A DNA stretch of 64,000 nucleotides, taken from assembly GCF_003691365.1 (NCBI RefSeq), contig NZ_CP033087.1, positions 696,501 through 760,500 on the forward strand, read 5' to 3'. A program made the position numbers and the translations under genes. The stretch is from Commensalibacter melissae (lineage in GTDB: Bacteria; Pseudomonadota; Alphaproteobacteria; Acetobacterales; Acetobacteraceae). Numbering within the stretch: the stretch's first letter is position 1; each line of letters starts with the position of its first letter. The notes beneath the pieces are model-generated. The model saw only the letters and a list, made by a program, of their open reading frames with translations, searched no databases and was not told the DNA's origin. Positions 1 through 64,000 of the stretch are shown in pieces.

Positions 1-519
1 TTTGAAATGTTTTTCAGCGTAATTGCTTTCTTCCAATATTATTTTTTGAATTGCGTCATCATGAGTTACCTGCTGAAAACGCTCTTTGGACATACCAGCT
101 AAAATTGAATATTTTTGCAATTCTTGCAAGGGATCAGCATTTTCATTGAAAGCCCATTGATCAAGATTACTCAGGAGGGCTGTAATAAACGGTTTATATT
201 GATCTACTGGTAGGGAGCGTGCCACAATCGCGGCTTTTAGAGCTACTTTATCTAGGGGAAAATCTTTAAAAATGTAGAAAACTTTTCCAGTATCAATATA
301 TTTTTTTTGTATTTGGGGAAGTATATCATGTGCAAAACGTCCACAATGCACACAGGTTAGCGAAAACCATTCTTCAACATGAACTTTTGCATTGGAATTC
401 CCGAGTGTACGAGGAGTTGAAAAATTTTTAGGTATTTCCGCATGAGTGGGAATTTTGGTCGCCATAATAGTCAAAACAGGCAAAACTGAGGCTAGTAAGG
501 AGCGTCGTGTTATGGACAT
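1..519 (-). CDS. DsbA-family thiol:disulfide oxidoreductase (partial, C-terminus outside window)
   Basis: The reading frame starts with ATG at 519 and stays open to base 1, so the C-terminus is missing. The first 27 residues look like an export signal: a twin-arginine pair (R5, R6) followed by a hydrophobic run ending near THA. The mature part begins a thioredoxin fold with a CVHC redox motif at C56/C59 preceded by EEWFSLT, and continues with a helical insert typical of DsbA/DsbG-like proteins. Such proteins act in the periplasm, forming or rearranging disulfides in exported proteins. The RR pair suggests possible Tat export, but the motif is weak and Sec export is equally possible. Which DsbA subfamily it belongs to cannot be fixed from the fragment. 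Confidence 0.85.
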   Translation of the reverse strand, partial: MSITRRSLLASVLPVLTIMATKIPTHAEIPKNFSTPRTLGNSNAKVHVEEWFSLTCVHCGRFAHDILPQIQKKYIDTGKVFYIFKDFPLDKVALKAAIVARSLPVDQYKPFITALLSNLDQWAFNENADPLQELQKYSILAGMSKERFQQVTHDDAIQKIILEESNYAEKHFK

Positions 520-672
520 GATATTATTTCCAGTAAAATAAGTTCAAGTATGAGAGAAATTACAATTTAGATAATAATCCAAAGGATTGGTAAAATTATT
601 AATTATTTCTCATTTATAATTTTTATAACAAAGAAAAACCATACAGTTCTGGAAAGCAAGTTAAAAAAATTC

Positions 673-1017
673 TCAACCACTACGAAATATAAAGTATACA
701 GCACCCATAACGCATAAACCGGCCCATAAATAATCAAGCTTAAAAGACTGATGCATGAAAAATATGCTGAAAGGGATAAATACGGAAAGAGTTATTGCTT
801 CCTGCATGATCTTTAACTCACCAAGGGATAGTTTTGTAAACCCAATCCTGTTGGCAGGAACCTGGATAAGATATTCTCCAAGAGCGATGCCCCAGCTGAT
901 TAATGCAGCTATATACCAGGGTTTGCCGGATAATGTTTTTAAATGACCATACCATGCATAGGTCATGAACAAATTTGAGCAGACAAGCATCAATGCTGTA
1001 ATAAGCCAAACAGGCAT
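673..1017 (-). CDS. DUF486 / DMT-family small membrane protein
   Basis: A 114-residue protein made almost entirely of four hydrophobic segments (about residues 3-22, 33-52, 72-88 and 94-111), with ATG start. The internal stretch GEYLIQVPANRIG and the following LGELKIMQEAITL match what I know of the DUF486 family, small four-helix proteins placed in the drug/metabolite transporter superfamily. The substrate is unknown. It is a single gene between the DsbA-like gene and the divergently oriented sugar kinase, with 153 and 260 bases of AT-rich sequence on either side. Length equals the family norm, so it looks intact. Confidence 0.8.
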   Translation of the reverse strand: MPVWLITALMLVCSNLFMTYAWYGHLKTLSGKPWYIAALISWGIALGEYLIQVPANRIGFTKLSLGELKIMQEAITLSVFIPFSIFFMHQSFKLDYLWAGLCVMGAVYFIFRSG

Positions 1018-1277
1018 ATATTTTCCTTATGTTCGTAGGGTTGTTGGTGATATCAATCTTGGAATGATTGAAATGAATAAGGTGTAAAGAGTAATATTAT
1101 TTCCAATATAATTTATTTAAAAATGAATTTTTAAATAAATTGGGATTGTTATTTGTGTCTCGATTTCTATTTTTTAAAATATTAATACTGGTTTTTTAAT
1201 TTGTATTCCCTAATATAATGTTGGTAACATCTTGGTGATTCATCAAAATATGCAGTATTTTCAAAAAGGAGATTTGG
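1018..1277. other. Divergent intergenic region with candidate kinase promoter
   Basis: This AT-rich gap separates the DUF486 gene from the divergently transcribed PfkB kinase. It contains a perfect TATAAT at about 1214-1219, 60 bases upstream of the kinase start, but no convincing -35 box. A purine-rich AAAGGAGA lies 8 bases before the kinase ATG and should act as its ribosome binding site. I see no ORF or RNA gene. Confidence 0.35.
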
Positions 1278-2237
1278 ATGATTATTGTTTGTGGTGATGT
1301 TTTAATTGACTTCATTCCCGATAAAACAAAAGATGGTGCAGATTGCTATTGTCCAGCCCCGGGCGGATCTTGTGCAAATATATCTGTTGCAATAGGTCGT
1401 CTTGGTGGCGCTGTCGGATTTATGGGAGGAATTTCCACTGATTTTTGGGGTGAGAAATTGATGGAATTTCTCGAAACATCCAACGTTGATGTAAGATATG
1501 TTGCCAGGGGAAACCAACAAACAACCCTTGCCTTTGTTGAATTGGGCAATGAAGAACCCGCCTATGCCTTTTATGATGAAAATACTGTATCGAGATTATG
1601 GGTCCGTTCACAATCACCCGGATTTTCCGACGATGTCAATTTGATCCACATTGGTTCTACTTCTCTGATTGAACCTCCTATTTCTGAATCTTGTGAGCAG
1701 ATGTTCAGAATGGAAAAAGGAAAAAGAATTTTATCAATTGATCCAAATTGTCGACCCAGCAATACACATCATCCAGCTGTTTATAGAGCACGTATGGCAC
1801 GTCTGACAGCCATGGCGGATATTATTAAATTATCCAAATCTGATCTGGAATTCTTATTGCCTGACACCAGAGTTGATGATGCTGCCAAACATTGGATCAA
1901 TCAGGGTACCTCCATTGTTATCATTACACGTGGAAGCCAGGGTGTTCTTTGTTATTTGCCAGGTCATGAAGTCATTGAGGTTCCACCTGATTATATTGAT
2001 AATGTAGTGGATTCAATCGGGGCAGGGGATACCTTTATGGCGGCAACCCTGACCTATTTACAAAAAAATGGATTTTTGACACTTGACAAAATTAAGACTA
2101 TCACGCCTGCTGAAATTACCAAAGCCTTAAAATATGCATCGGTTGCTGCGGCAATGATTTGTGAACGGCGTGGAGCCAATCCTCCTTGGGAACAAGAAGT
2201 TGATGAACGGATTAAAAGGAAAGCTATAAAATTATAG
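1278..2237 (+). CDS. PfkB-family carbohydrate kinase, probable fructokinase
   Basis: This 319-residue protein has the ribokinase/PfkB fold. The N-terminal sugar-binding GGSCANISVAIGRLGG motif lies at about residues 29-44. The C-terminal signature DSIGAGDTF, with catalytic base D251 and the anion hole GAGD, lies at about 245-253. The family phosphorylates free sugars or nucleosides with ATP in the cytoplasm. The start MIIVCGDVLIDFIP and overall length fit bacterial fructokinases, which would give fructose 6-phosphate, but substrate choice cannot be proven from sequence. It stands alone, preceded by a good ribosome binding site and followed by a hairpin shared with the convergent corC gene. Confidence 0.85.
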   Translation: MIIVCGDVLIDFIPDKTKDGADCYCPAPGGSCANISVAIGRLGGAVGFMGGISTDFWGEKLMEFLETSNVDVRYVARGNQQTTLAFVELGNEEPAYAFYDENTVSRLWVRSQSPGFSDDVNLIHIGSTSLIEPPISESCEQMFRMEKGKRILSIDPNCRPSNTHHPAVYRARMARLTAMADIIKLSKSDLEFLLPDTRVDDAAKHWINQGTSIVIITRGSQGVLCYLPGHEVIEVPPDYIDNVVDSIGAGDTFMAATLTYLQKNGFLTLDKIKTITPAEITKALKYASVAAAMICERRGANPPWEQEVDERIKRKAIKL

Positions 2238-2246
2238 AGTGATATG

Positions 2247-2269
2247 AACCCTGTTTGATAATCAGGGTT
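2247..2269. terminator. Hairpin between convergent kinase and corC
   Basis: A 7-bp inverted repeat (AACCCTG / CAGGGTT) with a 9-base loop sits exactly between the two convergent stop codons and touches the corC stop. It probably ends transcription from both sides. The flanking T-tracts are poor, so the call is moderate. Confidence 0.45.
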
Positions 2270-3251
2270 ATATATTGTTTGAATTGGTTTCTGATAGGGT
2301 GTCTGAATCGTTGGATGCGGGTAAAGACCAGTTCTGAGGGATATGCATTCGCAGACGACGTATATGTCGCGGGTCAGCCTCCAGAACCCTGAATATCAAT
2401 CCAGATGGGTGAGTTAATACCTCTCCCTTGGTCGGAATATGTTCAGCCAGATGGAAAACAAGTCCACCCAACGTATCCATATCTGAATTTTTTTCTTCTT
2501 CGGTCAAGAATGATCCAATTTTTTCCTCAAGATCTTCAAGATGTGCTCTTGCATCCACATCCAGCGTATTGTTTCCCCGTTCGATAATCATGTTGGCCTC
2601 AGGTTCATCATGTTCGTCAGCAATATCGCCCACGATTGTTTCCACCAGATCTTCAATCGTTATCAATCCATCAATGCTACCATGCTCATCAATTACCAGC
2701 CCCAAATGAATCCGGTGTACACGCATTTGTAGTAGGAGATCAAGAACTGGTATTTGAGGTGCGATAAAAAGGGGCTGTCGAATGACTGTACCAAAATCGA
2801 AATCTTCACTGTGTCCAATATAGGAAATAAGATCCTTAACGTGCAACATCCCCTGGATATTGTCTAATTCCTGATGATAGACAGGAACTCGGGAATGATT
2901 TTCATGCTGCATAATTTCCAGTGCCTGCTTGAAACTGATTGAATCATCAATGGCAAATATATCAGCCCTTGGTATCATTACATCATCAGCCGTTTTATCT
3001 TTCAATCTCAATATATTGGAGATCAGTAATCGCTCATGCGGATTGAATTCCTCCTTGTTGTCATCGGGAATTGTAGGTAAATGATTGTTTCTGTCATCTA
3101 CAAGGTTGACAATTGATTGTCGCAAATTGTGCTGATGTCTTTGATGGAACCAACGTTTAAAAAAAGATTTGTAACGGTTTGGCTTTGTATTTGATTGTGA
3201 CTGTTCTGATGCGGTATTATTCGGCGCATTATTACCTGGCGCACGAAACAT
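2268..3251 (-). CDS. corC: CorC/HlyC-type CBS-domain protein
   Basis: A soluble 327-residue protein with the CorC (YbeX) architecture. A tandem CBS pair begins at VMIPRADIFAIDD, its second half contains GLVIDEHGSIDGLITIEDLVE, and a C-terminal CorC_HlyC domain follows (GLVFHLAEHIPTKGE, FRVLEADPRHIRRLRM). The DUF21 membrane domain of longer homologues is absent, as usual for CorC. CorC-like proteins are linked to magnesium/cobalt efflux and ribosome-related stress. An upstream in-frame ATG at 3284 would overlap ybeY by 31 bases. I prefer the ATG at 3251 (MFRAPGNN), which lies 2 bases past the ybeY stop. It is the last gene of the miaB-phoH-ybeY-corC run; no lnt gene follows. Confidence 0.9.
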   Translation of the reverse strand: MFRAPGNNAPNNTASEQSQSNTKPNRYKSFFKRWFHQRHQHNLRQSIVNLVDDRNNHLPTIPDDNKEEFNPHERLLISNILRLKDKTADDVMIPRADIFAIDDSISFKQALEIMQHENHSRVPVYHQELDNIQGMLHVKDLISYIGHSEDFDFGTVIRQPLFIAPQIPVLDLLLQMRVHRIHLGLVIDEHGSIDGLITIEDLVETIVGDIADEHDEPEANMIIERGNNTLDVDARAHLEDLEEKIGSFLTEEEKNSDMDTLGGLVFHLAEHIPTKGEVLTHPSGLIFRVLEADPRHIRRLRMHIPQNWSLPASNDSDTLSETNSNNI

Positions 3252-3253
3252 GG

Positions 3254-3751
3254 CTATATACTCCCAAAAAACGAATTTTTCCAAGGATTCGGGATCCCGA
3301 TTTTACCTAAAAAATAGGATTCCTTCATTTCCATGATTTTTGTTTCATTACATTTAAGGTGGTCATATCCCTCTAAATGCAATAAGCCGTGAAAAATAAG
3401 GTGTGTCAAATGATGGCGCATTGGTTTTCGAGCTCGACGGGATTCTTTTTGAATGGTTTCCAAGGCAAGAATAATGTCCCCTCCATAGGATTGGGGATCT
3501 GGATGCTCAAAAGTAAGAACATTTGTAGGCTTATTTTTATTCCTGAATTGGCAATTCAATTTTTGTATTTTCTGGTCATTGGCAAAACAAAGCGTGGTTT
3601 GTTCAGCAAAAGGATGCAGGGTATAAATACGGTATATCAATTCCTTAAGATCAGGAATCAGTTTATACCACCTCTTGTCTTGTATAATTACTACTTCACT
3701 AAAAAGAAAATCAAGAATTTGATATCGATATTGCCGGAAGAGGAACGTCAT
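3254..3751 (-). CDS. ybeY: Endoribonuclease YbeY (16S rRNA maturation)
   Basis: This 165-residue protein carries the metal-binding HGLLHLEGYDH motif at H121, H125 and H131 that defines the UPF0054/YbeY family. Upstream elements NKPTNVLTFEHPD and GGDIILALETI are also family hallmarks. YbeY is a zinc-dependent RNase involved in 16S rRNA 3'-end maturation and late 70S quality control. The gene sits 14 bases downstream of phoH and directly before corC, the classic order. Length is normal for an alphaproteobacterial homologue. Confidence 0.93.
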   Translation of the reverse strand: MTFLFRQYRYQILDFLFSEVVIIQDKRWYKLIPDLKELIYRIYTLHPFAEQTTLCFANDQKIQKLNCQFRNKNKPTNVLTFEHPDPQSYGGDIILALETIQKESRRARKPMRHHLTHLIFHGLLHLEGYDHLKCNETKIMEMKESYFLGKIGIPNPWKNSFFGSI

Positions 3752-3765
3752 CAGGAAATTTCTTT

Positions 3766-4851
3766 CTAGGATTTATTCTCGGAAGATATTTTTAATTTTG
3801 CTGACTGTTTGTCATAAGCCCTTACAATACGATTAACAAGAGGATGTCTGACAACATCTTCCGCCTTGAAACGAAGAATTTCAATACCGGAAACACCCTG
3901 TAATGTATCAACTGCATCCTTTAATCCTGATTTGATCATGGGTGGCAGATCAATTTGGCTAAGATCGCCGGTTATGACCATTCGTGAACCAGCCCCTAAC
4001 CGTGTCAAAAACATTTTCATCTGAGCAGGAGTGGTATTTTGGGCTTCATCAAGTATGATATAGGCATGTTCAAGTGTTCTGCCTCGCATAAAGGCAAGAG
4101 GAGCCACTTCAATTTCCCCGCTGGTCAGTCTTTTGACAACTTGATCTCCTGGCATCATGGCGTATAGAGCATCGTAAAGGGGACGAAGATATGGGTCAAT
4201 TTTGTCTTTCATATCTCCAGGAAGAAACCCCAATCGCTCGCCAGCCTCTACAGCGGGACGAGATAGAATAATACGATCAATCTGACCAGATAAAAGCATG
4301 GAAACTGCCTGGGCTACAGCAAGAAATGTTTTTCCTGTTCCAGCAGGACCAATTCCGAAAACCATTTCATTTCTTGCCAGCATTTTCAAATAGTTTGCCT
4401 GTCCCGTTGTGCGAGGTGAAATGGTACCTTTACGTACAGAAATTGTTGGAATTGATTCTGGTTGTTTGAGTTCCATGGATTCAGGAGGTTCATTTTGTTT
4501 TGATGGATAAAGAATGGATAAGAGTCCGTTATAGGCCATGCGTATGAAATTATTAACGATGGTAGAGTTAATTTCATTATGAGTATATATATGTTGATAC
4601 AGATTGCTTACTACTGTTTTGGTAAGTTCAACCTGTTGGATATCCCCTTCAATGACCAGATAGTTTCCCCGACAACCCATAGTGACCTGAAGTTCGTTTT
4701 CAATTTGAACCAAATAGCGGTCATGATCTCCCAACATTTGAGCCAGTAATAAATTGTCAGGAAATTGCAGGGTTGTTTTTAAAAAAGATTCGTTTTTTAC
4801 TTCTTCTGATAAAAGAATGGGATAAATCTGTAGGGAAACTTTATTATTCAA
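3766..4851 (-). CDS. PhoH-family ATPase (YbeZ)
   Basis: A 361-residue P-loop ATPase. Walker A is GPAGTGKT at residues 168-175 and the Walker B region contains IILDEAQNTTPAQM, both diagnostic of PhoH/YbeZ. An N-terminal KH-like region (about 35-85, QVTMGCRGNYLVIEG) precedes the ATPase domain. The family is associated with RNA metabolism and interacts with YbeY. It lies 12 bases downstream of miaB and 14 bases upstream of ybeY, so all four genes probably share one transcript. Confidence 0.93.
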   Translation of the reverse strand: MNNKVSLQIYPILLSEEVKNESFLKTTLQFPDNLLLAQMLGDHDRYLVQIENELQVTMGCRGNYLVIEGDIQQVELTKTVVSNLYQHIYTHNEINSTIVNNFIRMAYNGLLSILYPSKQNEPPESMELKQPESIPTISVRKGTISPRTTGQANYLKMLARNEMVFGIGPAGTGKTFLAVAQAVSMLLSGQIDRIILSRPAVEAGERLGFLPGDMKDKIDPYLRPLYDALYAMMPGDQVVKRLTSGEIEVAPLAFMRGRTLEHAYIILDEAQNTTPAQMKMFLTRLGAGSRMVITGDLSQIDLPPMIKSGLKDAVDTLQGVSGIEILRFKAEDVVRHPLVNRIVRAYDKQSAKLKISSENKS

Positions 4852-4863
4852 AATGGTTCCTTT

Positions 4864-6246
4864 TTAAACTAATGTTCCTGAAAGCGAATTTGTCAAAGAT
4901 TTATCAATTCTAACTTGACATTCCCGACCGATTAGCGATGTATCACCCTGAATGTGAACCGCTTGCAAATAGGGGGATTTTCCCGTTATCTGACCTTGTT
5001 TTCGACCTTTACCAACAAAAAGGATGGGAATGGTACGTCCGACCGTATTCTGGTTAAATTGATCTTGCTGTTCTCTTAACAAAGCCTGTAAGGCCTGAAG
5101 ACGAGCATCTTTTTCTTCTTCCCTAACCTGATGCATGGAAATAGCGGCAGCCGTTCCGGGTCGGGGGGAATATTTAAAGGAAAAAGTTTGTGAAAACTGA
5201 ACGTCACGGACAAGCTGCATGGTATCTTCAAAATCTTTCAGGTTTTCACCAGGATGACCGACAATAAAGTCTGAAGATAAAGCAATATCAGGACGTGCCT
5301 TGCGCAATTTATCAATAATCTTACGGTATTCATCAGCTGTATGCCCACGGTTCATGGCCTTGAGAATACGGTCTGATCCAGACTGAACCGGCAAATGCAG
5401 AAATGGCATTAATGCAGGTAAATCACGATGTGCGTTGATAAGGCTGTCATCCATATCCCTTGGATGGGAAGTCGTGTAACGAATACGGCTTAATTCTGGT
5501 AATGTTGAAAGTTTTTCTGCAAGACGAGCCAGATTCCAAATGTTTCCGTCAGGACCCTCTCCATGATAGGCATTGACGTTTTGACCAAGTAAAGTGATTT
5601 CCTTTACGCCAATACTGCAAAGATGAGTAGCTTCATCAAGAATTGTCTGTACAGGACGACTGACTTCGGCACCACGTGTATAGGGAACAACACAGAATGA
5701 ACAAAATTTGTCACATCCCTCTTGAATTGTTAAGAAAGCACTGTAACCTGTATTTTCCTGAGGTATGGGCAAAAAATCAAATTTGCTTTCAACAGGAAAA
5801 TCGGTTTCGATTATACTCCCCGATTGCCGGGCCACTTCCAAAATCATTTTTGGAAGACGGTGATAAGTTTGAGGGCCTAACACGATATCAACATAGGGAG
5901 CCCTCTGAAGAATGATATTTCCCTCAGCCTGAGCTACACATCCAGCCACTGCTATAAGGGTGGGGTTCCCCAGCTGATTGCGATATTCCTTTATCTGTTT
6001 CAAACGTCCTAGTTCTGAAAAAACCTTTTCAGTGGCTTTATCGCGTATATGGCAAGTGTTAAGAATGAGAACATCCGCCTGTTCAGCTTTATCCGTTACT
6101 TTGTATCCTAATGGACGCAGCAAATCGACCATTCGGTTGCTGTCATAAACATTCATTTGACATCCCCATGTGATTATATGCAGATATCGCCGTGATGTTT
6201 CATTATCTAAATTTGTATTTGTCAAAGTAAAGTCTCGTTGAACCAT
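4864..6246 (-). CDS. miaB: tRNA-2-methylthio-N6-dimethylallyladenosine synthase MiaB
   Basis: A 460-residue radical SAM methylthiotransferase. The N-terminal UPF0004 domain contributes C29, C65 and C103 ([25 protein letters not shown]) for one iron-sulfur cluster. The radical SAM cluster is C178, C182 and C185 in [19 protein letters not shown]-terminal TRAM domain (about 385-450) completes the family layout. It adds the 2-methylthio group to i6A37 of tRNAs reading UNN codons. First gene of the leftward miaB-phoH-ybeY-corC operon, with 275 bases of AT-rich sequence upstream. Confidence 0.96.
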
Positions 6247-6521
6247 ATCAGGATTTGGCCTTGGTATTAGGGTATTTTTGAATTACAATAAAATACATTT
6301 TTTATAAAAAGACAGGAATAGATACAAGCTATTTATTCATTAATATATGAAAATTAATATTCAAATTGAAGATAAGTAAAAGGTTTTTATTATTTAAATA
6401 TGAATTAATATTTTGTATATCCAGAAATGTTGCAAGAAAAAATTGAATTCGTTCATTAACATTTATATAATTTAATACAGGTATGATAAATCGTAATTCA
6501 TATTTTATCAGATAAAAAATA

Positions 6522-7493
6522 TTAAATTATTTTCTTTATTTCATCTTTAGAATGATTTGATCTTAATGCAACAGTACCCTTGGCAATAATATCCCAGGTT
6601 TCCTGCGCAAGATGTTTACGGGTCTTGAAATTTTCTGGATATAAAGGATCATGAAAAATAACGGATGCATGCATATCGGAATATTGACTGAGATTCCATA
6701 AATGTGGTGCCAATTCCATATCACCATACCAGCAGTAAATGGGTCGGGTGAACCTGTTGACAGGTAACATGTCCAAACGATCATATGTAATTGAGATTGG
6801 TTGAATAATGGGTATTTTATAAGTTGTGGTGTTCTTACCATGGGGTTTTGCCAATGCAAAAAAAGAGGACATAAAAGGGTATAAATGCGATCCATCAGAA
6901 GAGGTGCCTTCTGGAAATAAGATTAGGCTATCATTGTTTCTTAATCTTGATTGTAGTTCAATTTGTTCTTTAGCTGTTGAGTGTCGTTGCCTGCTGACAA
7001 AGGAAACGCGGCCAAGTTTACATAAAATACTGATAAGAGGCCAGGTTCCGACCTCCTTTTTTGCAACAAAACATCCAGGCAATAATCCGCCTATAGTGAC
7101 GATATCCAGCCATGAACAATGATTGGCAATGTATAAGATTGGACGATCCTGTCCTTTTTTTGAGTCCAGGGCAATAATCTTGCCGAAGGTATGAAGGCGT
7201 AGCCCCAGTAATTTTCCCACAATATACCAATAATACCTTGCAAAATTGGTTTTTAATTTTCCAGGGAGTTTGACAAAGATTGATTGTACTGGAATAGCCA
7301 TTCCAGTCCATCCCAAAATGGTGAAGATTCTGAGTATTGCCCTAATTTTTTTCAAAAATTTAGGATTATAGGTATTAACTGCATTTTCATTATTGTCAAA
7401 TAATGAATTGAAACCTATACGTGACCTATCTTTAATTTTTTTATTATTTGACTGAAGAATAATATTCTTAATTTTGGATAACATAAATAACAA
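6522..7493 (-). CDS. plsC: Lysophospholipid acyltransferase (PlsC family)
   Basis: A 323-residue acyltransferase. The catalytic HX4D motif is NHCSWLD (H125, D130) and the substrate-binding FPEGTSSDG motif begins at 193. These identify 1-acyl-glycerol-3-phosphate acyltransferases of the PlsC/LPLAT family, which make phosphatidic acid at the inner membrane. Hydrophobic stretches near 53-75 and 145-160 would anchor it. The first 45 residues are basic and asparagine-rich and may include extra sequence; a later start is possible but no better ATG is evident. A plsC-like gene next to miaB is a known alphaproteobacterial arrangement. Confidence 0.85.
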   Translation of the reverse strand: MLFMLSKIKNIILQSNNKKIKDRSRIGFNSLFDNNENAVNTYNPKFLKKIRAILRIFTILGWTGMAIPVQSIFVKLPGKLKTNFARYYWYIVGKLLGLRLHTFGKIIALDSKKGQDRPILYIANHCSWLDIVTIGGLLPGCFVAKKEVGTWPLISILCKLGRVSFVSRQRHSTAKEQIELQSRLRNNDSLILFPEGTSSDGSHLYPFMSSFFALAKPHGKNTTTYKIPIIQPISITYDRLDMLPVNRFTRPIYCWYGDMELAPHLWNLSQYSDMHASVIFHDPLYPENFKTRKHLAQETWDIIAKGTVALRSNHSKDEIKKII

Positions 7494-7759
7494 AATTCAT
7501 AATTTTAACAAAAAATAAAATACAGTTTTCTAAGTATTGTAATATAAAAGTAATAATCACGGGCTTTATAATTGTTATCTGAAAATATGTGTAACGACAA
7601 GATTTATTCATAAAGAAAAATTTAAAATAATTTACCAAATTTTTGGCGTTTTTTTATTTTAATGTATTTTTCTTTTGAAGAGTTCCTTTAATTTTTATAA
7701 AAGAAAATACTTTTTATAAAATCCAATTTTTATTCAGTATACTATAGGGAATATGCGTT
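7494..7759. other. Divergent intergenic region plsC / tamA
   Basis: 266 bases of very AT-rich sequence between divergent genes. It must hold the tamA promoter. A TATACT element at about 7738-7743 lies close to the tamA start, followed by AGGGA at 7746-7750 as a likely ribosome binding site. No ORF or RNA gene is visible. Confidence 0.3.
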
Positions 7760-9799
7760 TTGTCATCTTTGTGGTTTTGGTTTGAAAACGAAAAATCCAT
7801 ACAATATAAAGGTGATAAGACAAAATTAGGCATTCGTGATTATTTCATATTCATAGTGTTATTTATTTTGAGCTGTTTTAAGCAGGGAGTAGCTGCAGAT
7901 CCTCAATATTATAGAGTGAAAATATATTCAACAGGAAATGGGACAATTGATAAAGTTTTGTCAAACACATCCAATTTGGTTACTTTACAAAAAACAAATG
8001 CTGTAAATGCGTTTGCGTTGGCTGGTCGAATTAAAAGTGATTATGCCCGTTTTAAAAATGCTATGGACAGTTTCGGATATTATGATGCGAAAATCAGTAT
8101 CAAGGTTGGAACTGCGGCTGCGTTACATAATCAAAAAAATGTAAAATTGAATAAAAGAGAGCAATCCGATGATATATTCAAACATGAAAAAGATATCATT
8201 GCCAATGGAATAATTGATGGCGCAAGTACGGATTTACCAAATTTTATTGATAAAGTGCCTGTCCAGCAGGATGTTATCATTATTGTTCATATCCAAAAGG
8301 GATCCCAATATCGCATAGGTCAGTTAGAGTTCAAGAACTTACAAAAAAATGAAATCATCCAGTTATCAGCTAGGCAGCAAAGTGAATTCGGATTGAAAAT
8401 TGGTGATCCTGCCGTTTCCGCTGATATCGTTGCCGCTCGGGACAAACTGATCAAGGGGTTGCAGGAAGAGGGACATGCCTTGGCTAAAATGGGAGAGCCC
8501 GTTGCCTATCTGCATCCAGACAATAAAACCTTGAATGTTGTTTTTGATATGAATATGGGTCCTGTAGTGGACATAGGTGATATCGATTTCAAAGGTTTGA
8601 AAAAGGTCAACGCGAAATATATTCGTCGCCGGTTGTTATTGCATGCTGGACAGTTATATCAACCCTCAACTATTGAAAACGCACGCATGGATCTTTCTTC
8701 AACTGGTGTTTTTTCGAGTATTGATATGCACGTTGCAGATCATGTTGATCAATCGGGTCGAATACCATTAACCATAACCTTTAAAGAGGCTAAACGAAGA
8801 ACCGTAAGTGTTGAAGCGGGATATTCGACGGATCTTGGGGGAAGGTTAGGTGCAAAATGGACGCATCATAACATATTTGGTAATGCCGAACAGTTAAAAT
8901 TGGCAGCCATAGCGACGGGTATAGCAGGAACAGCCCAACGGGGACTGGGATATGATGTGTATGCGGATTTTACCAAACCTGATTTTGGACATCGTAACCA
9001 GGATTTTAATGCACGTATTGAAGCTGTAAAACAGAAGCTGTACTCGTATAATCAAACAGCGTTTCTTGCAAAGGTTGGAATGACAAGAAAATTTGGTAAA
9101 CGCTGGAGCATGTCAGCTTATTTGGGTGGAATACAAGAACATATTATTCAGCGAGGTGAAAGAAACAATTATACCATGATCAACCTTCCACTGGGTGCGG
9201 CATATGATGGAACAGACTTGGTCAATCCAATGATGTCTCCAGATCACGGAATGAAAGCATCTGTATTTATAACGCCGACGGAATCTTTTGGAGACAAGAC
9301 TATATTTTTTGCAATCATGCAAGGAACAGCCTCTACCTATTTTGATTTAACGCATCTGGGATTAACGAAACCTGGTCGTTCAATTTTTGCATTTCGTGGA
9401 AACATTGGCAGTATTCAAGGGGCCTCACGAATGAATCTTCCCCCTGACCAACGTTTATACGCAGGAGGTACTTCAACTGTAAGAGGATTTCGTTTCCAGG
9501 GTGTCGGTCCTCAATTTAAGGGGAGTAAATATGCAAAAGGGGGAAAGGCAATGGATACGGGAACGGCTGAATTCCGGCAAAGAATACTTGGACAATTTGG
9601 TGCCCAAGCCTTTATTGATGCCGGTCAGGTCAGCAGTGACAGTATGCCTTTTGAGGGGAAGGTTCAAGTAGGTGTTGGTGGTGGATTTCGATATTATACG
9701 CCCATGGGGCCCATACGTTTAGATATCGCAGTACCCGTTAAGCGACCATATCGAGGAGATCGGTTCGAAGTTTATATAGGTTTGGGGGAAACTTTTTAA
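7760..9799 (+). CDS. tamA: Outer-membrane translocation and assembly protein TamA
   Basis: A 679-residue Omp85/BamA-superfamily protein. After a hydrophobic signal region (about residues 27-43, ending near GVAADP) come POTRA-type repeats to about residue 340, then a C-terminal beta-barrel with YAGGTSTVRGF and FIDAGQV, ending in a terminal phenylalanine as outer-membrane barrels do. TamA works with inner-membrane TamB in assembling some outer-membrane proteins and moving lipids. The only in-frame start is TTG at 7760, with AGGGA nine bases upstream. A nearby ATG at 7753 is in another frame and stops after 10 codons. tamB follows with a one-base overlap. Confidence 0.9.
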   Translation: MSSLWFWFENEKSIQYKGDKTKLGIRDYFIFIVLFILSCFKQGVAADPQYYRVKIYSTGNGTIDKVLSNTSNLVTLQKTNAVNAFALAGRIKSDYARFKNAMDSFGYYDAKISIKVGTAAALHNQKNVKLNKREQSDDIFKHEKDIIANGIIDGASTDLPNFIDKVPVQQDVIIIVHIQKGSQYRIGQLEFKNLQKNEIIQLSARQQSEFGLKIGDPAVSADIVAARDKLIKGLQEEGHALAKMGEPVAYLHPDNKTLNVVFDMNMGPVVDIGDIDFKGLKKVNAKYIRRRLLLHAGQLYQPSTIENARMDLSSTGVFSSIDMHVADHVDQSGRIPLTITFKEAKRRTVSVEAGYSTDLGGRLGAKWTHHNIFGNAEQLKLAAIATGIAGTAQRGLGYDVYADFTKPDFGHRNQDFNARIEAVKQKLYSYNQTAFLAKVGMTRKFGKRWSMSAYLGGIQEHIIQRGERNNYTMINLPLGAAYDGTDLVNPMMSPDHGMKASVFITPTESFGDKTIFFAIMQGTASTYFDLTHLGLTKPGRSIFAFRGNIGSIQGASRMNLPPDQRLYAGGTSTVRGFRFQGVGPQFKGSKYAKGGKAMDTGTAEFRQRILGQFGAQAFIDAGQVSSDSMPFEGKVQVGVGGGFRYYTPMGPIRLDIAVPVKRPYRGDRFEVYIGLGETF

Positions 9800-12700
9800 T
9801 GTCTCAATCTAGTAAGGAACCTGAAAAGAAGCAATCCATTGACAAAGTGCCAAGGAATATAAAGGTTAGAAAAGTCAAATATTCTATAATCAAGGGTATA
9901 TTATGGTTTCTGGCAAGCATACTCATATTGCTTGTAGCTATGGTTTTTGCATTATTCATTTATCTTAATACGCAGAGTGGAAAAGAATTTCTTTCAGATA
10001 AAATTGATGTTTGGACCGATCATTCCATAAATGTTAAGGGAATTCACGGGAATTTTCCTAATCATCTGATTGTTGAAGAAATCACGTTGAAAAAATTGCC
10101 ATCAACGGATAAACCGTGGTTAATATTAAAAAAAGTCAAACTTGATTGGTCTTTTTTTGAATTACTGTATAAAAAATTATTTATTCAAAGTCTTTTGGCT
10201 GAAGAAATAGATATTGAGGATTTACCAAAATCCACACAATCACCAGACGCATCATATGCCACATCATCTGATTTGTCATTTTTATGGTTATTTGCCTCGA
10301 TTAACCATTTACAAATTAATAAATTGCATCTTGCTCAGACAATTTTTTCAAAAACGTTTGATTTAAAAGTTAACGGAAAACTATTGACTTCTAATCTATT
10401 ATTCTTTCTAGATGAATTTAAACTGAATGCATTGCCTGACACAAATCTGGAGCTTGATGGTGAAGAACTTAATAAATCAACAAATCTTTCCTTGAAGTTA
10501 ACAGTTAAAAATCATCAGGTTTCAAAAGGACAGTTAACTTTTTTGGCAAAATCCAATCCAGATGGAATTCTTGAACGTTTATTAAAGTCCGATCAATTAA
10601 CTCCCTTATCATTTAATTTGTCGCTTGATGGACCGTTTGATTCATTGAATACAAAAATGGAACTGAAATCAAATCAGACGTATTTAAGGGAAAACGGATA
10701 TATTGACCTTAATCATTCAAAAATGAATGTTGATTTATCTGGTCATTCTCCAGCAGTGACCTTGAATCCACAAATTCATTGGGATGGATGGGATCTAGAT
10801 GCCAGATTAACTGGATTATTGACAAAACCAATCGGTCAGGGAAAGTTCAAACTGGTCAATCTAGTAGCTGGTAAAACGTTTTTGAATAATCTTATTGTTT
10901 CTTTTTCGGGAGAGCAAAATGATGATTTGCAAGCCACAAATTCAAGGCAAATCGATAGAGCCCATATACATTTAATTGCAGAGGGGTTGCGTGTTCCCGG
11001 AAAACATCCCATGATGTTTGCCAAAGTCCCAATTATAGCTGATGCTGTATATGGAATAAATGAACCTGAACAATCAATTGATTTTCGAGTTCAACATGAC
11101 CTTGTGAAGGCTGTGGGACATATCTTTTTTCACCCTGTCTTAAAAGGATCAATTGATCTGGCTCTACCACATTTAAGTGATATAGCCGAATTGACAGGTG
11201 TTAGGTTGGGAGGTCAATCAGTATTCAATCTTGCTTTTACAATGCTAGAGCATGCAGATAATCAAATTTTATTTGATTTGGATGGTCCCATACAGGTTAA
11301 TCAAGGATTACCTGAAATAGTAAATATGGTTGGATCCAAGGGACATCTTGGTATTCATGCACGTATTTTCCATAAAGAAAAACCTGATATCTATTTGGAT
11401 AATTTGACAATATCAGGTCAAAATTTATCAATTCAAGGTAATGGACATTTATTGGATCAACAGGTCAGGGCGGTTGTTAATCTTAATATAGATAATCTTA
11501 TGGCACTTTCCCCGTTATTGACGGGTCAGGGAAAGGCGGTTTTAAAAGCTGATGGATCTCTGGAAGATCTGGGTTTGAAATTTGAAATGGCTACTAAATT
11601 TCAAACATCATCAAAAAGAGATTATGCAATAGCGCCAAGCGATTTAAAAATGAAGGCTGAGCTGAATCATTTATTTGCGCTACCAACGCTTTTGGTATCC
11701 TTGAATGGAAATCTTGACCGTTCACCGATAGAAATGGAACTGTTGGCAAGTCAAAAGAAAAATACTGATAATTATTATTTTAATTTAAGAAAATTGAATT
11801 GGCGATCCTTGAATGGTCTCGCTGATTTTAGTATTTCCGGTAAAAATATAATTCCTAATGGTAACCTTGATATAAAAATAACTCGACTGGCCGATTTTAA
11901 AAAATTGGTTCGACAGAATATTGAAGGCAATCTTGCCTTACAAATCCATTCCTCACCGCATACAAACCAAAAATTATTCGTTAATGCAAGCAGCAAAGTG
12001 AATATGCCTAATTACAGGTTCAATAATTTGCTTTTAACGGGTTATATTGATCATCCATTAGACAATCCCTTAATCAATTTAAAGGCGCAAATTTCAGATT
12101 TTCAGCTTCCACAGGCAAAAGGTAATATCCGGTTAAGTGCCAATGGTTTTATCGATAACTTGAAAGTAGTGGCAAATGCTGATTTTCCTTCGTTAATGCA
12201 AAGTAAAGGTGCATTTGATACGGCACTACTGTTGGATTTGAAGAAAAAAAATGTTTTTTTGCAAAAACTAAATGCATTGACAAAAGGTGAAAATATACAC
12301 CTGACTGCTCCAGCCAAGGTGGATTTTGGGGAGAAAATAGCCATAGATCATTTTCGTTTAACTTTGGCTCCTCCAAATGCGCCCTTGGCCATTATCGATT
12401 TGGCTGGAGTAATTATGCCAGCATTAAATTTAAATGCTAGTATTCAAAATGTGACTCCTGCCATTTTAAAACCTTTTTTACCTCAGTTACAAGCGAAAGG
12501 AACCTTGGATGCCCAGGCCAGGTTAAAAGGGACGTTGGAAAAACCGACAGGTTCAATTCAAATTAATGCAACAAATATTAAAATGCTTATAGGAGAAGCC
12601 GCCTCTCTACCTGTTGCACAATTGATTTCTCGGACAAATTTGATGGGTAAAAATGCCCAAACGCATACGCATTTACAGATGGGAAAGAAATTTGATTTGA

Positions 12701-14079
12701 GTATGAATGGTTTAATACCTTTAAATTCAAATGGTAAAATGGATTTGAATCTCGAAGGGAAAATTGATTTGGGATTGGGAAATGCGATTGCGGGTGCCTA
12801 TGGTCAGCAAGTCAAGGGAAACATCAATCTTGCCATGCAAATTGCGGGAAGTTTTATGGAACCAATTGTTAATGGAACTGTACAGCTTTTCAAAGGAAGT
12901 TTTAGAGATTACGCACAAGGGACAAGTATTCAGGATATACAGGCAAAGCTTGTTGGGAAAAAAGATCATATAACCCTTGAATCACTCACTGCCAAGGCGG
13001 GACATGGGGATATATATGCCAATGGACAAATTGGAGTTTTTCAACCGGGTATTCCGGTAAACTTGCATATGAATATGAAAAATGCCCGTCCATTGGTTAG
13101 TGATTTGTTAACAGCCATTCTTGATGGCGATATCGATGTTAGTGGAATGGCAAAATCAAAAATTGATATGAAGGGAACAATTAGGATCAAACATGCCGAG
13201 ATTAATATACCGCATTCTATTTCAAGTTCTGTTGTTCCATTAAAAGTAATTCGTCCAGGTGACAAGATTGAAACAGAAAGCAGGCCAAATCTTCCAGGAC
13301 CCATTATCGGTTTGGATTTAACCATTAAATCTGCCGGTCAAATCTTGGTTCAAGGTTTCGGGCTGTTTACAGATATGGCAGGCGCATTGCATATCACGGG
13401 AACAGCTGATGCGCCTTCAGTTGCGGGAGGAATGAAGATGCAAAACGGTCATATTGATCTTTCAGGAATATCATTGGATTTCACAAGGGGTGTGATCGGG
13501 TTTCAGGGAAGTAATGTAGATCGCAAGATTGATCCCTCTCTGGATTTTGAGGTAAAAAAAACGGTTGAAGGAAACACGGCCAGATTATTGATTACAGGTT
13601 TTGCAAGTTCACCCAAAATCACGTTAACCTCTTCCCCTCCATTGTCACAAGACAGGGTTCTAGCCATTTTATTATTTGGTGTTGATTCACAAAGTCTTTC
13701 GGCAACCCAAATGGCAGAAATAGGATTGGCATTGGCAACGTTGGGTGGACAAAGTGCAGGGATTGATCCCTTGGGTACCGTGAGAAAAAGCCTTGGATTG
13801 GATCGACTTTCTTTAGGAGGGGGGAGTCGTAGCAATGAAAATGGAGGCTCCAATAATGGAGCAAGTGTTGCGGCAGGGAAGTATGTGGCAAAAGGTGTTT
13901 ATATTGGTGCCAAACAATCTACAGGGAATGCAGGTACACAGGCCGAGATGCAGATTGATATCACCAAACACTTGAAAGCTACTGCAACGGTTGGTACGGG
14001 AAAAGACAATTCAAGATTTGTTACCCCAGATAATGATCCAGGTAGTAACGTGGGATTGCTTTATGAGTTTGATTATTAA
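9799..14079 (+). CDS. tamB: Translocation and assembly module protein TamB
   Basis: A 1426-residue protein with a basic cytosolic tail, one transmembrane helix at about 33-56, and a long periplasmic beta-rich body. Its C-terminus has the DUF490/TamB features: LHITGTADAPSVAGGM, GISLDFTRGVIGFQG, and a last residue block resembling an outer-membrane terminus. TamB bridges the envelope with TamA and belongs to the AsmA-like lipid-transfer group. Its ATG overlaps the tamA TAA by one base, so the two are translationally coupled. Length is close to that of other alphaproteobacterial TamB proteins. Confidence 0.92.
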   Translation: MSQSSKEPEKKQSIDKVPRNIKVRKVKYSIIKGILWFLASILILLVAMVFALFIYLNTQSGKEFLSDKIDVWTDHSINVKGIHGNFPNHLIVEEITLKKLPSTDKPWLILKKVKLDWSFFELLYKKLFIQSLLAEEIDIEDLPKSTQSPDASYATSSDLSFLWLFASINHLQINKLHLAQTIFSKTFDLKVNGKLLTSNLLFFLDEFKLNALPDTNLELDGEELNKSTNLSLKLTVKNHQVSKGQLTFLAKSNPDGILERLLKSDQLTPLSFNLSLDGPFDSLNTKMELKSNQTYLRENGYIDLNHSKMNVDLSGHSPAVTLNPQIHWDGWDLDARLTGLLTKPIGQGKFKLVNLVAGKTFLNNLIVSFSGEQNDDLQATNSRQIDRAHIHLIAEGLRVPGKHPMMFAKVPIIADAVYGINEPEQSIDFRVQHDLVKAVGHIFFHPVLKGSIDLALPHLSDIAELTGVRLGGQSVFNLAFTMLEHADNQILFDLDGPIQVNQGLPEIVNMVGSKGHLGIHARIFHKEKPDIYLDNLTISGQNLSIQGNGHLLDQQVRAVVNLNIDNLMALSPLLTGQGKAVLKADGSLEDLGLKFEMATKFQTSSKRDYAIAPSDLKMKAELNHLFALPTLLVSLNGNLDRSPIEMELLASQKKNTDNYYFNLRKLNWRSLNGLADFSISGKNIIPNGNLDIKITRLADFKKLVRQNIEGNLALQIHSSPHTNQKLFVNASSKVNMPNYRFNNLLLTGYIDHPLDNPLINLKAQISDFQLPQAKGNIRLSANGFIDNLKVVANADFPSLMQSKGAFDTALLLDLKKKNVFLQKLNALTKGENIHLTAPAKVDFGEKIAIDHFRLTLAPPNAPLAIIDLAGVIMPALNLNASIQNVTPAILKPFLPQLQAKGTLDAQARLKGTLEKPTGSIQINATNIKMLIGEAASLPVAQLISRTNLMGKNAQTHTHLQMGKKFDLSMNGLIPLNSNGKMDLNLEGKIDLGLGNAIAGAYGQQVKGNINLAMQIAGSFMEPIVNGTVQLFKGSFRDYAQGTSIQDIQAKLVGKKDHITLESLTAKAGHGDIYANGQIGVFQPGIPVNLHMNMKNARPLVSDLLTAILDGDIDVSGMAKSKIDMKGTIRIKHAEINIPHSISSSVVPLKVIRPGDKIETESRPNLPGPIIGLDLTIKSAGQILVQGFGLFTDMAGALHITGTADAPSVAGGMKMQNGHIDLSGISLDFTRGVIGFQGSNVDRKIDPSLDFEVKKTVEGNTARLLITGFASSPKITLTSSPPLSQDRVLAILLFGVDSQSLSATQMAEIGLALATLGGQSAGIDPLGTVRKSLGLDRLSLGGGSRSNENGGSNNGASVAAGKYVAKGVYIGAKQSTGNAGTQAEMQIDITKHLKATATVGTGKDNSRFVTPDNDPGSNVGLLYEFDY

Positions 14080-14160
14080 GGTAAATTAGAAAATATTAAT
14101 TTTAATTTGATATCAAGAATTTATACAACTAATCAGGAATTCGCTTATTTAACATTAAAA

Positions 14161-14210
14161 AAAGACGATTTGTATATGTTTTGAAACAGTATGATTATTC
14201 AAGCGTCTTT
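14161..14210. terminator. Possible bidirectional terminator between tamB and dld
   Basis: AAAGACG and CGTCTTT form a 7-bp inverted repeat flanked by A- and T-tracts on the outer sides, between two convergent genes. The loop is long (about 36 bases), so the call is tentative. Confidence 0.4.
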
Positions 14211-14224
14211 TTTTCTTAAAGCTG

Positions 14225-15955
14225 TTATTCTTTCCAGTTTTTTAATTTGCTAGTTTTTCCAATGCCAGGATTGAAAGCATTGCAAGGATCAAGATCTTTG
14301 TAAAAATTCTTCAAAGGATCTTTGGCTGGGTAAAGATGACCGACATTATGTTCAGCGGGATATTCCGCTCCTCTTTGATCAAGAATTCTCAACATTTTTT
14401 CTTCAAGTGCAAATACATCATATCCTTTTTGAATAATATAATCCTGATGAAAAACGTGACAAAAGAAATGACCGTAATATAATTTATGGAGAATTGGTTC
14501 TTCTATTTCTTCAGGCAAATGTTCCACCCATTCTTTATCATTACGGCGTAGGGCAACATCAATGGCCAGAATATTTTCAACCGTATCCGTATGGACATTC
14601 CTGTAACGAACAGCAGCGCCTGCCACGGCAAAGCGATGCAGGAATGCTTTGCGGCCTTCTTCGGCATTGCATTCAAAAAAGCTTCCCGATGTTTTTTCCT
14701 TAAAATAAGATTTTAAATGGGAACGAACAGGTTCAATTTCTTTTTTGCCCACTTTCAATAGCAAATGATGTTCATATTTTTTTGCATATTCGTTCATTCG
14801 TTCCGGCAAATGCTGAGGAAATAATTTGCTAAAAAACTGCATTGCCTTGTCACTGAAATGTTTTGGGAAAAACGGGATTTTATTTGTAATAAAATCAAAT
14901 TTGTTTTTCAGGGAGAATAATTGTGGAATATGTGCAGTACCCAGACAATTTATAAAAATGAATGTATCTTTTCCGTAAATAGCGGCAATATTGTAAGCAT
15001 CTTGATGGATATACTCACCGGATATGGGAACTATTTTCTTGCTGAGCATATTATATCGAATATTGGTAAGATCATTTGGATCGTTTGTACCGATATAAAA
15101 AACTCTTGTTTCCTTTTCCTGTGGAAATGTATCAAGGCGTACAGCAAAAATTGAGAGTTTACCGGCACATCCAGAGGCTTCATATAAATGATTGGGATCG
15201 GCATTATAACGGGCGGGTGTAGGGGCATCAACTTCGCAGACATGATCCCTATAATGATGGTCTGAACAGCATTTATCAGATTGTTTTATCAATTCATGAT
15301 CAAAATTACCGTGATCAAGTCGTCCCAGAATTTCCTCAGGTGTGTTTCCCAACTCAACGCCAAGATGATTAACAAGTTCTAATTTACCCTCTTTGTTACA
15401 TTGGGCATAAAGGGCCATCTCGGTATAGGCGGGGCCTCGCTGAACCAATGCCCCACCAGAATTATTGCTTATTCCTCCAAGAACTGAAGCACCGATGCAA
15501 GATGATCCGATTACAGAATGAGGATCACGATGATAGGGCCTTAATTTTTGTTCAAGTTCATTTAAAGTCGCCCCGGGAAGACATATTACCTGCTCACCAT
15601 TATTAATCACATAAATTTTTTTCATTTTCATGGTGTTAATAATGACAATGTCACGATCATAATCATTGCCATCGGGGGTAGATCCACCGGTCAATCCAGT
15701 ATTGGCGGCCTGCATGATAATTATTACATTTGATTCTATACAGGCCTTGACAACATTCCACTGATCCAAAATATGCTCTGGCGTTACAATTGCGATTGCT
15801 TTCCCTGATCCATATCGAAAACCATTACAATATAATCCCATTTTGGATGGGTCAGTTATAACGTTTCTGCTTCCAGATATTTTTGTTAATTGAGCAATCA
15901 AATTTTGATTGGATGTATTATGAGAGGCAGAAATCGATTTTTTTTGAAAAAACAT
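14225..15955 (-). CDS. dld: Quinone-dependent D-lactate dehydrogenase
   Basis: A 576-residue FAD enzyme. The N-terminal PCMH-type FAD domain includes IMQAANTGLTGGSTPDGNDY and GASVLGGISNNSGGALVQRGPAY. The C-terminal membrane-binding/catalytic region has CNAEEGRKAFLHRFAVAGAA and PAEHNVGHLYPAKD, matching E. coli Dld (571 residues). It oxidises D-lactate to pyruvate and passes electrons to ubiquinone at the inner membrane, which suits an organism living on fermentation products. It is a single gene, downstream of carD but separated from it by a clear terminator. Confidence 0.94.
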   Translation of the reverse strand: MFFQKKSISASHNTSNQNLIAQLTKISGSRNVITDPSKMGLYCNGFRYGSGKAIAIVTPEHILDQWNVVKACIESNVIIIMQAANTGLTGGSTPDGNDYDRDIVIINTMKMKKIYVINNGEQVICLPGATLNELEQKLRPYHRDPHSVIGSSCIGASVLGGISNNSGGALVQRGPAYTEMALYAQCNKEGKLELVNHLGVELGNTPEEILGRLDHGNFDHELIKQSDKCCSDHHYRDHVCEVDAPTPARYNADPNHLYEASGCAGKLSIFAVRLDTFPQEKETRVFYIGTNDPNDLTNIRYNMLSKKIVPISGEYIHQDAYNIAAIYGKDTFIFINCLGTAHIPQLFSLKNKFDFITNKIPFFPKHFSDKAMQFFSKLFPQHLPERMNEYAKKYEHHLLLKVGKKEIEPVRSHLKSYFKEKTSGSFFECNAEEGRKAFLHRFAVAGAAVRYRNVHTDTVENILAIDVALRRNDKEWVEHLPEEIEEPILHKLYYGHFFCHVFHQDYIIQKGYDVFALEEKMLRILDQRGAEYPAEHNVGHLYPAKDPLKNFYKDLDPCNAFNPGIGKTSKLKNWKE

Positions 15956-16107
15956 TTTGTATACGCTTTTGACAATCTAAAAATTATTCAGGTTCTAATA
16001 ATTTTTATAAATAGTTAATAAGCCTTTTATCATACTTGTTTAATATCATTTGTAAAGACTAACAAAATGTCATTATATATTCATTTATTACAAATAAAGA
16101 CATAAAA

Positions 16108-16128
16108 AAAGGAGAGTAACTCTCCTTT
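16108..16128 (-). terminator. Intrinsic terminator of carD
   Basis: A perfect 9-bp stem (AAAGGAGAG / CTCTCCTTT) with a TAA loop. On the minus strand it is followed by a run of T, giving a canonical rho-independent terminator about 30 bases past the carD stop. Confidence 0.8.
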
Positions 16129-16159
16129 CGTTGTAATTGTAATGATCAATTGATAAATT

Positions 16160-16747
16160 CTAAGCTGTTTTCATCACGTTTGTTAATTCGTTGAGAACGT
16201 CTTCTGGTTTTTTTGATTCCAAAACGGCCACCTCGGTTACAAAACGGTCTTGAGCCGCTTCAAATAGTTTTCTTTCGCTAAAACTGCCATCAAGACTGTC
16301 AGCGTTTCTGCGTAGATCCCTTAAAACTTCAGCAATCTGCATCAGATCACCAGAATTGATTTTTTCCTGATAAACCAAAGCCCGTCTTGCCCACATACCT
16401 TTGCTGGTTTGCGGCTTGCTTTTAATGATTGACATGGCTTTTCCGACAATTTCACGGGAAGCAATTTTGCGTAATCCAGCTTTTTTTGCTTTATCTAAAG
16501 GGATACGCAGGGTCATCTGATTATCTGGAAAAGAGATCTGGATCATTTCCAGTTTCGTGCCTGCAATCTCTTCCACGCCAATACGATCAATTCGGCCTAC
16601 ACCATGTGCAGCATAGACAATGGCATCGCCTTCTTGGAAAGGAAAAGAGGTTTTACTATTGGATTGTTGTGCGGCGGTTTCTGCGACGGCTGCTTGAGCC
16701 ATTTCGTCGGTTACACCACCTTTGGAAGAATTTTTCAATACACTCAT
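16160..16747 (-). CDS. CarD-family transcriptional regulator
   Basis: A 195-residue protein. A low-complexity N-terminal tail of about 40 residues precedes the CarD_CdnL_TRCF RNA-polymerase interacting domain (FQEGDAIVYAAHGVGRIDRI, then LRIPLDKAKKAGLRKI). A helical DNA-binding half follows, with WARRALVYQEKINSGDLMQIAEVLRDL. CarD proteins bind RNA polymerase beta and stabilise open complexes at many promoters, including rRNA promoters. It is monocistronic. Its promoter lies so close to the ATG that the mRNA is probably leaderless. Confidence 0.92.
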   Translation of the reverse strand: MSVLKNSSKGGVTDEMAQAAVAETAAQQSNSKTSFPFQEGDAIVYAAHGVGRIDRIGVEEIAGTKLEMIQISFPDNQMTLRIPLDKAKKAGLRKIASREIVGKAMSIIKSKPQTSKGMWARRALVYQEKINSGDLMQIAEVLRDLRRNADSLDGSFSERKLFEAAQDRFVTEVAVLESKKPEDVLNELTNVMKTA

Positions 16748-16754
16748 TTAATAT

Positions 16755-16783
16755 ACTATACCATATTCAGGATAAATTGTCAT
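16755..16783 (-). promoter_or_regulatory. Sigma70-type promoter of carD, nearly leaderless
   Basis: On the minus strand ATGACA (16783-16778) is followed after 17 bases by TATAGT (16760-16755). Each hexamer differs from consensus at one position and the spacing is ideal. The -10 box ends only 7 bases before the ATG, so transcription should begin at or next to the start codon. No Shine-Dalgarno sequence precedes the ATG. Confidence 0.6.
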
Positions 16784-16844
16784 TTGATATTTTAGAAAAG
16801 GCAAAATTTTATATAATGTGAATATATAGGTATTTTATTTTAAT

Positions 16845-17726
16845 TTACCATTGAATTCCGTTAATGGAAGGAATAGGGCGTTGAGAATATTGATTGATTT
16901 GTTCAAGCAAATCGATCTCGATGCTGCGTGACATTGTTAACATGGGCAAGGAATGCGGACTTTCATCAAAGGGATCTTGCAAATCATTTCCAATTCGGTC
17001 CAGAGCCAAAAATAAAAAACCCACAAGTGCGGACCCTAATGGTGTGATCCACCCAAGTGTATCCACCATTGAAAAAGGAAGAATGATGCAGATAACTTCA
17101 CTTAGTAAACGGGGCAGGGTGGAAAACTGGATTGATAAGGGTGTATTTTTAATTCTTTCCAAGGCACCTTGTGCATTGGCCAAGTCAGATAAAATTCTGT
17201 CGATTTGAGAGTGAAGGGCACCGTCAATGTTTTTTTGACGGCTTTCCTGGGTTACCATATAACCGATCTGAACGAGAATGCCATTAGGCTGGTTGCGCTG
17301 ATTTTTAATATAGGTTTGAATGGAATGGGGCAATATTTTTTTAACATTATAGCTGGTCAGGGAATTTTTACCTCTTAAATGATAGGATAGACTGTATGCA
17401 TATCCGGCCATGGCATAAATAAGCTCGGGTTTGCTATCGAGAATACTCATGCATTGCCTGGCAAATGATCGACAGTTATTTGTAACTGACCCCCAATGTA
17501 TACGTGCCTCCCACCATCGATTATATGCCGTATTGTTTCTGAAATTCATAAAAAGGACGAGCACAGATCCAATCAGGGCGGTTGGTAATGCGGATTGATC
17601 AAACCAGTGCAGATTAAAAATTTTATATCCAATGACGACTAGCATGTCCCAAATAAATAAAATGAGTAAAGGTTTAAAACTTGTCTGTATAAGAAAAAGA
17701 AGTCCACGTTTCGGGTTTACAATCAT
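16845..17726 (-). CDS. Bestrophin-like (RFP-TM) chloride channel family protein
   Basis: A 293-residue membrane protein with MIVNPKRGLLFLIQTSFKPLL at the start. The family-typical FRNNTAYNRWWEARIHWGSVTNNCRSFARQ region follows at about 62-91 and TPLGSALVGFLFLALDRIGNDLQDPFD at about 235-262. These identify the bestrophin/UPF0187 (YneE) family. Bacterial members form pentameric ion channels in the inner membrane; ion selectivity varies and is not predictable here. It is a single gene with no partner apparent. Confidence 0.88.
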   Translation of the reverse strand: MIVNPKRGLLFLIQTSFKPLLILFIWDMLVVIGYKIFNLHWFDQSALPTALIGSVLVLFMNFRNNTAYNRWWEARIHWGSVTNNCRSFARQCMSILDSKPELIYAMAGYAYSLSYHLRGKNSLTSYNVKKILPHSIQTYIKNQRNQPNGILVQIGYMVTQESRQKNIDGALHSQIDRILSDLANAQGALERIKNTPLSIQFSTLPRLLSEVICIILPFSMVDTLGWITPLGSALVGFLFLALDRIGNDLQDPFDESPHSLPMLTMSRSIEIDLLEQINQYSQRPIPSINGIQW

Positions 17727-18133
17727 AGTTTAATTTTCATCATTATAATGGATAGTTATTGATTTTACTAAACAAACTAATGGAAAACTATGGTTTATTT
17801 TTGTTGATTGTATTTTTTCTTTAAAAATTGATAAGATTAAAAAAATAGCTGATTTACTTTCAAGCGCATAAAATCACCAAAAACTAGACAAAAAACGAGT
17901 ATAAACACTTTGAATTGATTCAAGTTATCTTATAAAATTATGCTGATTTTAAATCTATATAATTATAATACTAAAACATGTTTAATTTGTGTTTTAGATG
18001 CTAAATTAAGCTACTTTTGTATGTAGAATTCAAACCGGATATATATTGTAGTAAAAAAATTAGTATAAAATCAAGTTTGTTTAAAAATTCTCCATTCATA
18101 AGGGGATTTTTTATTAAAGGGTTAATTATTTAA
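17727..18133. other. 407-bp AT-rich gap between bestrophin gene and type III R-M operon
   Basis: The gap separates divergent genes and marks the left edge of the restriction-modification locus. I see no ORF, RNA gene, integrase site or obvious direct repeat. An imperfect hairpin-like element followed by a T-run lies at about 18076-18115, just before the mod start. Promoters for both flanking genes must lie here, but no box pair stands out in this AT-rich stretch. Confidence 0.4.
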
Positions 18134-20077
18134 ATGAAGAATTCTTTGTCTCCGCAACAAGAAAAATTAGAACAACTAAAACAATTACTGCCAGAGGTTT
18201 TTACGGAAGGTAGGGTTGATTGGGAAAAGCTAAAATTATCTTTGGGAGAAGATATTAATATTGCAAATGAACGTTATGTTTTGAATTGGGCGGGAAAGAG
18301 TAATGCTTATAAAGTATTGCAAGAACCGACATCTAAAACACTCTCCCCAGACAAAAATGAATCTGTTGATTTTGATAAGACAGAGAATTTATTCATTGAG
18401 GGCGATAACCTAGAAGCTTTGAAAATACTTCAAAAAAGTTATTTTGGCAAAGTTAAGATGATTTATATTGATCCTCCGTATAACACGGGTAATGACTCTT
18501 TTATTTACCCGGACCGTTTCAAAGAAAATCTTGGAGATTATCAAAAAAATGTGGGGGATAAAGACGATGATGGATATTTAATACAAGATTCTATTTTTAA
18601 GAAAAACAGGAAAGAAAATGGGCAATATCATAGTAATTGGCTCAATATGATGATGCCGAGATTATATCTTGCCAAAAATTTACTTCGGAAAGATGGCGTT
18701 ATTTTTATTTCTATTGATGATAACGAAGTGTATAATTTGCGATTATTAATGAATGAAATATTCGGTGAAGAGAATTTTGTTGGATTAATTACTGTACAAA
18801 GTAATCCTAGAGGTTCTCAAGCAAGTAAATATATTTCGAATGTACATGAGTACATATTAATTTTCTCTAGGCAAAAAGAACTTGTAAATATTAGAGGGGA
18901 AGAAAAATCAGATACTAGTTTAAAGGAGTATTCAGAAATTGATGAAAACGGTCATAAATATAGACTGTTGGGACTCAGACAAAGAGGAGGAGCTTGGAAA
19001 AAAGAAGATAGACCTTCATTACATTATCCTATTTATATACAACCAGATACGGGTCGAGTATCTATAGAAGAATCTAGTTTATATACAATTAAAGTAATAC
19101 CTAAACGTCCTACAGGTGAATTGGGTCGTTGGACTTGGAGTAAGAAAAAACTTTCCTCAGAGTTAGGTCAGGTTATAGGAAAACCTATTAATAGAAAAGA
19201 AAATACTGATGTATGGGATATTTTTAGAAAAGATTATCTTTTAGATATTAATGGTAGGCAAAAGACTACTAAAGTAAAAACGATTTGGATGGAAAAAGAA
19301 AATAATTATCAAAATGCAAAAAATGAAATTAAATTTTTATTTGATAATTCTGAAATGTTTAGCTTTCCAAAACCCATTTATATTTTAAAAAAATTAATAT
19401 TAATGCTTGATTTGAATTACCAGGATATCATCCTTGATTTTTTTGCGGGTAGTGGAACGACAGCGCATGCGGTGATGCAATTGAATGCTGAGGATGGCGG
19501 TAGTCGAAAATGTATCTCTATTCAATTACCAGAAATATGTGATGAAAAGTCAGAGGCCTTTAAAGCTGGATATAAGACCATTGCTGATATTGCCAAGGAA
19601 CGCATTCGAAGAGCAGGTAAAAAAATCAAGGAAGACAATAAGGATAAAGAAAATATTGATCAGCTTGATATTGGATTCAAAGTCTTAAAAGTTTCTGATA
19701 GCAACTTTAGAGAATGGCGAACCGATATATCCAGTGAAAAACTTGATGAACAATTAGATCTTCACGTTGATCCCATTGCGGAAGATGCTTCAACAGAAAA
19801 TATGGTTTACGAATTAATGCTTAAAAATGGCAAGGATTTAAATAGTCATATCAAGCATCATAATCATATCTATTCTATATCCGACCAAGAAAATCATGAT
19901 GAAAACATCCTCGTTTTGCTTCTTGAAAAGGTGAATGAAGATGTTATTGAGAATGTTCTTCAAGAAAATCCCAATAAGGTTATTGCCCTGGATAAACTTT
20001 TCAAGAATAACGATCAATTAAAGACCAATACCGCATTACAAATGCAAGATGCAGATATCAAGTTCGAAACAATCTAA
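18134..20077 (+). CDS. mod: Type III restriction-modification DNA methyltransferase (Mod)
   Basis: A 647-residue N6-adenine methyltransferase of the beta class. The catalytic motif IV DPPYNTG lies at residues 113-119, before the SAM-binding motif I FAGSGTTAHAV at 437-447. The roughly 280 residues between them hold the target-recognition domain. This order and length are those of type III Mod subunits such as EcoP1/EcoP15. Mod recognises an asymmetric site and methylates one strand; with Res it forms the restriction complex. The downstream res start is 10 bases after the mod stop. I see no long simple repeat that would make it phase-variable. The target-recognition segment is notably AT-rich, suggesting transfer. 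Confidence 0.93.
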   Translation: MKNSLSPQQEKLEQLKQLLPEVFTEGRVDWEKLKLSLGEDINIANERYVLNWAGKSNAYKVLQEPTSKTLSPDKNESVDFDKTENLFIEGDNLEALKILQKSYFGKVKMIYIDPPYNTGNDSFIYPDRFKENLGDYQKNVGDKDDDGYLIQDSIFKKNRKENGQYHSNWLNMMMPRLYLAKNLLRKDGVIFISIDDNEVYNLRLLMNEIFGEENFVGLITVQSNPRGSQASKYISNVHEYILIFSRQKELVNIRGEEKSDTSLKEYSEIDENGHKYRLLGLRQRGGAWKKEDRPSLHYPIYIQPDTGRVSIEESSLYTIKVIPKRPTGELGRWTWSKKKLSSELGQVIGKPINRKENTDVWDIFRKDYLLDINGRQKTTKVKTIWMEKENNYQNAKNEIKFLFDNSEMFSFPKPIYILKKLILMLDLNYQDIILDFFAGSGTTAHAVMQLNAEDGGSRKCISIQLPEICDEKSEAFKAGYKTIADIAKERIRRAGKKIKEDNKDKENIDQLDIGFKVLKVSDSNFREWRTDISSEKLDEQLDLHVDPIAEDASTENMVYELMLKNGKDLNSHIKHHNHIYSISDQENHDENILVLLLEKVNEDVIENVLQENPNKVIALDKLFKNNDQLKTNTALQMQDADIKFETI

Positions 20078-20087
20078 GGGTTTGGTT

Positions 20088-22733
20088 ATGAAGTTAGAAT
20101 TTGAATCAAATTTAGAATATCAAAAAACTGCGATATCTGCTGTGGTTGAGTTGTTTAAAGGGCAATCTAAGCATACAGCATGGTTTAACTTATATTCAAA
20201 TGGAAATAATGATCCAATTGCTCCGGTAAAAAATAATTTGGATATTGATCAAGCACAAATCTTTCAAAATTTACAGGAAATTCAAGAAAAGAATGGTGTT
20301 GCAAAATCTCGGTCGTTAGACAGTATGGACTTTTCTGTGGAAATGGAAACAGGCACAGGAAAGACCTATGTTTATTTAAGAACGATATATGAACTCAATG
20401 CCCACTATGGGTTTAGTAAATTCATTATTGTTGTACCTTCTATAGCTATTCGTGAAGGCGTTCAGAAAAGTCTTGAAATAACACGTGAACATTTCCAGAA
20501 TATTTATGCAAGAGAGCCTCTGAATTATACTATTTATAATAGTAAGCGACCTGGTGATATCAAAAATTTTGCCAAAAGTAATAATATAGAAATCATCGTT
20601 ATGAACATTGATTCATTTGCTAAAGATCAGAATGTTATCAATAAAATCAATGAAACAGGTCATAAGCTTATTGAATATATTCAGGAAACCTCTCCTGTTG
20701 TGATTATTGATGAGCCTCAGAATATGGAGACAGAAAAGCGGAAGGAAGCGATTAAAAACTTAAACGGTTTATGTCATCTACGATATTCCGCAACCCATAA
20801 GCATCAATATAATTGCGTCTATCAGCTTGATCCGGTAAAGGCTTATGATCTGGGATTGGTTAAGCAAATTGAAGTTGATTCCATTTACAGTGATGCAGCT
20901 TTTAATGATGCTTATGTTTTTGTTGGTGATTTTAAGACAGCCAAAACCAGTTGTTCTGTTAAACTTACTATTCATGTGAATGATAAGGTTGGTGTAAAGA
21001 AAAAGACCATTTCTGCAAAGGTTGGTGATGATTTATTTGAATTATCCAATCACAGAGAAGTTTATAAAGATGGATATATTCTTAATGAGATGAATGTACA
21101 AGATGAAAGCATTAAATTTTCTAATGGTCATACTCTCTATAAGGGGCAGGAAAACGGTAATGATGCAAAAGATGCTATTAAAAGATGCCAAATTAAAAAA
21201 ACGATCATAGAGCATTTGGCTAAAGAAGCCAAATTAAGCAAAGATGGTATAAAGGTCTTATCCTTATTTTTTATAGATAAAGTATCTAATTATCGAGACT
21301 ATGAAGAGAATCAAGCAGTAAAAGGTAAGTATGCACTTTGGTTTGAGGAAATTTATAGAAAGGTATTCAAGGAATGTTATAAAAAAGATATTTCAGGTGA
21401 GGAACTTGATCGATTGCATAATGGTTATTTCTCCCAAGATAAAAAAGGAATATTAAAAGATACCAAGGGAAATACAAAAGATGATGATGATACCTATAGT
21501 TTGATTATGAAAGACAAAGAGAAGCTTTTAGATATTAACGAGCCGTTACGGTTTATATTTTCTCATTCTGCATTAAGAGAAGGTTGGGACAATCCTAATG
21601 TTTTTCAAATATGTACTCTGAATGAAACAACCTCTGAAATGAAGAAACGCCAGGAAATAGGGCGAGGATTGAGATTGGCCGTTGATAAAGATGGGAAAAG
21701 AATACGGGGTAAAAATATTAATCGTCTGACGGTTATTGCCAATGAATCTTATGATGATTTCGCAAAAGCTTTACAAAGTGAGATTGAAGAAGATTGTGGC
21801 GTTAATTTTCAAGGCCGGATTAAAGACAAAGCACAAAGAACGAAGGTTATTTATAAAAAAGATTTTCAGGCAAACCCGTTATTTTTAGCAATATGGAATA
21901 AGATTAAATATAAAACAACCTATCGTGTTCATTATGATACCAATCAATTAATAGACAAAGTTGTCGAAGCTATCAAAATTTTACCTAAAATAACAGAACC
22001 TATTCTTTATTCGGAAAAGGTATTTTTGAATATTGATGAAGAAGGTGTCCAGACTAATTATTTGGCAAGTGAGCGTAATAAAACTCAAATAATTGCTAAA
22101 AATATTCCTGATATATTTGCTTATATTGAAAATAAAACTCAACTGACGAGGACAACAATTTTAGAGATATTGAAAAAATCTGAACGAATTGGTGATATTT
22201 CCAAAAATCCTCAAGATTTTCTTGATAAGGTTTGCGATGTTATTTCTAGAGAAATGCAGGAATTAATGATTGATGGTATTCGGTATCAAAAAGTTGGGCT
22301 TACTGAATATGAAATGAAGCTGTTTGATAGTAAAGAACTTGAAATCTATATGAATGACAATTCTTTTCAGGTCACAAATACTGGCAAAACCATTTATGAA
22401 AATATAGTTCCTTTAGATTCAGAAACAGAAAATCAGTTTGCTAAAGAGTGTGAGACTAGTGAACAAGTTAAATATTATTTTAAACTTCCAAATTGGTTCA
22501 AAATAAAAACGCCTATTGGAAATTATAACCCTGATTGGGCATTAGTGTTTGAAAATGATGCAAAGATATATTTTGTTGTGGAGACTAAAAATACAGGAAA
22601 TGATGTTGTTGATTTATCAAAACTATCTAAAAGTGAGCTATTGAAAATTAAATGTGGCAAGGCACATTTTAAAATTATGGATGATGTTAGGTATGAGGTT
22701 GTAACTAAAGTTTCAGATCTTAGTCATATTTAA
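20088..22733 (+). CDS. res: Type III restriction endonuclease subunit (Res)
   Basis: An 881-residue superfamily 2 helicase/nuclease. Counting from the ATG at 20088, Walker A ETGTGKT lies at about 87-93, the DEAD-like box DEPQ at about 208-211 and helicase motif VI in QEIGRGLRLAVD. A C-terminal PD-(D/E)xK nuclease has P815-D816 and E832-T-K834. It uses ATP hydrolysis with Mod to cleave DNA between two inversely oriented unmethylated sites. An upstream in-frame ATG at 20049 lies inside mod; MKLEFESNLEYQ at 20088 fits Res N-termini better. All key motifs are present, so the enzyme appears functional. Confidence 0.92.
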   Translation: MKLEFESNLEYQKTAISAVVELFKGQSKHTAWFNLYSNGNNDPIAPVKNNLDIDQAQIFQNLQEIQEKNGVAKSRSLDSMDFSVEMETGTGKTYVYLRTIYELNAHYGFSKFIIVVPSIAIREGVQKSLEITREHFQNIYAREPLNYTIYNSKRPGDIKNFAKSNNIEIIVMNIDSFAKDQNVINKINETGHKLIEYIQETSPVVIIDEPQNMETEKRKEAIKNLNGLCHLRYSATHKHQYNCVYQLDPVKAYDLGLVKQIEVDSIYSDAAFNDAYVFVGDFKTAKTSCSVKLTIHVNDKVGVKKKTISAKVGDDLFELSNHREVYKDGYILNEMNVQDESIKFSNGHTLYKGQENGNDAKDAIKRCQIKKTIIEHLAKEAKLSKDGIKVLSLFFIDKVSNYRDYEENQAVKGKYALWFEEIYRKVFKECYKKDISGEELDRLHNGYFSQDKKGILKDTKGNTKDDDDTYSLIMKDKEKLLDINEPLRFIFSHSALREGWDNPNVFQICTLNETTSEMKKRQEIGRGLRLAVDKDGKRIRGKNINRLTVIANESYDDFAKALQSEIEEDCGVNFQGRIKDKAQRTKVIYKKDFQANPLFLAIWNKIKYKTTYRVHYDTNQLIDKVVEAIKILPKITEPILYSEKVFLNIDEEGVQTNYLASERNKTQIIAKNIPDIFAYIENKTQLTRTTILEILKKSERIGDISKNPQDFLDKVCDVISREMQELMIDGIRYQKVGLTEYEMKLFDSKELEIYMNDNSFQVTNTGKTIYENIVPLDSETENQFAKECETSEQVKYYFKLPNWFKIKTPIGNYNPDWALVFENDAKIYFVVETKNTGNDVVDLSKLSKSELLKIKCGKAHFKIMDDVRYEVVTKVSDLSHI

Positions 22734-22755
22734 AATAATTATTACATCTTGTAAT

Positions 22756-22787
22756 AGACGGTAATTACAACTCATCGTCTTTTTTTA
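22756..22787 (+). terminator. Possible terminator of the R-M operon
   Basis: AGACG and CGTCT pair around a 15-base loop and are followed by a run of seven T. The stem is short; an alternative TGTAAT/ATTACA pairing competes with it. Confidence 0.4.
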
Positions 22788-22827
22788 ACAATCGGTATGT
22801 TTGTGTATTGATTTGATTACATGTGTT

Positions 22828-23547
22828 TTATTTAACATAATAATTCATCAATTTCTGCAAGGATTCCTTCTGAATTCCTTCAGAATCAAAATTGTCAGGC
22901 TCAAGCCAGTCATTAAATGCCTTGGAAAGTTTTGGAAATTCAAGATCAAGAATTGAATACCATGCTGTATCCCGGTTACGGCCATGAATAACCAAAGCTT
23001 GACGGAATATTCCCTCGAATGTAAAACCGTAGCGTAAGGCCGCAGCACGAGAGGGTGCATTTAATGTATCACATTTCCATTCAAGACGACGATAACCAAG
23101 TTCCTCGAATGCATATTTCATTAAAAGATAGATTGCCTCCGTGGCCATTGTTGTTTTTTTTAATCGTCCAGAAAAAATAACGCTACCAATTTCTATCACT
23201 CCATTTGTTGGATCTATTCGCATGAGAGCAATTGAACCGATTGCTTGATTGGAATTTTTGTCAAGAATGGCATAATGAAATGGATCTTTGATATTTTCTA
23301 ATTTAAGTAGCCATTCCCGATATTCATTAAAGTCATTAAACGGGCCGGATAAAAGATAGGTCCATAGCCCTTTATCAGTACCGTTAAAAAAGGCATCATA
23401 AAGTTGCAAAGCATGTTGTCTGACATTTATGCGTTCAAGTCGGCAATATTGTCCCGTGATTGTTTCTTTTTTGGGAAGCTTTGCTTTTTTCCATGAAGGA
23501 AGAGCTTGACCAATCGGTTGTTGATAAGCATTAAAACGGATCGACAT
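22828..23547 (-). CDS. GNAT-family N-acetyltransferase (RimJ/RimL type)
   Basis: A 239-residue protein with the GNAT fold: HYAILDKNSNQAIGSIALMRIDP, then a beta4-alpha3 region in GSVIFSGRLKKTTMATEAIYLL, and RLEWKCDTLNAPSRAAALRYGFTFEGIFRQ. The last stretch is typical of RimJ/RimL-like enzymes that acetylate protein N-termini or small amines with acetyl-CoA. The substrate is unknown. It is a single leftward gene beside the R-M locus. Confidence 0.85.
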   Translation of the reverse strand: MSIRFNAYQQPIGQALPSWKKAKLPKKETITGQYCRLERINVRQHALQLYDAFFNGTDKGLWTYLLSGPFNDFNEYREWLLKLENIKDPFHYAILDKNSNQAIGSIALMRIDPTNGVIEIGSVIFSGRLKKTTMATEAIYLLMKYAFEELGYRRLEWKCDTLNAPSRAAALRYGFTFEGIFRQALVIHGRNRDTAWYSILDLEFPKLSKAFNDWLEPDNFDSEGIQKESLQKLMNYYVK

Positions 23548-23660
23548 CGTGGACCTTTCTATGAGGAGAATAATTCTAGTCAGGTAAAATTACTGTTAGA
23601 AACTGAATAAGCATTTTTTTAGTGGAGCTATACGAAAGAATGACATTCTGGAATGAAAAA

Positions 23661-24572
23661 CTATATTTGATTAAAATTTTTTATATCTTTTTGGGGAGAC
23701 TTGCCAAATATGGCTTTGTAATCACGACTAAAATGTGAGGGACTTTCATAACCAACCTGATAGGAAGCAGTGGCAGCGTTAAGATTATTATTGATCATCA
23801 GACGTTTTGCTTCATGAACGCGTAACCATTTTTGATATTGTAACGGGCTTTTTCCGGTTAGTTGGCGGAAATGATGATGCAAGCTTGAGGGACTCATGTT
23901 AACGGCACTGGCAAGATGGCTTATTTTCAAGGGTTGAGAATAATTTTGTTTAAGCCATTCGATTGCTTTTCTGATATTAGATCCTGTATTACCAGTTGTT
24001 ATAATCTGTAAAAGAATTGGTGCGGCATCGCTGGTTAGCAGTCGATAGTAAATTTCCCTGATGACTAACGGGGCAAGAACTGGAATGGTTTCGGGCTCAT
24101 CCATTAAGGATAGAAGCCTGTACATGGGTTCCAAAAAGGATACATTAACACTGCAAATAGATACACTGCTACATTTCGTTTTGTTTGAATTCCTAAGATC
24201 AATTTGTGTACTTAATTCAGCAATAATATTGCGTTCCAAATTTAAGGAAATTCCAAAACAGGGTTTAATAGGGGATGCTTCCATTATTTGGCTGTTCGTA
24301 GGGATGTCCAGAGAAGTAATGAGCAAATGATGTTTGTCGTATGGAAAGATATTTTTATCAATAATTATCTGTTTAGTACCCTGGCATAACAAACTGATAC
24401 TCGGTTGATAAAAACAGGCACATGCTTGACGAGGTGTCTCTTGTCTAAAAAGTTTGAGATCTTTAATCAGGGTGTTATGTGCACCCGTTGTTTTTACATG
24501 TCGTTCAAGAATATTGATTATTTTTTGATAAAATAATTCGGTTTGACTGTCTGAAGACTGATTGAGTGTCAT
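23661..24572 (-). CDS. AraC-family transcriptional regulator
   Basis: A 303-residue regulator. The N-terminal half is an AraC_N-type cupin domain (CACFYQPSISLLCQGTKQII), the type seen in regulators near oxidoreductase genes. The C-terminal part holds two helix-turn-helix units (SHLASAVNMSPSSLHHHFRQLTGKSP and ATASYQVGYESPSHFSRDYKAIFGKSP). It is transcribed away from two aldo/keto reductase genes across a 187-bp shared gap, so it probably controls them. The inducer is unknown. Confidence 0.88.
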   Translation of the reverse strand: MTLNQSSDSQTELFYQKIINILERHVKTTGAHNTLIKDLKLFRQETPRQACACFYQPSISLLCQGTKQIIIDKNIFPYDKHHLLITSLDIPTNSQIMEASPIKPCFGISLNLERNIIAELSTQIDLRNSNKTKCSSVSICSVNVSFLEPMYRLLSLMDEPETIPVLAPLVIREIYYRLLTSDAAPILLQIITTGNTGSNIRKAIEWLKQNYSQPLKISHLASAVNMSPSSLHHHFRQLTGKSPLQYQKWLRVHEAKRLMINNNLNAATASYQVGYESPSHFSRDYKAIFGKSPQKDIKNFNQI

Positions 24573-24759
24573 TATAATGGATTAGACAAATTGATGATTA
24601 TTCAGATTTTATAAGTAAACATAAATTATTTGCAGGATCAGGTAATTATTACGGAATATCAAGATATTATACAACGCTTTTTTTATCGTATTATTTATTT
24701 GAAAATCAAACAATAGAAAAGATTTTCGATAATTTTCATATCATATTTGAGATAAAAAA

Positions 24760-25785
24760 ATGAAGTATATAAATCTAGGTCGTACAGGTCTTAAAGTATC
24801 GAAATTATGTTTGGGATGCATGAGTTTCGGTGAACCCAACCGGTTGCCACAAGCCTGGTCAATTGATGAAACTGCTGCACGCCCTTTTTTTAGACAGGCC
24901 ATTGAGGCGGGAATTAATTTTTTTGATACGGCAAATATTTATTCTGGAGGCAGTTCAGAGGAAATAACGGGGCGAGCATTGAATGATATGGCACGGCGAG
25001 AAGAAATTGTAGTGGCGACCAAGGCTTTTTTCCCTTGGCGGAATTCGCCTAATACAGGTTTTCTATCGCGTAAAGCTCTTTTTCAATCAATTGATGACAG
25101 TTTGTCACGATTAAAAATGGATTATGTAGATCTTTACCAAATTCACCGTTTTGACCATGGAACCCCGATCGAGGAAACCATGGAGGCCTTGCATGACATC
25201 GTGAAATCAGGAAAGGTTCGCTATATTGGAGCATCCTCTATGGAAACATGGCGTTTTGCCAAAATGCAACATATTGCAAGGCAAAATGGATGGACACGTT
25301 TTGTTTCCATGCAGCCTCAATATAATTTGCTTTATCGGGAAGAGGAACGGGAAATGTTGCCTTTTTGTGCGGATCAAGGTATTGGTGTCATTCCTTGGAG
25401 TCCAATGGCAAGGGGACGATTGACTCGTGATTTTGATGAAGTTACACGACGTACTCAAAATGATGCTTTTGCTTTGAAAATGTATCAGGATGCAGAACAG
25501 CAGGATCGAAAAGTCGTGGAGGTTGTCGCAAAGATTGCCAACTTGCATCATGTCCCTCGTGCATATGTCGCATTGGGCTGGTTATTATCAAAAAAATACG
25601 TAACGGCACCTATTATTGGGGTAACAAAGGCTGAACATTTGACAACGGCTGTAAAGGCGCTTGATTTTTCTTTAACAGAAAATGAAATAAACAGTCTTGA
25701 AGCACCGTATGTACCGCATCCTGTAAATGGAATTATTCCTCCATTGTCAAAGGAACCTATGGCGATTACACCGCCCAGGGTTTAG
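24760..25785 (+). CDS. Aldo/keto reductase
   Basis: A 341-residue TIM-barrel oxidoreductase with the AKR catalytic tetrad D56 (FFDTANIY), Y61, K88 (VVATKAFF) and H129 (LYQIHRFD). The NADPH-binding C-terminal part includes GWLLSKKYVTAPIIGVTKAEHL. The family reduces aldehydes or ketones; the substrate cannot be read from sequence. It is divergent from the AraC regulator and followed 77 bases later by a second, different aldo/keto reductase, suggesting one regulated unit. Confidence 0.9.
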   Translation: MKYINLGRTGLKVSKLCLGCMSFGEPNRLPQAWSIDETAARPFFRQAIEAGINFFDTANIYSGGSSEEITGRALNDMARREEIVVATKAFFPWRNSPNTGFLSRKALFQSIDDSLSRLKMDYVDLYQIHRFDHGTPIEETMEALHDIVKSGKVRYIGASSMETWRFAKMQHIARQNGWTRFVSMQPQYNLLYREEEREMLPFCADQGIGVIPWSPMARGRLTRDFDEVTRRTQNDAFALKMYQDAEQQDRKVVEVVAKIANLHHVPRAYVALGWLLSKKYVTAPIIGVTKAEHLTTAVKALDFSLTENEINSLEAPYVPHPVNGIIPPLSKEPMAITPPRV

Positions 25786-25862
25786 ATATTCCAATTCATT
25801 TGAATTGCATTATCTGCAAAATCAAAAATATTTAAAATTGCAAACAAAAAGATTGAGCTATC

Positions 25863-26852
25863 ATGAGATATCGATTTTTGGGAAGAACAGGTCTGAAGAT
25901 AAGTGATTTATGTCTTGGAACCATGAATTTTGGTGATGTCACGGATGAAAAAGAAAGCTGCATGATTATGGATAAGGCAATTGATGCAGGAATTAATTTT
26001 TTTGATACGGCAGATGTTTATGGAGGATTACAATGGCCAGAAATTCCTAAGGGATATGGCATTTCTGAAGAAATTATTGGACGATGGCTTAAAAAGAGCG
26101 GTCAGAGAGACAAGGTTGTATTGGCTACCAAAGTTTACCAGCCTATGGATTTTGGGCCGAATGACCGGCATTTGTCAGCTTATCATATTCGAAAAGCGTG
26201 TGAAGACAGTTTGCGACGTTTAAAAACTGATCATATTGATCTTTATCAAATGCATCATATTGATCGAGAAACTCCATGGGAGGAAATATGGCAGGCAATG
26301 GAGTTATTGATTCAACAGGGAAAAGTTTTATATATAGGAAGTTGTAATTTTGCTGGTTGGCAAATAGCCACAGCTCAGGGATTGGCCAAGGAACGTCATT
26401 TTTACGGACTGGTTTCTGAGCAAAGCCCCTATAATCTGACAGAACGTACAGTTGAGCTGGAAGTCCTTCCATCCTGTCGATATCATGGTCTTGGATTTAT
26501 TCCCTATTCTCCATTGGCAGGTGGATTGCTTGGGGGTGTCCTCTCGAAACAGAAAAATGGCGAGCGACGTTTTAGAGAACAGGAACTGAAAATAATTGAA
26601 AAATTAAGATACCAACTTGAAAAATATGAGAATCTTGCTGCTGAACTTAAAATAACTCCTGCAAATTTAGCCCTTGCCTGGTTAAGATATCAACCTGATG
26701 TCACAGCACCGATTATTGGACCTCGTACTGAAACACAGCTGGATAATGCTATTGAAGGGCTTTCCATTACATTGTCAGATGAAATAATATATACCTTAAA
26801 TGATATTTGGCCCGGTATGGGGGGTGAGGCACCTGAAGCCTATGCCTGGTAG
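25863..26852 (+). CDS. Aldo/keto reductase (second copy, divergent paralogue)
   Basis: A 329-residue aldo/keto reductase with tetrad D48 (FFDTADVY), Y53, K90 (VLATKVYQ) and H131 (LYQMHHID). The C-terminal cofactor region ALAWLRYQPDVTAPIIGPRTETQL is intact. It shares the fold with the preceding gene but differs in many places, including an insertion after VYGG (about 54-66). It is therefore an old paralogue rather than a recent duplicate. It is probably cotranscribed with the first and ends at a strong shared terminator. Confidence 0.9.
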   Translation: MRYRFLGRTGLKISDLCLGTMNFGDVTDEKESCMIMDKAIDAGINFFDTADVYGGLQWPEIPKGYGISEEIIGRWLKKSGQRDKVVLATKVYQPMDFGPNDRHLSAYHIRKACEDSLRRLKTDHIDLYQMHHIDRETPWEEIWQAMELLIQQGKVLYIGSCNFAGWQIATAQGLAKERHFYGLVSEQSPYNLTERTVELEVLPSCRYHGLGFIPYSPLAGGLLGGVLSKQKNGERRFREQELKIIEKLRYQLEKYENLAAELKITPANLALAWLRYQPDVTAPIIGPRTETQLDNAIEGLSITLSDEIIYTLNDIWPGMGGEAPEAYAW

Positions 26853-26916
26853 AAATTTTTCAAGTCTATAATTATTGATGATAAATTCATATAATCATGT
26901 GAATTAATTTATTTCG

Positions 26917-26961
26917 AAAAATTGTGAAAATAAGATTAAATAAATTATTTTCACAATTTTT
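26917..26961. terminator. Strong bidirectional terminator
   Basis: A perfect 17-bp inverted repeat (26917-26933 with 26945-26961), loop 11 bases, lies between the convergent aldo/keto reductase and rlmN genes. T-rich flanks on each strand make it a good two-way terminator. Confidence 0.75.
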
Positions 26962-26983
26962 ATTTGATTTTAAAACAATGTTG

Positions 26984-28204
26984 TCAGTCAGAAATTGTTT
27001 CGTTATGTTTTAAATTTTTAGAAATTTTGGCTTTTTGACTTTCAGTGCGTAATTGTCCGCATGCTGCAAGAATATCACGCCCTCTTGGGGTGCGGATGGG
27101 CGAGGAATAACCTGCCTGCATAATGATATCGGCAAACTTTTGCACCTGTTCAGTTTTGGAGGGTTTGTAATCACTGCCTGGCCATGGATTAAATGGAATT
27201 AGATTAACCTTGGCATGAATACCCTTTAATAGATGCACCAGTTCACGTGCATCTGATTCACTGTCATTAATTCCCCTTAACATAATGTATTCAAACGTTA
27301 TACGACGTGAATTACTTGCTGCAGGGTATCGACGGCAGGCTGCCAGAACGTCTTTTATAGGATATTTACGATTTAAGGGAACGAGCTCATTTCGTAAATC
27401 ATCCCTGACAGCATGAAGGGAAATGGCTAGATTAATTGCCAGTTCCCTTCCACATTGATCCATCATGGGAACTACACCGGACGTTGACAAGGTAATCCGG
27501 CGACGAGAGATTCCAATTCCCTCATCATCCATAACGATACGCATTGCCTTGGCAACATTGTCATAATTATAAAGAGGTTCGCCCATTCCCATCAGAACTA
27601 TGGTTGATAGAAGACGGGGTCTTCCAGCGGTCGGGGTTGGCCATTCATTATAACTATCCCTTGCCGCCATGAATTGACCTACCATTTCTGTTGCACCAAG
27701 ATTTCGAACCAGATTTTGCGTGCCGGTATGACAAAAACGGCAGGACAACGTACATCCGACCTGTGAGGAAATGCAGACAGCACCACGATCTTCTCGACGA
27801 TCGGGAATATAAACTGTTTCAGCTTCTTGTTTATCCCTGAAGCGAAAAAGAAACTTGCGGGTATCATCTTTTGAGGTCTGTTGCATAACCAGTTCCGGTC
27901 GGCTGATCACACAATGTTCTGCCAATTTGGCTTGCAAGGGTTTACTGATTGAACTCATCAAAGAGAAATCGGTAACACCTTTATGATAAATCCAGTGCCA
28001 TAACTGTTTCGTACGGAAGGATTTTTCCCCCATACCCATTAGGACCTCTTCCAATTCTTCCCGTGAAAGTCCAACAAGTTCCTGTCTTCCATCTGATAAT
28101 TTCAAGGACGGAGGACTGAAAAGTGCTGACTTTGCTAGAATTCTTTTTTTTTCTTCTTCAGAAAAATCGGAGATAATAGGGGTATTCATAAAGAAACGAT
28201 TCAA
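26984..28204 (-). CDS. rlmN: Dual-specificity RNA methyltransferase RlmN
   Basis: A 406-residue radical SAM enzyme. The cluster cysteines are C151, C155 and C158 in [15 protein letters not shown]-binding [13 protein letters not shown] follows, and the catalytic cysteine is in [12 protein letters not shown] near the C-terminus. RlmN methylates C2 of A2503 in 23S rRNA and A37 of some tRNAs, improving translational accuracy. A second in-frame ATG five codons later is an alternative start. It lies 20 bases downstream of argJ, so it is probably cotranscribed. Confidence 0.95.
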
Positions 28205-28224
28205 TTGATAATAAATAAAAGAAA

Positions 28225-29460
28225 TTAGGAACGCAGATAAGAGCCGTTAATTTCAATATAACCTTGTGTTAGGTTACAGCTCCAAATTTTTGCGTGTCCC
28301 TCTCCCAGATTTAGGTTGACTTTAATTTTTATGACTTGTTCTTGCATATGCTTGTTAACTTTATCTTGGTCATAATCTGATAAAACCTCACCTTGTTTGG
28401 CAACCCAAATATTACCTATTGCCACTGACAAAAGGTCACGGTCGGCTGGTTCGCCGGCTTTGCCTACCGCCATTACAACACGTCCCCAATTGGCATCCTC
28501 ACCTGTTATTGCTGTTTTCACAAGAGGGGAGTTACCGATTGATTGTCCGATTTTAAAAGCTGATTCATTGTTAACGGCACCTTCAACCTTGATTTCAATC
28601 AGTTTTGTTACGCCTTCACCATCCCTAATAACCAAAAGAGCCAATTCTTGTAACAATTTTTCTAAGGCATTTGAAAAATTGCTTAATCTTGGGTCATCAA
28701 TATCATTGATTTCGGTATTGGGGGTCTGACCCGTGGCAAATAAAAGAAGGGTATCAGAGGTTGATGTATCGGAATCAACTGTTATTGAATTAAAGGTTGT
28801 TTTGACTTTTTCATTTAATAATTTTTGTAAGACAGTAGCGGGCAATTTTGCGTCAGTTGTAACAAAACAAAGCATAGTGGCCATATCAGGTGCGATCATA
28901 CCGCTCCCCTTGGCGATTCCCTGAATAGTGACAGGAATATTGTCAATATCTGTTTTAAGGGAAAAGCCTTTGGCAAATGTATCCGTAGTCAGGATTGCTT
29001 GAGCTGTTTCCTTCCATTGATCAGAAGCCAATTTCGAATAAAGTTCTGGAAGATAATTGATGATTTTCTGATAAGGAAGCTGTTCGCCAATAACCCCTGT
29101 AGAGGCAACAAAAATTTCTTCGGGTGCGCAGTTTATTGTTTTTGCAGCTGCCTGTGCTGAATATTTAACTGCATCAAAACCTGCCTGACCCGTAAATACA
29201 TTGGCAATACCGGCATTGACAAGTAATCCCCTGGCTTTACCGTGATATAAAATTTTTCTGCACCAATCGATAGGTGCACCTGGACATTTGTTTTTGGTAA
29301 ATACTCCTGCGACGGTTGTGTTCGGAGCGAATTCCATTAATGACAAATCAAGACGTCCAGTATATCGTAATCCTGCTTGAACAGATGCAAGTTTTACACC
29401 GGCAACGGGGCAAAGCTCAGGGAGGGTTACGGCAAGCGGAGAAACAGGATAACTCGACAT
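28225..29460 (-). CDS. argJ: Bifunctional ornithine acetyltransferase / N-acetylglutamate synthase
   Basis: A 411-residue ArgJ. The self-cleavage region [16 protein letters not shown] contains the conserved ATML whose threonine becomes the nucleophile of the beta chain. [18 protein letters not shown] and the N-terminal [10 protein letters not shown] are also family signatures. The enzyme transfers acetyl from N-acetylornithine to glutamate, recycling acetyl groups in arginine synthesis. Bifunctionality depends on residues I cannot judge by eye. It lies between PpiC and rlmN, as in related alphaproteobacteria. Confidence 0.95.
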
Positions 29461-29648
29461 GGTAGACTCTTTTTCAACAATGGAGCAAAATAATGGATAC
29501 GACAGGATTGATTCATATCCGGTTATAATGAAATATTTATATTTTACTGAAAATGTTTTTTACAAGTTTTCTTTATAAGAAAAAAGGATTTAATAATATG
29601 TTTTTTGAATTAAATTCTTTAGGGATATTAATCAATAAACATTCTGAA

Positions 29649-29684
29649 TTTATAAAAGGGAAAATTTATTTTCCCTTTTATAAA
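29649..29684 (-). terminator. Terminator downstream of the parvulin gene
   Basis: A perfect 16-bp inverted repeat (29649-29664 / 29669-29684) with a TTTA loop lies 5 bases beyond the parvulin stop. Its outer stem is AT-only and supplies the U-rich tail on either strand. Confidence 0.65.
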
Positions 29685-29689
29685 AATTT

Positions 29690-30661
29690 TTATTGATTTG
29701 TTCTGTCAGAGTTATTTTTTTGTGTGGCAGGCATTTGTGTTAAAGAATGAATGGCTTCATCATTTTTGGTAATTTTACTTTGTTTAATTACATTTTCAAT
29801 AATGGTTTTCATTCTTTGTTGATACAGGTTTTTGCGAATTTCATCTTTTACCTTATCCAATGGTGGTACCGGAGCGTTTCTATAACCAAGAACCTTGATG
29901 ACATGCCAACCAAATTGGGTTTTCACCGGAGCGGTTGTAATTGTATTTGCTTTCAGCGCAAAGGCTGCATTGATGAATTCCGGTGCAAGAGGGTCATTTT
30001 GTTTGACCCATCCCAAATCACCGCCATTTTCGCTACCGCTCTCTTTATCGGTTGAATATTGTTTGGCAAGATTAGCGAAATTTTTGCCTGCATGAAGTTG
30101 ACTGATGATTTTTACAGCTTCCGGTTGTGTTTTTACAAGAATATGACATATATGCGCCTCTTTAACAGGGGCTGCGTTGGCGAAATGCTGATCGTAAAAA
30201 GTTTGAATGGCTTTATCGTCAATTGGATTTTGTTTTAAATTCTTTTCCAATTCAGATTTTTGGAATGTCGAAAACAGGATATCCTTTTGCATGAATTCAA
30301 TTTGTTGCTTGACCTCAGGGGAATTCTGTAAATTCTGTTTTTCAGCAACTTGTAGAACTGCATTTTGAACAATTAATTGCTGAAGGATTATTGTTGTCAA
30401 AACAGGTGCAGGCAGACTTTTATATTGATCGGGCAACATCTTGCGCATATTTTGGATATCATGATACGTAATATTTTTATCATTAACAGTTGCCAAAACA
30501 GTATTTTCATCTATTTTGCTAGGACTTGACTGATTTTGAGCGGCAGGTGCTGACGGGGTAGTTGTGACAGCAGGTTCAGCGGCAATAACTGCTGTTGTCA
30601 AAAGGCTTGAGGAAAAAAGAAGGGTTGCTGCAAATTTGAATGATTTGTTGTAAAAAGACAT
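29690..30661 (-). CDS. Periplasmic parvulin-type peptidylprolyl isomerase
   Basis: A 323-residue secreted protein with a signal peptide (about 1-28, ending AVIAAEP), a SurA_N-like helical region, and a parvulin domain. The parvulin core includes EAHICHILVKTQPEA, FANLAKQYSTDKESGSENGGDLGWV and TQFGWHVIKVLG. Such proteins catalyse proline isomerisation and chaperone outer-membrane proteins in the periplasm. It is divergent from secA across 283 bases, a pairing that makes sense for export and folding. Confidence 0.92.
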   Translation of the reverse strand: MSFYNKSFKFAATLLFSSSLLTTAVIAAEPAVTTTPSAPAAQNQSSPSKIDENTVLATVNDKNITYHDIQNMRKMLPDQYKSLPAPVLTTIILQQLIVQNAVLQVAEKQNLQNSPEVKQQIEFMQKDILFSTFQKSELEKNLKQNPIDDKAIQTFYDQHFANAAPVKEAHICHILVKTQPEAVKIISQLHAGKNFANLAKQYSTDKESGSENGGDLGWVKQNDPLAPEFINAAFALKANTITTAPVKTQFGWHVIKVLGYRNAPVPPLDKVKDEIRKNLYQQRMKTIIENVIKQSKITKNDEAIHSLTQMPATQKNNSDRTNQ

Positions 30662-30822
30662 ATAGTACCTTTATTTATTGAGAGGATTAAAGATAATTTT
30701 GAATATGTTTATATCATGGAAAGGTGAAATTGTCCCATTATTTTAATAAAGTTCCTTTCTTGAAAAAAGTTAAACCAATTTTAAAATTTTAAAATGATAT
30801 TTATGGTGTAAGTAAAGTTGGT

Positions 30823-30828
30823 TATAAT
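30823..30828 (+). promoter_or_regulatory. Candidate -10 box of secA
   Basis: A perfect TATAAT lies 120 bases before the secA ATG. The expected -35 position holds only a weak TTATGG-like sequence. If used, it gives a 5' leader of about 110 bases that contains the hairpin at 30901-30928. Confidence 0.35.
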
Positions 30829-30900
30829 ACCGGTGAACTTATTTCTATATGTATTTTTCTGTCTGGATTGAATTGTGTTCTAATTTAATTATAACTAGCC

Positions 30901-30928
30901 CTTTGTAATGACAGGCAGGATTACAAAG
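30901..30928 (+). promoter_or_regulatory. Hairpin in the secA leader
   Basis: A perfect 9-bp stem (CTTTGTAAT / ATTACAAAG) with a 10-base purine-rich loop containing GGCAGG lies 19 bases before the secA ATG. No T-run follows, so it is not an intrinsic terminator; it may influence translation or mRNA stability. Confidence 0.45.
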
Positions 30929-30947
30929 CGTTATTTGGAAAACATTG

Positions 30948-33590
30948 ATGTTTGCAAAATTTGCCCGTGTCTTTTTCGGCACCTCTAATGAGCGTTCATT
31001 AAAAGCTTATCAAAAGCGACTACCTGAAATCAATCAATTGGAACCTGAAATACAGGCTCTGGATGATGTTGCATTGGCTAATAAAACGGTTGAATTTCGT
31101 CAAAGGTTAGCTGATGGAGAAACACTGGACAATTTATTGCCAGAAGCGTTTGCTGTAGTCAGAGAAGCTTCGAAAAGGGTTTTGGGAATGCGTCATTTCG
31201 ATGTCCAGCTGATCGGGGGAATGGTTCTTCACGATGGTAAGGTTGCCGAAATGCGTACGGGTGAAGGTAAAACATTGGTGGCAACCTTGGCCGTATATCT
31301 GAATGCACTATCGGGAAAAGGGGTGCATGTTGTAACGGTGAATGATTATCTTGCCTCACGTGATGCTGCTGAAATGGGCCGGCTCTATAGTTTTCTTGGC
31401 ATGAATGTCGGAACGATTATCGCGGATTTGAGTGATATTGAACGTAAGGCTGCTTATGCCGCCGATATTACATATGGGACAAATAATGAATTCGGCTTCG
31501 ACTATCTTCGCGATAATATGAAATACAGTCTTGATGAAATGGTTCAGCGTCCGTTTAATTACGCCATTGTGGATGAAGTTGATTCGATCTTGATAGATGA
31601 GGCTCGTACTCCATTGATTATTTCGGGGGTTGCGGATGACAGTTCAGATCTATATCGTTCTGTTGATGAAATTATAAAAGAGATAGTCAAAGATCCTGCC
31701 AATTATGAAAAAGATGAAAAATTTCGTAATGTCATTCCAACAGAAATGGGAACCGAACATATAGAGCAGTTAATGCGTGAAAAGGGTGTATTGAAAGAGG
31801 GGGGGCTGTATGACACTCATAATATCGCGTTGGTGCATCATATGCAGCAGGCATTACGGGCGCATACCTTGTTTGCCAAGGATGTGGATTATATCGTCCG
31901 TAACAATAAGGTAATTTTAATTGATGAATTTACTGGACGTATGATGGATGGACGTCGATATTCCGATGGATTGCATCAAGCACTGGAAGCCAAGGAACAT
32001 GTGGAAATACAGCAGGAAAACCAGACTCTAGCTTCAATCACTTTTCAAAATTATTTTCGTCTTTATCCGAAACTCGCCGGTATGACGGGAACGGCAATGA
32101 CAGAAGCCGATGAATTTGCCGAAATTTACAAGCTGGACGTTGTGTCAATTCCAACCAATCTTAAAGTTCAGCGTAAGGATGAACATGATGAAATCTATCT
32201 GACCGCAGCTGAAAAATATGATGCGGTTAGCCAGCTTATCGAAGAGGTTCATAAAAAGAAACAGCCTATCTTGGTTGGAACAACATCGATTGAGAAAAGT
32301 GAACATCTTTCAAATTTGTTGAATAAAAAAGGCATAAAGCATAATGTATTGAATGCGCGTTTTCATGAAAAAGAAGCTCAGATAGTTGCTCAAGCTGGAG
32401 TTCCGGGAGCTATTACAATTGCCACGAATATGGCGGGTCGTGGTACTGACATTAAATTGGGTGGGAATGTGGATATGCTTATCCATCAGCAGCTTTCCCA
32501 TATCGAGGATGAAGATGAACGCTTGAAACAAGAAACGGCCCTTAAAGAAAAAGTTCAAAAAGATCATGAACTGGTTAAAGAGAGCGGCGGACTGTTTGTA
32601 ATTGGTACGGAACGTCATGAAAGTCGTCGAATTGACAACCAGTTGCGAGGACGTTCGGGGCGTCAGGGAGATCCGGGAAATTCACGTTTCTTTTTATCCC
32701 TCGAGGATGACCTAATGCGGATATTTGGTTCCGAACGCATGGGTGGTATGCTTCAAAAAATGGGCTTGAAAAAAGGGGAGGCCATTGTTCACCCCTGGAT
32801 CAACAAGGCACTTGAAAAAGCCCAGAAAAAAGTTGAGGCGCGCAATTTCGATATGCGTAAAAACACTTTAAAATATGATGATGTCATAAATGATCAACGT
32901 AAGGAGGTATATTCTCAGCGTCGGGAATATATGGCTCTGGAAGATGTTTCAGAAGTGATTGCATCTATGAGACATGATGTGATCAATATGTTGATCGAAA
33001 AATACATACCTGAAAAATCCTTTGCAGAACAATGGCATATTAAAGAATTAACCGCGGATATAAAACGGATATTTAATCTTGATCTACCGATTAAGGAATG
33101 GTCAGAAGAGAAAGATATTTCAATTGATACACTTGAAGAGCGCATTACGAAAGCCGCTAATGAAATGATGGCCACCAAGGTCGCGAATTATGGTGTTTCA
33201 ATTATGCGATATGTTGAAAAGCAAGTTTTGCTAACAACGCTTGATGCAGTATGGAAAGAACATTTGTTGCGATTAGATCAAATGCGTCAGGGTATTGGAC
33301 TGCGCGCCTATGGTCAGAAAGACCCGCTTAATGAATATAAGAAGGAGGCTTTTGTTCTTTTCAATCATATGCTGGATGAGCTTCGTGAACGGATTACCTC
33401 ACTTTTGGCCAAGGTTGAAGTCAATGTCTCTGATGATGAAGGGGAAAATTCTTCTTCGGATCTTATAGAGGGGGAAACCCCTCAGACATTATCTGATGTA
33501 TCAAAAGAATGGGCAGATACGCCCAGAAATGCACCATGTCCATGTGGTTCAGGCAAAAAATTTAAACATTGTCATGGTCGGTTTGTTTAA
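30948..33590 (+). CDS. secA: Preprotein translocase ATPase SecA
   Basis: An 880-residue SecA. Walker [12 protein letters not shown] lies at about 102-112 and the DEAD-type box [19 protein letters not shown] at about 207-225. [10 protein letters not shown] supplies helicase motif VI. The C-terminal zinc/SecB-binding tail [14 protein letters not shown] is present. SecA drives preproteins through SecYEG. A TTG codon directly precedes the ATG; I chose the ATG. Length and all motifs are normal. It is divergent from the parvulin gene and followed after 63 bases by yebC. Confidence 0.97.
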
Positions 33591-33653
33591 AAATCGGGAC
33601 ATGTTTATTAGATTAAGATTGAAATCAAACTGTAAGAATTAAGAGAAAAATTA

Positions 33654-34403
33654 ATGGCAGGACATTCGCAATTTAAAAATATTATGCATCGCAAAGGGGC
33701 TCAGGATGCCCGTCGGGCAAAAGAATTTTCAAAAATAATTCGTGAAATAACCGTTTCAGCAAAATCAGGTTTACCTGATCCAGCCGCCAATCCCCGTTTA
33801 CGTGCAGCCATTGCGGCAGCTCGTGCTGTCAATATGCCAAAGGATAATATTGATCGTGCGATTAAGAAAGCCGCAGGTGGCGCAGATGGAGATAATTATC
33901 AAGAAGTGCGCTATGAAGGATATGGTCCATCCGGAGTTGCCATTATCGTTGAGGCATTGACAGATAATCGTAATCGTACAGCTTCAGATGTTAGGGCCGC
34001 ATTCAATAAATATGGCGGATCCTTGGGGGAAATGAATTCTGTCGCATTCATGTTTGAACGTATGGGTGTTATTACCTATCCCAAAACGGTTGCAAATTTT
34101 GATTCAATATTTGAGGCGGCTATTGAGGCAGAAGCGGATAATGTCGAAGAAAATGATGATGTTTATGAAATAACATGTGCGATGGAAAATTTCTTTGCAG
34201 TCCGTGACGCATTGGAAGCCCGGTTTAAAGATCCTGAAAGTGCAAAAATTGAATGGCGTCCATCCAATACAGTTGCATTAGATGAAGATAATGCTCGCAC
34301 CTTGCTAAAATTAATTGAAGTTCTGGAAGATCATGATGATGTTCAGAATGTTTTTGCCAATTTTGACCTTTCGGACGAGATTGCTGAACGGCTATCGGCT
34401 TAA
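33654..34403 (+). CDS. yebC: YebC/PmpR-family regulatory protein
   Basis: A 249-residue protein with the family start [19 protein letters not shown], then [25 protein letters not shown] and [23 protein letters not shown]. YebC proteins act as DNA-binding regulators and, for some members, ease ribosome stalling at proline stretches. Placement directly upstream of ruvC is the usual bacterial arrangement; the ruvC start is 5 bases after the yebC stop. Confidence 0.95.
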
Positions 34404-34408
34404 GAGTT

Positions 34409-34915
34409 GTGGTTAGAATTCTTGGGATAGATCCCGGTTTACGGTTTACCGGATGGGGGATAATTGATGCATGTGACAATCGTCTTACCTATGTGGCAAG
34501 TGGTGTCCTGTCTACGAATAGTGATCATTTTGTTCCTCAACGTCTCTGTGTATTAGCATCAGGTTTGGAAAAACTGATTGGTCTTTATCAACCTGAAGAG
34601 GTTGCGGTTGAAGAAACCTATGTCAACCGGAATGGCTCTGCCACCTTGAAATTGGGATATGCTAGAGGGGTGGCATTATTAGTACCCGCGCAAAAATATA
34701 TTAATGTTAATGAATATGGTGCTAAAACAGTTAAGCGTGCCGTGGTTGGAACGGGAGCGGCGACCAAAGATCAGGTATCTGTTATGATTCAGCGTTTATT
34801 GCCGGGAGCCAAAATTCCAAGAGCTGATGCAGCTGACGCTTTGGCGATAGCGATTTGTCATGCCCATCATCGGATAAGTCAAATTCGTGTTAATAAAGGA
34901 ACAATAATGGCATGA
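34409..34915 (+). CDS. ruvC: Crossover junction endodeoxyribonuclease RuvC
   Basis: A 168-residue Holliday-junction resolvase with GTG start. Catalytic acidic residues are D8 (LGIDPGLRFTG), E68 (VAVEETYVNRN), and D140/D143 (RADAADALAIAICH). It cuts four-way junctions symmetrically with RuvAB. Its 3' end overlaps ruvA by the 4-base ATGA, giving translational coupling. Confidence 0.96.
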   Translation: MVRILGIDPGLRFTGWGIIDACDNRLTYVASGVLSTNSDHFVPQRLCVLASGLEKLIGLYQPEEVAVEETYVNRNGSATLKLGYARGVALLVPAQKYINVNEYGAKTVKRAVVGTGAATKDQVSVMIQRLLPGAKIPRADAADALAIAICHAHHRISQIRVNKGTIMA

Positions 34916-35538
34916 TAGGACAATTGACTGGGCTTTTGATTGACCAAAATGACAGGGATCGCTGTCTCATTGACGTGAATGGGGTGGGATATGTGGTCTA
35001 TGTTTCAAGCCGGACCTTATCAAAATTGCCTCGTCCTCCAGAAATTGCCCGTGTATTGATTGAAACCATCGTCAGAGAGGATGCCATATTACTTTATGGA
35101 TTTGCTGATGGAAAGGAACAGGAATGGTTCAGGATGCTAACAACGGTACAAGGTGTTGGGGTTCGTATGGCGCTGGCGATTCAATCCGTTCTTACGCCGG
35201 ATGAATTGACTTCGGCCATTATGACAGCTGACAAGGCAAGTTTAATGCGGGCTTCAGGTGTAGGGGCAAGATTGGCTACGCGCATCTTAACTGAACTAAA
35301 TGGTAAAGTGGCTTCTGGTTCAGATGTGATTAATTCAATTACAATTTCAGGTCAGACAACCGACAATAATGAGACTAATATTGTTGTGGATGTGTTGCTG
35401 GCCCTGGAGGGACTTGGATTTCGTCGAATGGAATCCCAACCAATCGTCGGGCGAGTGATTAAAGGTATAAAAGAGAAAAATCAACCCCTTCAACTTGATC
35501 ATATTATTCGAGAAGCTTTACGTGAGTTGGCCCGATGA
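34912..35538 (+). CDS. ruvA: Holliday junction DNA helicase subunit RuvA
   Basis: A 208-residue junction-binding protein with an N-terminal OB domain ([26 protein letters not shown]), the helix-hairpin-helix segments [12 protein letters not shown] and [19 protein letters not shown], and a C-terminal RuvB-contacting domain ([11 protein letters not shown]). RuvA clamps the four-way junction and loads RuvB. It overlaps both neighbours by ATGA. Confidence 0.96.
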
Positions 35539-36593
35539 AGTCTGAAATAAATCGTCCCATAGATGCAACAAAACGTCAGGAAGACACTATAGAGGTTGCG
35601 TTAAGACCTCAATCTTTGGCTGAATTCATTGGGCAAAAATCATCACGAGAAAACCTTTCAATTTTTATAGAGGCGGCAAGACAGCGAGATGAGGCGTTGG
35701 ATCATGTTTTGTTACATGGACCACCAGGGCTGGGAAAAACAACCTTGGCGCAGATTGTTTCCAGGGAGTTGGGGGTTGGTTTTCGTGCAACATCTGGACC
35801 CGTAATTCAAAGGGCTGGTGATTTAGCGGCAATTCTAACCAATTTACAACCAAAGGATGTATTATTTATTGATGAAATTCATCGATTGCATCCTTCAATT
35901 GAAGAAATTCTTTATCCGGCAATGGAGGATTTCCAGCTTGATTTAATAATCGGGGAAGGACCTGCGGCTCGATCGGTTCGTATAGATTTGCCCCCTTTTA
36001 CGCTTGTCGCAGCAACAACACGGTCAGGTTTGCTTGCCACACCTTTGCGGGATCGGTTTGGCATTCCGTTACGGTTGATATTTTATACAACAGATGAACT
36101 CAAATTGATTGTTGAAAGAGGGGCCTGTAAGCTAGGATTTGAATTGACTGAAGATGGGGCTGCGGAAATTGCCAGAAGATCTCGTGGGACGCCCAGAATA
36201 GCGGGCAGATTGTTACGTCGTGTACGTGATTTTGCGTTTGTCAAGCATAAGAGTGAAAAAGCGGTTGATCGCGAGATTGCTGATGCAGCCTTATTAAGAT
36301 TGGAGGTTGATCAGCTTGGATTGGATGCAATGGATCGTCGCTATTTGTTGCGTATTGCTGAATTTCATCAGGGTGGGCCGGTCGGTGTTGAAACGTTAGC
36401 TGCGGCCTTGGCAGAATCAAGGGATACTCTTGAAGATGTTATTGAACCTTTCCTGATCCAGGAAGGTTTGGTTCTTCGTACAAGTCGTGGCCGTGTTTTG
36501 GGAGAGAGAGGCTGGCAACATCTTCATCTGAAACCCCCTGCATTATTAAATACTCAATTTGATTTGCTGGATAATGATGTGGAAGAGGAATGA
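35535..36593 (+). CDS. ruvB: Holliday junction branch-migration ATPase RuvB
   Basis: A 352-residue AAA+ motor with Walker A GPPGLGKT at 62-69, Walker [12 protein letters not shown], sensor AATTRSGLL and a winged-helix C-terminus ([28 protein letters not shown]). It pumps DNA through RuvA to move the junction. The stop overlaps ybgC by ATGA, linking the recombination and Tol-Pal genes into one transcript. Confidence 0.97.
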
Positions 36594-37063
36594 AAATCAT
36601 GGAGATCATCCCTAGTAATTCATTTGACAAAGGTATAAGTAATCCTGCTTTGGCGAAAGAGGAAGTCAAAACTTACCGGTTCAGGGTTTGTTATGAAGAT
36701 GTTGATGCGGCAGGTATCGTCTATCATGCCCGTTATTTCGGAATTGCAGATCGCGCTCGGACAGAAAGTATACGACGGTTGGGTGGAACAACCAGTGATT
36801 TGTACAAGAATTTCGGCTTGGTTTTGGTTGTGAGGGAAGCCGAGATTAAATTCCGAAAACCCTTGTATATTGATGAACTGGTTATTGTAAAAACAAATAT
36901 AATCACAACTTTGGGGGCAAGTTGCTGGTTATCACAAGTTTTTTTCCGTAATGAAGAAATTGTGACTGAATTAAAAATTCAGCTGGTTTGTCTAAAGAAG
37001 GAAACCTATATGCCAGCACCTTTTCCAGCGGATTGGAAAAGAATTTTTGCCGCCATGATGTAG
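36590..37063 (+). CDS. ybgC: Tol-Pal-associated acyl-CoA thioesterase YbgC
   Basis: A 157-residue hotdog-fold thioesterase with the 4HBT active-site motif [17 protein letters not shown]39 is the likely catalytic aspartate. The enzyme hydrolyses acyl-CoA esters and is thought to link Tol-Pal to phospholipid metabolism. ATG at 36590 overlaps the ruvB stop; another in-frame ATG is three codons later. The first 25 residues are unlike the core and may be variable. tolQ follows after a gap of about 150 bases. Confidence 0.92.
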
Positions 37064-37215
37064 GCAAACCAGTTCGAATAAATTTTTACTCATTATCAAA
37101 ACAAGATTGTTTTTATTGGAAAAAAAATATATCAAATGGATATTGGAAAATAATAAATAGTCTCAAGTTATATATGAAATTAAATTGAGTGAGACTAATT
37201 GTGCAGGAGGCATTT

Positions 37216-37941
37216 TTGGATCCATCAATTAATGCAGCAAATCTGGCCACACCATCGGCCAGTTTGTCCCCTTGGGCGCTCTTTGTTCATGCGGCGCTAG
37301 TAGTTAAACTTGTTATGATCGGCCTGGTTTGTGCCAGTATTTGGGTATGGGCTGTAATTTTTGATAAATATTTTACCCTCCGCAAGGTTAAACGTCAGGC
37401 AGATGAATTCGAGGATTTATTCTGGTCAGGTGGGAGTCTTGATGAATTATATGAAAATATTGGGGTGAAACCAACCCATCCCATGGCTGCAGTGTTTAGT
37501 GCGGGTATGGGTGAATGGCGTCGATCAGCAAGAATTAATGGAATTGAGATGAGCAGTGAGGGAGTCAAACAGCGAATTGATCGTGCCATGTCAATCACTA
37601 TTACCCGTGAAATGGAACGCCTGGAAAGATGGGTGACTTTTTTGGCAACAGTAGGGCCGGTGGCACCTTTTATCGGATTGTTTGGAACCGTGTGGGGTAT
37701 CATGCATGCTTTTGCTTCCATCGCACAATCCAATAACACAAGTTTGGCAGTGGTTGCCCCTGGTATTTCAGAGGCATTATTCGCGACGGCACTGGGTTTG
37801 TTGACAGCCATTCCCGCTGTAGTGGCCTATAATTTTGTTAATAACAAGCTTAATTTATTTGCTGAAAGACTTGAAGGTTTTGCGGCTGAATTTAGTGCGA
37901 TTCTTTCTCGTCAATCTGAAGCAAAAGAAAATCAGGAATAA
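37216..37941 (+). CDS. tolQ: Tol-Pal system proton-channel subunit TolQ
   Basis: A TolQ/ExbB/MotA-family protein of 241 residues with three membrane segments: one near 20-45, and two around the conserved LATVGPVAPFIGLFGTVWGIM and SEALFATALGLLTAIPAVVAYN. It uses the proton gradient with TolR to energise TolA. In-frame GTG codons at 37189 and 37201 lie upstream. I prefer the TTG at 37216 because a perfect AGGAGG (37205-37210) sits five bases before it, and the protein would then begin MDPSINAA. Confidence 0.9.
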   Translation: MDPSINAANLATPSASLSPWALFVHAALVVKLVMIGLVCASIWVWAVIFDKYFTLRKVKRQADEFEDLFWSGGSLDELYENIGVKPTHPMAAVFSAGMGEWRRSARINGIEMSSEGVKQRIDRAMSITITREMERLERWVTFLATVGPVAPFIGLFGTVWGIMHAFASIAQSNNTSLAVVAPGISEALFATALGLLTAIPAVVAYNFVNNKLNLFAERLEGFAAEFSAILSRQSEAKENQE

Positions 37942-37946
37942 AATCA

Positions 37947-38402
37947 ATGGGATTTTCTTTAGAGGGTCGAAACAGACGGGGGCGTGGCAGACGTCCACAG
38001 GCAGATATTAACGTTACGCCGATGGTTGATGTCATGTTGGTTCTGTTAATTATTTTCATGGTTGCGGCCCCTATGATGACAAGCGGAATCAATGTTGATT
38101 TACCAAAAACTGCCGCGAAACCGGTAAATGCAGATACCAAACCGATTACTGTTACAGTCAGGGAAGATGGATCCGTTTATTTGGGAGACAATGTTGTAGA
38201 TATGAATCAATTGGTGGAGCAGTTGAAAGTCATGTCTCAGAATGATTCTGAACATCGTATCTTTGTTAAGGGAGATCAGCATATCAATTACGGCAGGGTC
38301 ATGGAAGTGATGGGACGTGTTACAGCTGGAGGATTTACGCATGTCGCGTTACTTGCACAAATGCCTGATACAACATCCAACCCTTCTTCAAAAACGCCAT
38401 AA
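37947..38402 (+). CDS. tolR: Tol-Pal system protein TolR
   Basis: A 151-residue ExbD/TolR protein. A basic N-terminal tail (RNRRGRGRRPQADINVTP) precedes one membrane helix (about 27-44) with the proton-responsive D28 in MVDVMLVLL. The rest is a periplasmic domain (VFVKGD-like IFVKGDQHINYGRVMEVM). It starts 5 bases after tolQ and partners with it in the energy-transducing complex. Confidence 0.95.
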   Translation: MGFSLEGRNRRGRGRRPQADINVTPMVDVMLVLLIIFMVAAPMMTSGINVDLPKTAAKPVNADTKPITVTVREDGSVYLGDNVVDMNQLVEQLKVMSQNDSEHRIFVKGDQHINYGRVMEVMGRVTAGGFTHVALLAQMPDTTSNPSSKTP

Positions 38403-38418
38403 TTGAGGATTATGTATT

Positions 38419-39429
38419 TTGCTGGGCATGTACCGTTCTGAGAGAAAAATTTTCAGATGCTCTTTTTTGGCATCAATCGGAACGCATTTTGGGGTTATCG
38501 TTCTGGCGATTCTATTATCATGGTTATTTCATTTTGCGCCTCCACCCCCACCCCCTGAAGAAAAACCGGTAGAGGTTGAATTTACAAGCGATAATGCAGG
38601 ACAAGAAGTTCCCGCTAAATCGGAGCGAGATTCCCCGAACCCGAATGCGCCTGCATTGGAAAAACTGGATGCTCCACCTGCGCCAACACCTACTAAAACT
38701 GAACCTGTCGAAGAAACGCCTCCACCTCCGCCTCCACCTCCACCAATGCCTCCTCCACCTGATGCGGTTGCAAAAATGGAAAAACAGGATTCGATTTTAC
38801 CTAAAGCTGTTGAAACCCCCGCACCTGCAGAGGTAACGTTACCACCTACTGTTTCACCATTGACATCCTCTTCAAATTCTCATGTTCCATCCCCACCATC
38901 ACCAATGCCTATGCCCACCGCGTTACCTCAGGTGCAGAATTTCTCTCGATTGACAAAAATGGAAAAAGTAAAAAAAGAAATTCCTGATACACATTCACTT
39001 GAATCGACGTTGGATGCCTATCAAGCTGACCAGAAACAAACACATCCTCCCAGAGCCAAAGCAAATCCAAGACAGGGAGGGGGTCCTAATGGTGGTGGAG
39101 CGAGAAATGGCGATATCACAAGAGGGCTTTCAGCAGGTCAGCAGGGGAAAATAGCGGCATCTGTTCGTCGATGTTATGTTGAAGACACAGCAGCAAAAGA
39201 TTATGCTAATTTTGTGGCACATTTAATTGTAACAATTGATGCTTCAGGAGAGGCTAGAATAGTTAAATTTGATTCAGTGACTCAGGCAAAAATGAATGCT
39301 GATTCAACATATAGGGCATTAGCAGAACGGGCAAGGGACGCCGTGTTAAGTCCTGTATGTTCAAAATTGCCGATACCTTCAAATCTGTTGGGAAAGACGG
39401 GTCAGATTCGTTTTGTATTCCGTCCATAA
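38419..39429 (+). CDS. tolA: TolA-like envelope-spanning protein
   Basis: A 336-residue protein with a short cytosolic tail, one membrane helix (about 18-39), a long proline-rich spacer (about 42-175, with PPPPPPP and PPPPPP runs), and a C-terminal periplasmic domain (SAGQQGKIAASVRRCYVEDTA to GQIRFVFRP) resembling TolA/TonB. In E. coli the spacer is alanine/lysine helical; here it is proline-rich like TonB. It links the TolQR motor to Pal/TolB at the outer membrane. The start is TTG at 38419, with GAGGA 10 bases upstream; an ATG at 38428 is the alternative. Confidence 0.88.
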   Translation: MLGMYRSERKIFRCSFLASIGTHFGVIVLAILLSWLFHFAPPPPPPEEKPVEVEFTSDNAGQEVPAKSERDSPNPNAPALEKLDAPPAPTPTKTEPVEETPPPPPPPPPMPPPPDAVAKMEKQDSILPKAVETPAPAEVTLPPTVSPLTSSSNSHVPSPPSPMPMPTALPQVQNFSRLTKMEKVKKEIPDTHSLESTLDAYQADQKQTHPPRAKANPRQGGGPNGGGARNGDITRGLSAGQQGKIAASVRRCYVEDTAAKDYANFVAHLIVTIDASGEARIVKFDSVTQAKMNADSTYRALAERARDAVLSPVCSKLPIPSNLLGKTGQIRFVFRP

Positions 39430-39484
39430 TTATGTCTAAATTTGTAAGTTAATATGCATTATCAATAATAGGGAAAATAGGATT

Positions 39485-40843
39485 ATGAGCTCAATAATTT
39501 CTGATAATGATGCTGATATTTTACGGGATGTTTTAATTCCTCGCCGAAAAATTTTGTATGGATGTGTAGCAGGTGGAATTGTGGCAACACCTTTATCATC
39601 TGCATTTGCGCAGCAAGCTGGCGGTGCAGATGAAATTACAGTTGATCGGGCAAGAAACGAGCCTATCCCTATTGTTATTCCTGATTTTGGTTCTGGGAAT
39701 GGCGGTGCCATAACTCAGGTATTAACGGATGACTTGAATAATACAGGATTATTTCGAGTTATTAGTAGTACATCACCAACCTCTACACCTGATTTTGCCG
39801 CCTATAAAGCCATGGGGGCTCGTGCTATCGTGACTGGATCAGAGGTGAATGGGCGAGTTGAATTTCGGCTATGGAATGCGTTGACCGGTGAACAGATTCA
39901 GGGAACAGCCTATTCGATTTCCGGGTCAGGTGCCATAAGTGAGGATCTTCGTCGTGTTTCCCATATGATAGGGGACGTTATTTATGAGCGTTTATTGGGG
40001 GATAAGGGATATTTCAATACACGAATTGCATATGTTGCACAGACCGGCCGCCGGTCAGATCCCACAAAACGTCTGGCAATCATGGATTATGACGGTGCTA
40101 ACAGTCGAATCTTAACCAGCGGGCGCTGGCTTGTCTTGACGCCCCGATTTAGTCCCGTTTCTAATCAGATAGCATTTATGTCTTATGTCAATAACCGTCC
40201 TCGAGTTTACTTGTTTGATCTTCAATCAGGCAGACAAAGAATTTTGGGAGATTTTTCGGGTATATCTTTTGCACCGCGTTTTTCGCCTGATGGAAGGTCT
40301 GTCATTATGTCTGTAACAAGGGGAGGAGGTTCTGATCTTTATTCTGTTGATCTGGGTTCGGGCAGCAAACGTCAATTAACCAGTTCCGGGGCTATTGATA
40401 CGAGCCCTTGTTATAGTCCTGATGGATCTCAAATTGTTTTTTCTTCAGATCGGGGTGGAAGACAGCAATTATACATAATGAGTGCAAGTGGAGGTGGAGT
40501 CCGACGTATTTCTTATGGAAACGGTAGTTATGCAGGCCCCGTATGGTCACCAAGAGGTGACCTTATTGCGTTTGTGAGAATTGGCGGCGGTGGATTCTCA
40601 TTGGGTGTTATGGCGCCTGACGGTACTGGAGAAAGAATTTTAACCCAAGGTTTCACTGTCGAAAGCCCAACATTTTGTTCAAATGGCCGTGTTATGGCGT
40701 TCTGTAACCAATCGTCTGCCGGTGCGCGTGGAAGCGGTTTTTCTTCATCCATCAAGATGATTGATGTTTCCGGTTTTCATGAGAGAAGCATTCCTACATC
40801 AACGATGGCGATGGATCCTTCTTGGTCTTCTGGCAACAGTTAA
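39485..40843 (+). CDS. tolB: Tol-Pal system beta-propeller protein TolB
   Basis: A 452-residue periplasmic protein. An N-terminal signal (about 15-41, IPRRKILYGCVAGGIVATP then SAFAQQ) is followed by the TolB amino domain and a six-bladed propeller made of WD40-like PD40 repeats (for example FSPVSNQIAFMSY, FSPDGRSVIMSV, YSPDGSQIVFSSDRGG, WSPRGDLIAFVR). TolB exchanges between Pal and colicin/Tol partners. The signal contains an RR pair that could direct Tat export. It is 55 bases downstream of tolA, with its own gap before pal. Confidence 0.95.
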   Translation: MSSIISDNDADILRDVLIPRRKILYGCVAGGIVATPLSSAFAQQAGGADEITVDRARNEPIPIVIPDFGSGNGGAITQVLTDDLNNTGLFRVISSTSPTSTPDFAAYKAMGARAIVTGSEVNGRVEFRLWNALTGEQIQGTAYSISGSGAISEDLRRVSHMIGDVIYERLLGDKGYFNTRIAYVAQTGRRSDPTKRLAIMDYDGANSRILTSGRWLVLTPRFSPVSNQIAFMSYVNNRPRVYLFDLQSGRQRILGDFSGISFAPRFSPDGRSVIMSVTRGGGSDLYSVDLGSGSKRQLTSSGAIDTSPCYSPDGSQIVFSSDRGGRQQLYIMSASGGGVRRISYGNGSYAGPVWSPRGDLIAFVRIGGGGFSLGVMAPDGTGERILTQGFTVESPTFCSNGRVMAFCNQSSAGARGSGFSSSIKMIDVSGFHERSIPTSTMAMDPSWSSGNS

Positions 40844-41067
40844 AATAAATTTTGGAAAGAAAATAAAATTATTGCGGTAAAAAATTCAATTTTTGCTAAA
40901 ATTGCTTGTGTATTTAACTTGTTTAGATATAAATGAAAGACTAGGATTGAAATTGATATGTCTTTCATAAAATAAGACTTTTTGGATTTTGATTTTGATT
41001 TTTTTAGGCAATATTTACCAACATAAAAGTTGAGAAAATAGAAAGCCGTTTTGTAGGAATACATACA
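40844..41067 (+). other. tolB-pal gap with inverted repeat
   Basis: 224 bases of AT-rich sequence. A 9-bp inverted repeat (ATGAAAGAC at 40933-40941, GTCTTTCAT at 40960-40968) with an 18-base loop could be a weak terminator or mRNA processing hairpin. The gap and repeat suggest pal is expressed partly on its own, as the abundant lipoprotein often is. No ORF is visible. Confidence 0.35.
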
Positions 41068-41553
41068 ATGAATATAAAGCTTATTAGTGCTTTTGGTGCT
41101 GCGTTATTACTAGCAGCATGTTCTGGCGGAGATCATAAAGGTGCGACAACCGGTAATGGTGGTGGAACACAAGCTCCAACCGTGAGCGGTCCAGTTCCTG
41201 GAAGTCAAGCTGATTTAGTTGCTAATGTTGGTGATCGTGTTTTCTTTGAATTCAATTCAAACAAATTAACGGATGATGCTCGCGCAACCTTGAATCGTCA
41301 GGCTGATTGGTTGAAAAAATATCCAAATGTCCAGGTCATGATTGCCGGTAACTGCGATGATCGCGGCACAGAAGAATATAATATTGCATTAGGATCTCGC
41401 CGCGCAAATGCAGCTCGGGATTATTTGGTATCCTTGGGCGTTGCATCAGATCGTATGACAACCATTTCATATGGTAAGGATAAACCTATTGCTGAAGGTG
41501 ACAACGAAGAAGCATGGTCACAGAACCGTAATGCGACTACTTCAGTTCGTTAA
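41068..41553 (+). CDS. pal: Peptidoglycan-associated lipoprotein Pal
   Basis: A 161-residue lipoprotein. The signal peptide ends in the lipobox LAAC with acylated C18. A glycine-rich linker leads to the OmpA-like peptidoglycan-binding domain, with VFFEFNSNKLTDDARATL, the CDDRGTEEYNIALGSRRANAARDYL core (diaminopimelate-binding region) and ISYGKDKPIAEG. Pal ties the outer membrane to peptidoglycan and to TolA/TolB. A strong terminator follows. Confidence 0.97.
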   Translation: MNIKLISAFGAALLLAACSGGDHKGATTGNGGGTQAPTVSGPVPGSQADLVANVGDRVFFEFNSNKLTDDARATLNRQADWLKKYPNVQVMIAGNCDDRGTEEYNIALGSRRANAARDYLVSLGVASDRMTTISYGKDKPIAEGDNEEAWSQNRNATTSVR

Positions 41554-41577
41554 TTCCTAGCTCGATAACTTTTCAAT

Positions 41578-41616
41578 AAAAGCCGGTAATACGTATATAC
41601 GTTATGCCGGCTTTTT
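41578..41616 (+). terminator. Intrinsic terminator after pal
   Basis: AAAAGCCGG pairs with CCGGCTTTT, extended by an inner ACGTA/TACGT stem, and is followed by a T-tract. It is one of the clearest intrinsic terminators in the window. Confidence 0.88.
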
Positions 41617-41696
41617 GTTATGTAATGTAAAAGAACGTAATTTATAAATGGTTAAAGCTTTTTGAATTTATTATCAAATGAGGGATAGTAAAGGGT

Positions 41697-42641
41697 TTGG
41701 CAATGATAACGAAGCAAAAACATTCAAGAATTTCTAATTTATTTTCAATTGATCATCCAAAGGTCAAAGGAAGTATAACAGGTTTATTTCTATCAATTAT
41801 GATTTGTCCTTTTTACAGTAATGCCCAGGAAAATAATAGTCGTCAGGTTATTGCGCTACAAAACCAGGTCGCACAATTAAAATCGCAAATCAGCCAGCTT
41901 CAGGCACAGAATACTAATTTTAATGATGATTCTGATAATTATCGTAAAAAAAGGCATAAAGATAAAGATGAGGATGATAGTTTATCAACAAATAACGGTT
42001 TACTTCCCGATTTAGTTAGCCGGATAAACAATATAGAAGATCAGCAAAGGGTTATGAGAGGCGAAATTGATGATTTGTCAAACCAATTGAAAACTCAAAA
42101 CGATCTTATCAATAAGAAAATTGATGATATGAATTTTGCTGCTGGTCGTGGAGGCGCTTCCAATGGTTCTTCAGATGATGTGGTAACTGATTCAAAAAGT
42201 GGGGTTTCTAAAAAATCATCAATTTCCGATGATTCCGGAACAGTTAAATCCGTAAAACCTGAAACAGGTTCAACCTTGAGAGATGGTCAACAGGCATTGT
42301 TGAATGGTGATTTTCAGACCGCAGAATCCATCGCCCAAAAAATTTTATCCACGCCTGAAGGTGCCAAGTCCCCTAGTGCACGATATTTGCTGGCTCAGGC
42401 TCAGGCTGGACAAGGAAATTTCAAGGCTTCATCAGTAAATTATTATGCTGTTTATAAAAATTTTCCTAAATCTCCCAAGGCTCCATCTGCTTTGTTGGGT
42501 GTAGGATATTTAATGTTAAAAAATGGCAAGGTTCAGGAAGCTTGTCAGGCTGTAAGTCTGCTTCATAGTAAATATCCAAATGTTTCAACCCAGGTGAAAT
42601 CTTCTGCCTTGAATTTAAGTCGTAAAGCTAAATGTTCTTGA
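41697..42641 (+). CDS. cpoB: Cell division coordinator CpoB (YbgF)
   Basis: A 314-residue periplasmic protein. After a signal (about 28-48, ending SNAQENN) comes a coiled-coil trimerisation segment rich in Q and L (QVAQLKSQISQLQAQ). A charged linker follows, then C-terminal TPR repeats (LRDGQQALLNGDFQTAESIAQ, PSARYLLAQAQAGQGNFKASS, APSALLGVGYLMLKNGKVQEA). CpoB coordinates peptidoglycan synthesis with outer-membrane constriction alongside Tol-Pal. It sits after the pal terminator and 14 bases before tilS. Confidence 0.9.
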   Translation: MAMITKQKHSRISNLFSIDHPKVKGSITGLFLSIMICPFYSNAQENNSRQVIALQNQVAQLKSQISQLQAQNTNFNDDSDNYRKKRHKDKDEDDSLSTNNGLLPDLVSRINNIEDQQRVMRGEIDDLSNQLKTQNDLINKKIDDMNFAAGRGGASNGSSDDVVTDSKSGVSKKSSISDDSGTVKSVKPETGSTLRDGQQALLNGDFQTAESIAQKILSTPEGAKSPSARYLLAQAQAGQGNFKASSVNYYAVYKNFPKSPKAPSALLGVGYLMLKNGKVQEACQAVSLLHSKYPNVSTQVKSSALNLSRKAKCS

Positions 42642-42655
42642 TTTGTTAAATCTGT

Positions 42656-43936
42656 ATGGATGATATTTTAAAACCTGTATCTCAAGATGAATTTAATTCT
42701 TGTATTGAGTCATTGGGACCTTGGGGTAATGATGATGAAAAGTTGCCACCCATTGTATTGGCTGTATCTGGTGGTGCAGATAGTTTGTGTCTTGCATTGC
42801 TGGCATCCCGTTGGCGACGAAATGTATTTGCTTTAATTGTAGATCATGGAATTCGGTCAAATTCGGCTATAGAGGCAGCACTTACACAAGAAAGATTGAA
42901 GGATCTTGGAATTGAATCAAAAGTTCTGACATTAGATAATCTAAAACCTGGAGCCGCATTGGAAGAAAGAGCGCGTATTGAGCGTTACAAAATATTAATT
43001 CAGACATGTTGTAAAATGGGAAGCATAGATTTGCTTTTGGGTCATCATGCTGGGGATCAGGCGGAAACTGTACTGATGCGAATACGTGCCGGAAGTGGTG
43101 AGGATGGGATTGCCGCTATGGCTGCTATTACGGATTTGCCGCAGATAAGGTTAATAAGACCTTTACTATCGATTGCACCACAACGTTTGAGAATAACCTT
43201 AAGACAGGAAGGGATTATATGGGTCGAGGATCCATCCAATCAGGATCTAAAATTTCAGAGAAATCAGGTGAGAAAGGAATTGTCATCGGCCTGGGCATCT
43301 TCAGGATCTGTCTCAATACTATTACATCGCTCGCGGGAAGAGAGTAAAAAAAGAATGAAAAAAGATCAGGATCAGGCTGTTTTTGTTACAGAAAACATTT
43401 TGATCAGATCAGAAGGATTTGCTTATTTTTCCACCAAAGGTATGGATGAAAGAACGTTGGGTGCTTTAATCAGAACAATTTCCGGTTCTGTTTATGCACC
43501 CTTGCAGAAATCAATTAATCGGCTTGTTCAATCAATGCGCAAAGTTACTCTTGGTGGCGTCCAGATTATGCCAGCTGGAAGGTTGGGAAATGGCTGGTTG
43601 ATGATTAGAGAGGCAACTGTTATTGAAAAGGCAAAAATGGCTCGGCCAAATATGATTTGGGATTATCGTTTCAGAGTTATTATGCCAGAATATGATATTA
43701 ATGATAAAGTTACGATTGCTGCATTGGGTAAATCTTACAAACAGTTTTCATGTAGAGAGGGATTGCCTGTTTGTATTTTGAAAACATTACCCGCTTTTTG
43801 GCATAATGATAAATTATTGGCTGTGCCTCATTTGGGAATATATTCGGACGAGTCCGTTAAAGAATGGGATATTGTTTTCCAGCCTAGACAATCCTTGACA
43901 CAAAGTCATCTTTTTTCGACCACAAAATTAGCTTAA
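42656..43936 (+). CDS. tilS: tRNA(Ile)-lysidine synthase TilS
   Basis: A 426-residue N-type ATP pyrophosphatase with the PP-loop SGGADSL at 38-44, followed by DHGIRSNSAIEA and GHHAGDQAETVLMR. The latter are TilS signatures. TilS adds lysine to C34 of the minor tRNA-Ile(CAU) so that it reads AUA. The C-terminal domain (about 220-426) is weakly conserved, as usual. It is cotranscribed with cpoB and followed after 200 bases by ftsH. Confidence 0.92.
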   Translation: MDDILKPVSQDEFNSCIESLGPWGNDDEKLPPIVLAVSGGADSLCLALLASRWRRNVFALIVDHGIRSNSAIEAALTQERLKDLGIESKVLTLDNLKPGAALEERARIERYKILIQTCCKMGSIDLLLGHHAGDQAETVLMRIRAGSGEDGIAAMAAITDLPQIRLIRPLLSIAPQRLRITLRQEGIIWVEDPSNQDLKFQRNQVRKELSSAWASSGSVSILLHRSREESKKRMKKDQDQAVFVTENILIRSEGFAYFSTKGMDERTLGALIRTISGSVYAPLQKSINRLVQSMRKVTLGGVQIMPAGRLGNGWLMIREATVIEKAKMARPNMIWDYRFRVIMPEYDINDKVTIAALGKSYKQFSCREGLPVCILKTLPAFWHNDKLLAVPHLGIYSDESVKEWDIVFQPRQSLTQSHLFSTTKLA

Positions 43937-44136
43937 TTATGTAATTATGTTTATAATAAATCGGTTTAAATTCAATATTTTTAAGGAAAAATATTTTTTA
44001 GGGTAGGAAAGATTTGTTTCAGTTCTTATGTTATTAAGTAAGAGATAAATTGTAATATGAAGAATATAAAATGGTATATATTAAATATTCTTTTTTAAAA
44101 ACGTGTTTATCCTAAAACATGGAAATATAAAGTAGA

Positions 44137-46101
44137 ATGAAAAATTTTGGGCGTAATTTAAGTTTATGGATACTCGTTATTGTATCAGTAATGTTAGTGG
44201 TTGGATATTTTCGACCAAGCAGTAATGTTGTTGTGGACAATCAAGTTAGTTATTCTAAATTCCTAGGCGATGTTAACGCTGGAAATGTTAAATCAGTTGT
44301 CATACAGGACCGGTATTTAACTGGAACAAGTCAGGATGGCAAGAAATTTCAAACCTATTTGCCAACACAGGATACTTCGCTTTTATCAACCCTCACTGAC
44401 CATAAAGTTACGATAGAGGTTAAACCTGTTGATAATCATCCAAATCTTTTTTGGCAGCTTGTATTGAATTTATTGCCAACCTTGCTGATTATCGGTTTAT
44501 TTATTCTTCTTATGCGCAATATGCAAAGCGCAGGGGGAAAGGCAATGGGATTTGGTAAATCCAAGGCCCGTTTGCTGACTGAAAAACAGGGACGTGTCAC
44601 GTTTGCGGATGTGGCGGGAATTGATGAAGCTAAAAGCGAGCTGGAAGAAATTGTTGAATTCCTTAAAGATCCACAAAAATTTCAGCGGCTGGGTGGCAGA
44701 ATACCAAAAGGGGTCTTGTTGGTTGGCCCTCCTGGAACAGGGAAAACCTTATTGGCGCGTGCGATTGCTGGCGAGGCAAATGTTCCATTTTTTACAATTT
44801 CAGGTTCTGATTTTGTAGAAATGTTTGTTGGAGTGGGGGCTTCTCGTGTTCGAGATATGTTTGAACAGGGTAAAAAAGCTGCTCCCTGTATTATTTTTAT
44901 CGATGAAATTGACGCCGTTGGACGTCATCGTGGTGCCGGTCTCGGTGGTGGTAATGATGAGCGAGAACAGACTTTAAATCAGATGCTGGTTGAAATGGAT
45001 GGATTTGACAGCAATGAAAGCGTAATTCTCATAGCCGCAACGAACAGGCCTGATGTTTTGGATCCAGCATTGTTACGTCCAGGAAGATTTGATCGTCAGG
45101 TTGTTGTGCCTAATCCTGATGTCGGGGGTCGTGAAAAAATCCTTCGCGTACATATGAAAAAGGTTCCGTTAGCATCTGATGTTGATCCAAGAGTAATTGC
45201 CCGTGGAACACCAGGTTTTTCTGGTGCTGATCTTGCAAATCTTGTTAATGAGGCGGCTTTGTTGGCTGCACGGTTAAACCGTCGAACAGTATCGATGCTA
45301 GAATTTGAAAATGCCAAAGACAAGGTCATGATGGGTTCAGAACGTCGTTCACTGGTCATGAGTGAAGATGAGAAAAAAATGACCGCGTATCATGAAGGCG
45401 GGCATGCCATTTGCGCATTATTTACTCCTGGATGTGATCCGGTACATAAGGCTACAATTATTCCACGTGGACGCGCATTGGGAATGGTGATGAGTCTACC
45501 GGAAGGCGATCGCTATTCAAAAAGCAAATCGAAATGTTTGGCTGAACTGGTTCTTGCCATGGGTGGACGTTGTGCTGAATCAATGATTTTTGGTCCGGAA
45601 AATGTTTCAAACGGTGCATCTGGCGATATCAAAATGGCGACGGATCTTGCACGACGGATGGTTACTGAATGGGGTATGAGTGAAAAAATTGGACTTGTTT
45701 CTTATGCTGAAAATGAACAAGAGGTTTTTCTGGGTCATTCCATGGGACAAGGTAAAAATATTTCTAGTGAAACCGTTCATGAAATAGAAGCCGAAGTTAA
45801 ACGTTTGATTGATGATGCACATAAACGTGCAACAGCGTTGTTAGAAGAGCACAGGGAAGATCTTGAAAGATTGGCTCAAGGTCTTTTGGAATATGAAACT
45901 TTAAGTGGAGAGGAAATCAGACAGGTTCTTCGCGGTGAAAAAATTGAACGTAGCCTTGTTGATGACACGACAAAAAAATTGAGATCATCAATCGATGTGG
46001 CTCATCATTCAGGTGATAATGTTGGTTCTGATAAAATAAAAAAGGATGATGCTGGTCATGCTGATAATCCTGTTCCTGCAACAGGTGTTAATTTTGAGTA
46101 A
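44137..46101 (+). CDS. ftsH: ATP-dependent zinc metalloprotease FtsH
   Basis: A 654-residue membrane AAA+ protease with two membrane helices (about 7-24 and 104-125). Walker A GPPGTGKT lies at 197-204, Walker [16 protein letters not shown] and the SRH in [21 protein letters not shown]. The peptidase zinc motif HEGGH is at 419-423. FtsH degrades membrane and regulatory proteins, including the lipid A enzyme LpxC in many Gram-negatives. The third residue of HEXXH is G where A is common, which still fits the motif. A terminator follows. Confidence 0.96.
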
Positions 46102-46143
46102 CATAACTAGGGTTTTAATTTTTATGGATTAAAACTATTTTTT

Positions 46144-46171
46144 AAGTGAAAAGAATATATTCTTTTCACTT
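46144..46171 (+). terminator. Intrinsic terminator after ftsH
   Basis: AAGTGAAAAGAA pairs with TTCTTTTCACTT around a 4-base loop and a T-rich tail (TATTTTATTT) follows, 43 bases past the ftsH stop. Confidence 0.72.
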
Positions 46172-46228
46172 ATTTTATTTGAGATTGATATTAGATGACA
46201 GTGTCATGGTTATAGTGTTAAGAATGAT

Positions 46229-47248
46229 ATGATTATAAATCCTACAGGATTTTTATTTGGAAATTCAGCCCAGTTTGCAATCAAAAATGAGCTTGCATTA
46301 CCTTTTGCAGGTCAAGAAAAAAAAGTTGCCTTTTCAATGATTGAGATAATTGAGAATCAAAAACTGGAAATTGGGTATGTCAAAGATTGTTTTCATTCAC
46401 CCTTATATTCTAATCAGATAAGAAAAATAACAACTGCCTCGCCTCTGGCTGGATTGCCTGAAGGTTCTCTAATTATGGGTATACTGAATGTAACGCCTGA
46501 TAGTTTTAGTGATGGTGGCAAACATTATTCAAGTTCAACTGCTATTCGGGCCGCTCATAAAATGGTTGAGGATGGTGCGACAGTAATCGATATTGGTGGT
46601 GAAAGTACACGGCCTGGCTCTCAACCTGTGTCAACTGAAGAGGAATGTCGTAGAATTATTCCTGTTGTCAAAGCATTAAAAGGATGTGGTGCCTATTTGT
46701 CTGTTGATACGCGTCATGCTGAAACAATGAAATATGCCTTAGATGCAGGAGCTGATTTAATTAATGATATTTCTGCTCTTGATGATAGGGAAAGTGCACA
46801 GGTTATTTCTCAGGCTCAATGTCCTGTGATTTTGATGCATATGCGTGGAAATCCCCAGACAATGCATCAATATAAGAATTACAACAATGTTTTGGTTGAT
46901 GTTTTTGCAGAATTGCAAAGAAAAATTCAAAAAGCGGTAAATGCAGGTATTCGTCGTGAAAATGTAATACTTGATCCGGGTATAGGTTTTGCAAAGAATA
47001 ATTTTCAAAATATGGAACTTTTAAAAAAATTCGCCGCTTTTGCTAACTTAGGTTGCCGTTTGCTTCTAGCAGTCTCCAGAAAACGTTTTATTAGCGAAAT
47101 TGCTGGAAAAATGAATTTTGAGAAATATGATGCCGCTACCATGATAGCGTCATCTCCAGCATTTTATTTTGGAAATTCAATTATTCGTGTTCACAATGTG
47201 CCCGCTGCGGTACAAAGCATGAAAATGTGGCAGACTTTATATGGTTGA
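46229..47248 (+). CDS. folP: Dihydropteroate synthase FolP
   Basis: A 339-residue protein. The DHPS TIM barrel starts near residue 82 with [15 protein letters not shown]. It continues with [42 protein letters not shown] and the end motif IIRVHNV. The enzyme joins pABA to dihydropterin pyrophosphate in folate synthesis and is the sulfonamide target. The 80-residue N-terminal extension ([17 protein letters not shown]) looks like the alphaproteobacterial form of the gene. It overlaps the longest glmM frame, but not the glmM start I prefer. Confidence 0.93.
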
Positions 47249-47298
47249 TTTCTGTCATATCAATTGTGATGTTTTATTGTTTAACATGGGAAAAGTTA

Positions 47299-48654
47299 AT
47301 GAAAAATCATAGATTACTTTTTGGAACAGATGGAATTCGTGGTACAGCCAATAGTGATCCTATGACGGTAGAAGTGGCACAGAAGCTTGGCCAAGCTGCA
47401 GGATTGATGTTCATGGCTGGAAAAGACCATAGAAGACATCAAGTTTTGATCGGAAAAGATACACGTTTATCAGGCTATATGATTGAAAGTGCCTTGGTTG
47501 CCGGTTTTTTATCGGCAGGAATGGATGTGATTCTGGTTGGTCCGATGCCTACGCCAGCGATTGCAATGTTGACTCGCTCCTTGCGTGCTGATCTTGGGGT
47601 TATGATTTCTGCATCACATAATCCATTCCAAGATAATGGAATAAAAATTTTTAACAGAGATGGATTTAAGCTTTCCGATGCACAGGAGCTTGAAATTGAA
47701 GCCATGATTAGATCTGATTTGTCAGGTCAATTGGCTGGTAATGAACATATTGGTCGGGCCGTACGTCTGGATGATGCAGCAGGTCGCTATATTGAACATG
47801 CAAAGGCTTCTTTTCCCCGTGGGTGTCGCCTTGATGGTTTGAAAATCGTTATTGATTGTGCAAATGGTTCCGCTTATCATGTGGCCCCCAAAGCACTGTG
47901 GGAGTTGGGCGCAGAAGTTATATCGCTTGGATGTAAACCGAACGGTTTAAATATTAATAAAAATTGTGGATCAACACATCCAGAAACGTTAATCAATTCT
48001 GTGTTGGAGCATAAGGCTGATTTGGGAATAGCTCTTGATGGCGATGCTGATCGTATGCTGTTGGTTGATGAAGAGGGCAAGCTTATCGATGGTGATCAGA
48101 TTCTGGCTTTAATTGCATCTTCCTGGGATAGAAAGAAGATGCTCCAAAATCATTCAATTGTAGCGACAGTGATGTCCAATATGGGACTCGAGCAGTTTTT
48201 GGATGATACCGGAATTCAATTAACGAGAACCTGTGTAGGTGATCGTTATGTTGTTGAAAAGATGCGTCAACTTGGATGTAATGTTGGAGGGGAACAGTCT
48301 GGGCATATGATCCTTTCTGAATTTTCAACGACCGGTGATGGTCTTATTGCTGCATTGCAAGTATTGGCAGTTATTATTGAAGAGGGTAAAAAAGCAAGTG
48401 AAGTATGTAGAATGTTTATGCCGTTCCCTCAAAAGTTATATAATATTCGTTTTAACGGAAAAAACCCTTTAAATACCGAAGCAGTTAAAAAGGTCGTAAG
48501 GGATGCGGAATTGAAATTGGGTAAAGAGGGAAGGGTCCTTCTAAGGAAAAGTGGGACAGAACCCTTGATTCGTATTATGGTTGAGGCAAAAGATAATCAG
48601 CTTGTGGATCTTGTGTTACAGCAATTAAAACAAGTGATTGAAAATAATATCTAG
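47299..48654 (+). CDS. glmM: Phosphoglucosamine mutase GlmM
   Basis: A 451-residue phosphohexomutase that converts glucosamine 6-phosphate to glucosamine 1-phosphate for peptidoglycan and LPS. The phosphoserine loop is [12 protein letters not shown] (S106), the metal loop [10 protein letters not shown], the sugar-binding loop GGEQSGHMI, and the C-terminal phosphate site [12 protein letters not shown]. The frame is open from 47227 within folP. I chose ATG 47299 ([15 protein letters not shown]), which matches GlmM N-termini and total length. The ftsH-folP-glmM order is common. Confidence 0.96.
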
Positions 48655-48663
48655 GTATTGACT

Positions 48664-49359
48664 TTATGTAGTTAAATATGAAAGCAGGTTGTCTATTATT
48701 TGATGATTTATTGAATAATGTTCCTTTGGGACAGAAAGTATCTCTTTTATGCTTTGAACGAAAGGAGAGAGGATTTTATCCTGATCATAACAATTTTCAA
48801 TCATGTTTTGAATCATTGTTAAAGTCATTTCCGGATGGAACTGTAATCCAATTACATTATTCTTTATCATAAAGGCCTGATGTGGGCAACCTTGACTAAA
48901 TGCGAGTAATTTGGCATGTGCTGGAATATCAAATTGTTCACCATGCCATAAAAATGTGACAAAATTTTCAGGCCATTTGATTTTCTTACTCTCCTTGGAT
49001 TGAATTACCTGAATAGGAAACCAACCAATTTCTTTATGCTTAGCGATTGTAATATGGGCATTATAAATGTCAGCAATTAATTGAGCCCCCAAACAAATGC
49101 CTAGAGTTGGAATATTTTTATTTATTAAGTTTTTAATTAATTGTTTTTCTTTTGATAACCATTTATATTTTTTTTCATCATGAACACTCATGGGACCACC
49201 CATGATAATTAAAAGATTGATGTTATAGGAAAGAGGAATGTTTTTTTCATCCATTTCGTACAATTTCAAAATAATTGTTTCATATTGATGTATTTTTAGC
49301 CAATCAAGAATATAACCCGGTGTCTCAAAAGAAGCATGCTGCAAGATTAAAGCCTTCAA
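48664..49359 (-). CDS. Class I glutamine amidotransferase (GuaA-like)
   Basis: A 231-residue single-domain glutamine amidotransferase with nucleophile C89 in LGICLGAQLIAD and the H175/E177 pair in GLQFHPEMT, completing the catalytic triad. Stand-alone proteins like this resemble the GMP-synthase glutaminase half or gamma-glutamyl-hydrolase-like proteins; the acceptor is unknown. It is convergent with glmM, with only 9 bases between stops. Confidence 0.85.
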   Translation of the reverse strand: MKALILQHASFETPGYILDWLKIHQYETIILKLYEMDEKNIPLSYNINLLIIMGGPMSVHDEKKYKWLSKEKQLIKNLINKNIPTLGICLGAQLIADIYNAHITIAKHKEIGWFPIQVIQSKESKKIKWPENFVTFLWHGEQFDIPAHAKLLAFSQGCPHQAFMIKNNVIGLQFHPEMTLTMIQNMIENCYDQDKILSPFVQSIKEILSVPKEHYSINHQIIDNLLSYLTT

Positions 49360-49437
49360 GATTGTTTCCTTTGGTATGAATGTTTATGTTAAAAATTTTG
49401 AAGAATTATAATAATATTATTAGCAAATTAAAATAAA

Positions 49438-49468
49438 AAAGCCTCTTGATATGAGATCAAGAGGCTTT
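49438..49468 (-). terminator. Intrinsic terminator of the peroxiredoxin gene
   Basis: A perfect 13-bp stem (AAAGCCTCTTGAT / ATCAAGAGGCTTT) with a 5-base loop; the minus-strand reading ends in a run of T. It lies just beyond the peroxiredoxin stop. Confidence 0.88.
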
Positions 49469-49489
49469 GATGATTTATCAATGGATAAA

Positions 49490-50026
49490 CTAAAGAGTTT
49501 TATCCCCTTTGTGCCAGCTGCAAGGACAAAGACCCCCGTTTTGCAAAGCATCAAGAATGCGAAGGAATTCTTCTGGATTGCGACCAACAGACAGGTCATT
49601 TGCACTGACGTGACGGATAATCCCTTCTGGATCAACAATATATGTCGCTCTTAAATCAACACCAGCTTCATAATGAAGAATACCTAATGCTGCAGAAAGT
49701 TCGCGCTTGTTGTCAGCCAGCATTGGAATCTTCAGATTTTTTAAAGTTTCATTATGAAGACGCCAGTTTAAATGAACATATTCAGAGTCAATCGATACAC
49801 CGTAAACAGCAGTGTTACGTTCTGAAAATTCTGTTTCCATGTCGCTAAAAGCCGCGATTTCCGTTGGGCAAATGAATGTGAAATCCATAGGCCAAAAGAA
49901 AAATAATTTCCATTTACCCTTGTCGCTTTGATTATTGATCGTTATAAATTCTCCATTCAGTCCATCAGGACCAGCAGGAACAGTTGTAAGACTAAAAGAT
50001 GGAAATTGATCACCAACAGTCAACAT
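49490..50026 (-). CDS. ahpC: 2-Cys peroxiredoxin (AhpC-type)
   Basis: A 178-residue peroxiredoxin. The peroxidatic cysteine is C53 in MDFTFICPTEIAAF. C-terminal C167 and C169 in LCPCSW are candidate resolving cysteines. It reduces peroxides in the cytoplasm using a disulfide reductase. The gene is divergent from oxyR across 105 bases and has an AGGAG ribosome binding site and a TATAAT -10 box (minus, 50056-50051), so it is very probably an OxyR target. No AhpF partner is in the window, so the electron donor is unknown. Confidence 0.93.
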   Translation of the reverse strand: MLTVGDQFPSFSLTTVPAGPDGLNGEFITINNQSDKGKWKLFFFWPMDFTFICPTEIAAFSDMETEFSERNTAVYGVSIDSEYVHLNWRLHNETLKNLKIPMLADNKRELSAALGILHYEAGVDLRATYIVDPEGIIRHVSANDLSVGRNPEEFLRILDALQNGGLCPCSWHKGDKTL

Positions 50027-50098
50027 ATTATTTTCTCCTAATAAAATAACATTATAAAATTTTTTTTGGTTCCTCTATTAATATGTGTAAAAAATGCT

Positions 50099-50118
50099 AA
50101 TATTTCAAATGAAATATT
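50099..50118. promoter_or_regulatory. Palindrome in the peroxiredoxin-oxyR gap (candidate OxyR site)
   Basis: AATATTTCA and TGAAATATT form a perfect 9+2+9 palindrome. It includes a T-N11-A element (T50104, A50116) of the LysR type. Its centre is about 64 bases before the expected peroxiredoxin transcription start and 14 bases before the oxyR TTG, the position expected for activation of one gene and repression of the other. Confidence 0.5.
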
Positions 50119-50131
50119 TAGTAATGAATGA

Positions 50132-51061
50132 TTGAAAAAAACGATGGAAGCACTCCCTTCGCCGCAACAATTACGTTATCTTATTGCATTGTCAGAATTA
50201 CATCATTTTGGTCGTGCGGCAAATGCCTGCTCTGTCACACAGTCAACATTATCTGCAGGAATTTTAAGTTTAGAACGTCAGTTGAATGTCTCTATATTGG
50301 ATAGAACAGCGGGAAAAAGGGTTGTATTTACACCATTGGGACAGGAAATAGCTGAACAAGCAAGAATTGCATTGCAGGGTTTGGAAACGGTTCGTGAAAT
50401 GGTAAGTTTTGCGCATGAACCACTTTCCTCTTCTTTGAGGCTTGGAATCATTCCCACAATTGCACCTTATATTTTATCTTTTTTGGTTAGGGAAATTCGG
50501 AAAACCTATCCAAAACTAACTTTGACTATTCAGGAAGATATAACTGAAAATCTAATGGAAAAATTATTCATTGGATATCTCGATTTATTGATTATTGCAA
50601 TGCCATGTTCCTGTGGAGGTGCGGATACCTATGCGCTTTATAAAGACAAATTCTATTTAATAACACCCAAGGATCATGTCTTAGCCTTTTTGGATAGGGT
50701 GTCATTACATCAGATTGATCCAAAAGAAATTATAATGTTGCAAGATGGTCATTGTTTACGCGATCAGACCATTGATATGTGTCGACAAAGTCAGACCATG
50801 AAAGCGGTCAACGATTTCAGCAACAATTTTGTCGCCTCTTCTCTGGATACGGTAATAAGTATGGTTGAAGTCGGTTTGGGAATTGCATTTATTCCCGAAA
50901 TGGTTATTAGATCCGGTGTAATAGTAAACAAGGATGTAGCTGTCTGTTCTTTAGAGGGAAATCCAGCCTGGAGAACAATTGGCCTGGCTTGGCGTAGAAA
51001 TTCATTGAGATCGGCAGAATTCAAGCAATTTGAAAAAGTTTTCCAAAAGCTTAAACTTTAG
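50132..51061 (+). CDS. oxyR: Hydrogen peroxide sensor OxyR (LysR family)
   Basis: A LysR regulator of 309 residues. The N-terminal winged HTH reads PQQLRYLIALSELHHFGRAANACSVTQSTLSAGI. The redox switch is C208 in LQDGHCLRDQ and C217 nine residues later, exactly the spacing of OxyR C199/C208. This makes OxyR, rather than another LysR protein, a confident call. A TTG at 50132 or an ATG at 50144 can start the protein; the extra MKKT is of little consequence. It senses peroxide and activates defence genes, first of all the divergent peroxiredoxin. Confidence 0.93.
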   Translation: MKKTMEALPSPQQLRYLIALSELHHFGRAANACSVTQSTLSAGILSLERQLNVSILDRTAGKRVVFTPLGQEIAEQARIALQGLETVREMVSFAHEPLSSSLRLGIIPTIAPYILSFLVREIRKTYPKLTLTIQEDITENLMEKLFIGYLDLLIIAMPCSCGGADTYALYKDKFYLITPKDHVLAFLDRVSLHQIDPKEIIMLQDGHCLRDQTIDMCRQSQTMKAVNDFSNNFVASSLDTVISMVEVGLGIAFIPEMVIRSGVIVNKDVAVCSLEGNPAWRTIGLAWRRNSLRSAEFKQFEKVFQKLKL

Positions 51062-51079
51062 AAAATAATCGCTTTGCAT

Positions 51080-51109
51080 TTGACATTTTTTAATTTTTCT
51101 TTATATAAA
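51080..51109 (+). promoter_or_regulatory. Sigma70 promoter of rpmJ
   Basis: TTGACA (51080-51085) and TATAAA (51104-51109) are spaced by 18 bases, 40 bases before the rpmJ ATG. This is the best consensus-like promoter in the window. Confidence 0.65.
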
Positions 51110-51147
51110 AAGGGACTTTTGTATTTATTGCCTGGGATGAATTAATT

Positions 51148-51273
51148 ATGAAAATCAGAAATAGTTTACGTTCTGCGAAACTCCGCGATAAAGATTGTCG
51201 CATTGTTCGCCGTCATGGAAAAGTATATGTAATCAACAAGAAAAATCCGCGTATGAAAGCACGTCAAGGTTAG
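51148..51273 (+). CDS. rpmJ: 50S ribosomal protein L36
   Basis: A 41-residue protein that starts [17 protein letters not shown] and ends [12 protein letters not shown], the pattern of L36 in alphaproteobacteria. It is a basic rRNA-binding protein of the large subunit. Only one cysteine (C17) is present, so the four-ligand zinc site of classical L36 is absent; this is the zinc-independent form. It is monocistronic, with its own consensus promoter and terminator. Confidence 0.95.
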
Positions 51274-51297
51274 TTCTAAATTTGTTTTACTTTTTAC

Positions 51298-51318
51298 AAT
51301 CCTCTGTTTAAGAGGATT
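51298..51318 (+). terminator. Intrinsic terminator of rpmJ
   Basis: AATCCTCT pairs with AGAGGATT around a 5-base loop and is followed by TTTTT, 25 bases beyond the stop. Confidence 0.78.
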
Positions 51319-51360
51319 TTTTATAGAATATACAATTCAAACAATATGCGTTTAAAAAAG

Positions 51361-52101
51361 TTATTTTTTGTCTTTTACTAAATCTGAACGTACCATTTCA
51401 ACATAATCTGGATTTGCATTTGTATTTGATTCCGGTATGCCTTTTGCAATCAAATAAATGCGAGTGGCCGGAATACCCTGATTAATTAAGACAGCACGTA
51501 TAGTAAGCCCACGATTTAAGGCGTTTCTTCTTGGTGTAGATATATCATCAACAGTTCCATGACTATATGCATTAAGGTAAATCTGAACGTTAGGATTCCG
51601 CTTAAGTACATTAGCCATATCCATTACCGTTTTCATCATTATTTCGTTTAATTCAGATTCATCTCCCTTAAAATTAATGATGGTGTGTTGATCATTAACC
51701 ACGACATTTCCTTGGGCTTTAGGATTAATCTTAGGCATGGCAGGAGGGGCTGGTGGATGTAAAGGTACGTTTAGCTCTGGATCTCTAAAAACAGGGTTGG
51801 GAGGTGGGGAATTGGGAATTGACGGGATGGCAGCTTGTGTTTGTTTTGGTTTTGACTGCGAAATTTTAGCAGGATTTGTTGGTTGTTTTGTGTGTTTGGA
51901 AATAGAAGTTGCTTTTTTATTTTTTGTCGATTTTGGTTGGATATTTTTTGCAGGACCTAGATTATTTAAGGCTGAATTATTGACACTAACCTGGGCAAAA
52001 ATCATGTTATTCCAAGAAGAAAACAATATGGTTGAAAATATAGTCAAATAATAAAGATGTTTTTTTTTTAGTGCCGGTGCAGAAGATGATAAAAAAAACA
52101 T
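51361..52101 (-). CDS. OmpA-family C-terminal domain envelope protein
   Basis: A 246-residue protein with an N-terminal hydrophobic signal (about 17-37). A lysine/proline/glutamine-rich linker follows (about 45-120, containing PPPNPV and PPAPPAMP). The C-terminal OmpA-like domain reads NFKGDESELNEIMMKTVMDMANVL, then NVQIYLNAYSHGTVDDISTPRRNALNRGLTIRAVLINQGIPATRIYLIAKG. This domain binds peptidoglycan in many envelope proteins. The first hydrophobic segment might remain as an anchor rather than be cleaved. It has no partner gene; the exact role is unknown. Confidence 0.82.
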   Translation of the reverse strand: MFFLSSSAPALKKKHLYYLTIFSTILFSSWNNMIFAQVSVNNSALNNLGPAKNIQPKSTKNKKATSISKHTKQPTNPAKISQSKPKQTQAAIPSIPNSPPPNPVFRDPELNVPLHPPAPPAMPKINPKAQGNVVVNDQHTIINFKGDESELNEIMMKTVMDMANVLKRNPNVQIYLNAYSHGTVDDISTPRRNALNRGLTIRAVLINQGIPATRIYLIAKGIPESNTNANPDYVEMVRSDLVKDKK

Positions 52102-52159
52102 TGACGAATTCTCAACCTGTTAGAATAAAAGAATAACTAAAATTAATTATCATTAATTA

Positions 52160-52993
52160 TCAAGGTTTGGAAATGTTTTCTAATATTGTCTCCCTAATTT
52201 TAGGGAAAAGCGCTGCATTTCCTGCAACGGTATTAACGGACATTTTTAGATCATCTAATGGATTTCCTTCAGGATCGGTTATATATCCGCCAGCTTCCTT
52301 GACCAATAGAATTCCTGCGGCAACATCCCAGGGTTTTAAATCCATTTCCCAAAAACCTTCATAACGGCCTGCTGCAACCCATGCTAAATCCAGGGCAGCG
52401 GCACCATAGCGTCTTATGCCTGCAATTTTTGGCATGACTGATTTAAGGATTTTTACAAATTTTTCCTGTTTATTAATGTCGGAAATGGCAAAAGGAATGC
52501 CAGTGGCAAGTACAGCCTGAAACATGTCTCGTCGAGAGGAAACGCGAAGGCGACGTTCATTCAGAAAAGCGCCGACACCCTTTTCAGCCCAAAACATTTC
52601 ATTGGCAACCGGGTTATAAATAACGCCGGCAACGATTTCAACCTGACCTTTATCATTACGTTTCTGAAGGCCTATGGAAATTGCCCAATGTGGAATTCCA
52701 TGTAAAAAATTAGTTGTTCCATCAAGAGGATCAACAACCCAGCGCCAGTTCCAGTTATCTCCCCCTGAGGCACCGCTTTCTTCCATAAGAAAGGCATATC
52801 CAGGTCTCGCTTTACTGAGTTCTGTTTTAATAGTCGATTCGGCCTTTAGGTCTGCCTGTGATACGAAGTCCCCGGGACCTTTGACACTCACTTGCAACAT
52901 CTCAACTTCATTAAAATCACGAAGAAGCGTGCGTGCAGCTTTTTGTGCTGCATTCTGCATTACGGTCATATGAGGGGAAAGTCGAATCGCCAT
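52160..52993 (-). CDS. suhB: Inositol-1-monophosphatase family protein (SuhB-like)
   Basis: A 277-residue phosphatase. The metal ligands lie in MEESGASGG, VVDPLDGTTNFLHG and KPWDVAAGILLVKEAGG, the three IMPase motifs. It hydrolyses inositol phosphates and related sugar phosphates; SuhB in E. coli also helps rRNA transcription complexes. The family has several subgroups and the gene symbol is a best match. It is downstream of efp but behind a terminator. Confidence 0.9.
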   Translation of the reverse strand: MAIRLSPHMTVMQNAAQKAARTLLRDFNEVEMLQVSVKGPGDFVSQADLKAESTIKTELSKARPGYAFLMEESGASGGDNWNWRWVVDPLDGTTNFLHGIPHWAISIGLQKRNDKGQVEIVAGVIYNPVANEMFWAEKGVGAFLNERRLRVSSRRDMFQAVLATGIPFAISDINKQEKFVKILKSVMPKIAGIRRYGAAALDLAWVAAGRYEGFWEMDLKPWDVAAGILLVKEAGGYITDPEGNPLDDLKMSVNTVAGNAALFPKIRETILENISKP

Positions 52994-53070
52994 TAATTTT
53001 TCCTAGAATTTACAAAAGGCATTTGAATTTTTCAGTTAGTATTTAACCTAACTTAATAATGCAAATTTAA

Positions 53071-53109
53071 AAAGATGTCTTTCTTAATTGACTAAGATTT
53101 GACATCTTT
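53071..53109 (-). terminator. Probable terminator of efp
   Basis: AAAGATGTC and GACATCTTT form a 9-bp inverted repeat with a 21-base loop, followed by a short T-run on the minus strand, 50 bases after the efp stop. Confidence 0.55.
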
Positions 53110-53157
53110 TCTTTAGATCAAAATAAAAATGGTTTAGGTTTAAAACTATAAAAAAGC

Positions 53158-53724
53158 CTAATTTTTTGCTCTTTCAACATAGCTGCCATCTTCTGTTCGT
53201 ACAACGATTTTTTCTCCAGCCTCGATAAAAGGGGGAACCATTGTTTTTACACCATTGGATAACATGGCGGGCTTATAGGAAGAACTTGCTGTTTGGCCTT
53301 TTACCACAGGTTCCGCCTCAACAATTTCCAAGGTTACCTGAGGGGGCAATGTGACGGAAATGGGATCGCCCTCAACCAAGTTGACTATGACCTTCATATT
53401 ATCCTGCAGAAACGCAACCTGATCCCCAAGTATATCTTTTGGCAACATAAATTGTTCAAAAGTTTCCGGATCCATGAACACAAGATTATCACCATCTTCA
53501 TAAGAGTAATTATATTCTTTGTCTTCGGTTAACAGACGTTCGACGGTATCGGCAGTACGCCAACGTTCATTGGTTTTGTTGCCTGTTTTAAGATCACGCA
53601 TTTCGACTTGAATAAAGGCACCGCCTTTACCAGGTGTGATGATTTGCTGCTTAAGGACAGACCACCGACGTCCATCATGTTCAATAACCTGACCTGCACG
53701 GATTTGGTTTGCCTGTTGTTTCAT
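53158..53724 (-). CDS. efp: Translation elongation factor P
   Basis: A 188-residue three-domain EF-P. The modification site is K33 in TPGKGGAF, in the loop at the tip of domain I. The C-terminal OB domains carry the YNYSYEDGDNLVFMDPETFEQ and PPFIEAGEKIVVRTEDGSYVER signatures. EF-P relieves ribosomes stalled at consecutive prolines. The neighbouring epmB and epmA genes encode its lysine-modifying enzymes, so K33 is expected to be beta-lysylated. The proline-rich TolA and OmpA-like proteins nearby would be natural clients. Confidence 0.96.
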   Translation of the reverse strand: MKQQANQIRAGQVIEHDGRRWSVLKQQIITPGKGGAFIQVEMRDLKTGNKTNERWRTADTVERLLTEDKEYNYSYEDGDNLVFMDPETFEQFMLPKDILGDQVAFLQDNMKVIVNLVEGDPISVTLPPQVTLEIVEAEPVVKGQTASSSYKPAMLSNGVKTMVPPFIEAGEKIVVRTEDGSYVERAKN

Positions 53725-53810
53725 AATACTCTCTGATGATTAAAATACTAAAAAGACGGTTTATCGTTCTTTTTATATAAAATGGACTAGGCGTTGCTGC
53801 AAGATATAAT

Positions 53811-54926
53811 TTAAATTTTATGATTATGATTTTTAGGGTCAAGAATCGAGGATGGTTTTTCGGGATCATAATAGTCTGGTCCCAATGGAACTTTTCCATA
53901 CCCTCCAGGAATATCAAGAACATAGGTAGGCCAAGCTATACCTGTAACGCGCCCTCTTAATGCACGAAGTAATTCCTGTCCATTATTAATGGGTACATAA
54001 AATCGATTGGTGCCAGGCGCTTTATCCAGCTGATGTAAATAATAGGGCTTTATCCGCCATTCAACAAAAGATCTCAATAGGTTTTCCAGCGTTTCAATAT
54101 TATCATTCACATTTTTCAATAATACGGATTGGCTAAGAAGAGGTATCCCTCTCGAGAGCAAACTGCGAATGGCCTTGAATGCGTAAGGGGTGAATTCAGC
54201 TGGATGATTGGCATGAACAACGATCCATAGCGCCTTGTTTGTGTCCAGACTTTCAATAAAGATTTTGTTCATAAGAGAGGGTGCGGAAAAGGGGACACGT
54301 GTATGAATCCGTATGGTTGAAACATGCGGTATGTTATTTATTTTTTGTATAATCAGTTTCATTCGACGTGGCGAAAGAATAAAGGGGTCGCCCCCTGAAA
54401 GAATAACTTCACGAATTTTGGAATGTTTTTCAATCCATTGAAGTGCTGCAATCAATTCCCTGTCATTGAGTAAACCGTGATCTGGGCCAACATGTTCCCT
54501 GCGGAAACAGAAGCGGCAATAGACAGGACAAATCTGTAGAGGTTTCAATAATACACGGTCTTCATAACGATGAACAATCCCTTTGATTGGTGACAATGCT
54601 TCATCTCCAATGGGATCATGCATTTCATCCGGGGTAATTTTCAATTCATCAGGATGAGGTATGTATTGTAGACCGATTGGGTTGGGGTCATTCTTTTCAA
54701 AATCATGAATAAGATTCACCATTTCAGGAGAAATGGCGGTGGCATAAAACTGTTCCAATTCTTGCAGAGGCTTTCTAATGGTTTGATCAATTAGCCTGGA
54801 ATCAATTAAATCCTGAACATTTCGAAGTGTTTTTGATGTCATGAATTTTTTCTTGCTTTGAAGAGGAAAGCTTTTATTTAATTTAAATTGTTGCATATTT
54901 AAAGACATAAATAAATTTCTCAACAT
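53811..54926 (-). CDS. epmB: EF-P beta-lysylation lysine 2,3-aminomutase EpmB
   Basis: A 371-residue KamA-family radical SAM enzyme with cluster cysteines C133, C137 and C140 in CPVYCRFCFRREHVG. LSGGDPFILSPRRM and the PLP-binding region (VLKNVNDNIETLENLL, YYLHQLDKAPGTNRF) follow. EpmB converts L-alpha-lysine to R-beta-lysine, the substrate EpmA attaches to EF-P. Several in-frame ATG codons occur in the first 30 residues, so the start is uncertain; the body begins near MTSKTLRNV. It is divergent from epmA with 21 bases between. Confidence 0.92.
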   Translation of the reverse strand: MLRNLFMSLNMQQFKLNKSFPLQSKKKFMTSKTLRNVQDLIDSRLIDQTIRKPLQELEQFYATAISPEMVNLIHDFEKNDPNPIGLQYIPHPDELKITPDEMHDPIGDEALSPIKGIVHRYEDRVLLKPLQICPVYCRFCFRREHVGPDHGLLNDRELIAALQWIEKHSKIREVILSGGDPFILSPRRMKLIIQKINNIPHVSTIRIHTRVPFSAPSLMNKIFIESLDTNKALWIVVHANHPAEFTPYAFKAIRSLLSRGIPLLSQSVLLKNVNDNIETLENLLRSFVEWRIKPYYLHQLDKAPGTNRFYVPINNGQELLRALRGRVTGIAWPTYVLDIPGGYGKVPLGPDYYDPEKPSSILDPKNHNHKI

Positions 54927-54947
54927 AATAAGGAACCCTGCAATATT

Positions 54948-55934
54948 ATGTCTGATCTTAGAGTATCGATAGCCGATCGTTTACCTTTATTGAAACGTCG
55001 TCAATGGATCATGAAATCCATTCGCAGTTTTTTTGATGCTCGAGGATACATGGAAATTGAAACGCCTTATTTGGTCAAAACTCCTGGGGAGGAAGTCCAT
55101 TTACATCCGTTTCATTCGGTATATGAAACTCCCCAAGGAGAAAAACACAATCTCTTTCTTCATACCAGTCCAGAATTTTCCATGAAGAAGGTAATGGCAG
55201 AAATTCATCAGCCTATTTTTCAGTTGGCACGGGTTTGGAGAAATCAAGAGGGAGGTAATATTCATTCATCAGAATTCACGATGTTGGAATGGTACAGACC
55301 AAACTGTTCCCTTGGTGATCTTATGGATGAATCAGAATTGCTGTTAAAGAGGTTATTGCCACCTTATATTGATTATAATCATTACAAGCTTGATTTTACC
55401 AAACCGTTTCAACGTCTGACAATTCAACAAGCCTTTGAGATTTATGTTGGTATTGACTTGCTTGATCTTCCTGAAGATGTTGCCTTATTGGCAAAGGCGG
55501 CAAAGGTTGATGCAAGGAATAATGAAACATGGGAAGATTTGTTCTTTCGTCTTCTATTGGAAAAAGTCGAACCGAATATAGGAAGACAAAATCCAACGTT
55601 CCTGACTCATTGGCCTTTAAGCCAAGCAGCCCTGGCAAAAAAGGATCCCTTGGATCCGCGGGTGGCTTTGCGATTCGAATTATATGCAGGAGGTCTGGAA
55701 CTGGCAAATGCATTTGAAGAATTGACCGATCCACTGGAGCAGAGAAAAAGATTTGTTTACGATCGTCAGCGTCGTTCTGAATTATATCCTGAAATGAAAT
55801 ATTGGGAGATGGATGAGGAATTATTGCTTTCACTTGAAAAATTACCTGTGTGTTCGGGAATTGCCATGGGTGTAGATCGATTGGTCATGTTGGCAACAGG
55901 TGTGACCAATATACAGAATATATTATGGGTATGA
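54948..55934 (+). CDS. epmA: EF-P lysine (beta-lysyl) ligase EpmA
   Basis: A 328-residue class II lysyl-tRNA-synthetase paralogue without the N-terminal anticodon-binding domain, the hallmark of EpmA/PoxA/GenX. Class II motifs are present: motif 1 ETPYLVKTPG, motif 2 FQLARVWRNQEGGNIHSSEFTMLEWYR, motif 3 CSGIAMGVDRLVMLATG. It adenylates beta-lysine and transfers it to EF-P. It lies head to head with epmB; the gene order efp, epmB, epmA makes the pathway assignment firm. Confidence 0.95.
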   Translation: MSDLRVSIADRLPLLKRRQWIMKSIRSFFDARGYMEIETPYLVKTPGEEVHLHPFHSVYETPQGEKHNLFLHTSPEFSMKKVMAEIHQPIFQLARVWRNQEGGNIHSSEFTMLEWYRPNCSLGDLMDESELLLKRLLPPYIDYNHYKLDFTKPFQRLTIQQAFEIYVGIDLLDLPEDVALLAKAAKVDARNNETWEDLFFRLLLEKVEPNIGRQNPTFLTHWPLSQAALAKKDPLDPRVALRFELYAGGLELANAFEELTDPLEQRKRFVYDRQRRSELYPEMKYWEMDEELLLSLEKLPVCSGIAMGVDRLVMLATGVTNIQNILWV

Positions 55935-56073
55935 ATAACGTAGTTTTATTGATAGAAATAAATGATTGAATGCTTGTCGAAATGTTTATTACAAGTTAAA
56001 TCATAGAGATATTATGTCTAATGTTTATTAAACGCTGGCAAGAGTAAGAATTTAATATAAGGATTTTGACAGG

Positions 56074-56811
56074 ATGAGACATTTAAACGGTGGTAATTGG
56101 GCTGATAAAAATTATTTAAAAAAAATTTCAATTCGAATTTGTGGTTTTATAGGACTACTCTCATTAGTTAATTGTTCAAATAGTGGTGTCCCCGAGCATG
56201 AACGAGAATGTCAATGGCATGGGAGCCCATCCTGGTATTGCCGTCATACTGCTAAAGTTGATACATATTATACGAAAGGGAGCACAAAACTTTATTTTAT
56301 TCCTTCTTACAATAATGTTAAAGAATTTCCAGTGCCCAATATGCCTGTTTATGCTGACGAATCATTGGATCAAACAGTGAGAGCTTCTATCGTGTTGGCG
56401 GATTATACGGCGGCATTGCGGAAAACAGGTCTGTTATCGATTATTGAACGTCGGGGTCCCTATACGCTTTTTGCAGTACCAAATGCACCAATGGAAAAGC
56501 CTAAATTTTTTGTGAATGGTTCATTGATGGACGTTCAGAATGAATCTTATTTGAAAAGATTGATGGGGTATACAATAGTGTTTGGAAGTTATTCGCCTGA
56601 ATATCTTAAAAAACTGGTATTGCAACATAATGGAACTTACACTCTAACAACCTATTATAATGATCCATTATATATTTCCTTGGACAATACTAAACAGCAA
56701 TTGATAGTTAAAAACAAGGTTGGAGAGAGAAATAAAATCTGGGTAAATGGTATTCCCCAGGCCAATGGTTTCATATATGTGACTCAGGATTTACTGAATG
56801 TTGTTCCATAA
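56074..56811 (+). CDS. FAS1 (fasciclin) domain secreted protein
   Basis: A 245-residue protein with an N-terminal hydrophobic signal (about 20-37) followed by LVNC. That would be a lipobox, although N at -1 is unusual. The C-terminal half has FAS1 features: SIVLADYTAALRKTGLLSI, GPYTLFAVPNAPME, YLKRLMGYTIVFG, and QANGFIYVTQDLLNVVP at the end. FAS1 domains mediate adhesion in the periplasm or at the surface. A cysteine pair near CQWHGSPSWYC may form a disulfide. Promoter context is poor and the role is unknown. Confidence 0.8.
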   Translation: MRHLNGGNWADKNYLKKISIRICGFIGLLSLVNCSNSGVPEHERECQWHGSPSWYCRHTAKVDTYYTKGSTKLYFIPSYNNVKEFPVPNMPVYADESLDQTVRASIVLADYTAALRKTGLLSIIERRGPYTLFAVPNAPMEKPKFFVNGSLMDVQNESYLKRLMGYTIVFGSYSPEYLKKLVLQHNGTYTLTTYYNDPLYISLDNTKQQLIVKNKVGERNKIWVNGIPQANGFIYVTQDLLNVVP

Positions 56812-56844
56812 TTGAAAGAAATTTTGTAAATCGCAATAAAAGAG

Positions 56845-57300
56845 ATGAAAGTCATTTTAAAATATAGGTTCGTATTTTTTTCTTATATAGTTTTCTATAT
56901 TTCTATCCCTTTCATTGCGTGGGCATACCAGAATCAAATCGATCGTGATATACGTTAAAAAATTAAACAGATAAAACATAATACTCGTTTAATCATTTTT
57001 GGTAAAAAACAGCAATTGATCAAGTTTTAGCATTGTATTTAGCAGTTCATAATTATGATTTCAGAAATGATTTAATTCGTATTGGATATTCTTCCTCTTA
57101 AAAAACTGGATGTTGCTTATGTCGGTATTATTAAAGAAAAAACAACGATTTTTTTAGTAACGCATGTGTACCTATAGATGGATACAAAGTTATCGATTCC
57201 CGTTTTAAAGCCTGTAGTAAAAACAAACCTAGTATTATCGTTTTAAGAAATTTTTTTTTAGTTAATAATTTTATCCAAGATAATTGCAGATTTATTATTA
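56845..57300 (+). pseudogene. Decayed gene for a small secreted protein
   Basis: An ATG at 56845 opens 37 codons that look like a signal peptide (MKVILKYRFVFF ... IAWAYQNQ), then hit TAA at 56956. The same frame continues beyond the stop as plausible protein (IKQIKHNTRLIIFGKKQQLI) with further stops and later DVAYVGIIKEKTTIFLVTH. The following sequence then reads well in another frame (CVPIDGYKVIDSRFKACSKN, PSIIVLRNFF). Interleaved readable stretches in shifting frames indicate a once-intact gene now broken by stops and frameshifts. Family not recognised. This also accounts for the 508-bp gap before thiE. Confidence 0.5.
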
Positions 57301-57319
57301 TTACTAATTATAGGAATGG

Positions 57320-57955
57320 TTATTCTTGCTCAGCCTCGTTTATAGATTTTAACATTTCTTTGATTCCTTGGGCTGGACCTTCAGCATGTCCCCATACAGC
57401 ATTTATAACAGCAAGAAAATCTGCGCCAGCCTTTACAAGGGGTTTGCAATTTTCAGGTGTAATGCCGCCAATTGCAACTACAGGAAGTTCCATTAATTCT
57501 GACCACCATTTTAAGAGTTCAAAAGGAGTGCGAATTTCTGTATTTTTGGTTGGTGAAGGAAAAAAGGCGCCATAGGCAATATAATCAGCGCCGCTTTCAC
57601 CAGCTTGCATTGCCAAGTCTTTACTGTCGTAACAGGAAACACCTAATTGTAAATGATCCCCAACAATTTGTCGGGCTTGTTGTATAGGCATATCTTCCAT
57701 ACCTATATGAACACCGTCACATTCAAATTTTTTTGCCAGATCTGGACGGTCATTAAGTATAAAAGCAATATCACGTTCCTGAACGACAGGTTTAAGAATT
57801 TCAATTGCTTGACATATTTCAAGGTCCGTGACGTTTTTTAAACGAAGTTGAACAGCTGCAATAGGTCCGGCTTCAAGGGCTTCAACGAGTAAGGGTTTAA
57901 ATTTTTCTGGATTAAGTTGGGGTGGTGTTAATAAGTATAACTGGCAATTAGACAT
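57320..57955 (-). CDS. thiE: Thiamine-phosphate synthase ThiE
   Basis: A 211-residue TIM-barrel enzyme with AAVQLRLKN, FILNDRPDLAKKFECDGVHIGMEDMP, LGVSCYDSKDLAMQAGESGADYIAYGAFFPSPTK and PVVAIGGITPENCKPLVKAGADFLAVI, all ThiE motifs. It joins the thiazole and pyrimidine phosphates to make thiamine phosphate. No TPP-riboswitch-like sequence is seen upstream. It is a stand-alone gene. Confidence 0.95.
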   Translation of the reverse strand: MSNCQLYLLTPPQLNPEKFKPLLVEALEAGPIAAVQLRLKNVTDLEICQAIEILKPVVQERDIAFILNDRPDLAKKFECDGVHIGMEDMPIQQARQIVGDHLQLGVSCYDSKDLAMQAGESGADYIAYGAFFPSPTKNTEIRTPFELLKWWSELMELPVVAIGGITPENCKPLVKAGADFLAVINAVWGHAEGPAQGIKEMLKSINEAEQE

Positions 57956-58067
57956 TATCTTGTTAATTCGATATTGGATTGTTTTTGATAAAAAGATAGG
58001 TTAGAACCTGTTTAATAAAAAGATATAGATATGTATAGAGAATAAATAATGTTCCATTTCTGTTTTA

Positions 58068-58451
58068 ATGAAAATAATGTTGGTCACTTTTACTAAATAT
58101 ATCGTTGTTGGAATAGCGAATACCCTCTTAACTTTAGGTATTAGTTTTATTCTTATATATTTTAAAGTCAATTTGTATTTGGCTAATATTATTGGATATA
58201 TTTTTGGCTTTATTTTAAGTTTTATATTAAATTCATTATTTACTTTTTCAGTACAATTGACTGTTTTAAGGTTTTCAAAATTTTTTATAACTTTTTTATT
58301 TTGTTATTTTTTAAACCTCTTAGGGATGAAAATATTCTTAGATTATTTTTTGATCTCTTCTAATTTAAAAGCCTATTTTGCCCAATTGATTGGAATGGTC
58401 GTTTATACTTTGAATAGTTTTTTTATTAATAAATTCTGGGTCATGAAATAA
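58068..58451 (+). CDS. GtrA-family membrane protein
   Basis: A 127-residue protein with four predicted helices. It starts FTKYIVVGIANTLLTLGISF and ends LNSFFINKFWVMK, both typical of GtrA. GtrA proteins are small inner-membrane proteins proposed to flip glycosylated undecaprenyl phosphate. The gene precedes a matching GT2 glycosyltransferase by 66 bases, forming the GtrA-GtrB pair. Confidence 0.9.
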   Translation: MKIMLVTFTKYIVVGIANTLLTLGISFILIYFKVNLYLANIIGYIFGFILSFILNSLFTFSVQLTVLRFSKFFITFLFCYFLNLLGMKIFLDYFLISSNLKAYFAQLIGMVVYTLNSFFINKFWVMK

Positions 58452-58517
58452 ATAATACATTGATGTTATTGTATGAGAATGGAAGATAAAAGGGATTTTT
58501 ATAAAGCGGGGTGAAAT

Positions 58518-59474
58518 ATGGACAAAGAAACAATTCCCTCATTAGCTCTGATCGTGCCTTGTTATAACGAATCGGATATATTTAAACATAGTTTAAATAT
58601 TTTAAAAAACTTTCTCAATTGCCTGGTTGAAGAAAAAAAAATCAGGGAAAATAGCTATATTCTTTTTATTGATGATGGAAGTGAAGATGATAGTTGGCAG
58701 CAAATTATACTGGCTTCACGTGAATTATCCTGTGTAAGAGGAATAAAATTATCCAGAAATTGTGGGCATCAAGTTGCACTGATAGCGGGTTTATCTTCGG
58801 TTGATACGGACATATGTATCAGTATCGATGCAGATTTGCAGGATGATATACAATGTATAGACAAAATGGTTGAAAAATATAAACAGGGATTTGAAATTGT
58901 TTATGGCGTCAGAAAGGATCGTTCCACGGATACTGTATTCAAAAGAGGAACCGCAATTATATTTTATCAATTAATGGAAAAAATGGGGGTTGAACAAATT
59001 GCCAACCATGCGGATTATCGTCTGTTAAGTTATCGTGCTTTGCAGAGCCTGCTGAAATTCAAAGAACGTAATATATATATACGTGGTTTGATACCTTTAC
59101 TTGGTTACAAACAAGCCAGGGTCTATTACACAAGAAGTGAACGTCTGGCGGGTGAATCAAAATATCCATTGAAGAAGATGTTGGGACTTGCACTAGAAGG
59201 GATTACCTCTTTTTCAATAATACCTTTGAGAATAATTTGTTTTATTGGATTTATAACTTGTTTTATTTCACTAATTGCAATTGGCTATATATTGACTGAA
59301 AAAATGATGGGCTATGTTGTTCAGGGTTGGGCTTCTGTTCTTATATCAATCTTTTTTTTAGGAGGAGTGCAACTTTTTTCTTTGGGAATTATAGGTGAAT
59401 ATATTGGAAAAATTTATATGGAAGTAAAAAAGCGTCCCAAATTTTTTATTGAAGATACTATAATGAAGGAATAA
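58518..59474 (+). CDS. Polyprenyl-phosphate glycosyltransferase (GT2, GtrB-like)
   Basis: A 318-residue family 2 glycosyltransferase with LIVPCYNESDIF at the start, FIDDGSEDDSWQQI, the metal-binding SIDADLQDD, HADYRLLSYRAL and a C-terminal pair of membrane helices (about 235-256 and 270-297), ending EVKKRPKFFIED. This is the DPM1/GtrB/ArnC layout, transferring a sugar from a nucleotide to undecaprenyl phosphate at the membrane. The sugar (glucose, or a modified one) cannot be told. The product would be flipped by the neighbouring GtrA and used on LPS or another envelope polymer. Confidence 0.9.
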   Translation: MDKETIPSLALIVPCYNESDIFKHSLNILKNFLNCLVEEKKIRENSYILFIDDGSEDDSWQQIILASRELSCVRGIKLSRNCGHQVALIAGLSSVDTDICISIDADLQDDIQCIDKMVEKYKQGFEIVYGVRKDRSTDTVFKRGTAIIFYQLMEKMGVEQIANHADYRLLSYRALQSLLKFKERNIYIRGLIPLLGYKQARVYYTRSERLAGESKYPLKKMLGLALEGITSFSIIPLRIICFIGFITCFISLIAIGYILTEKMMGYVVQGWASVLISIFFLGGVQLFSLGIIGEYIGKIYMEVKKRPKFFIEDTIMKE

Positions 59475-59495
59475 TAAATTATTAATTAAAAAAAA

Positions 59496-59520
59496 GCGTT
59501 TTAGTTATGTAATAAAACGC
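59496..59520. terminator. Bidirectional terminator between GT2 and aldolase genes
   Basis: GCGTTTTA pairs with TAAAACGC around a 9-base loop; the minus strand reading ends in a run of T and the plus strand in CTTTATATT. It separates two convergent genes. Confidence 0.68.
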
Positions 59521-59547
59521 CTTTATATTATATGCAAACTATAGTTA

Positions 59548-60480
59548 TTATTTTTTAAAGATATCAACAAGTTTATTTAAAATTTCTAAGGCTTCATGAC
59601 GTGGGCGCTGAAAGACATTACGTCCAATTATAGCTCCGTTTGCACCGCCATCTTTTAGTGATTGATATGTTTCTAAAAGATTTTTTTCCGAGGTATGGGT
59701 TCCGCCTGAAAAAATAACCAATCGACGTCCGGCAAAAGCGGATTGCATGATATGTTCAGTGCGTTTGGTTAAACTGGAAATGTCAATTTTTTCTTTTTCA
59801 TACACTTTTTTGGCTTCAGGCAAATGTAGATGAGCCGTGGGTGGCTTAATTTTAATAATATGGGCACCCATTTGAGCGGCAATATGTGCGGCATAGGCAC
59901 AGACATCAATGGCGGTTTCACCATCTTTATCCAGTGAGGGGCCACGTGGATAACTCCAAATGACTGAAATTAATCCAACGGATTTTGCTTCCTCAATAAT
60001 TTCCTGAAGATTTCTCATCTGATCATAAAAATAATCACTTGCGGGATATATTGTATATCCGATACCGACACAACCTAAACGGAGAGCTTCCTTAACTGAA
60101 CCTGTTATTCCCTGATTTTTTGCATTGTTCAGGCAATTTGCATTGTTAAGTTTAAGAATGGTTGGAATTTGATGGGCATAGATGCCGGCCCCACATTCCA
60201 ACGCTCCCAATGGAGCAGCATAAGCGTTCAATCCTGTGTCAATGGCAAGTTCATAATGATAATGAGGATCATAGGCCGCTGGATTGACAGCGAATGATCT
60301 TGCTGGTCCATGTTCTACCCCTTGATCAACAGGGAGAATAATAAGTTTGCCTGTTCCCGATAGTTTACCGTGCATTAACAACCGTGCAAGATTACGTTTT
60401 GTTACCGGGCTATCACTTTCGTAATTATTAAGAATATGTTTAATTTGAGGGGTTAGTTTCATTGTTAGACCTAAAAACAA
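59548..60480 (-). CDS. Class I fructose-bisphosphate aldolase (DhnA/FbaB type)
   Basis: A 310-residue aldolase of the DhnA-like class I family. Its landmarks are LIILPVDQGVEHGPARSF, GCVGIGYTIYPASDYFYDQ, SVIWSYPRGPSLDK, the Schiff-base lysine region IIKIKPPTAHLHLPEA, and VIFSGGTHTSEKNLL. It cleaves fructose 1,6-bisphosphate to triose phosphates, or the reverse for gluconeogenesis. Many acetic acid bacteria lack phosphofructokinase, so a gluconeogenic or pentose-phosphate-linked role is plausible; that is inference. ATG at 60480; an in-frame MKLTPQ six codons later is an alternative start. Confidence 0.9.
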   Translation of the reverse strand: MFLGLTMKLTPQIKHILNNYESDSPVTKRNLARLLMHGKLSGTGKLIILPVDQGVEHGPARSFAVNPAAYDPHYHYELAIDTGLNAYAAPLGALECGAGIYAHQIPTILKLNNANCLNNAKNQGITGSVKEALRLGCVGIGYTIYPASDYFYDQMRNLQEIIEEAKSVGLISVIWSYPRGPSLDKDGETAIDVCAYAAHIAAQMGAHIIKIKPPTAHLHLPEAKKVYEKEKIDISSLTKRTEHIMQSAFAGRRLVIFSGGTHTSEKNLLETYQSLKDGGANGAIIGRNVFQRPRHEALEILNKLVDIFKK

Positions 60481-60574
60481 ATCATTAGAGAAGTGGAAAA
60501 TTATAATATTCTTTTTCAGAAAGGATAGTAAAATTAAGTTTATGTGATTTTTTGTAATATGAAATAGTCATTAC

Positions 60575-61024
60575 TTAGAAGTAAGAGAATCTTAATTCGG
60601 TCAAGTCAAAACTTTCTGAACGTTTGGTTAAAATAGTCGCTTGAAGTGAGTCCGCACGATTTTTGAGGAGGTTAAACTGTTTTGATTTTGAATTAAAGAG
60701 TATTTTTTTTTGGCCAAGTCTCAAAGCCGCCAATGCCAATCCGGCACTATCGTAGCAATCTAGTGCGTCATCAGTTGGATTTGAAAAAAGTTGTTTGCCA
60801 AATTTTATAAGTTGCATCCACCAGCGTACACCCATATAAGCAACAGCATTCTGGGGAGAGATGAAAGTTATAGGGCAGTAATTATTTTTAATATGTGAAG
60901 TAATAAAGTAAAATTGGGATAAATGATTGACGGTAAAAAAATATGCATTTGTATCAGTAGTGTATTTATTAAATGAGAAAATTATATTTTTTTGTGATAT
61001 AAAAGTGAATTTATGGGCTTGCAT
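60575..61024 (-). CDS. Uncharacterised protein, 149 residues
   Basis: I do not recognise a named family. The C-terminal part looks constrained: PQNAVAYMGVRWWMQLIKFG, then DDALDCYDSAGLALAALRLGQKKILF, with a patterned hydrophobic core ending in an acidic/basic tail. The N-terminal 50 residues are less ordered. The start used is ATG at 61024. It lies upstream of the aldolase on the same strand with 94 bases between, and divergent from the zapA cluster. It has no signal peptide or membrane helix, so it is probably cytosolic. Confidence 0.6.
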   Translation of the reverse strand: MQAHKFTFISQKNIIFSFNKYTTDTNAYFFTVNHLSQFYFITSHIKNNYCPITFISPQNAVAYMGVRWWMQLIKFGKQLFSNPTDDALDCYDSAGLALAALRLGQKKILFNSKSKQFNLLKNRADSLQATILTKRSESFDLTELRFSYF

Positions 61025-61120
61025 TTTGGATAAGTGTCTTTTTTTAAGTATTTAATCGATAATTACCTTTAAAAAATAAAAAGGTTTTTATTATTTGGAT
61101 ATCATATAAGGTGTAATAAC

Positions 61121-61396
61121 ATGGAAACGCATGAAGTCATTAGTACAATTGAATCTGATAATAAAAACAATTCAGAAAAAATAAATATATTGTCTATAAA
61201 CAATACTGAGGAGGGAAATAATCAGGATTCATCAGATAAAAAGCTTGAAAAGGCGTTTGATAAAATAGAATTTTTTTTAGACAAAAAATTATCTTCACTT
61301 GATTTTATAAATTCAAATAAAAGTGCAGATAAAATTTTAGCAAATTTAGACATTTTAATTACCCAGGTAAAAGATGTATTATTAAAAGTGGATTAG
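61121..61396 (+). CDS. Small charged protein upstream of zapA
   Basis: A 91-residue acidic protein with an asparagine/serine-rich disordered first half and a helical, coiled-coil-like second half (KLEKAFDKIEFFLDKKLSSLDF, ILANLDILITQVKDVLLKV). Small coiled-coil proteins commonly precede zapA in alphaproteobacteria. The stop abuts the open frame of zapA, so they are cotranscribed. A role in division-ring assembly is possible but unproven. Confidence 0.65.
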   Translation: METHEVISTIESDNKNNSEKINILSINNTEEGNNQDSSDKKLEKAFDKIEFFLDKKLSSLDFINSNKSADKILANLDILITQVKDVLLKVD

Positions 61397-61435
61397 TTGG
61401 AAAATAAAATTAACAAGATCGTTAGAGATGAAAGA

Positions 61436-61777
61436 ATGGCGCAAGTAACAATTTCCATTAATGGTTTTAATTATACAGTTGGATGTGAGGATGGGCAGGA
61501 AGGTCATTTACAGGCAATGGCCAATATTGTTGAACAACATATAGATATGATACGAAAGATAGGGGGTCAGAGTGGTGAGGGACGCTTGTTGGCTCTGGCA
61601 AGCCTGATTATGGCAGATAAGCTTCATGACATAACTAATCAATTGAATGCATTGGAAAAAAAACAAAATGAGCATGAGATTGAGGTTTTAAGAAACAAGA
61701 ACCGTGAATTGCAAGAACAATTAAAATATTTCTCCGAACGGGCGGAGACTATTGCAGACAGGATTGAAATAGCCTAA
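61436..61777 (+). CDS. zapA: Cell division protein ZapA
   Basis: A 113-residue protein beginning MAQVTISINGFNYTVGCEDGQEGHLQ, the ZapA globular head. A coiled-coil C-terminus follows (LNALEKKQNEHEIEVL, LRNKNRELQEQLKYF). ZapA bundles FtsZ filaments at the division site. The frame is open to a TTG at 61397, but ATG 61436 matches known ZapA N-termini. The 6S RNA gene begins just after the stop. Confidence 0.9.
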   Translation: MAQVTISINGFNYTVGCEDGQEGHLQAMANIVEQHIDMIRKIGGQSGEGRLLALASLIMADKLHDITNQLNALEKKQNEHEIEVLRNKNRELQEQLKYFSERAETIADRIEIA

Positions 61778-61786
61778 ATATATAAT

Positions 61787-61942
61787 GGAGGCTGCTTGGT
61801 TCGTTAGAAAGTTCATCTCCTGGGCCGATAATTTCTTCCAAGGGAGCTGGCGCTGACGTAATCGTGGTTTCGTTATTCTGGCACCCACCTGTATTTGCAG
61901 GTCCGGAAGAGCTGACAGTTCGACGGCTATGGCGGCTTCTTT
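61787..61942 (+). ncRNA. ssrS: 6S RNA (RNA polymerase regulator)
   Basis: The interval between zapA and fau is the standard 6S RNA locus. The ends pair (GGAGGCTGC at 61787-61795 with GCGGCTTCT at 61932-61940, allowing GU pairs). Interior segments match alphaproteobacterial 6S landmarks: GGGCCGATAATTT, CCAAGGGAGCTGGCG, CTGGCACCCACCTG and CAGGTCCGGAAGAGCTGAC. A perfect TATAAT (61781-61786) overlaps the zapA 3' end. 6S RNA mimics an open promoter and sequesters sigma70 RNA polymerase in slow growth. Ends are approximate. Confidence 0.85.
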
Positions 61943-61962
61943 ATTTTTATTAAAAGACATAG

Positions 61963-62535
61963 ATGCAAAATATTTCAAATCAAAAAAAAATGCTGCGACA
62001 AAAAATGCGGCAATTGAGAATTGAAAATCAAATTTTACAGCAAAAAAAAAATAAACAGTTAAATCGAAATATTGTTCAGTATATTCATAAAAAACATTTT
62101 CGTAGTCAGAAAATTGCGTTTTTTTGGCCTCTTGAATTTGAAGCGGACATACGGGATAGTTTGCATGAATTATATCGGCAGGGATATCGTATTCTATTAC
62201 CCGAAACGCCACCGGTGGGATTGGCCTTGCAGTTTCACTTATGGTATCCGGAAGTGCAGTTGAGGTCTGGACGGTATAAAACCTTATATCCAGATACGGA
62301 AATCATGCACCCCCAGATAATTATGCTACCCTTACTGGCATTTGACCGGAAGGGTAATCGATTGGGTTATGGTGGAGGGTATTATGATAGAACATTGGCT
62401 GTTTATCCGATGGTTAAAACCGCTGGTATTGCTTTTTCCTATCAAGAGGTATCAACCGTACCGGTTGAAAAATTTGATTGTTCTTTACAAACGATCATTA
62501 CTGAAACAGAAATTATTTACAGTCAGAAGGATTAA
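61963..62535 (+). CDS. fau: 5-formyltetrahydrofolate cyclo-ligase
   Basis: A 190-residue MTHFS-family enzyme. The ATP-binding motif is LLAFDRKGNRLGYGGGYYDR, preceded by KIAFFWPLEFEADIRD. It converts 5-formyl-THF to 5,10-methenyl-THF with ATP. It follows 6S RNA, the same order as zapA-ssrS-ygfA in E. coli, and probably shares its transcript. Confidence 0.93.
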   Translation: MQNISNQKKMLRQKMRQLRIENQILQQKKNKQLNRNIVQYIHKKHFRSQKIAFFWPLEFEADIRDSLHELYRQGYRILLPETPPVGLALQFHLWYPEVQLRSGRYKTLYPDTEIMHPQIIMLPLLAFDRKGNRLGYGGGYYDRTLAVYPMVKTAGIAFSYQEVSTVPVEKFDCSLQTIITETEIIYSQKD

Positions 62536-62537
62536 AG

Positions 62538-63356
62538 GTGCGTATTGCTTTTCTAGGGGATATAGTAGGTCGTAGTGGTCGAGAAGCCGTTATAAAAGAA
62601 TTGCCCATGTTAAGATCTAAACTAAGTTTGGATCAGGTTATTGTAAATGCAGAAAATGCAAGTCACGGATTTGGGTTGTCTCCTATTATCGCACAGGATC
62701 TTTTCAGGGCGGGTGTCGATGTTATTACCTTGGGTAATCACAGTTGGGATCGTAAAGACCTGATTGCCTATATCGCACAGGATCCACGTATAGTCAGACC
62801 TATTAACTATCCCATCGGGACTCCGGGACAGGGCTATCATATCTCCTTTACAAAGGATGAAAAAAAAATATTGGTTATCAATGCAATGGGTCGTCTATAT
62901 ATGGATCCGCTTGATGATCCTTTTAAAATGATTGAAACTCTTTTGATATCCTATCGCTTGGGTGAAACAGTAGATGCCATATTGATAGATATACATGCCG
63001 AGGCTTCAAGTGAGAAAATGTCTCTTGGATATTATTTGGATGGAAAAGTTTCTGGGGTTATAGGAACGCATACGCATGTTCCTACCGCTGATTATCGGAT
63101 TTTGCCGTTGGGTACTGCCTATCAAACGGATGCGGGTATGTGTGGGGATTATAACAGTGTCATCGGTATGCAGAAAGAAGCGGCCATTAACCGTTTTGTT
63201 ACAAAAATGCCTGGATATCGTTTTCAGCCAGCCGAAGGATCAGCCACTATTTGTGGATTATTCATTGAAACAGATGATGCAACGGGATTGGCAAAACGTA
63301 CGTTTCCCATTCGTTTCCAGGGTGAGCTGGACACTTTTTTGCCTGATATAAAATAA
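62538..63356 (+). CDS. YmdB-type metallophosphoesterase (TIGR00282 family)
   Basis: A 272-residue phosphoesterase with GTG start (MRIAFLGDIVGRSGREAV). The motifs VNAENASHGFGLSP, DVITLGNHSWDRKDLI, GTHTHVPTADYRILPLGTAYQTDAGMCGDY define the family, with D, N and H metal ligands. Homologues cleave 2',3'-cyclic nucleotides. It starts 2 bases after fau. Confidence 0.9.
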   Translation: MRIAFLGDIVGRSGREAVIKELPMLRSKLSLDQVIVNAENASHGFGLSPIIAQDLFRAGVDVITLGNHSWDRKDLIAYIAQDPRIVRPINYPIGTPGQGYHISFTKDEKKILVINAMGRLYMDPLDDPFKMIETLLISYRLGETVDAILIDIHAEASSEKMSLGYYLDGKVSGVIGTHTHVPTADYRILPLGTAYQTDAGMCGDYNSVIGMQKEAAINRFVTKMPGYRFQPAEGSATICGLFIETDDATGLAKRTFPIRFQGELDTFLPDIK

Positions 63357-63369
63357 AGCAGAATACAAC

Positions 63370-64000
63370 TCATTGCCGCAATAAAATATAATTGATTTTT
63401 AAATCCATATCAAAATGATCTGGAAGATCCGGAGGGATTTTGGGTAGTTGTGCATTTCTGAACATTCCAAGGATTGCCGCATCCAGAGCGTCAGAACCTG
63501 AGGAATTGGTGAGATTTATCGAGAGAACTTGCCCATCCCGGCTGATAACGACATGAACAGAAGGACTGCCATCTTCTCCTTTACGAATAGCATCAGGTGG
63601 ATAATACATATGTTGTTGGATCCAGGCTGCAATTAAATCACTGTAATCGGAACTTACCCCTTTAATAGTAAATTTATCTGCATACGGAGTATTGATTTTA
63701 CCATTTTTGACCATGGGACCAGTGGACATATTAATGGCTGAACGTGACCCCTGGGGTTTTATTTTTGCCATTCTGCGATGAGAAGCGTTTGGATTTTCAT
63801 TAAAATCCAAGTTTGTCAGGTTTTCAAAAGGTGATTGAGATCTTACGGGATGAGCAGTTTTTCTTTTGATCCGTGGGGGAATATTTTTATAAAAATATTT
63901 ATGTTCTTGATTTAAATTGATTTTCCTGTTTTTGTGTCTCGATTTTTCTTTTTTGGATGGTATTGGTTCCGCATCGGGTTGTGGAACTGTTATTCTGTTT
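63370..64000 (-). CDS. TonB-like energy transducer (partial)
   Basis: The frame is open to the window edge, so the N-terminus (cytosolic tail and membrane helix) lies outside. The visible part has a basic, proline-containing linker rich in K and R (for example RHKNRK, PPRIKRK) and a TonB C-terminal domain: DLIAAWIQQHMYYPPDAIRKGE, SVHVVISRDGQVLSINLTNSSG, SDALDAAILGMFRNAQLPKIPPDL. TonB passes inner-membrane energy to outer-membrane receptors. No ExbB/ExbD genes are in view. Convergent with the phosphoesterase, 13 bases apart. Confidence 0.82.
   Translation of the reverse strand, partial: NRITVPQPDAEPIPSKKEKSRHKNRKINLNQEHKYFYKNIPPRIKRKTAHPVRSQSPFENLTNLDFNENPNASHRRMAKIKPQGSRSAINMSTGPMVKNGKINTPYADKFTIKGVSSDYSDLIAAWIQQHMYYPPDAIRKGEDGSPSVHVVISRDGQVLSINLTNSSGSDALDAAILGMFRNAQLPKIPPDLPDHFDMDLKINYILLRQ

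Follow-up and report, generated by a model that had tools for sequence, protein, structure and literature searches.

The carD gene of Commensalibacter melissae is predicted to be transcribed from its own promoter into an mRNA that begins at, or directly beside, its start codon, and the same promoter placement recurs in front of carD across the acetic acid bacteria compared here. The gene lies on the minus strand of the window, the stretch of 64,000 nucleotides that was analysed, which covers positions 696501-760500 of the 2.02-Mb genome. We consider it quite likely that carD is leaderless from its own promoter, that the arrangement has been selected across the clade and that it replaced a start led by a Shine-Dalgarno (SD) sequence, probably once. 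In the mechanism proposed, carD would be transcribed from its own sigma-70 promoter with an extended -10 element, whose geometry would make transcription begin at the A of the start codon or no more than about 2 nt away from it. The resulting mRNA, leaderless in the sense of a leader of at most 3 nt, would be translated without an SD sequence through recognition of its 5'-AUG. Selection would hold this arrangement across the acetic acid bacteria, in whose ancestor the leaderless start would have taken over from an SD-led one at the same ATG. The actual 5' end, the mode of translation, the exact start codon and the single origin of the arrangement are the parts of this account that we infer.

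The gene (16160..16747, minus strand) codes for a CdnL-type protein of 195 amino acids that matches solved CarD chains and carries two domains scoring above cut-off, PF02559 (49.3 bits) and PF21095 (69.2 bits). Its residue W119 is invariant in a 29-row CarD alignment and pairs with the tryptophan of the solved CarD chains shown; the conserved CarD tryptophan wedges the upstream edge of the transcription bubble (PMC5324124). The window gene is a true carD. Residues 1-35 form an N-terminal extension with a motif, KGG(V/M)TDxMARxAAxxTA, that is largely conserved in the 29 rows. Solved CarD chains align from residue 32-37 or later and leave this extension uncovered. In the structure model (mean pLDDT 72.7, built on a 14-row alignment) it is mostly of low confidence, except for a helix at residues 14-29 that is predicted with modest confidence.

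The elements of the putative promoter can be read directly on the minus strand. The -35 element ATGACA, with its GACA core (16778..16783), is a near-consensus match and is separated by a 17-nt spacer (16761-16777) from the -10 hexamer TATAGT (16755..16760). The seven nucleotides ATATTAA (16748..16754) then lead to the ATG start codon (16745-16747). The initial annotation had placed this ATGACA-N17-TATAGT site 7 nt from the carD ATG; the site is real and its coordinates were exact. What had been overlooked is the TG of an extended -10 (16763-16762), part of a TGG at 16761..16763 immediately upstream of the hexamer. A consensus scan of the window gives the carD promoter 10 of 12 consensus matches plus the TG. 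The earlier observation that the ATG has no SD sequence also holds, with no match of at least 4 nt in front of it. Taken on its own this is weak evidence, because just 17 of the 55 long ORFs of the window have an SD of at least 4 nt at their first possible start. One further ORF among these 55 (6522-7493, minus strand) has an extended -10 located 4-10 nt from a possible start within its first 50 codons, in that case a TTG; besides carD it is the only such case.

In the single genome the evidence for this promoter placement is moderate. The pattern GACA-17-TGnTAnnnT at a gap of 5-8 nt is found at the carD ATG alone among 2,592 window ATGs tested on both strands, and when 200,000 Markov-1 sequences with the composition of this intergenic region were generated, 71 contained an equally good site at that gap. 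A looser pattern yields 16 matches genome-wide. Only the one in front of carD starts a long ORF that is not already open upstream, and one other falls within a long ORF whose frame is open from farther upstream. The reversed control of this looser pattern gives 9 matches, a number not much lower, as would be expected if a promoter-like string had arisen near the carD ATG by chance in AT-rich intergenic DNA. Such a coincidence is nevertheless extremely improbable, since the geometry is kept in 44 of 46 upstream sequences from loci with a GC content of 0.32 to 0.65 and occurs in 0/59 control rows. It is this comparison across species that turns the case for the predicted promoter into a strong one.

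The comparison draws on carD genes found in 9/9 genomes of the genus, its own included, and in 142/150 genomes of the family. Upstream sequences were inspected from 69 of these 142 genomes, 30 by the returned locus and 39 by place, and 17 further carD loci were taken from a public genome set. The acetic acid bacteria contribute 56 loci, none of which was dropped (0/56), and these reduce to 46 distinct upstreams that are related rather than independent; the group is a label based on named loci (Commensalibacter, Bombella, Acetobacter) and on similarity. One distant locus from a metagenome-assembled genome (MAG), L019, was left out of the upstream counts. All 56 rows start with ATG, having been picked through an ATG pattern.

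The distance between the -10 element and the ATG, which the initial annotation had singled out for comparison among relatives, proved to be conserved: TGnTA is present at a gap of 6-9 nt in 46/46 distinct upstreams, with 7 nt in 25 rows, 6 in 13, 8 in 7 and 9 in one. GACA lies exactly 17 nt ahead of the -10 hexamer in 44/46, which gives the full GACA-17-TGnTA geometry in as many rows. The labelled rows cover 22 genus labels and the full geometry is found in 21 of them, the exception being g30. Mean pairwise identity is 0.25-0.27 upstream of the -35, 0.75 in the GACA block and 0.31 over positions 3-6 of the hexamer, whose first two bases, TA, are constant. With a fixed, untrained consensus score, the best site falls at a gap of 5-8 nt in 41.0 of the 46 rows (tie-weighted); the Markov-1 null for this count has a mean of 1.5 and a maximum of 6.6 in 300 runs. 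An SD is lacking in 38 of the 46 rows, and an SD-like match of 4-5 nt is found in the other 8.

The conserved block has some traits of its own. The -35 element reads AAGACA in 24/46 rows and GAGACA in 6, rather than TTGACA, and a T two bases ahead of the TG is kept in 44/46; the extended -10 may compensate for the conserved departure of the -35 from TTGACA. In the two g30 upstreams (L058 and L059) GACA is gone and TGnTA is retained. An AAGGA within the -10 of L058 could double as an SD, 7 nt before the ATG. The g30 sequences are possibly a reversal or an intermediate.

Outside this clade carD presents a different picture. In the carD genes of other Acetobacteraceae the full geometry is found in 0/36 rows, and an SD of at least 5 nt precedes some candidate start in 19/36, counted with seven rows whose frame overran the fetched stretch, two of which offered no testable start. 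A class-wide sample of 40 carD loci, taken from 95 non-family genomes with a match and made up mostly of the best-scoring ones, has the full geometry in 0/40 and TGnTA alone in 1/40 (L176, at a TTG). In the same sample an SD of at least 4 nt precedes some start in 32/40, including in the denominator one locus without a start to test and two that overran the stretch. Two other genes of the window, compared as controls within the Acetobacteraceae, likewise have the full geometry in 0/30 (AhpC/TSA) and 0/29 rows (OmpA-family); they are not matched by species, acetic acid bacteria accounting for 12/30 and 18/29 of the rows, and control row L163 was omitted owing to its start codon. The predicted leaderless arrangement of carD thus looks specific to acetic acid bacteria. 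With a gap of 6-9 nt throughout and a full block seen in this clade alone, the comparison strongly supports the leaderless start that the initial annotation had predicted from one genome.

The most similar carD that departs from the geometry, that of L060 (60% identity over residues 1-195), has GGAGG 6 nt ahead of the homologous ATG, so that a leaderless start seems to have replaced an SD-led one specifically in this lineage. A single switch at the same ATG would be the simplest history. If this is true, the gene of a general regulator of RNA polymerase went over to another way of initiating translation within one bacterial family, and the new mode was retained over a range of 32-65% GC. Leaderless and SD-led carD genes sharing the same ATG would then provide a clean comparative system for why genes turn leaderless, and the same comparison could ask whether CarD dosage is tied to the state of the ribosomes.

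The distance from the end of a -10 element to the transcription start is usually 6-8 nt. Transcription of carD is predicted to start at the last one or two A before the ATG, or on the first base of the start codon itself. A pyrimidine stands at position -1 of the ATG in 35/46 rows, and transcription starts mapped in Gluconobacter preferentially have C/T at -1, A/G at +1 and C/T at +2 (PMC5756330), so that YATG with its A as +1 fits well. Two A precede the ATG in the window, where a leader of 1-2 nt is therefore as likely as none; the prediction for the window gene is best given as a leader of 0-2 nt. The prior for any one gene being leaderless is low, given that only 62 of 1344 assigned Gluconobacter starts are of this type (PMC5756330). 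Transcription might also begin 3-8 nt upstream of the ATG and yield a short leader devoid of SD, as in 24 Gluconobacter transcripts with leaders of 4-8 nt (PMC5756330). The gap of 8-9 nt in 8/46 rows and the two A directly before the window's ATG would suit such a start, which we regard as unlikely because a gap of 6-7 nt in 38/46 rows, together with the prevalent pyrimidine at -1, points to the A of the ATG.

The leaderless reading depends on the ATG at 16745-16747 being the start codon. In the seven codons ahead of Met16, pairwise differences amount to 510 at the first, 570 at the second and 3395 at the third codon position, as counted in 41 of the 46 rows, five being skipped as lacking the block. 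These codons largely keep K-G-G-V/M-T-D and differ mainly at third positions, which indicates that they are translated and that the start lies at or before this block. Met16 was considered as the carD start and is disfavoured by this coding pattern. In 23/46 rows a further ATG or TTG follows the chosen ATG at a distance of 2-6 codons. An in-frame ATG, GTG or TTG lies upstream in 12/46 rows, the window row having none. The first ATG is preferred because the geometry relative to it is unchanged in the 23 rows that offer no later start ahead of the block; in some species the start may lie a few codons later.

A translation start at one of these later ATG or TTG codons, or at Met16 behind the SD-like AAAGGTGG, would leave a leader of about 6-50 nt. 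Besides the 23 rows offering a downstream ATG or TTG, it could invoke a GGTG 11 nt ahead of the window's Met16 ATG and the retention of Met16 in at least 90% of the 29 rows. However, the GG run follows from the codons ahead of Met16, which are themselves translated, the rows devoid of a later start keep the geometry unchanged, and the window's only candidate among the nearby codons is a TTG at codon 4 without SD. We judge a later start very unlikely and retain the first ATG as the start of carD.

Leaderless genes are already known, and a clade-wide carD case would add another. Those of alphaproteobacteria resemble what is predicted for carD here in having an ATG start and a transcription start at or beside it; they were found by mapping of transcription start sites (TSS), whereas carD is called here from comparative sequence. 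In Zymomonas, 119 of 2,675 TSS-gene pairs are reported as leaderless (PMC7566282), and for Sinorhizobium meliloti a share of roughly 6% of genes is quoted in PMC5756330. The term 'CarD' is absent from the main text of both mapping papers (PMC5756330 and PMC7566282). Among the open-access papers listed on CarD or CdnL in connection with leaderless transcripts or acetic acid bacteria, none reports a leaderless carD in its title or the opening of its abstract. The cdnL gene of Caulobacter crescentus and its S. meliloti homologue belong to the same family as carD here and likewise have their own sigma-70-type promoter. Their leaders are given as 233 and 266 nt (PMC5324124), in contrast to the 0-2 nt predicted in the window; if this prediction is true, long carD leaders are not general to alphaproteobacteria.

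The carD promoter of acetic acid bacteria may, like that of Rhodobacter sphaeroides, be one that CarD itself acts on. The R. sphaeroides protein is reported to repress its own promoter (PMC10232725), and a T at the last -10 position is linked there to the CarD response (PMC8407463). By analogy, CarD may act on its own promoter in acetic acid bacteria as well. The response-linked T is present in the window and is not conserved in the clade. Since it occupies the last -10 position in only 23/46 rows, self-control may differ between species if the R. sphaeroides rule applies. CarD activates rRNA transcription where it has been studied. A more elaborate reading, to which we give little credence, is that the fusion of promoter and start codon forms a feedback loop in which CarD acts on its own promoter and its output tracks the ribosome pool. 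Translation of the leaderless message would then fall preferentially to 70S ribosomes, or to ribosomes with a particular initiation-factor status, and T or another base at the end of the -10 would give self-control of opposite sign in different species.

The initial annotation had further suggested that a leaderless carD would escape the normal control of initiation and could stay on under stress, an idea that the present comparison does not specifically support. A reporter in Mycobacterium tuberculosis, which belongs to another phylum than the acetic acid bacteria, kept up leaderless translation better than SD-dependent translation under starvation and nitric oxide exposure (PMC8485053). Mycobacterial CarD is, like the window protein, a global regulator that binds RNA polymerase and has the same two domains. 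Its level is set in starvation by the Clp protease and antisense RNA, which lower it, and it rises under genotoxic stress according to a section heading of the same paper (PMC8820732). Because mycobacterial CarD drops in starvation, staying on under stress cannot be assumed for CarD.

The surroundings of carD bear on whether all of its transcripts would be leaderless. A bestrophin-like gene (PF25539; 16845..17726) lies upstream on the same minus strand and ends 97 nt before carD, making it a possible source of read-through. The promoter next to the ATG could thus be functional while a good share of the transcripts carry a leader, acquired through this read-through or from an upstream start. 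No terminator is called in the gap between the two genes, in 29/46 rows an ORF upstream on the carD strand carries a loosely shared C-terminal motif, and a weak promoter site with 9 of 12 matches is found at 16864-16837. Precedents exist, as 13 of 61 leaderless mRNAs of Gluconobacter oxydans also have an upstream start (PMC5756330), a situation reported for about half of the leaderless cases in Zymomonas (n = 52; PMC7566282). On the other hand, the sequence farther upstream than the -35 is not shared from one species to the next, there is no second position at which best-scoring sites recur, and the window's ATG is not preceded by an SD. A mixture of this kind is possible, if on balance doubtful, and we favour a carD message that is leaderless from its own promoter. 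Downstream, a hairpin followed by a T run, resembling an intrinsic terminator by consensus match only (16107..16129, minus strand), lies some 30 nt downstream of the carD stop codon and suggests that the transcript ends there. The interval 13900-18200 gives no Rfam match at gathering score. Beyond the bestrophin-like gene, a lower-GC stretch (0.33) at 18134-22733 on the plus strand probably encodes a type III restriction-modification pair, composed of a methylase and a Res subunit.
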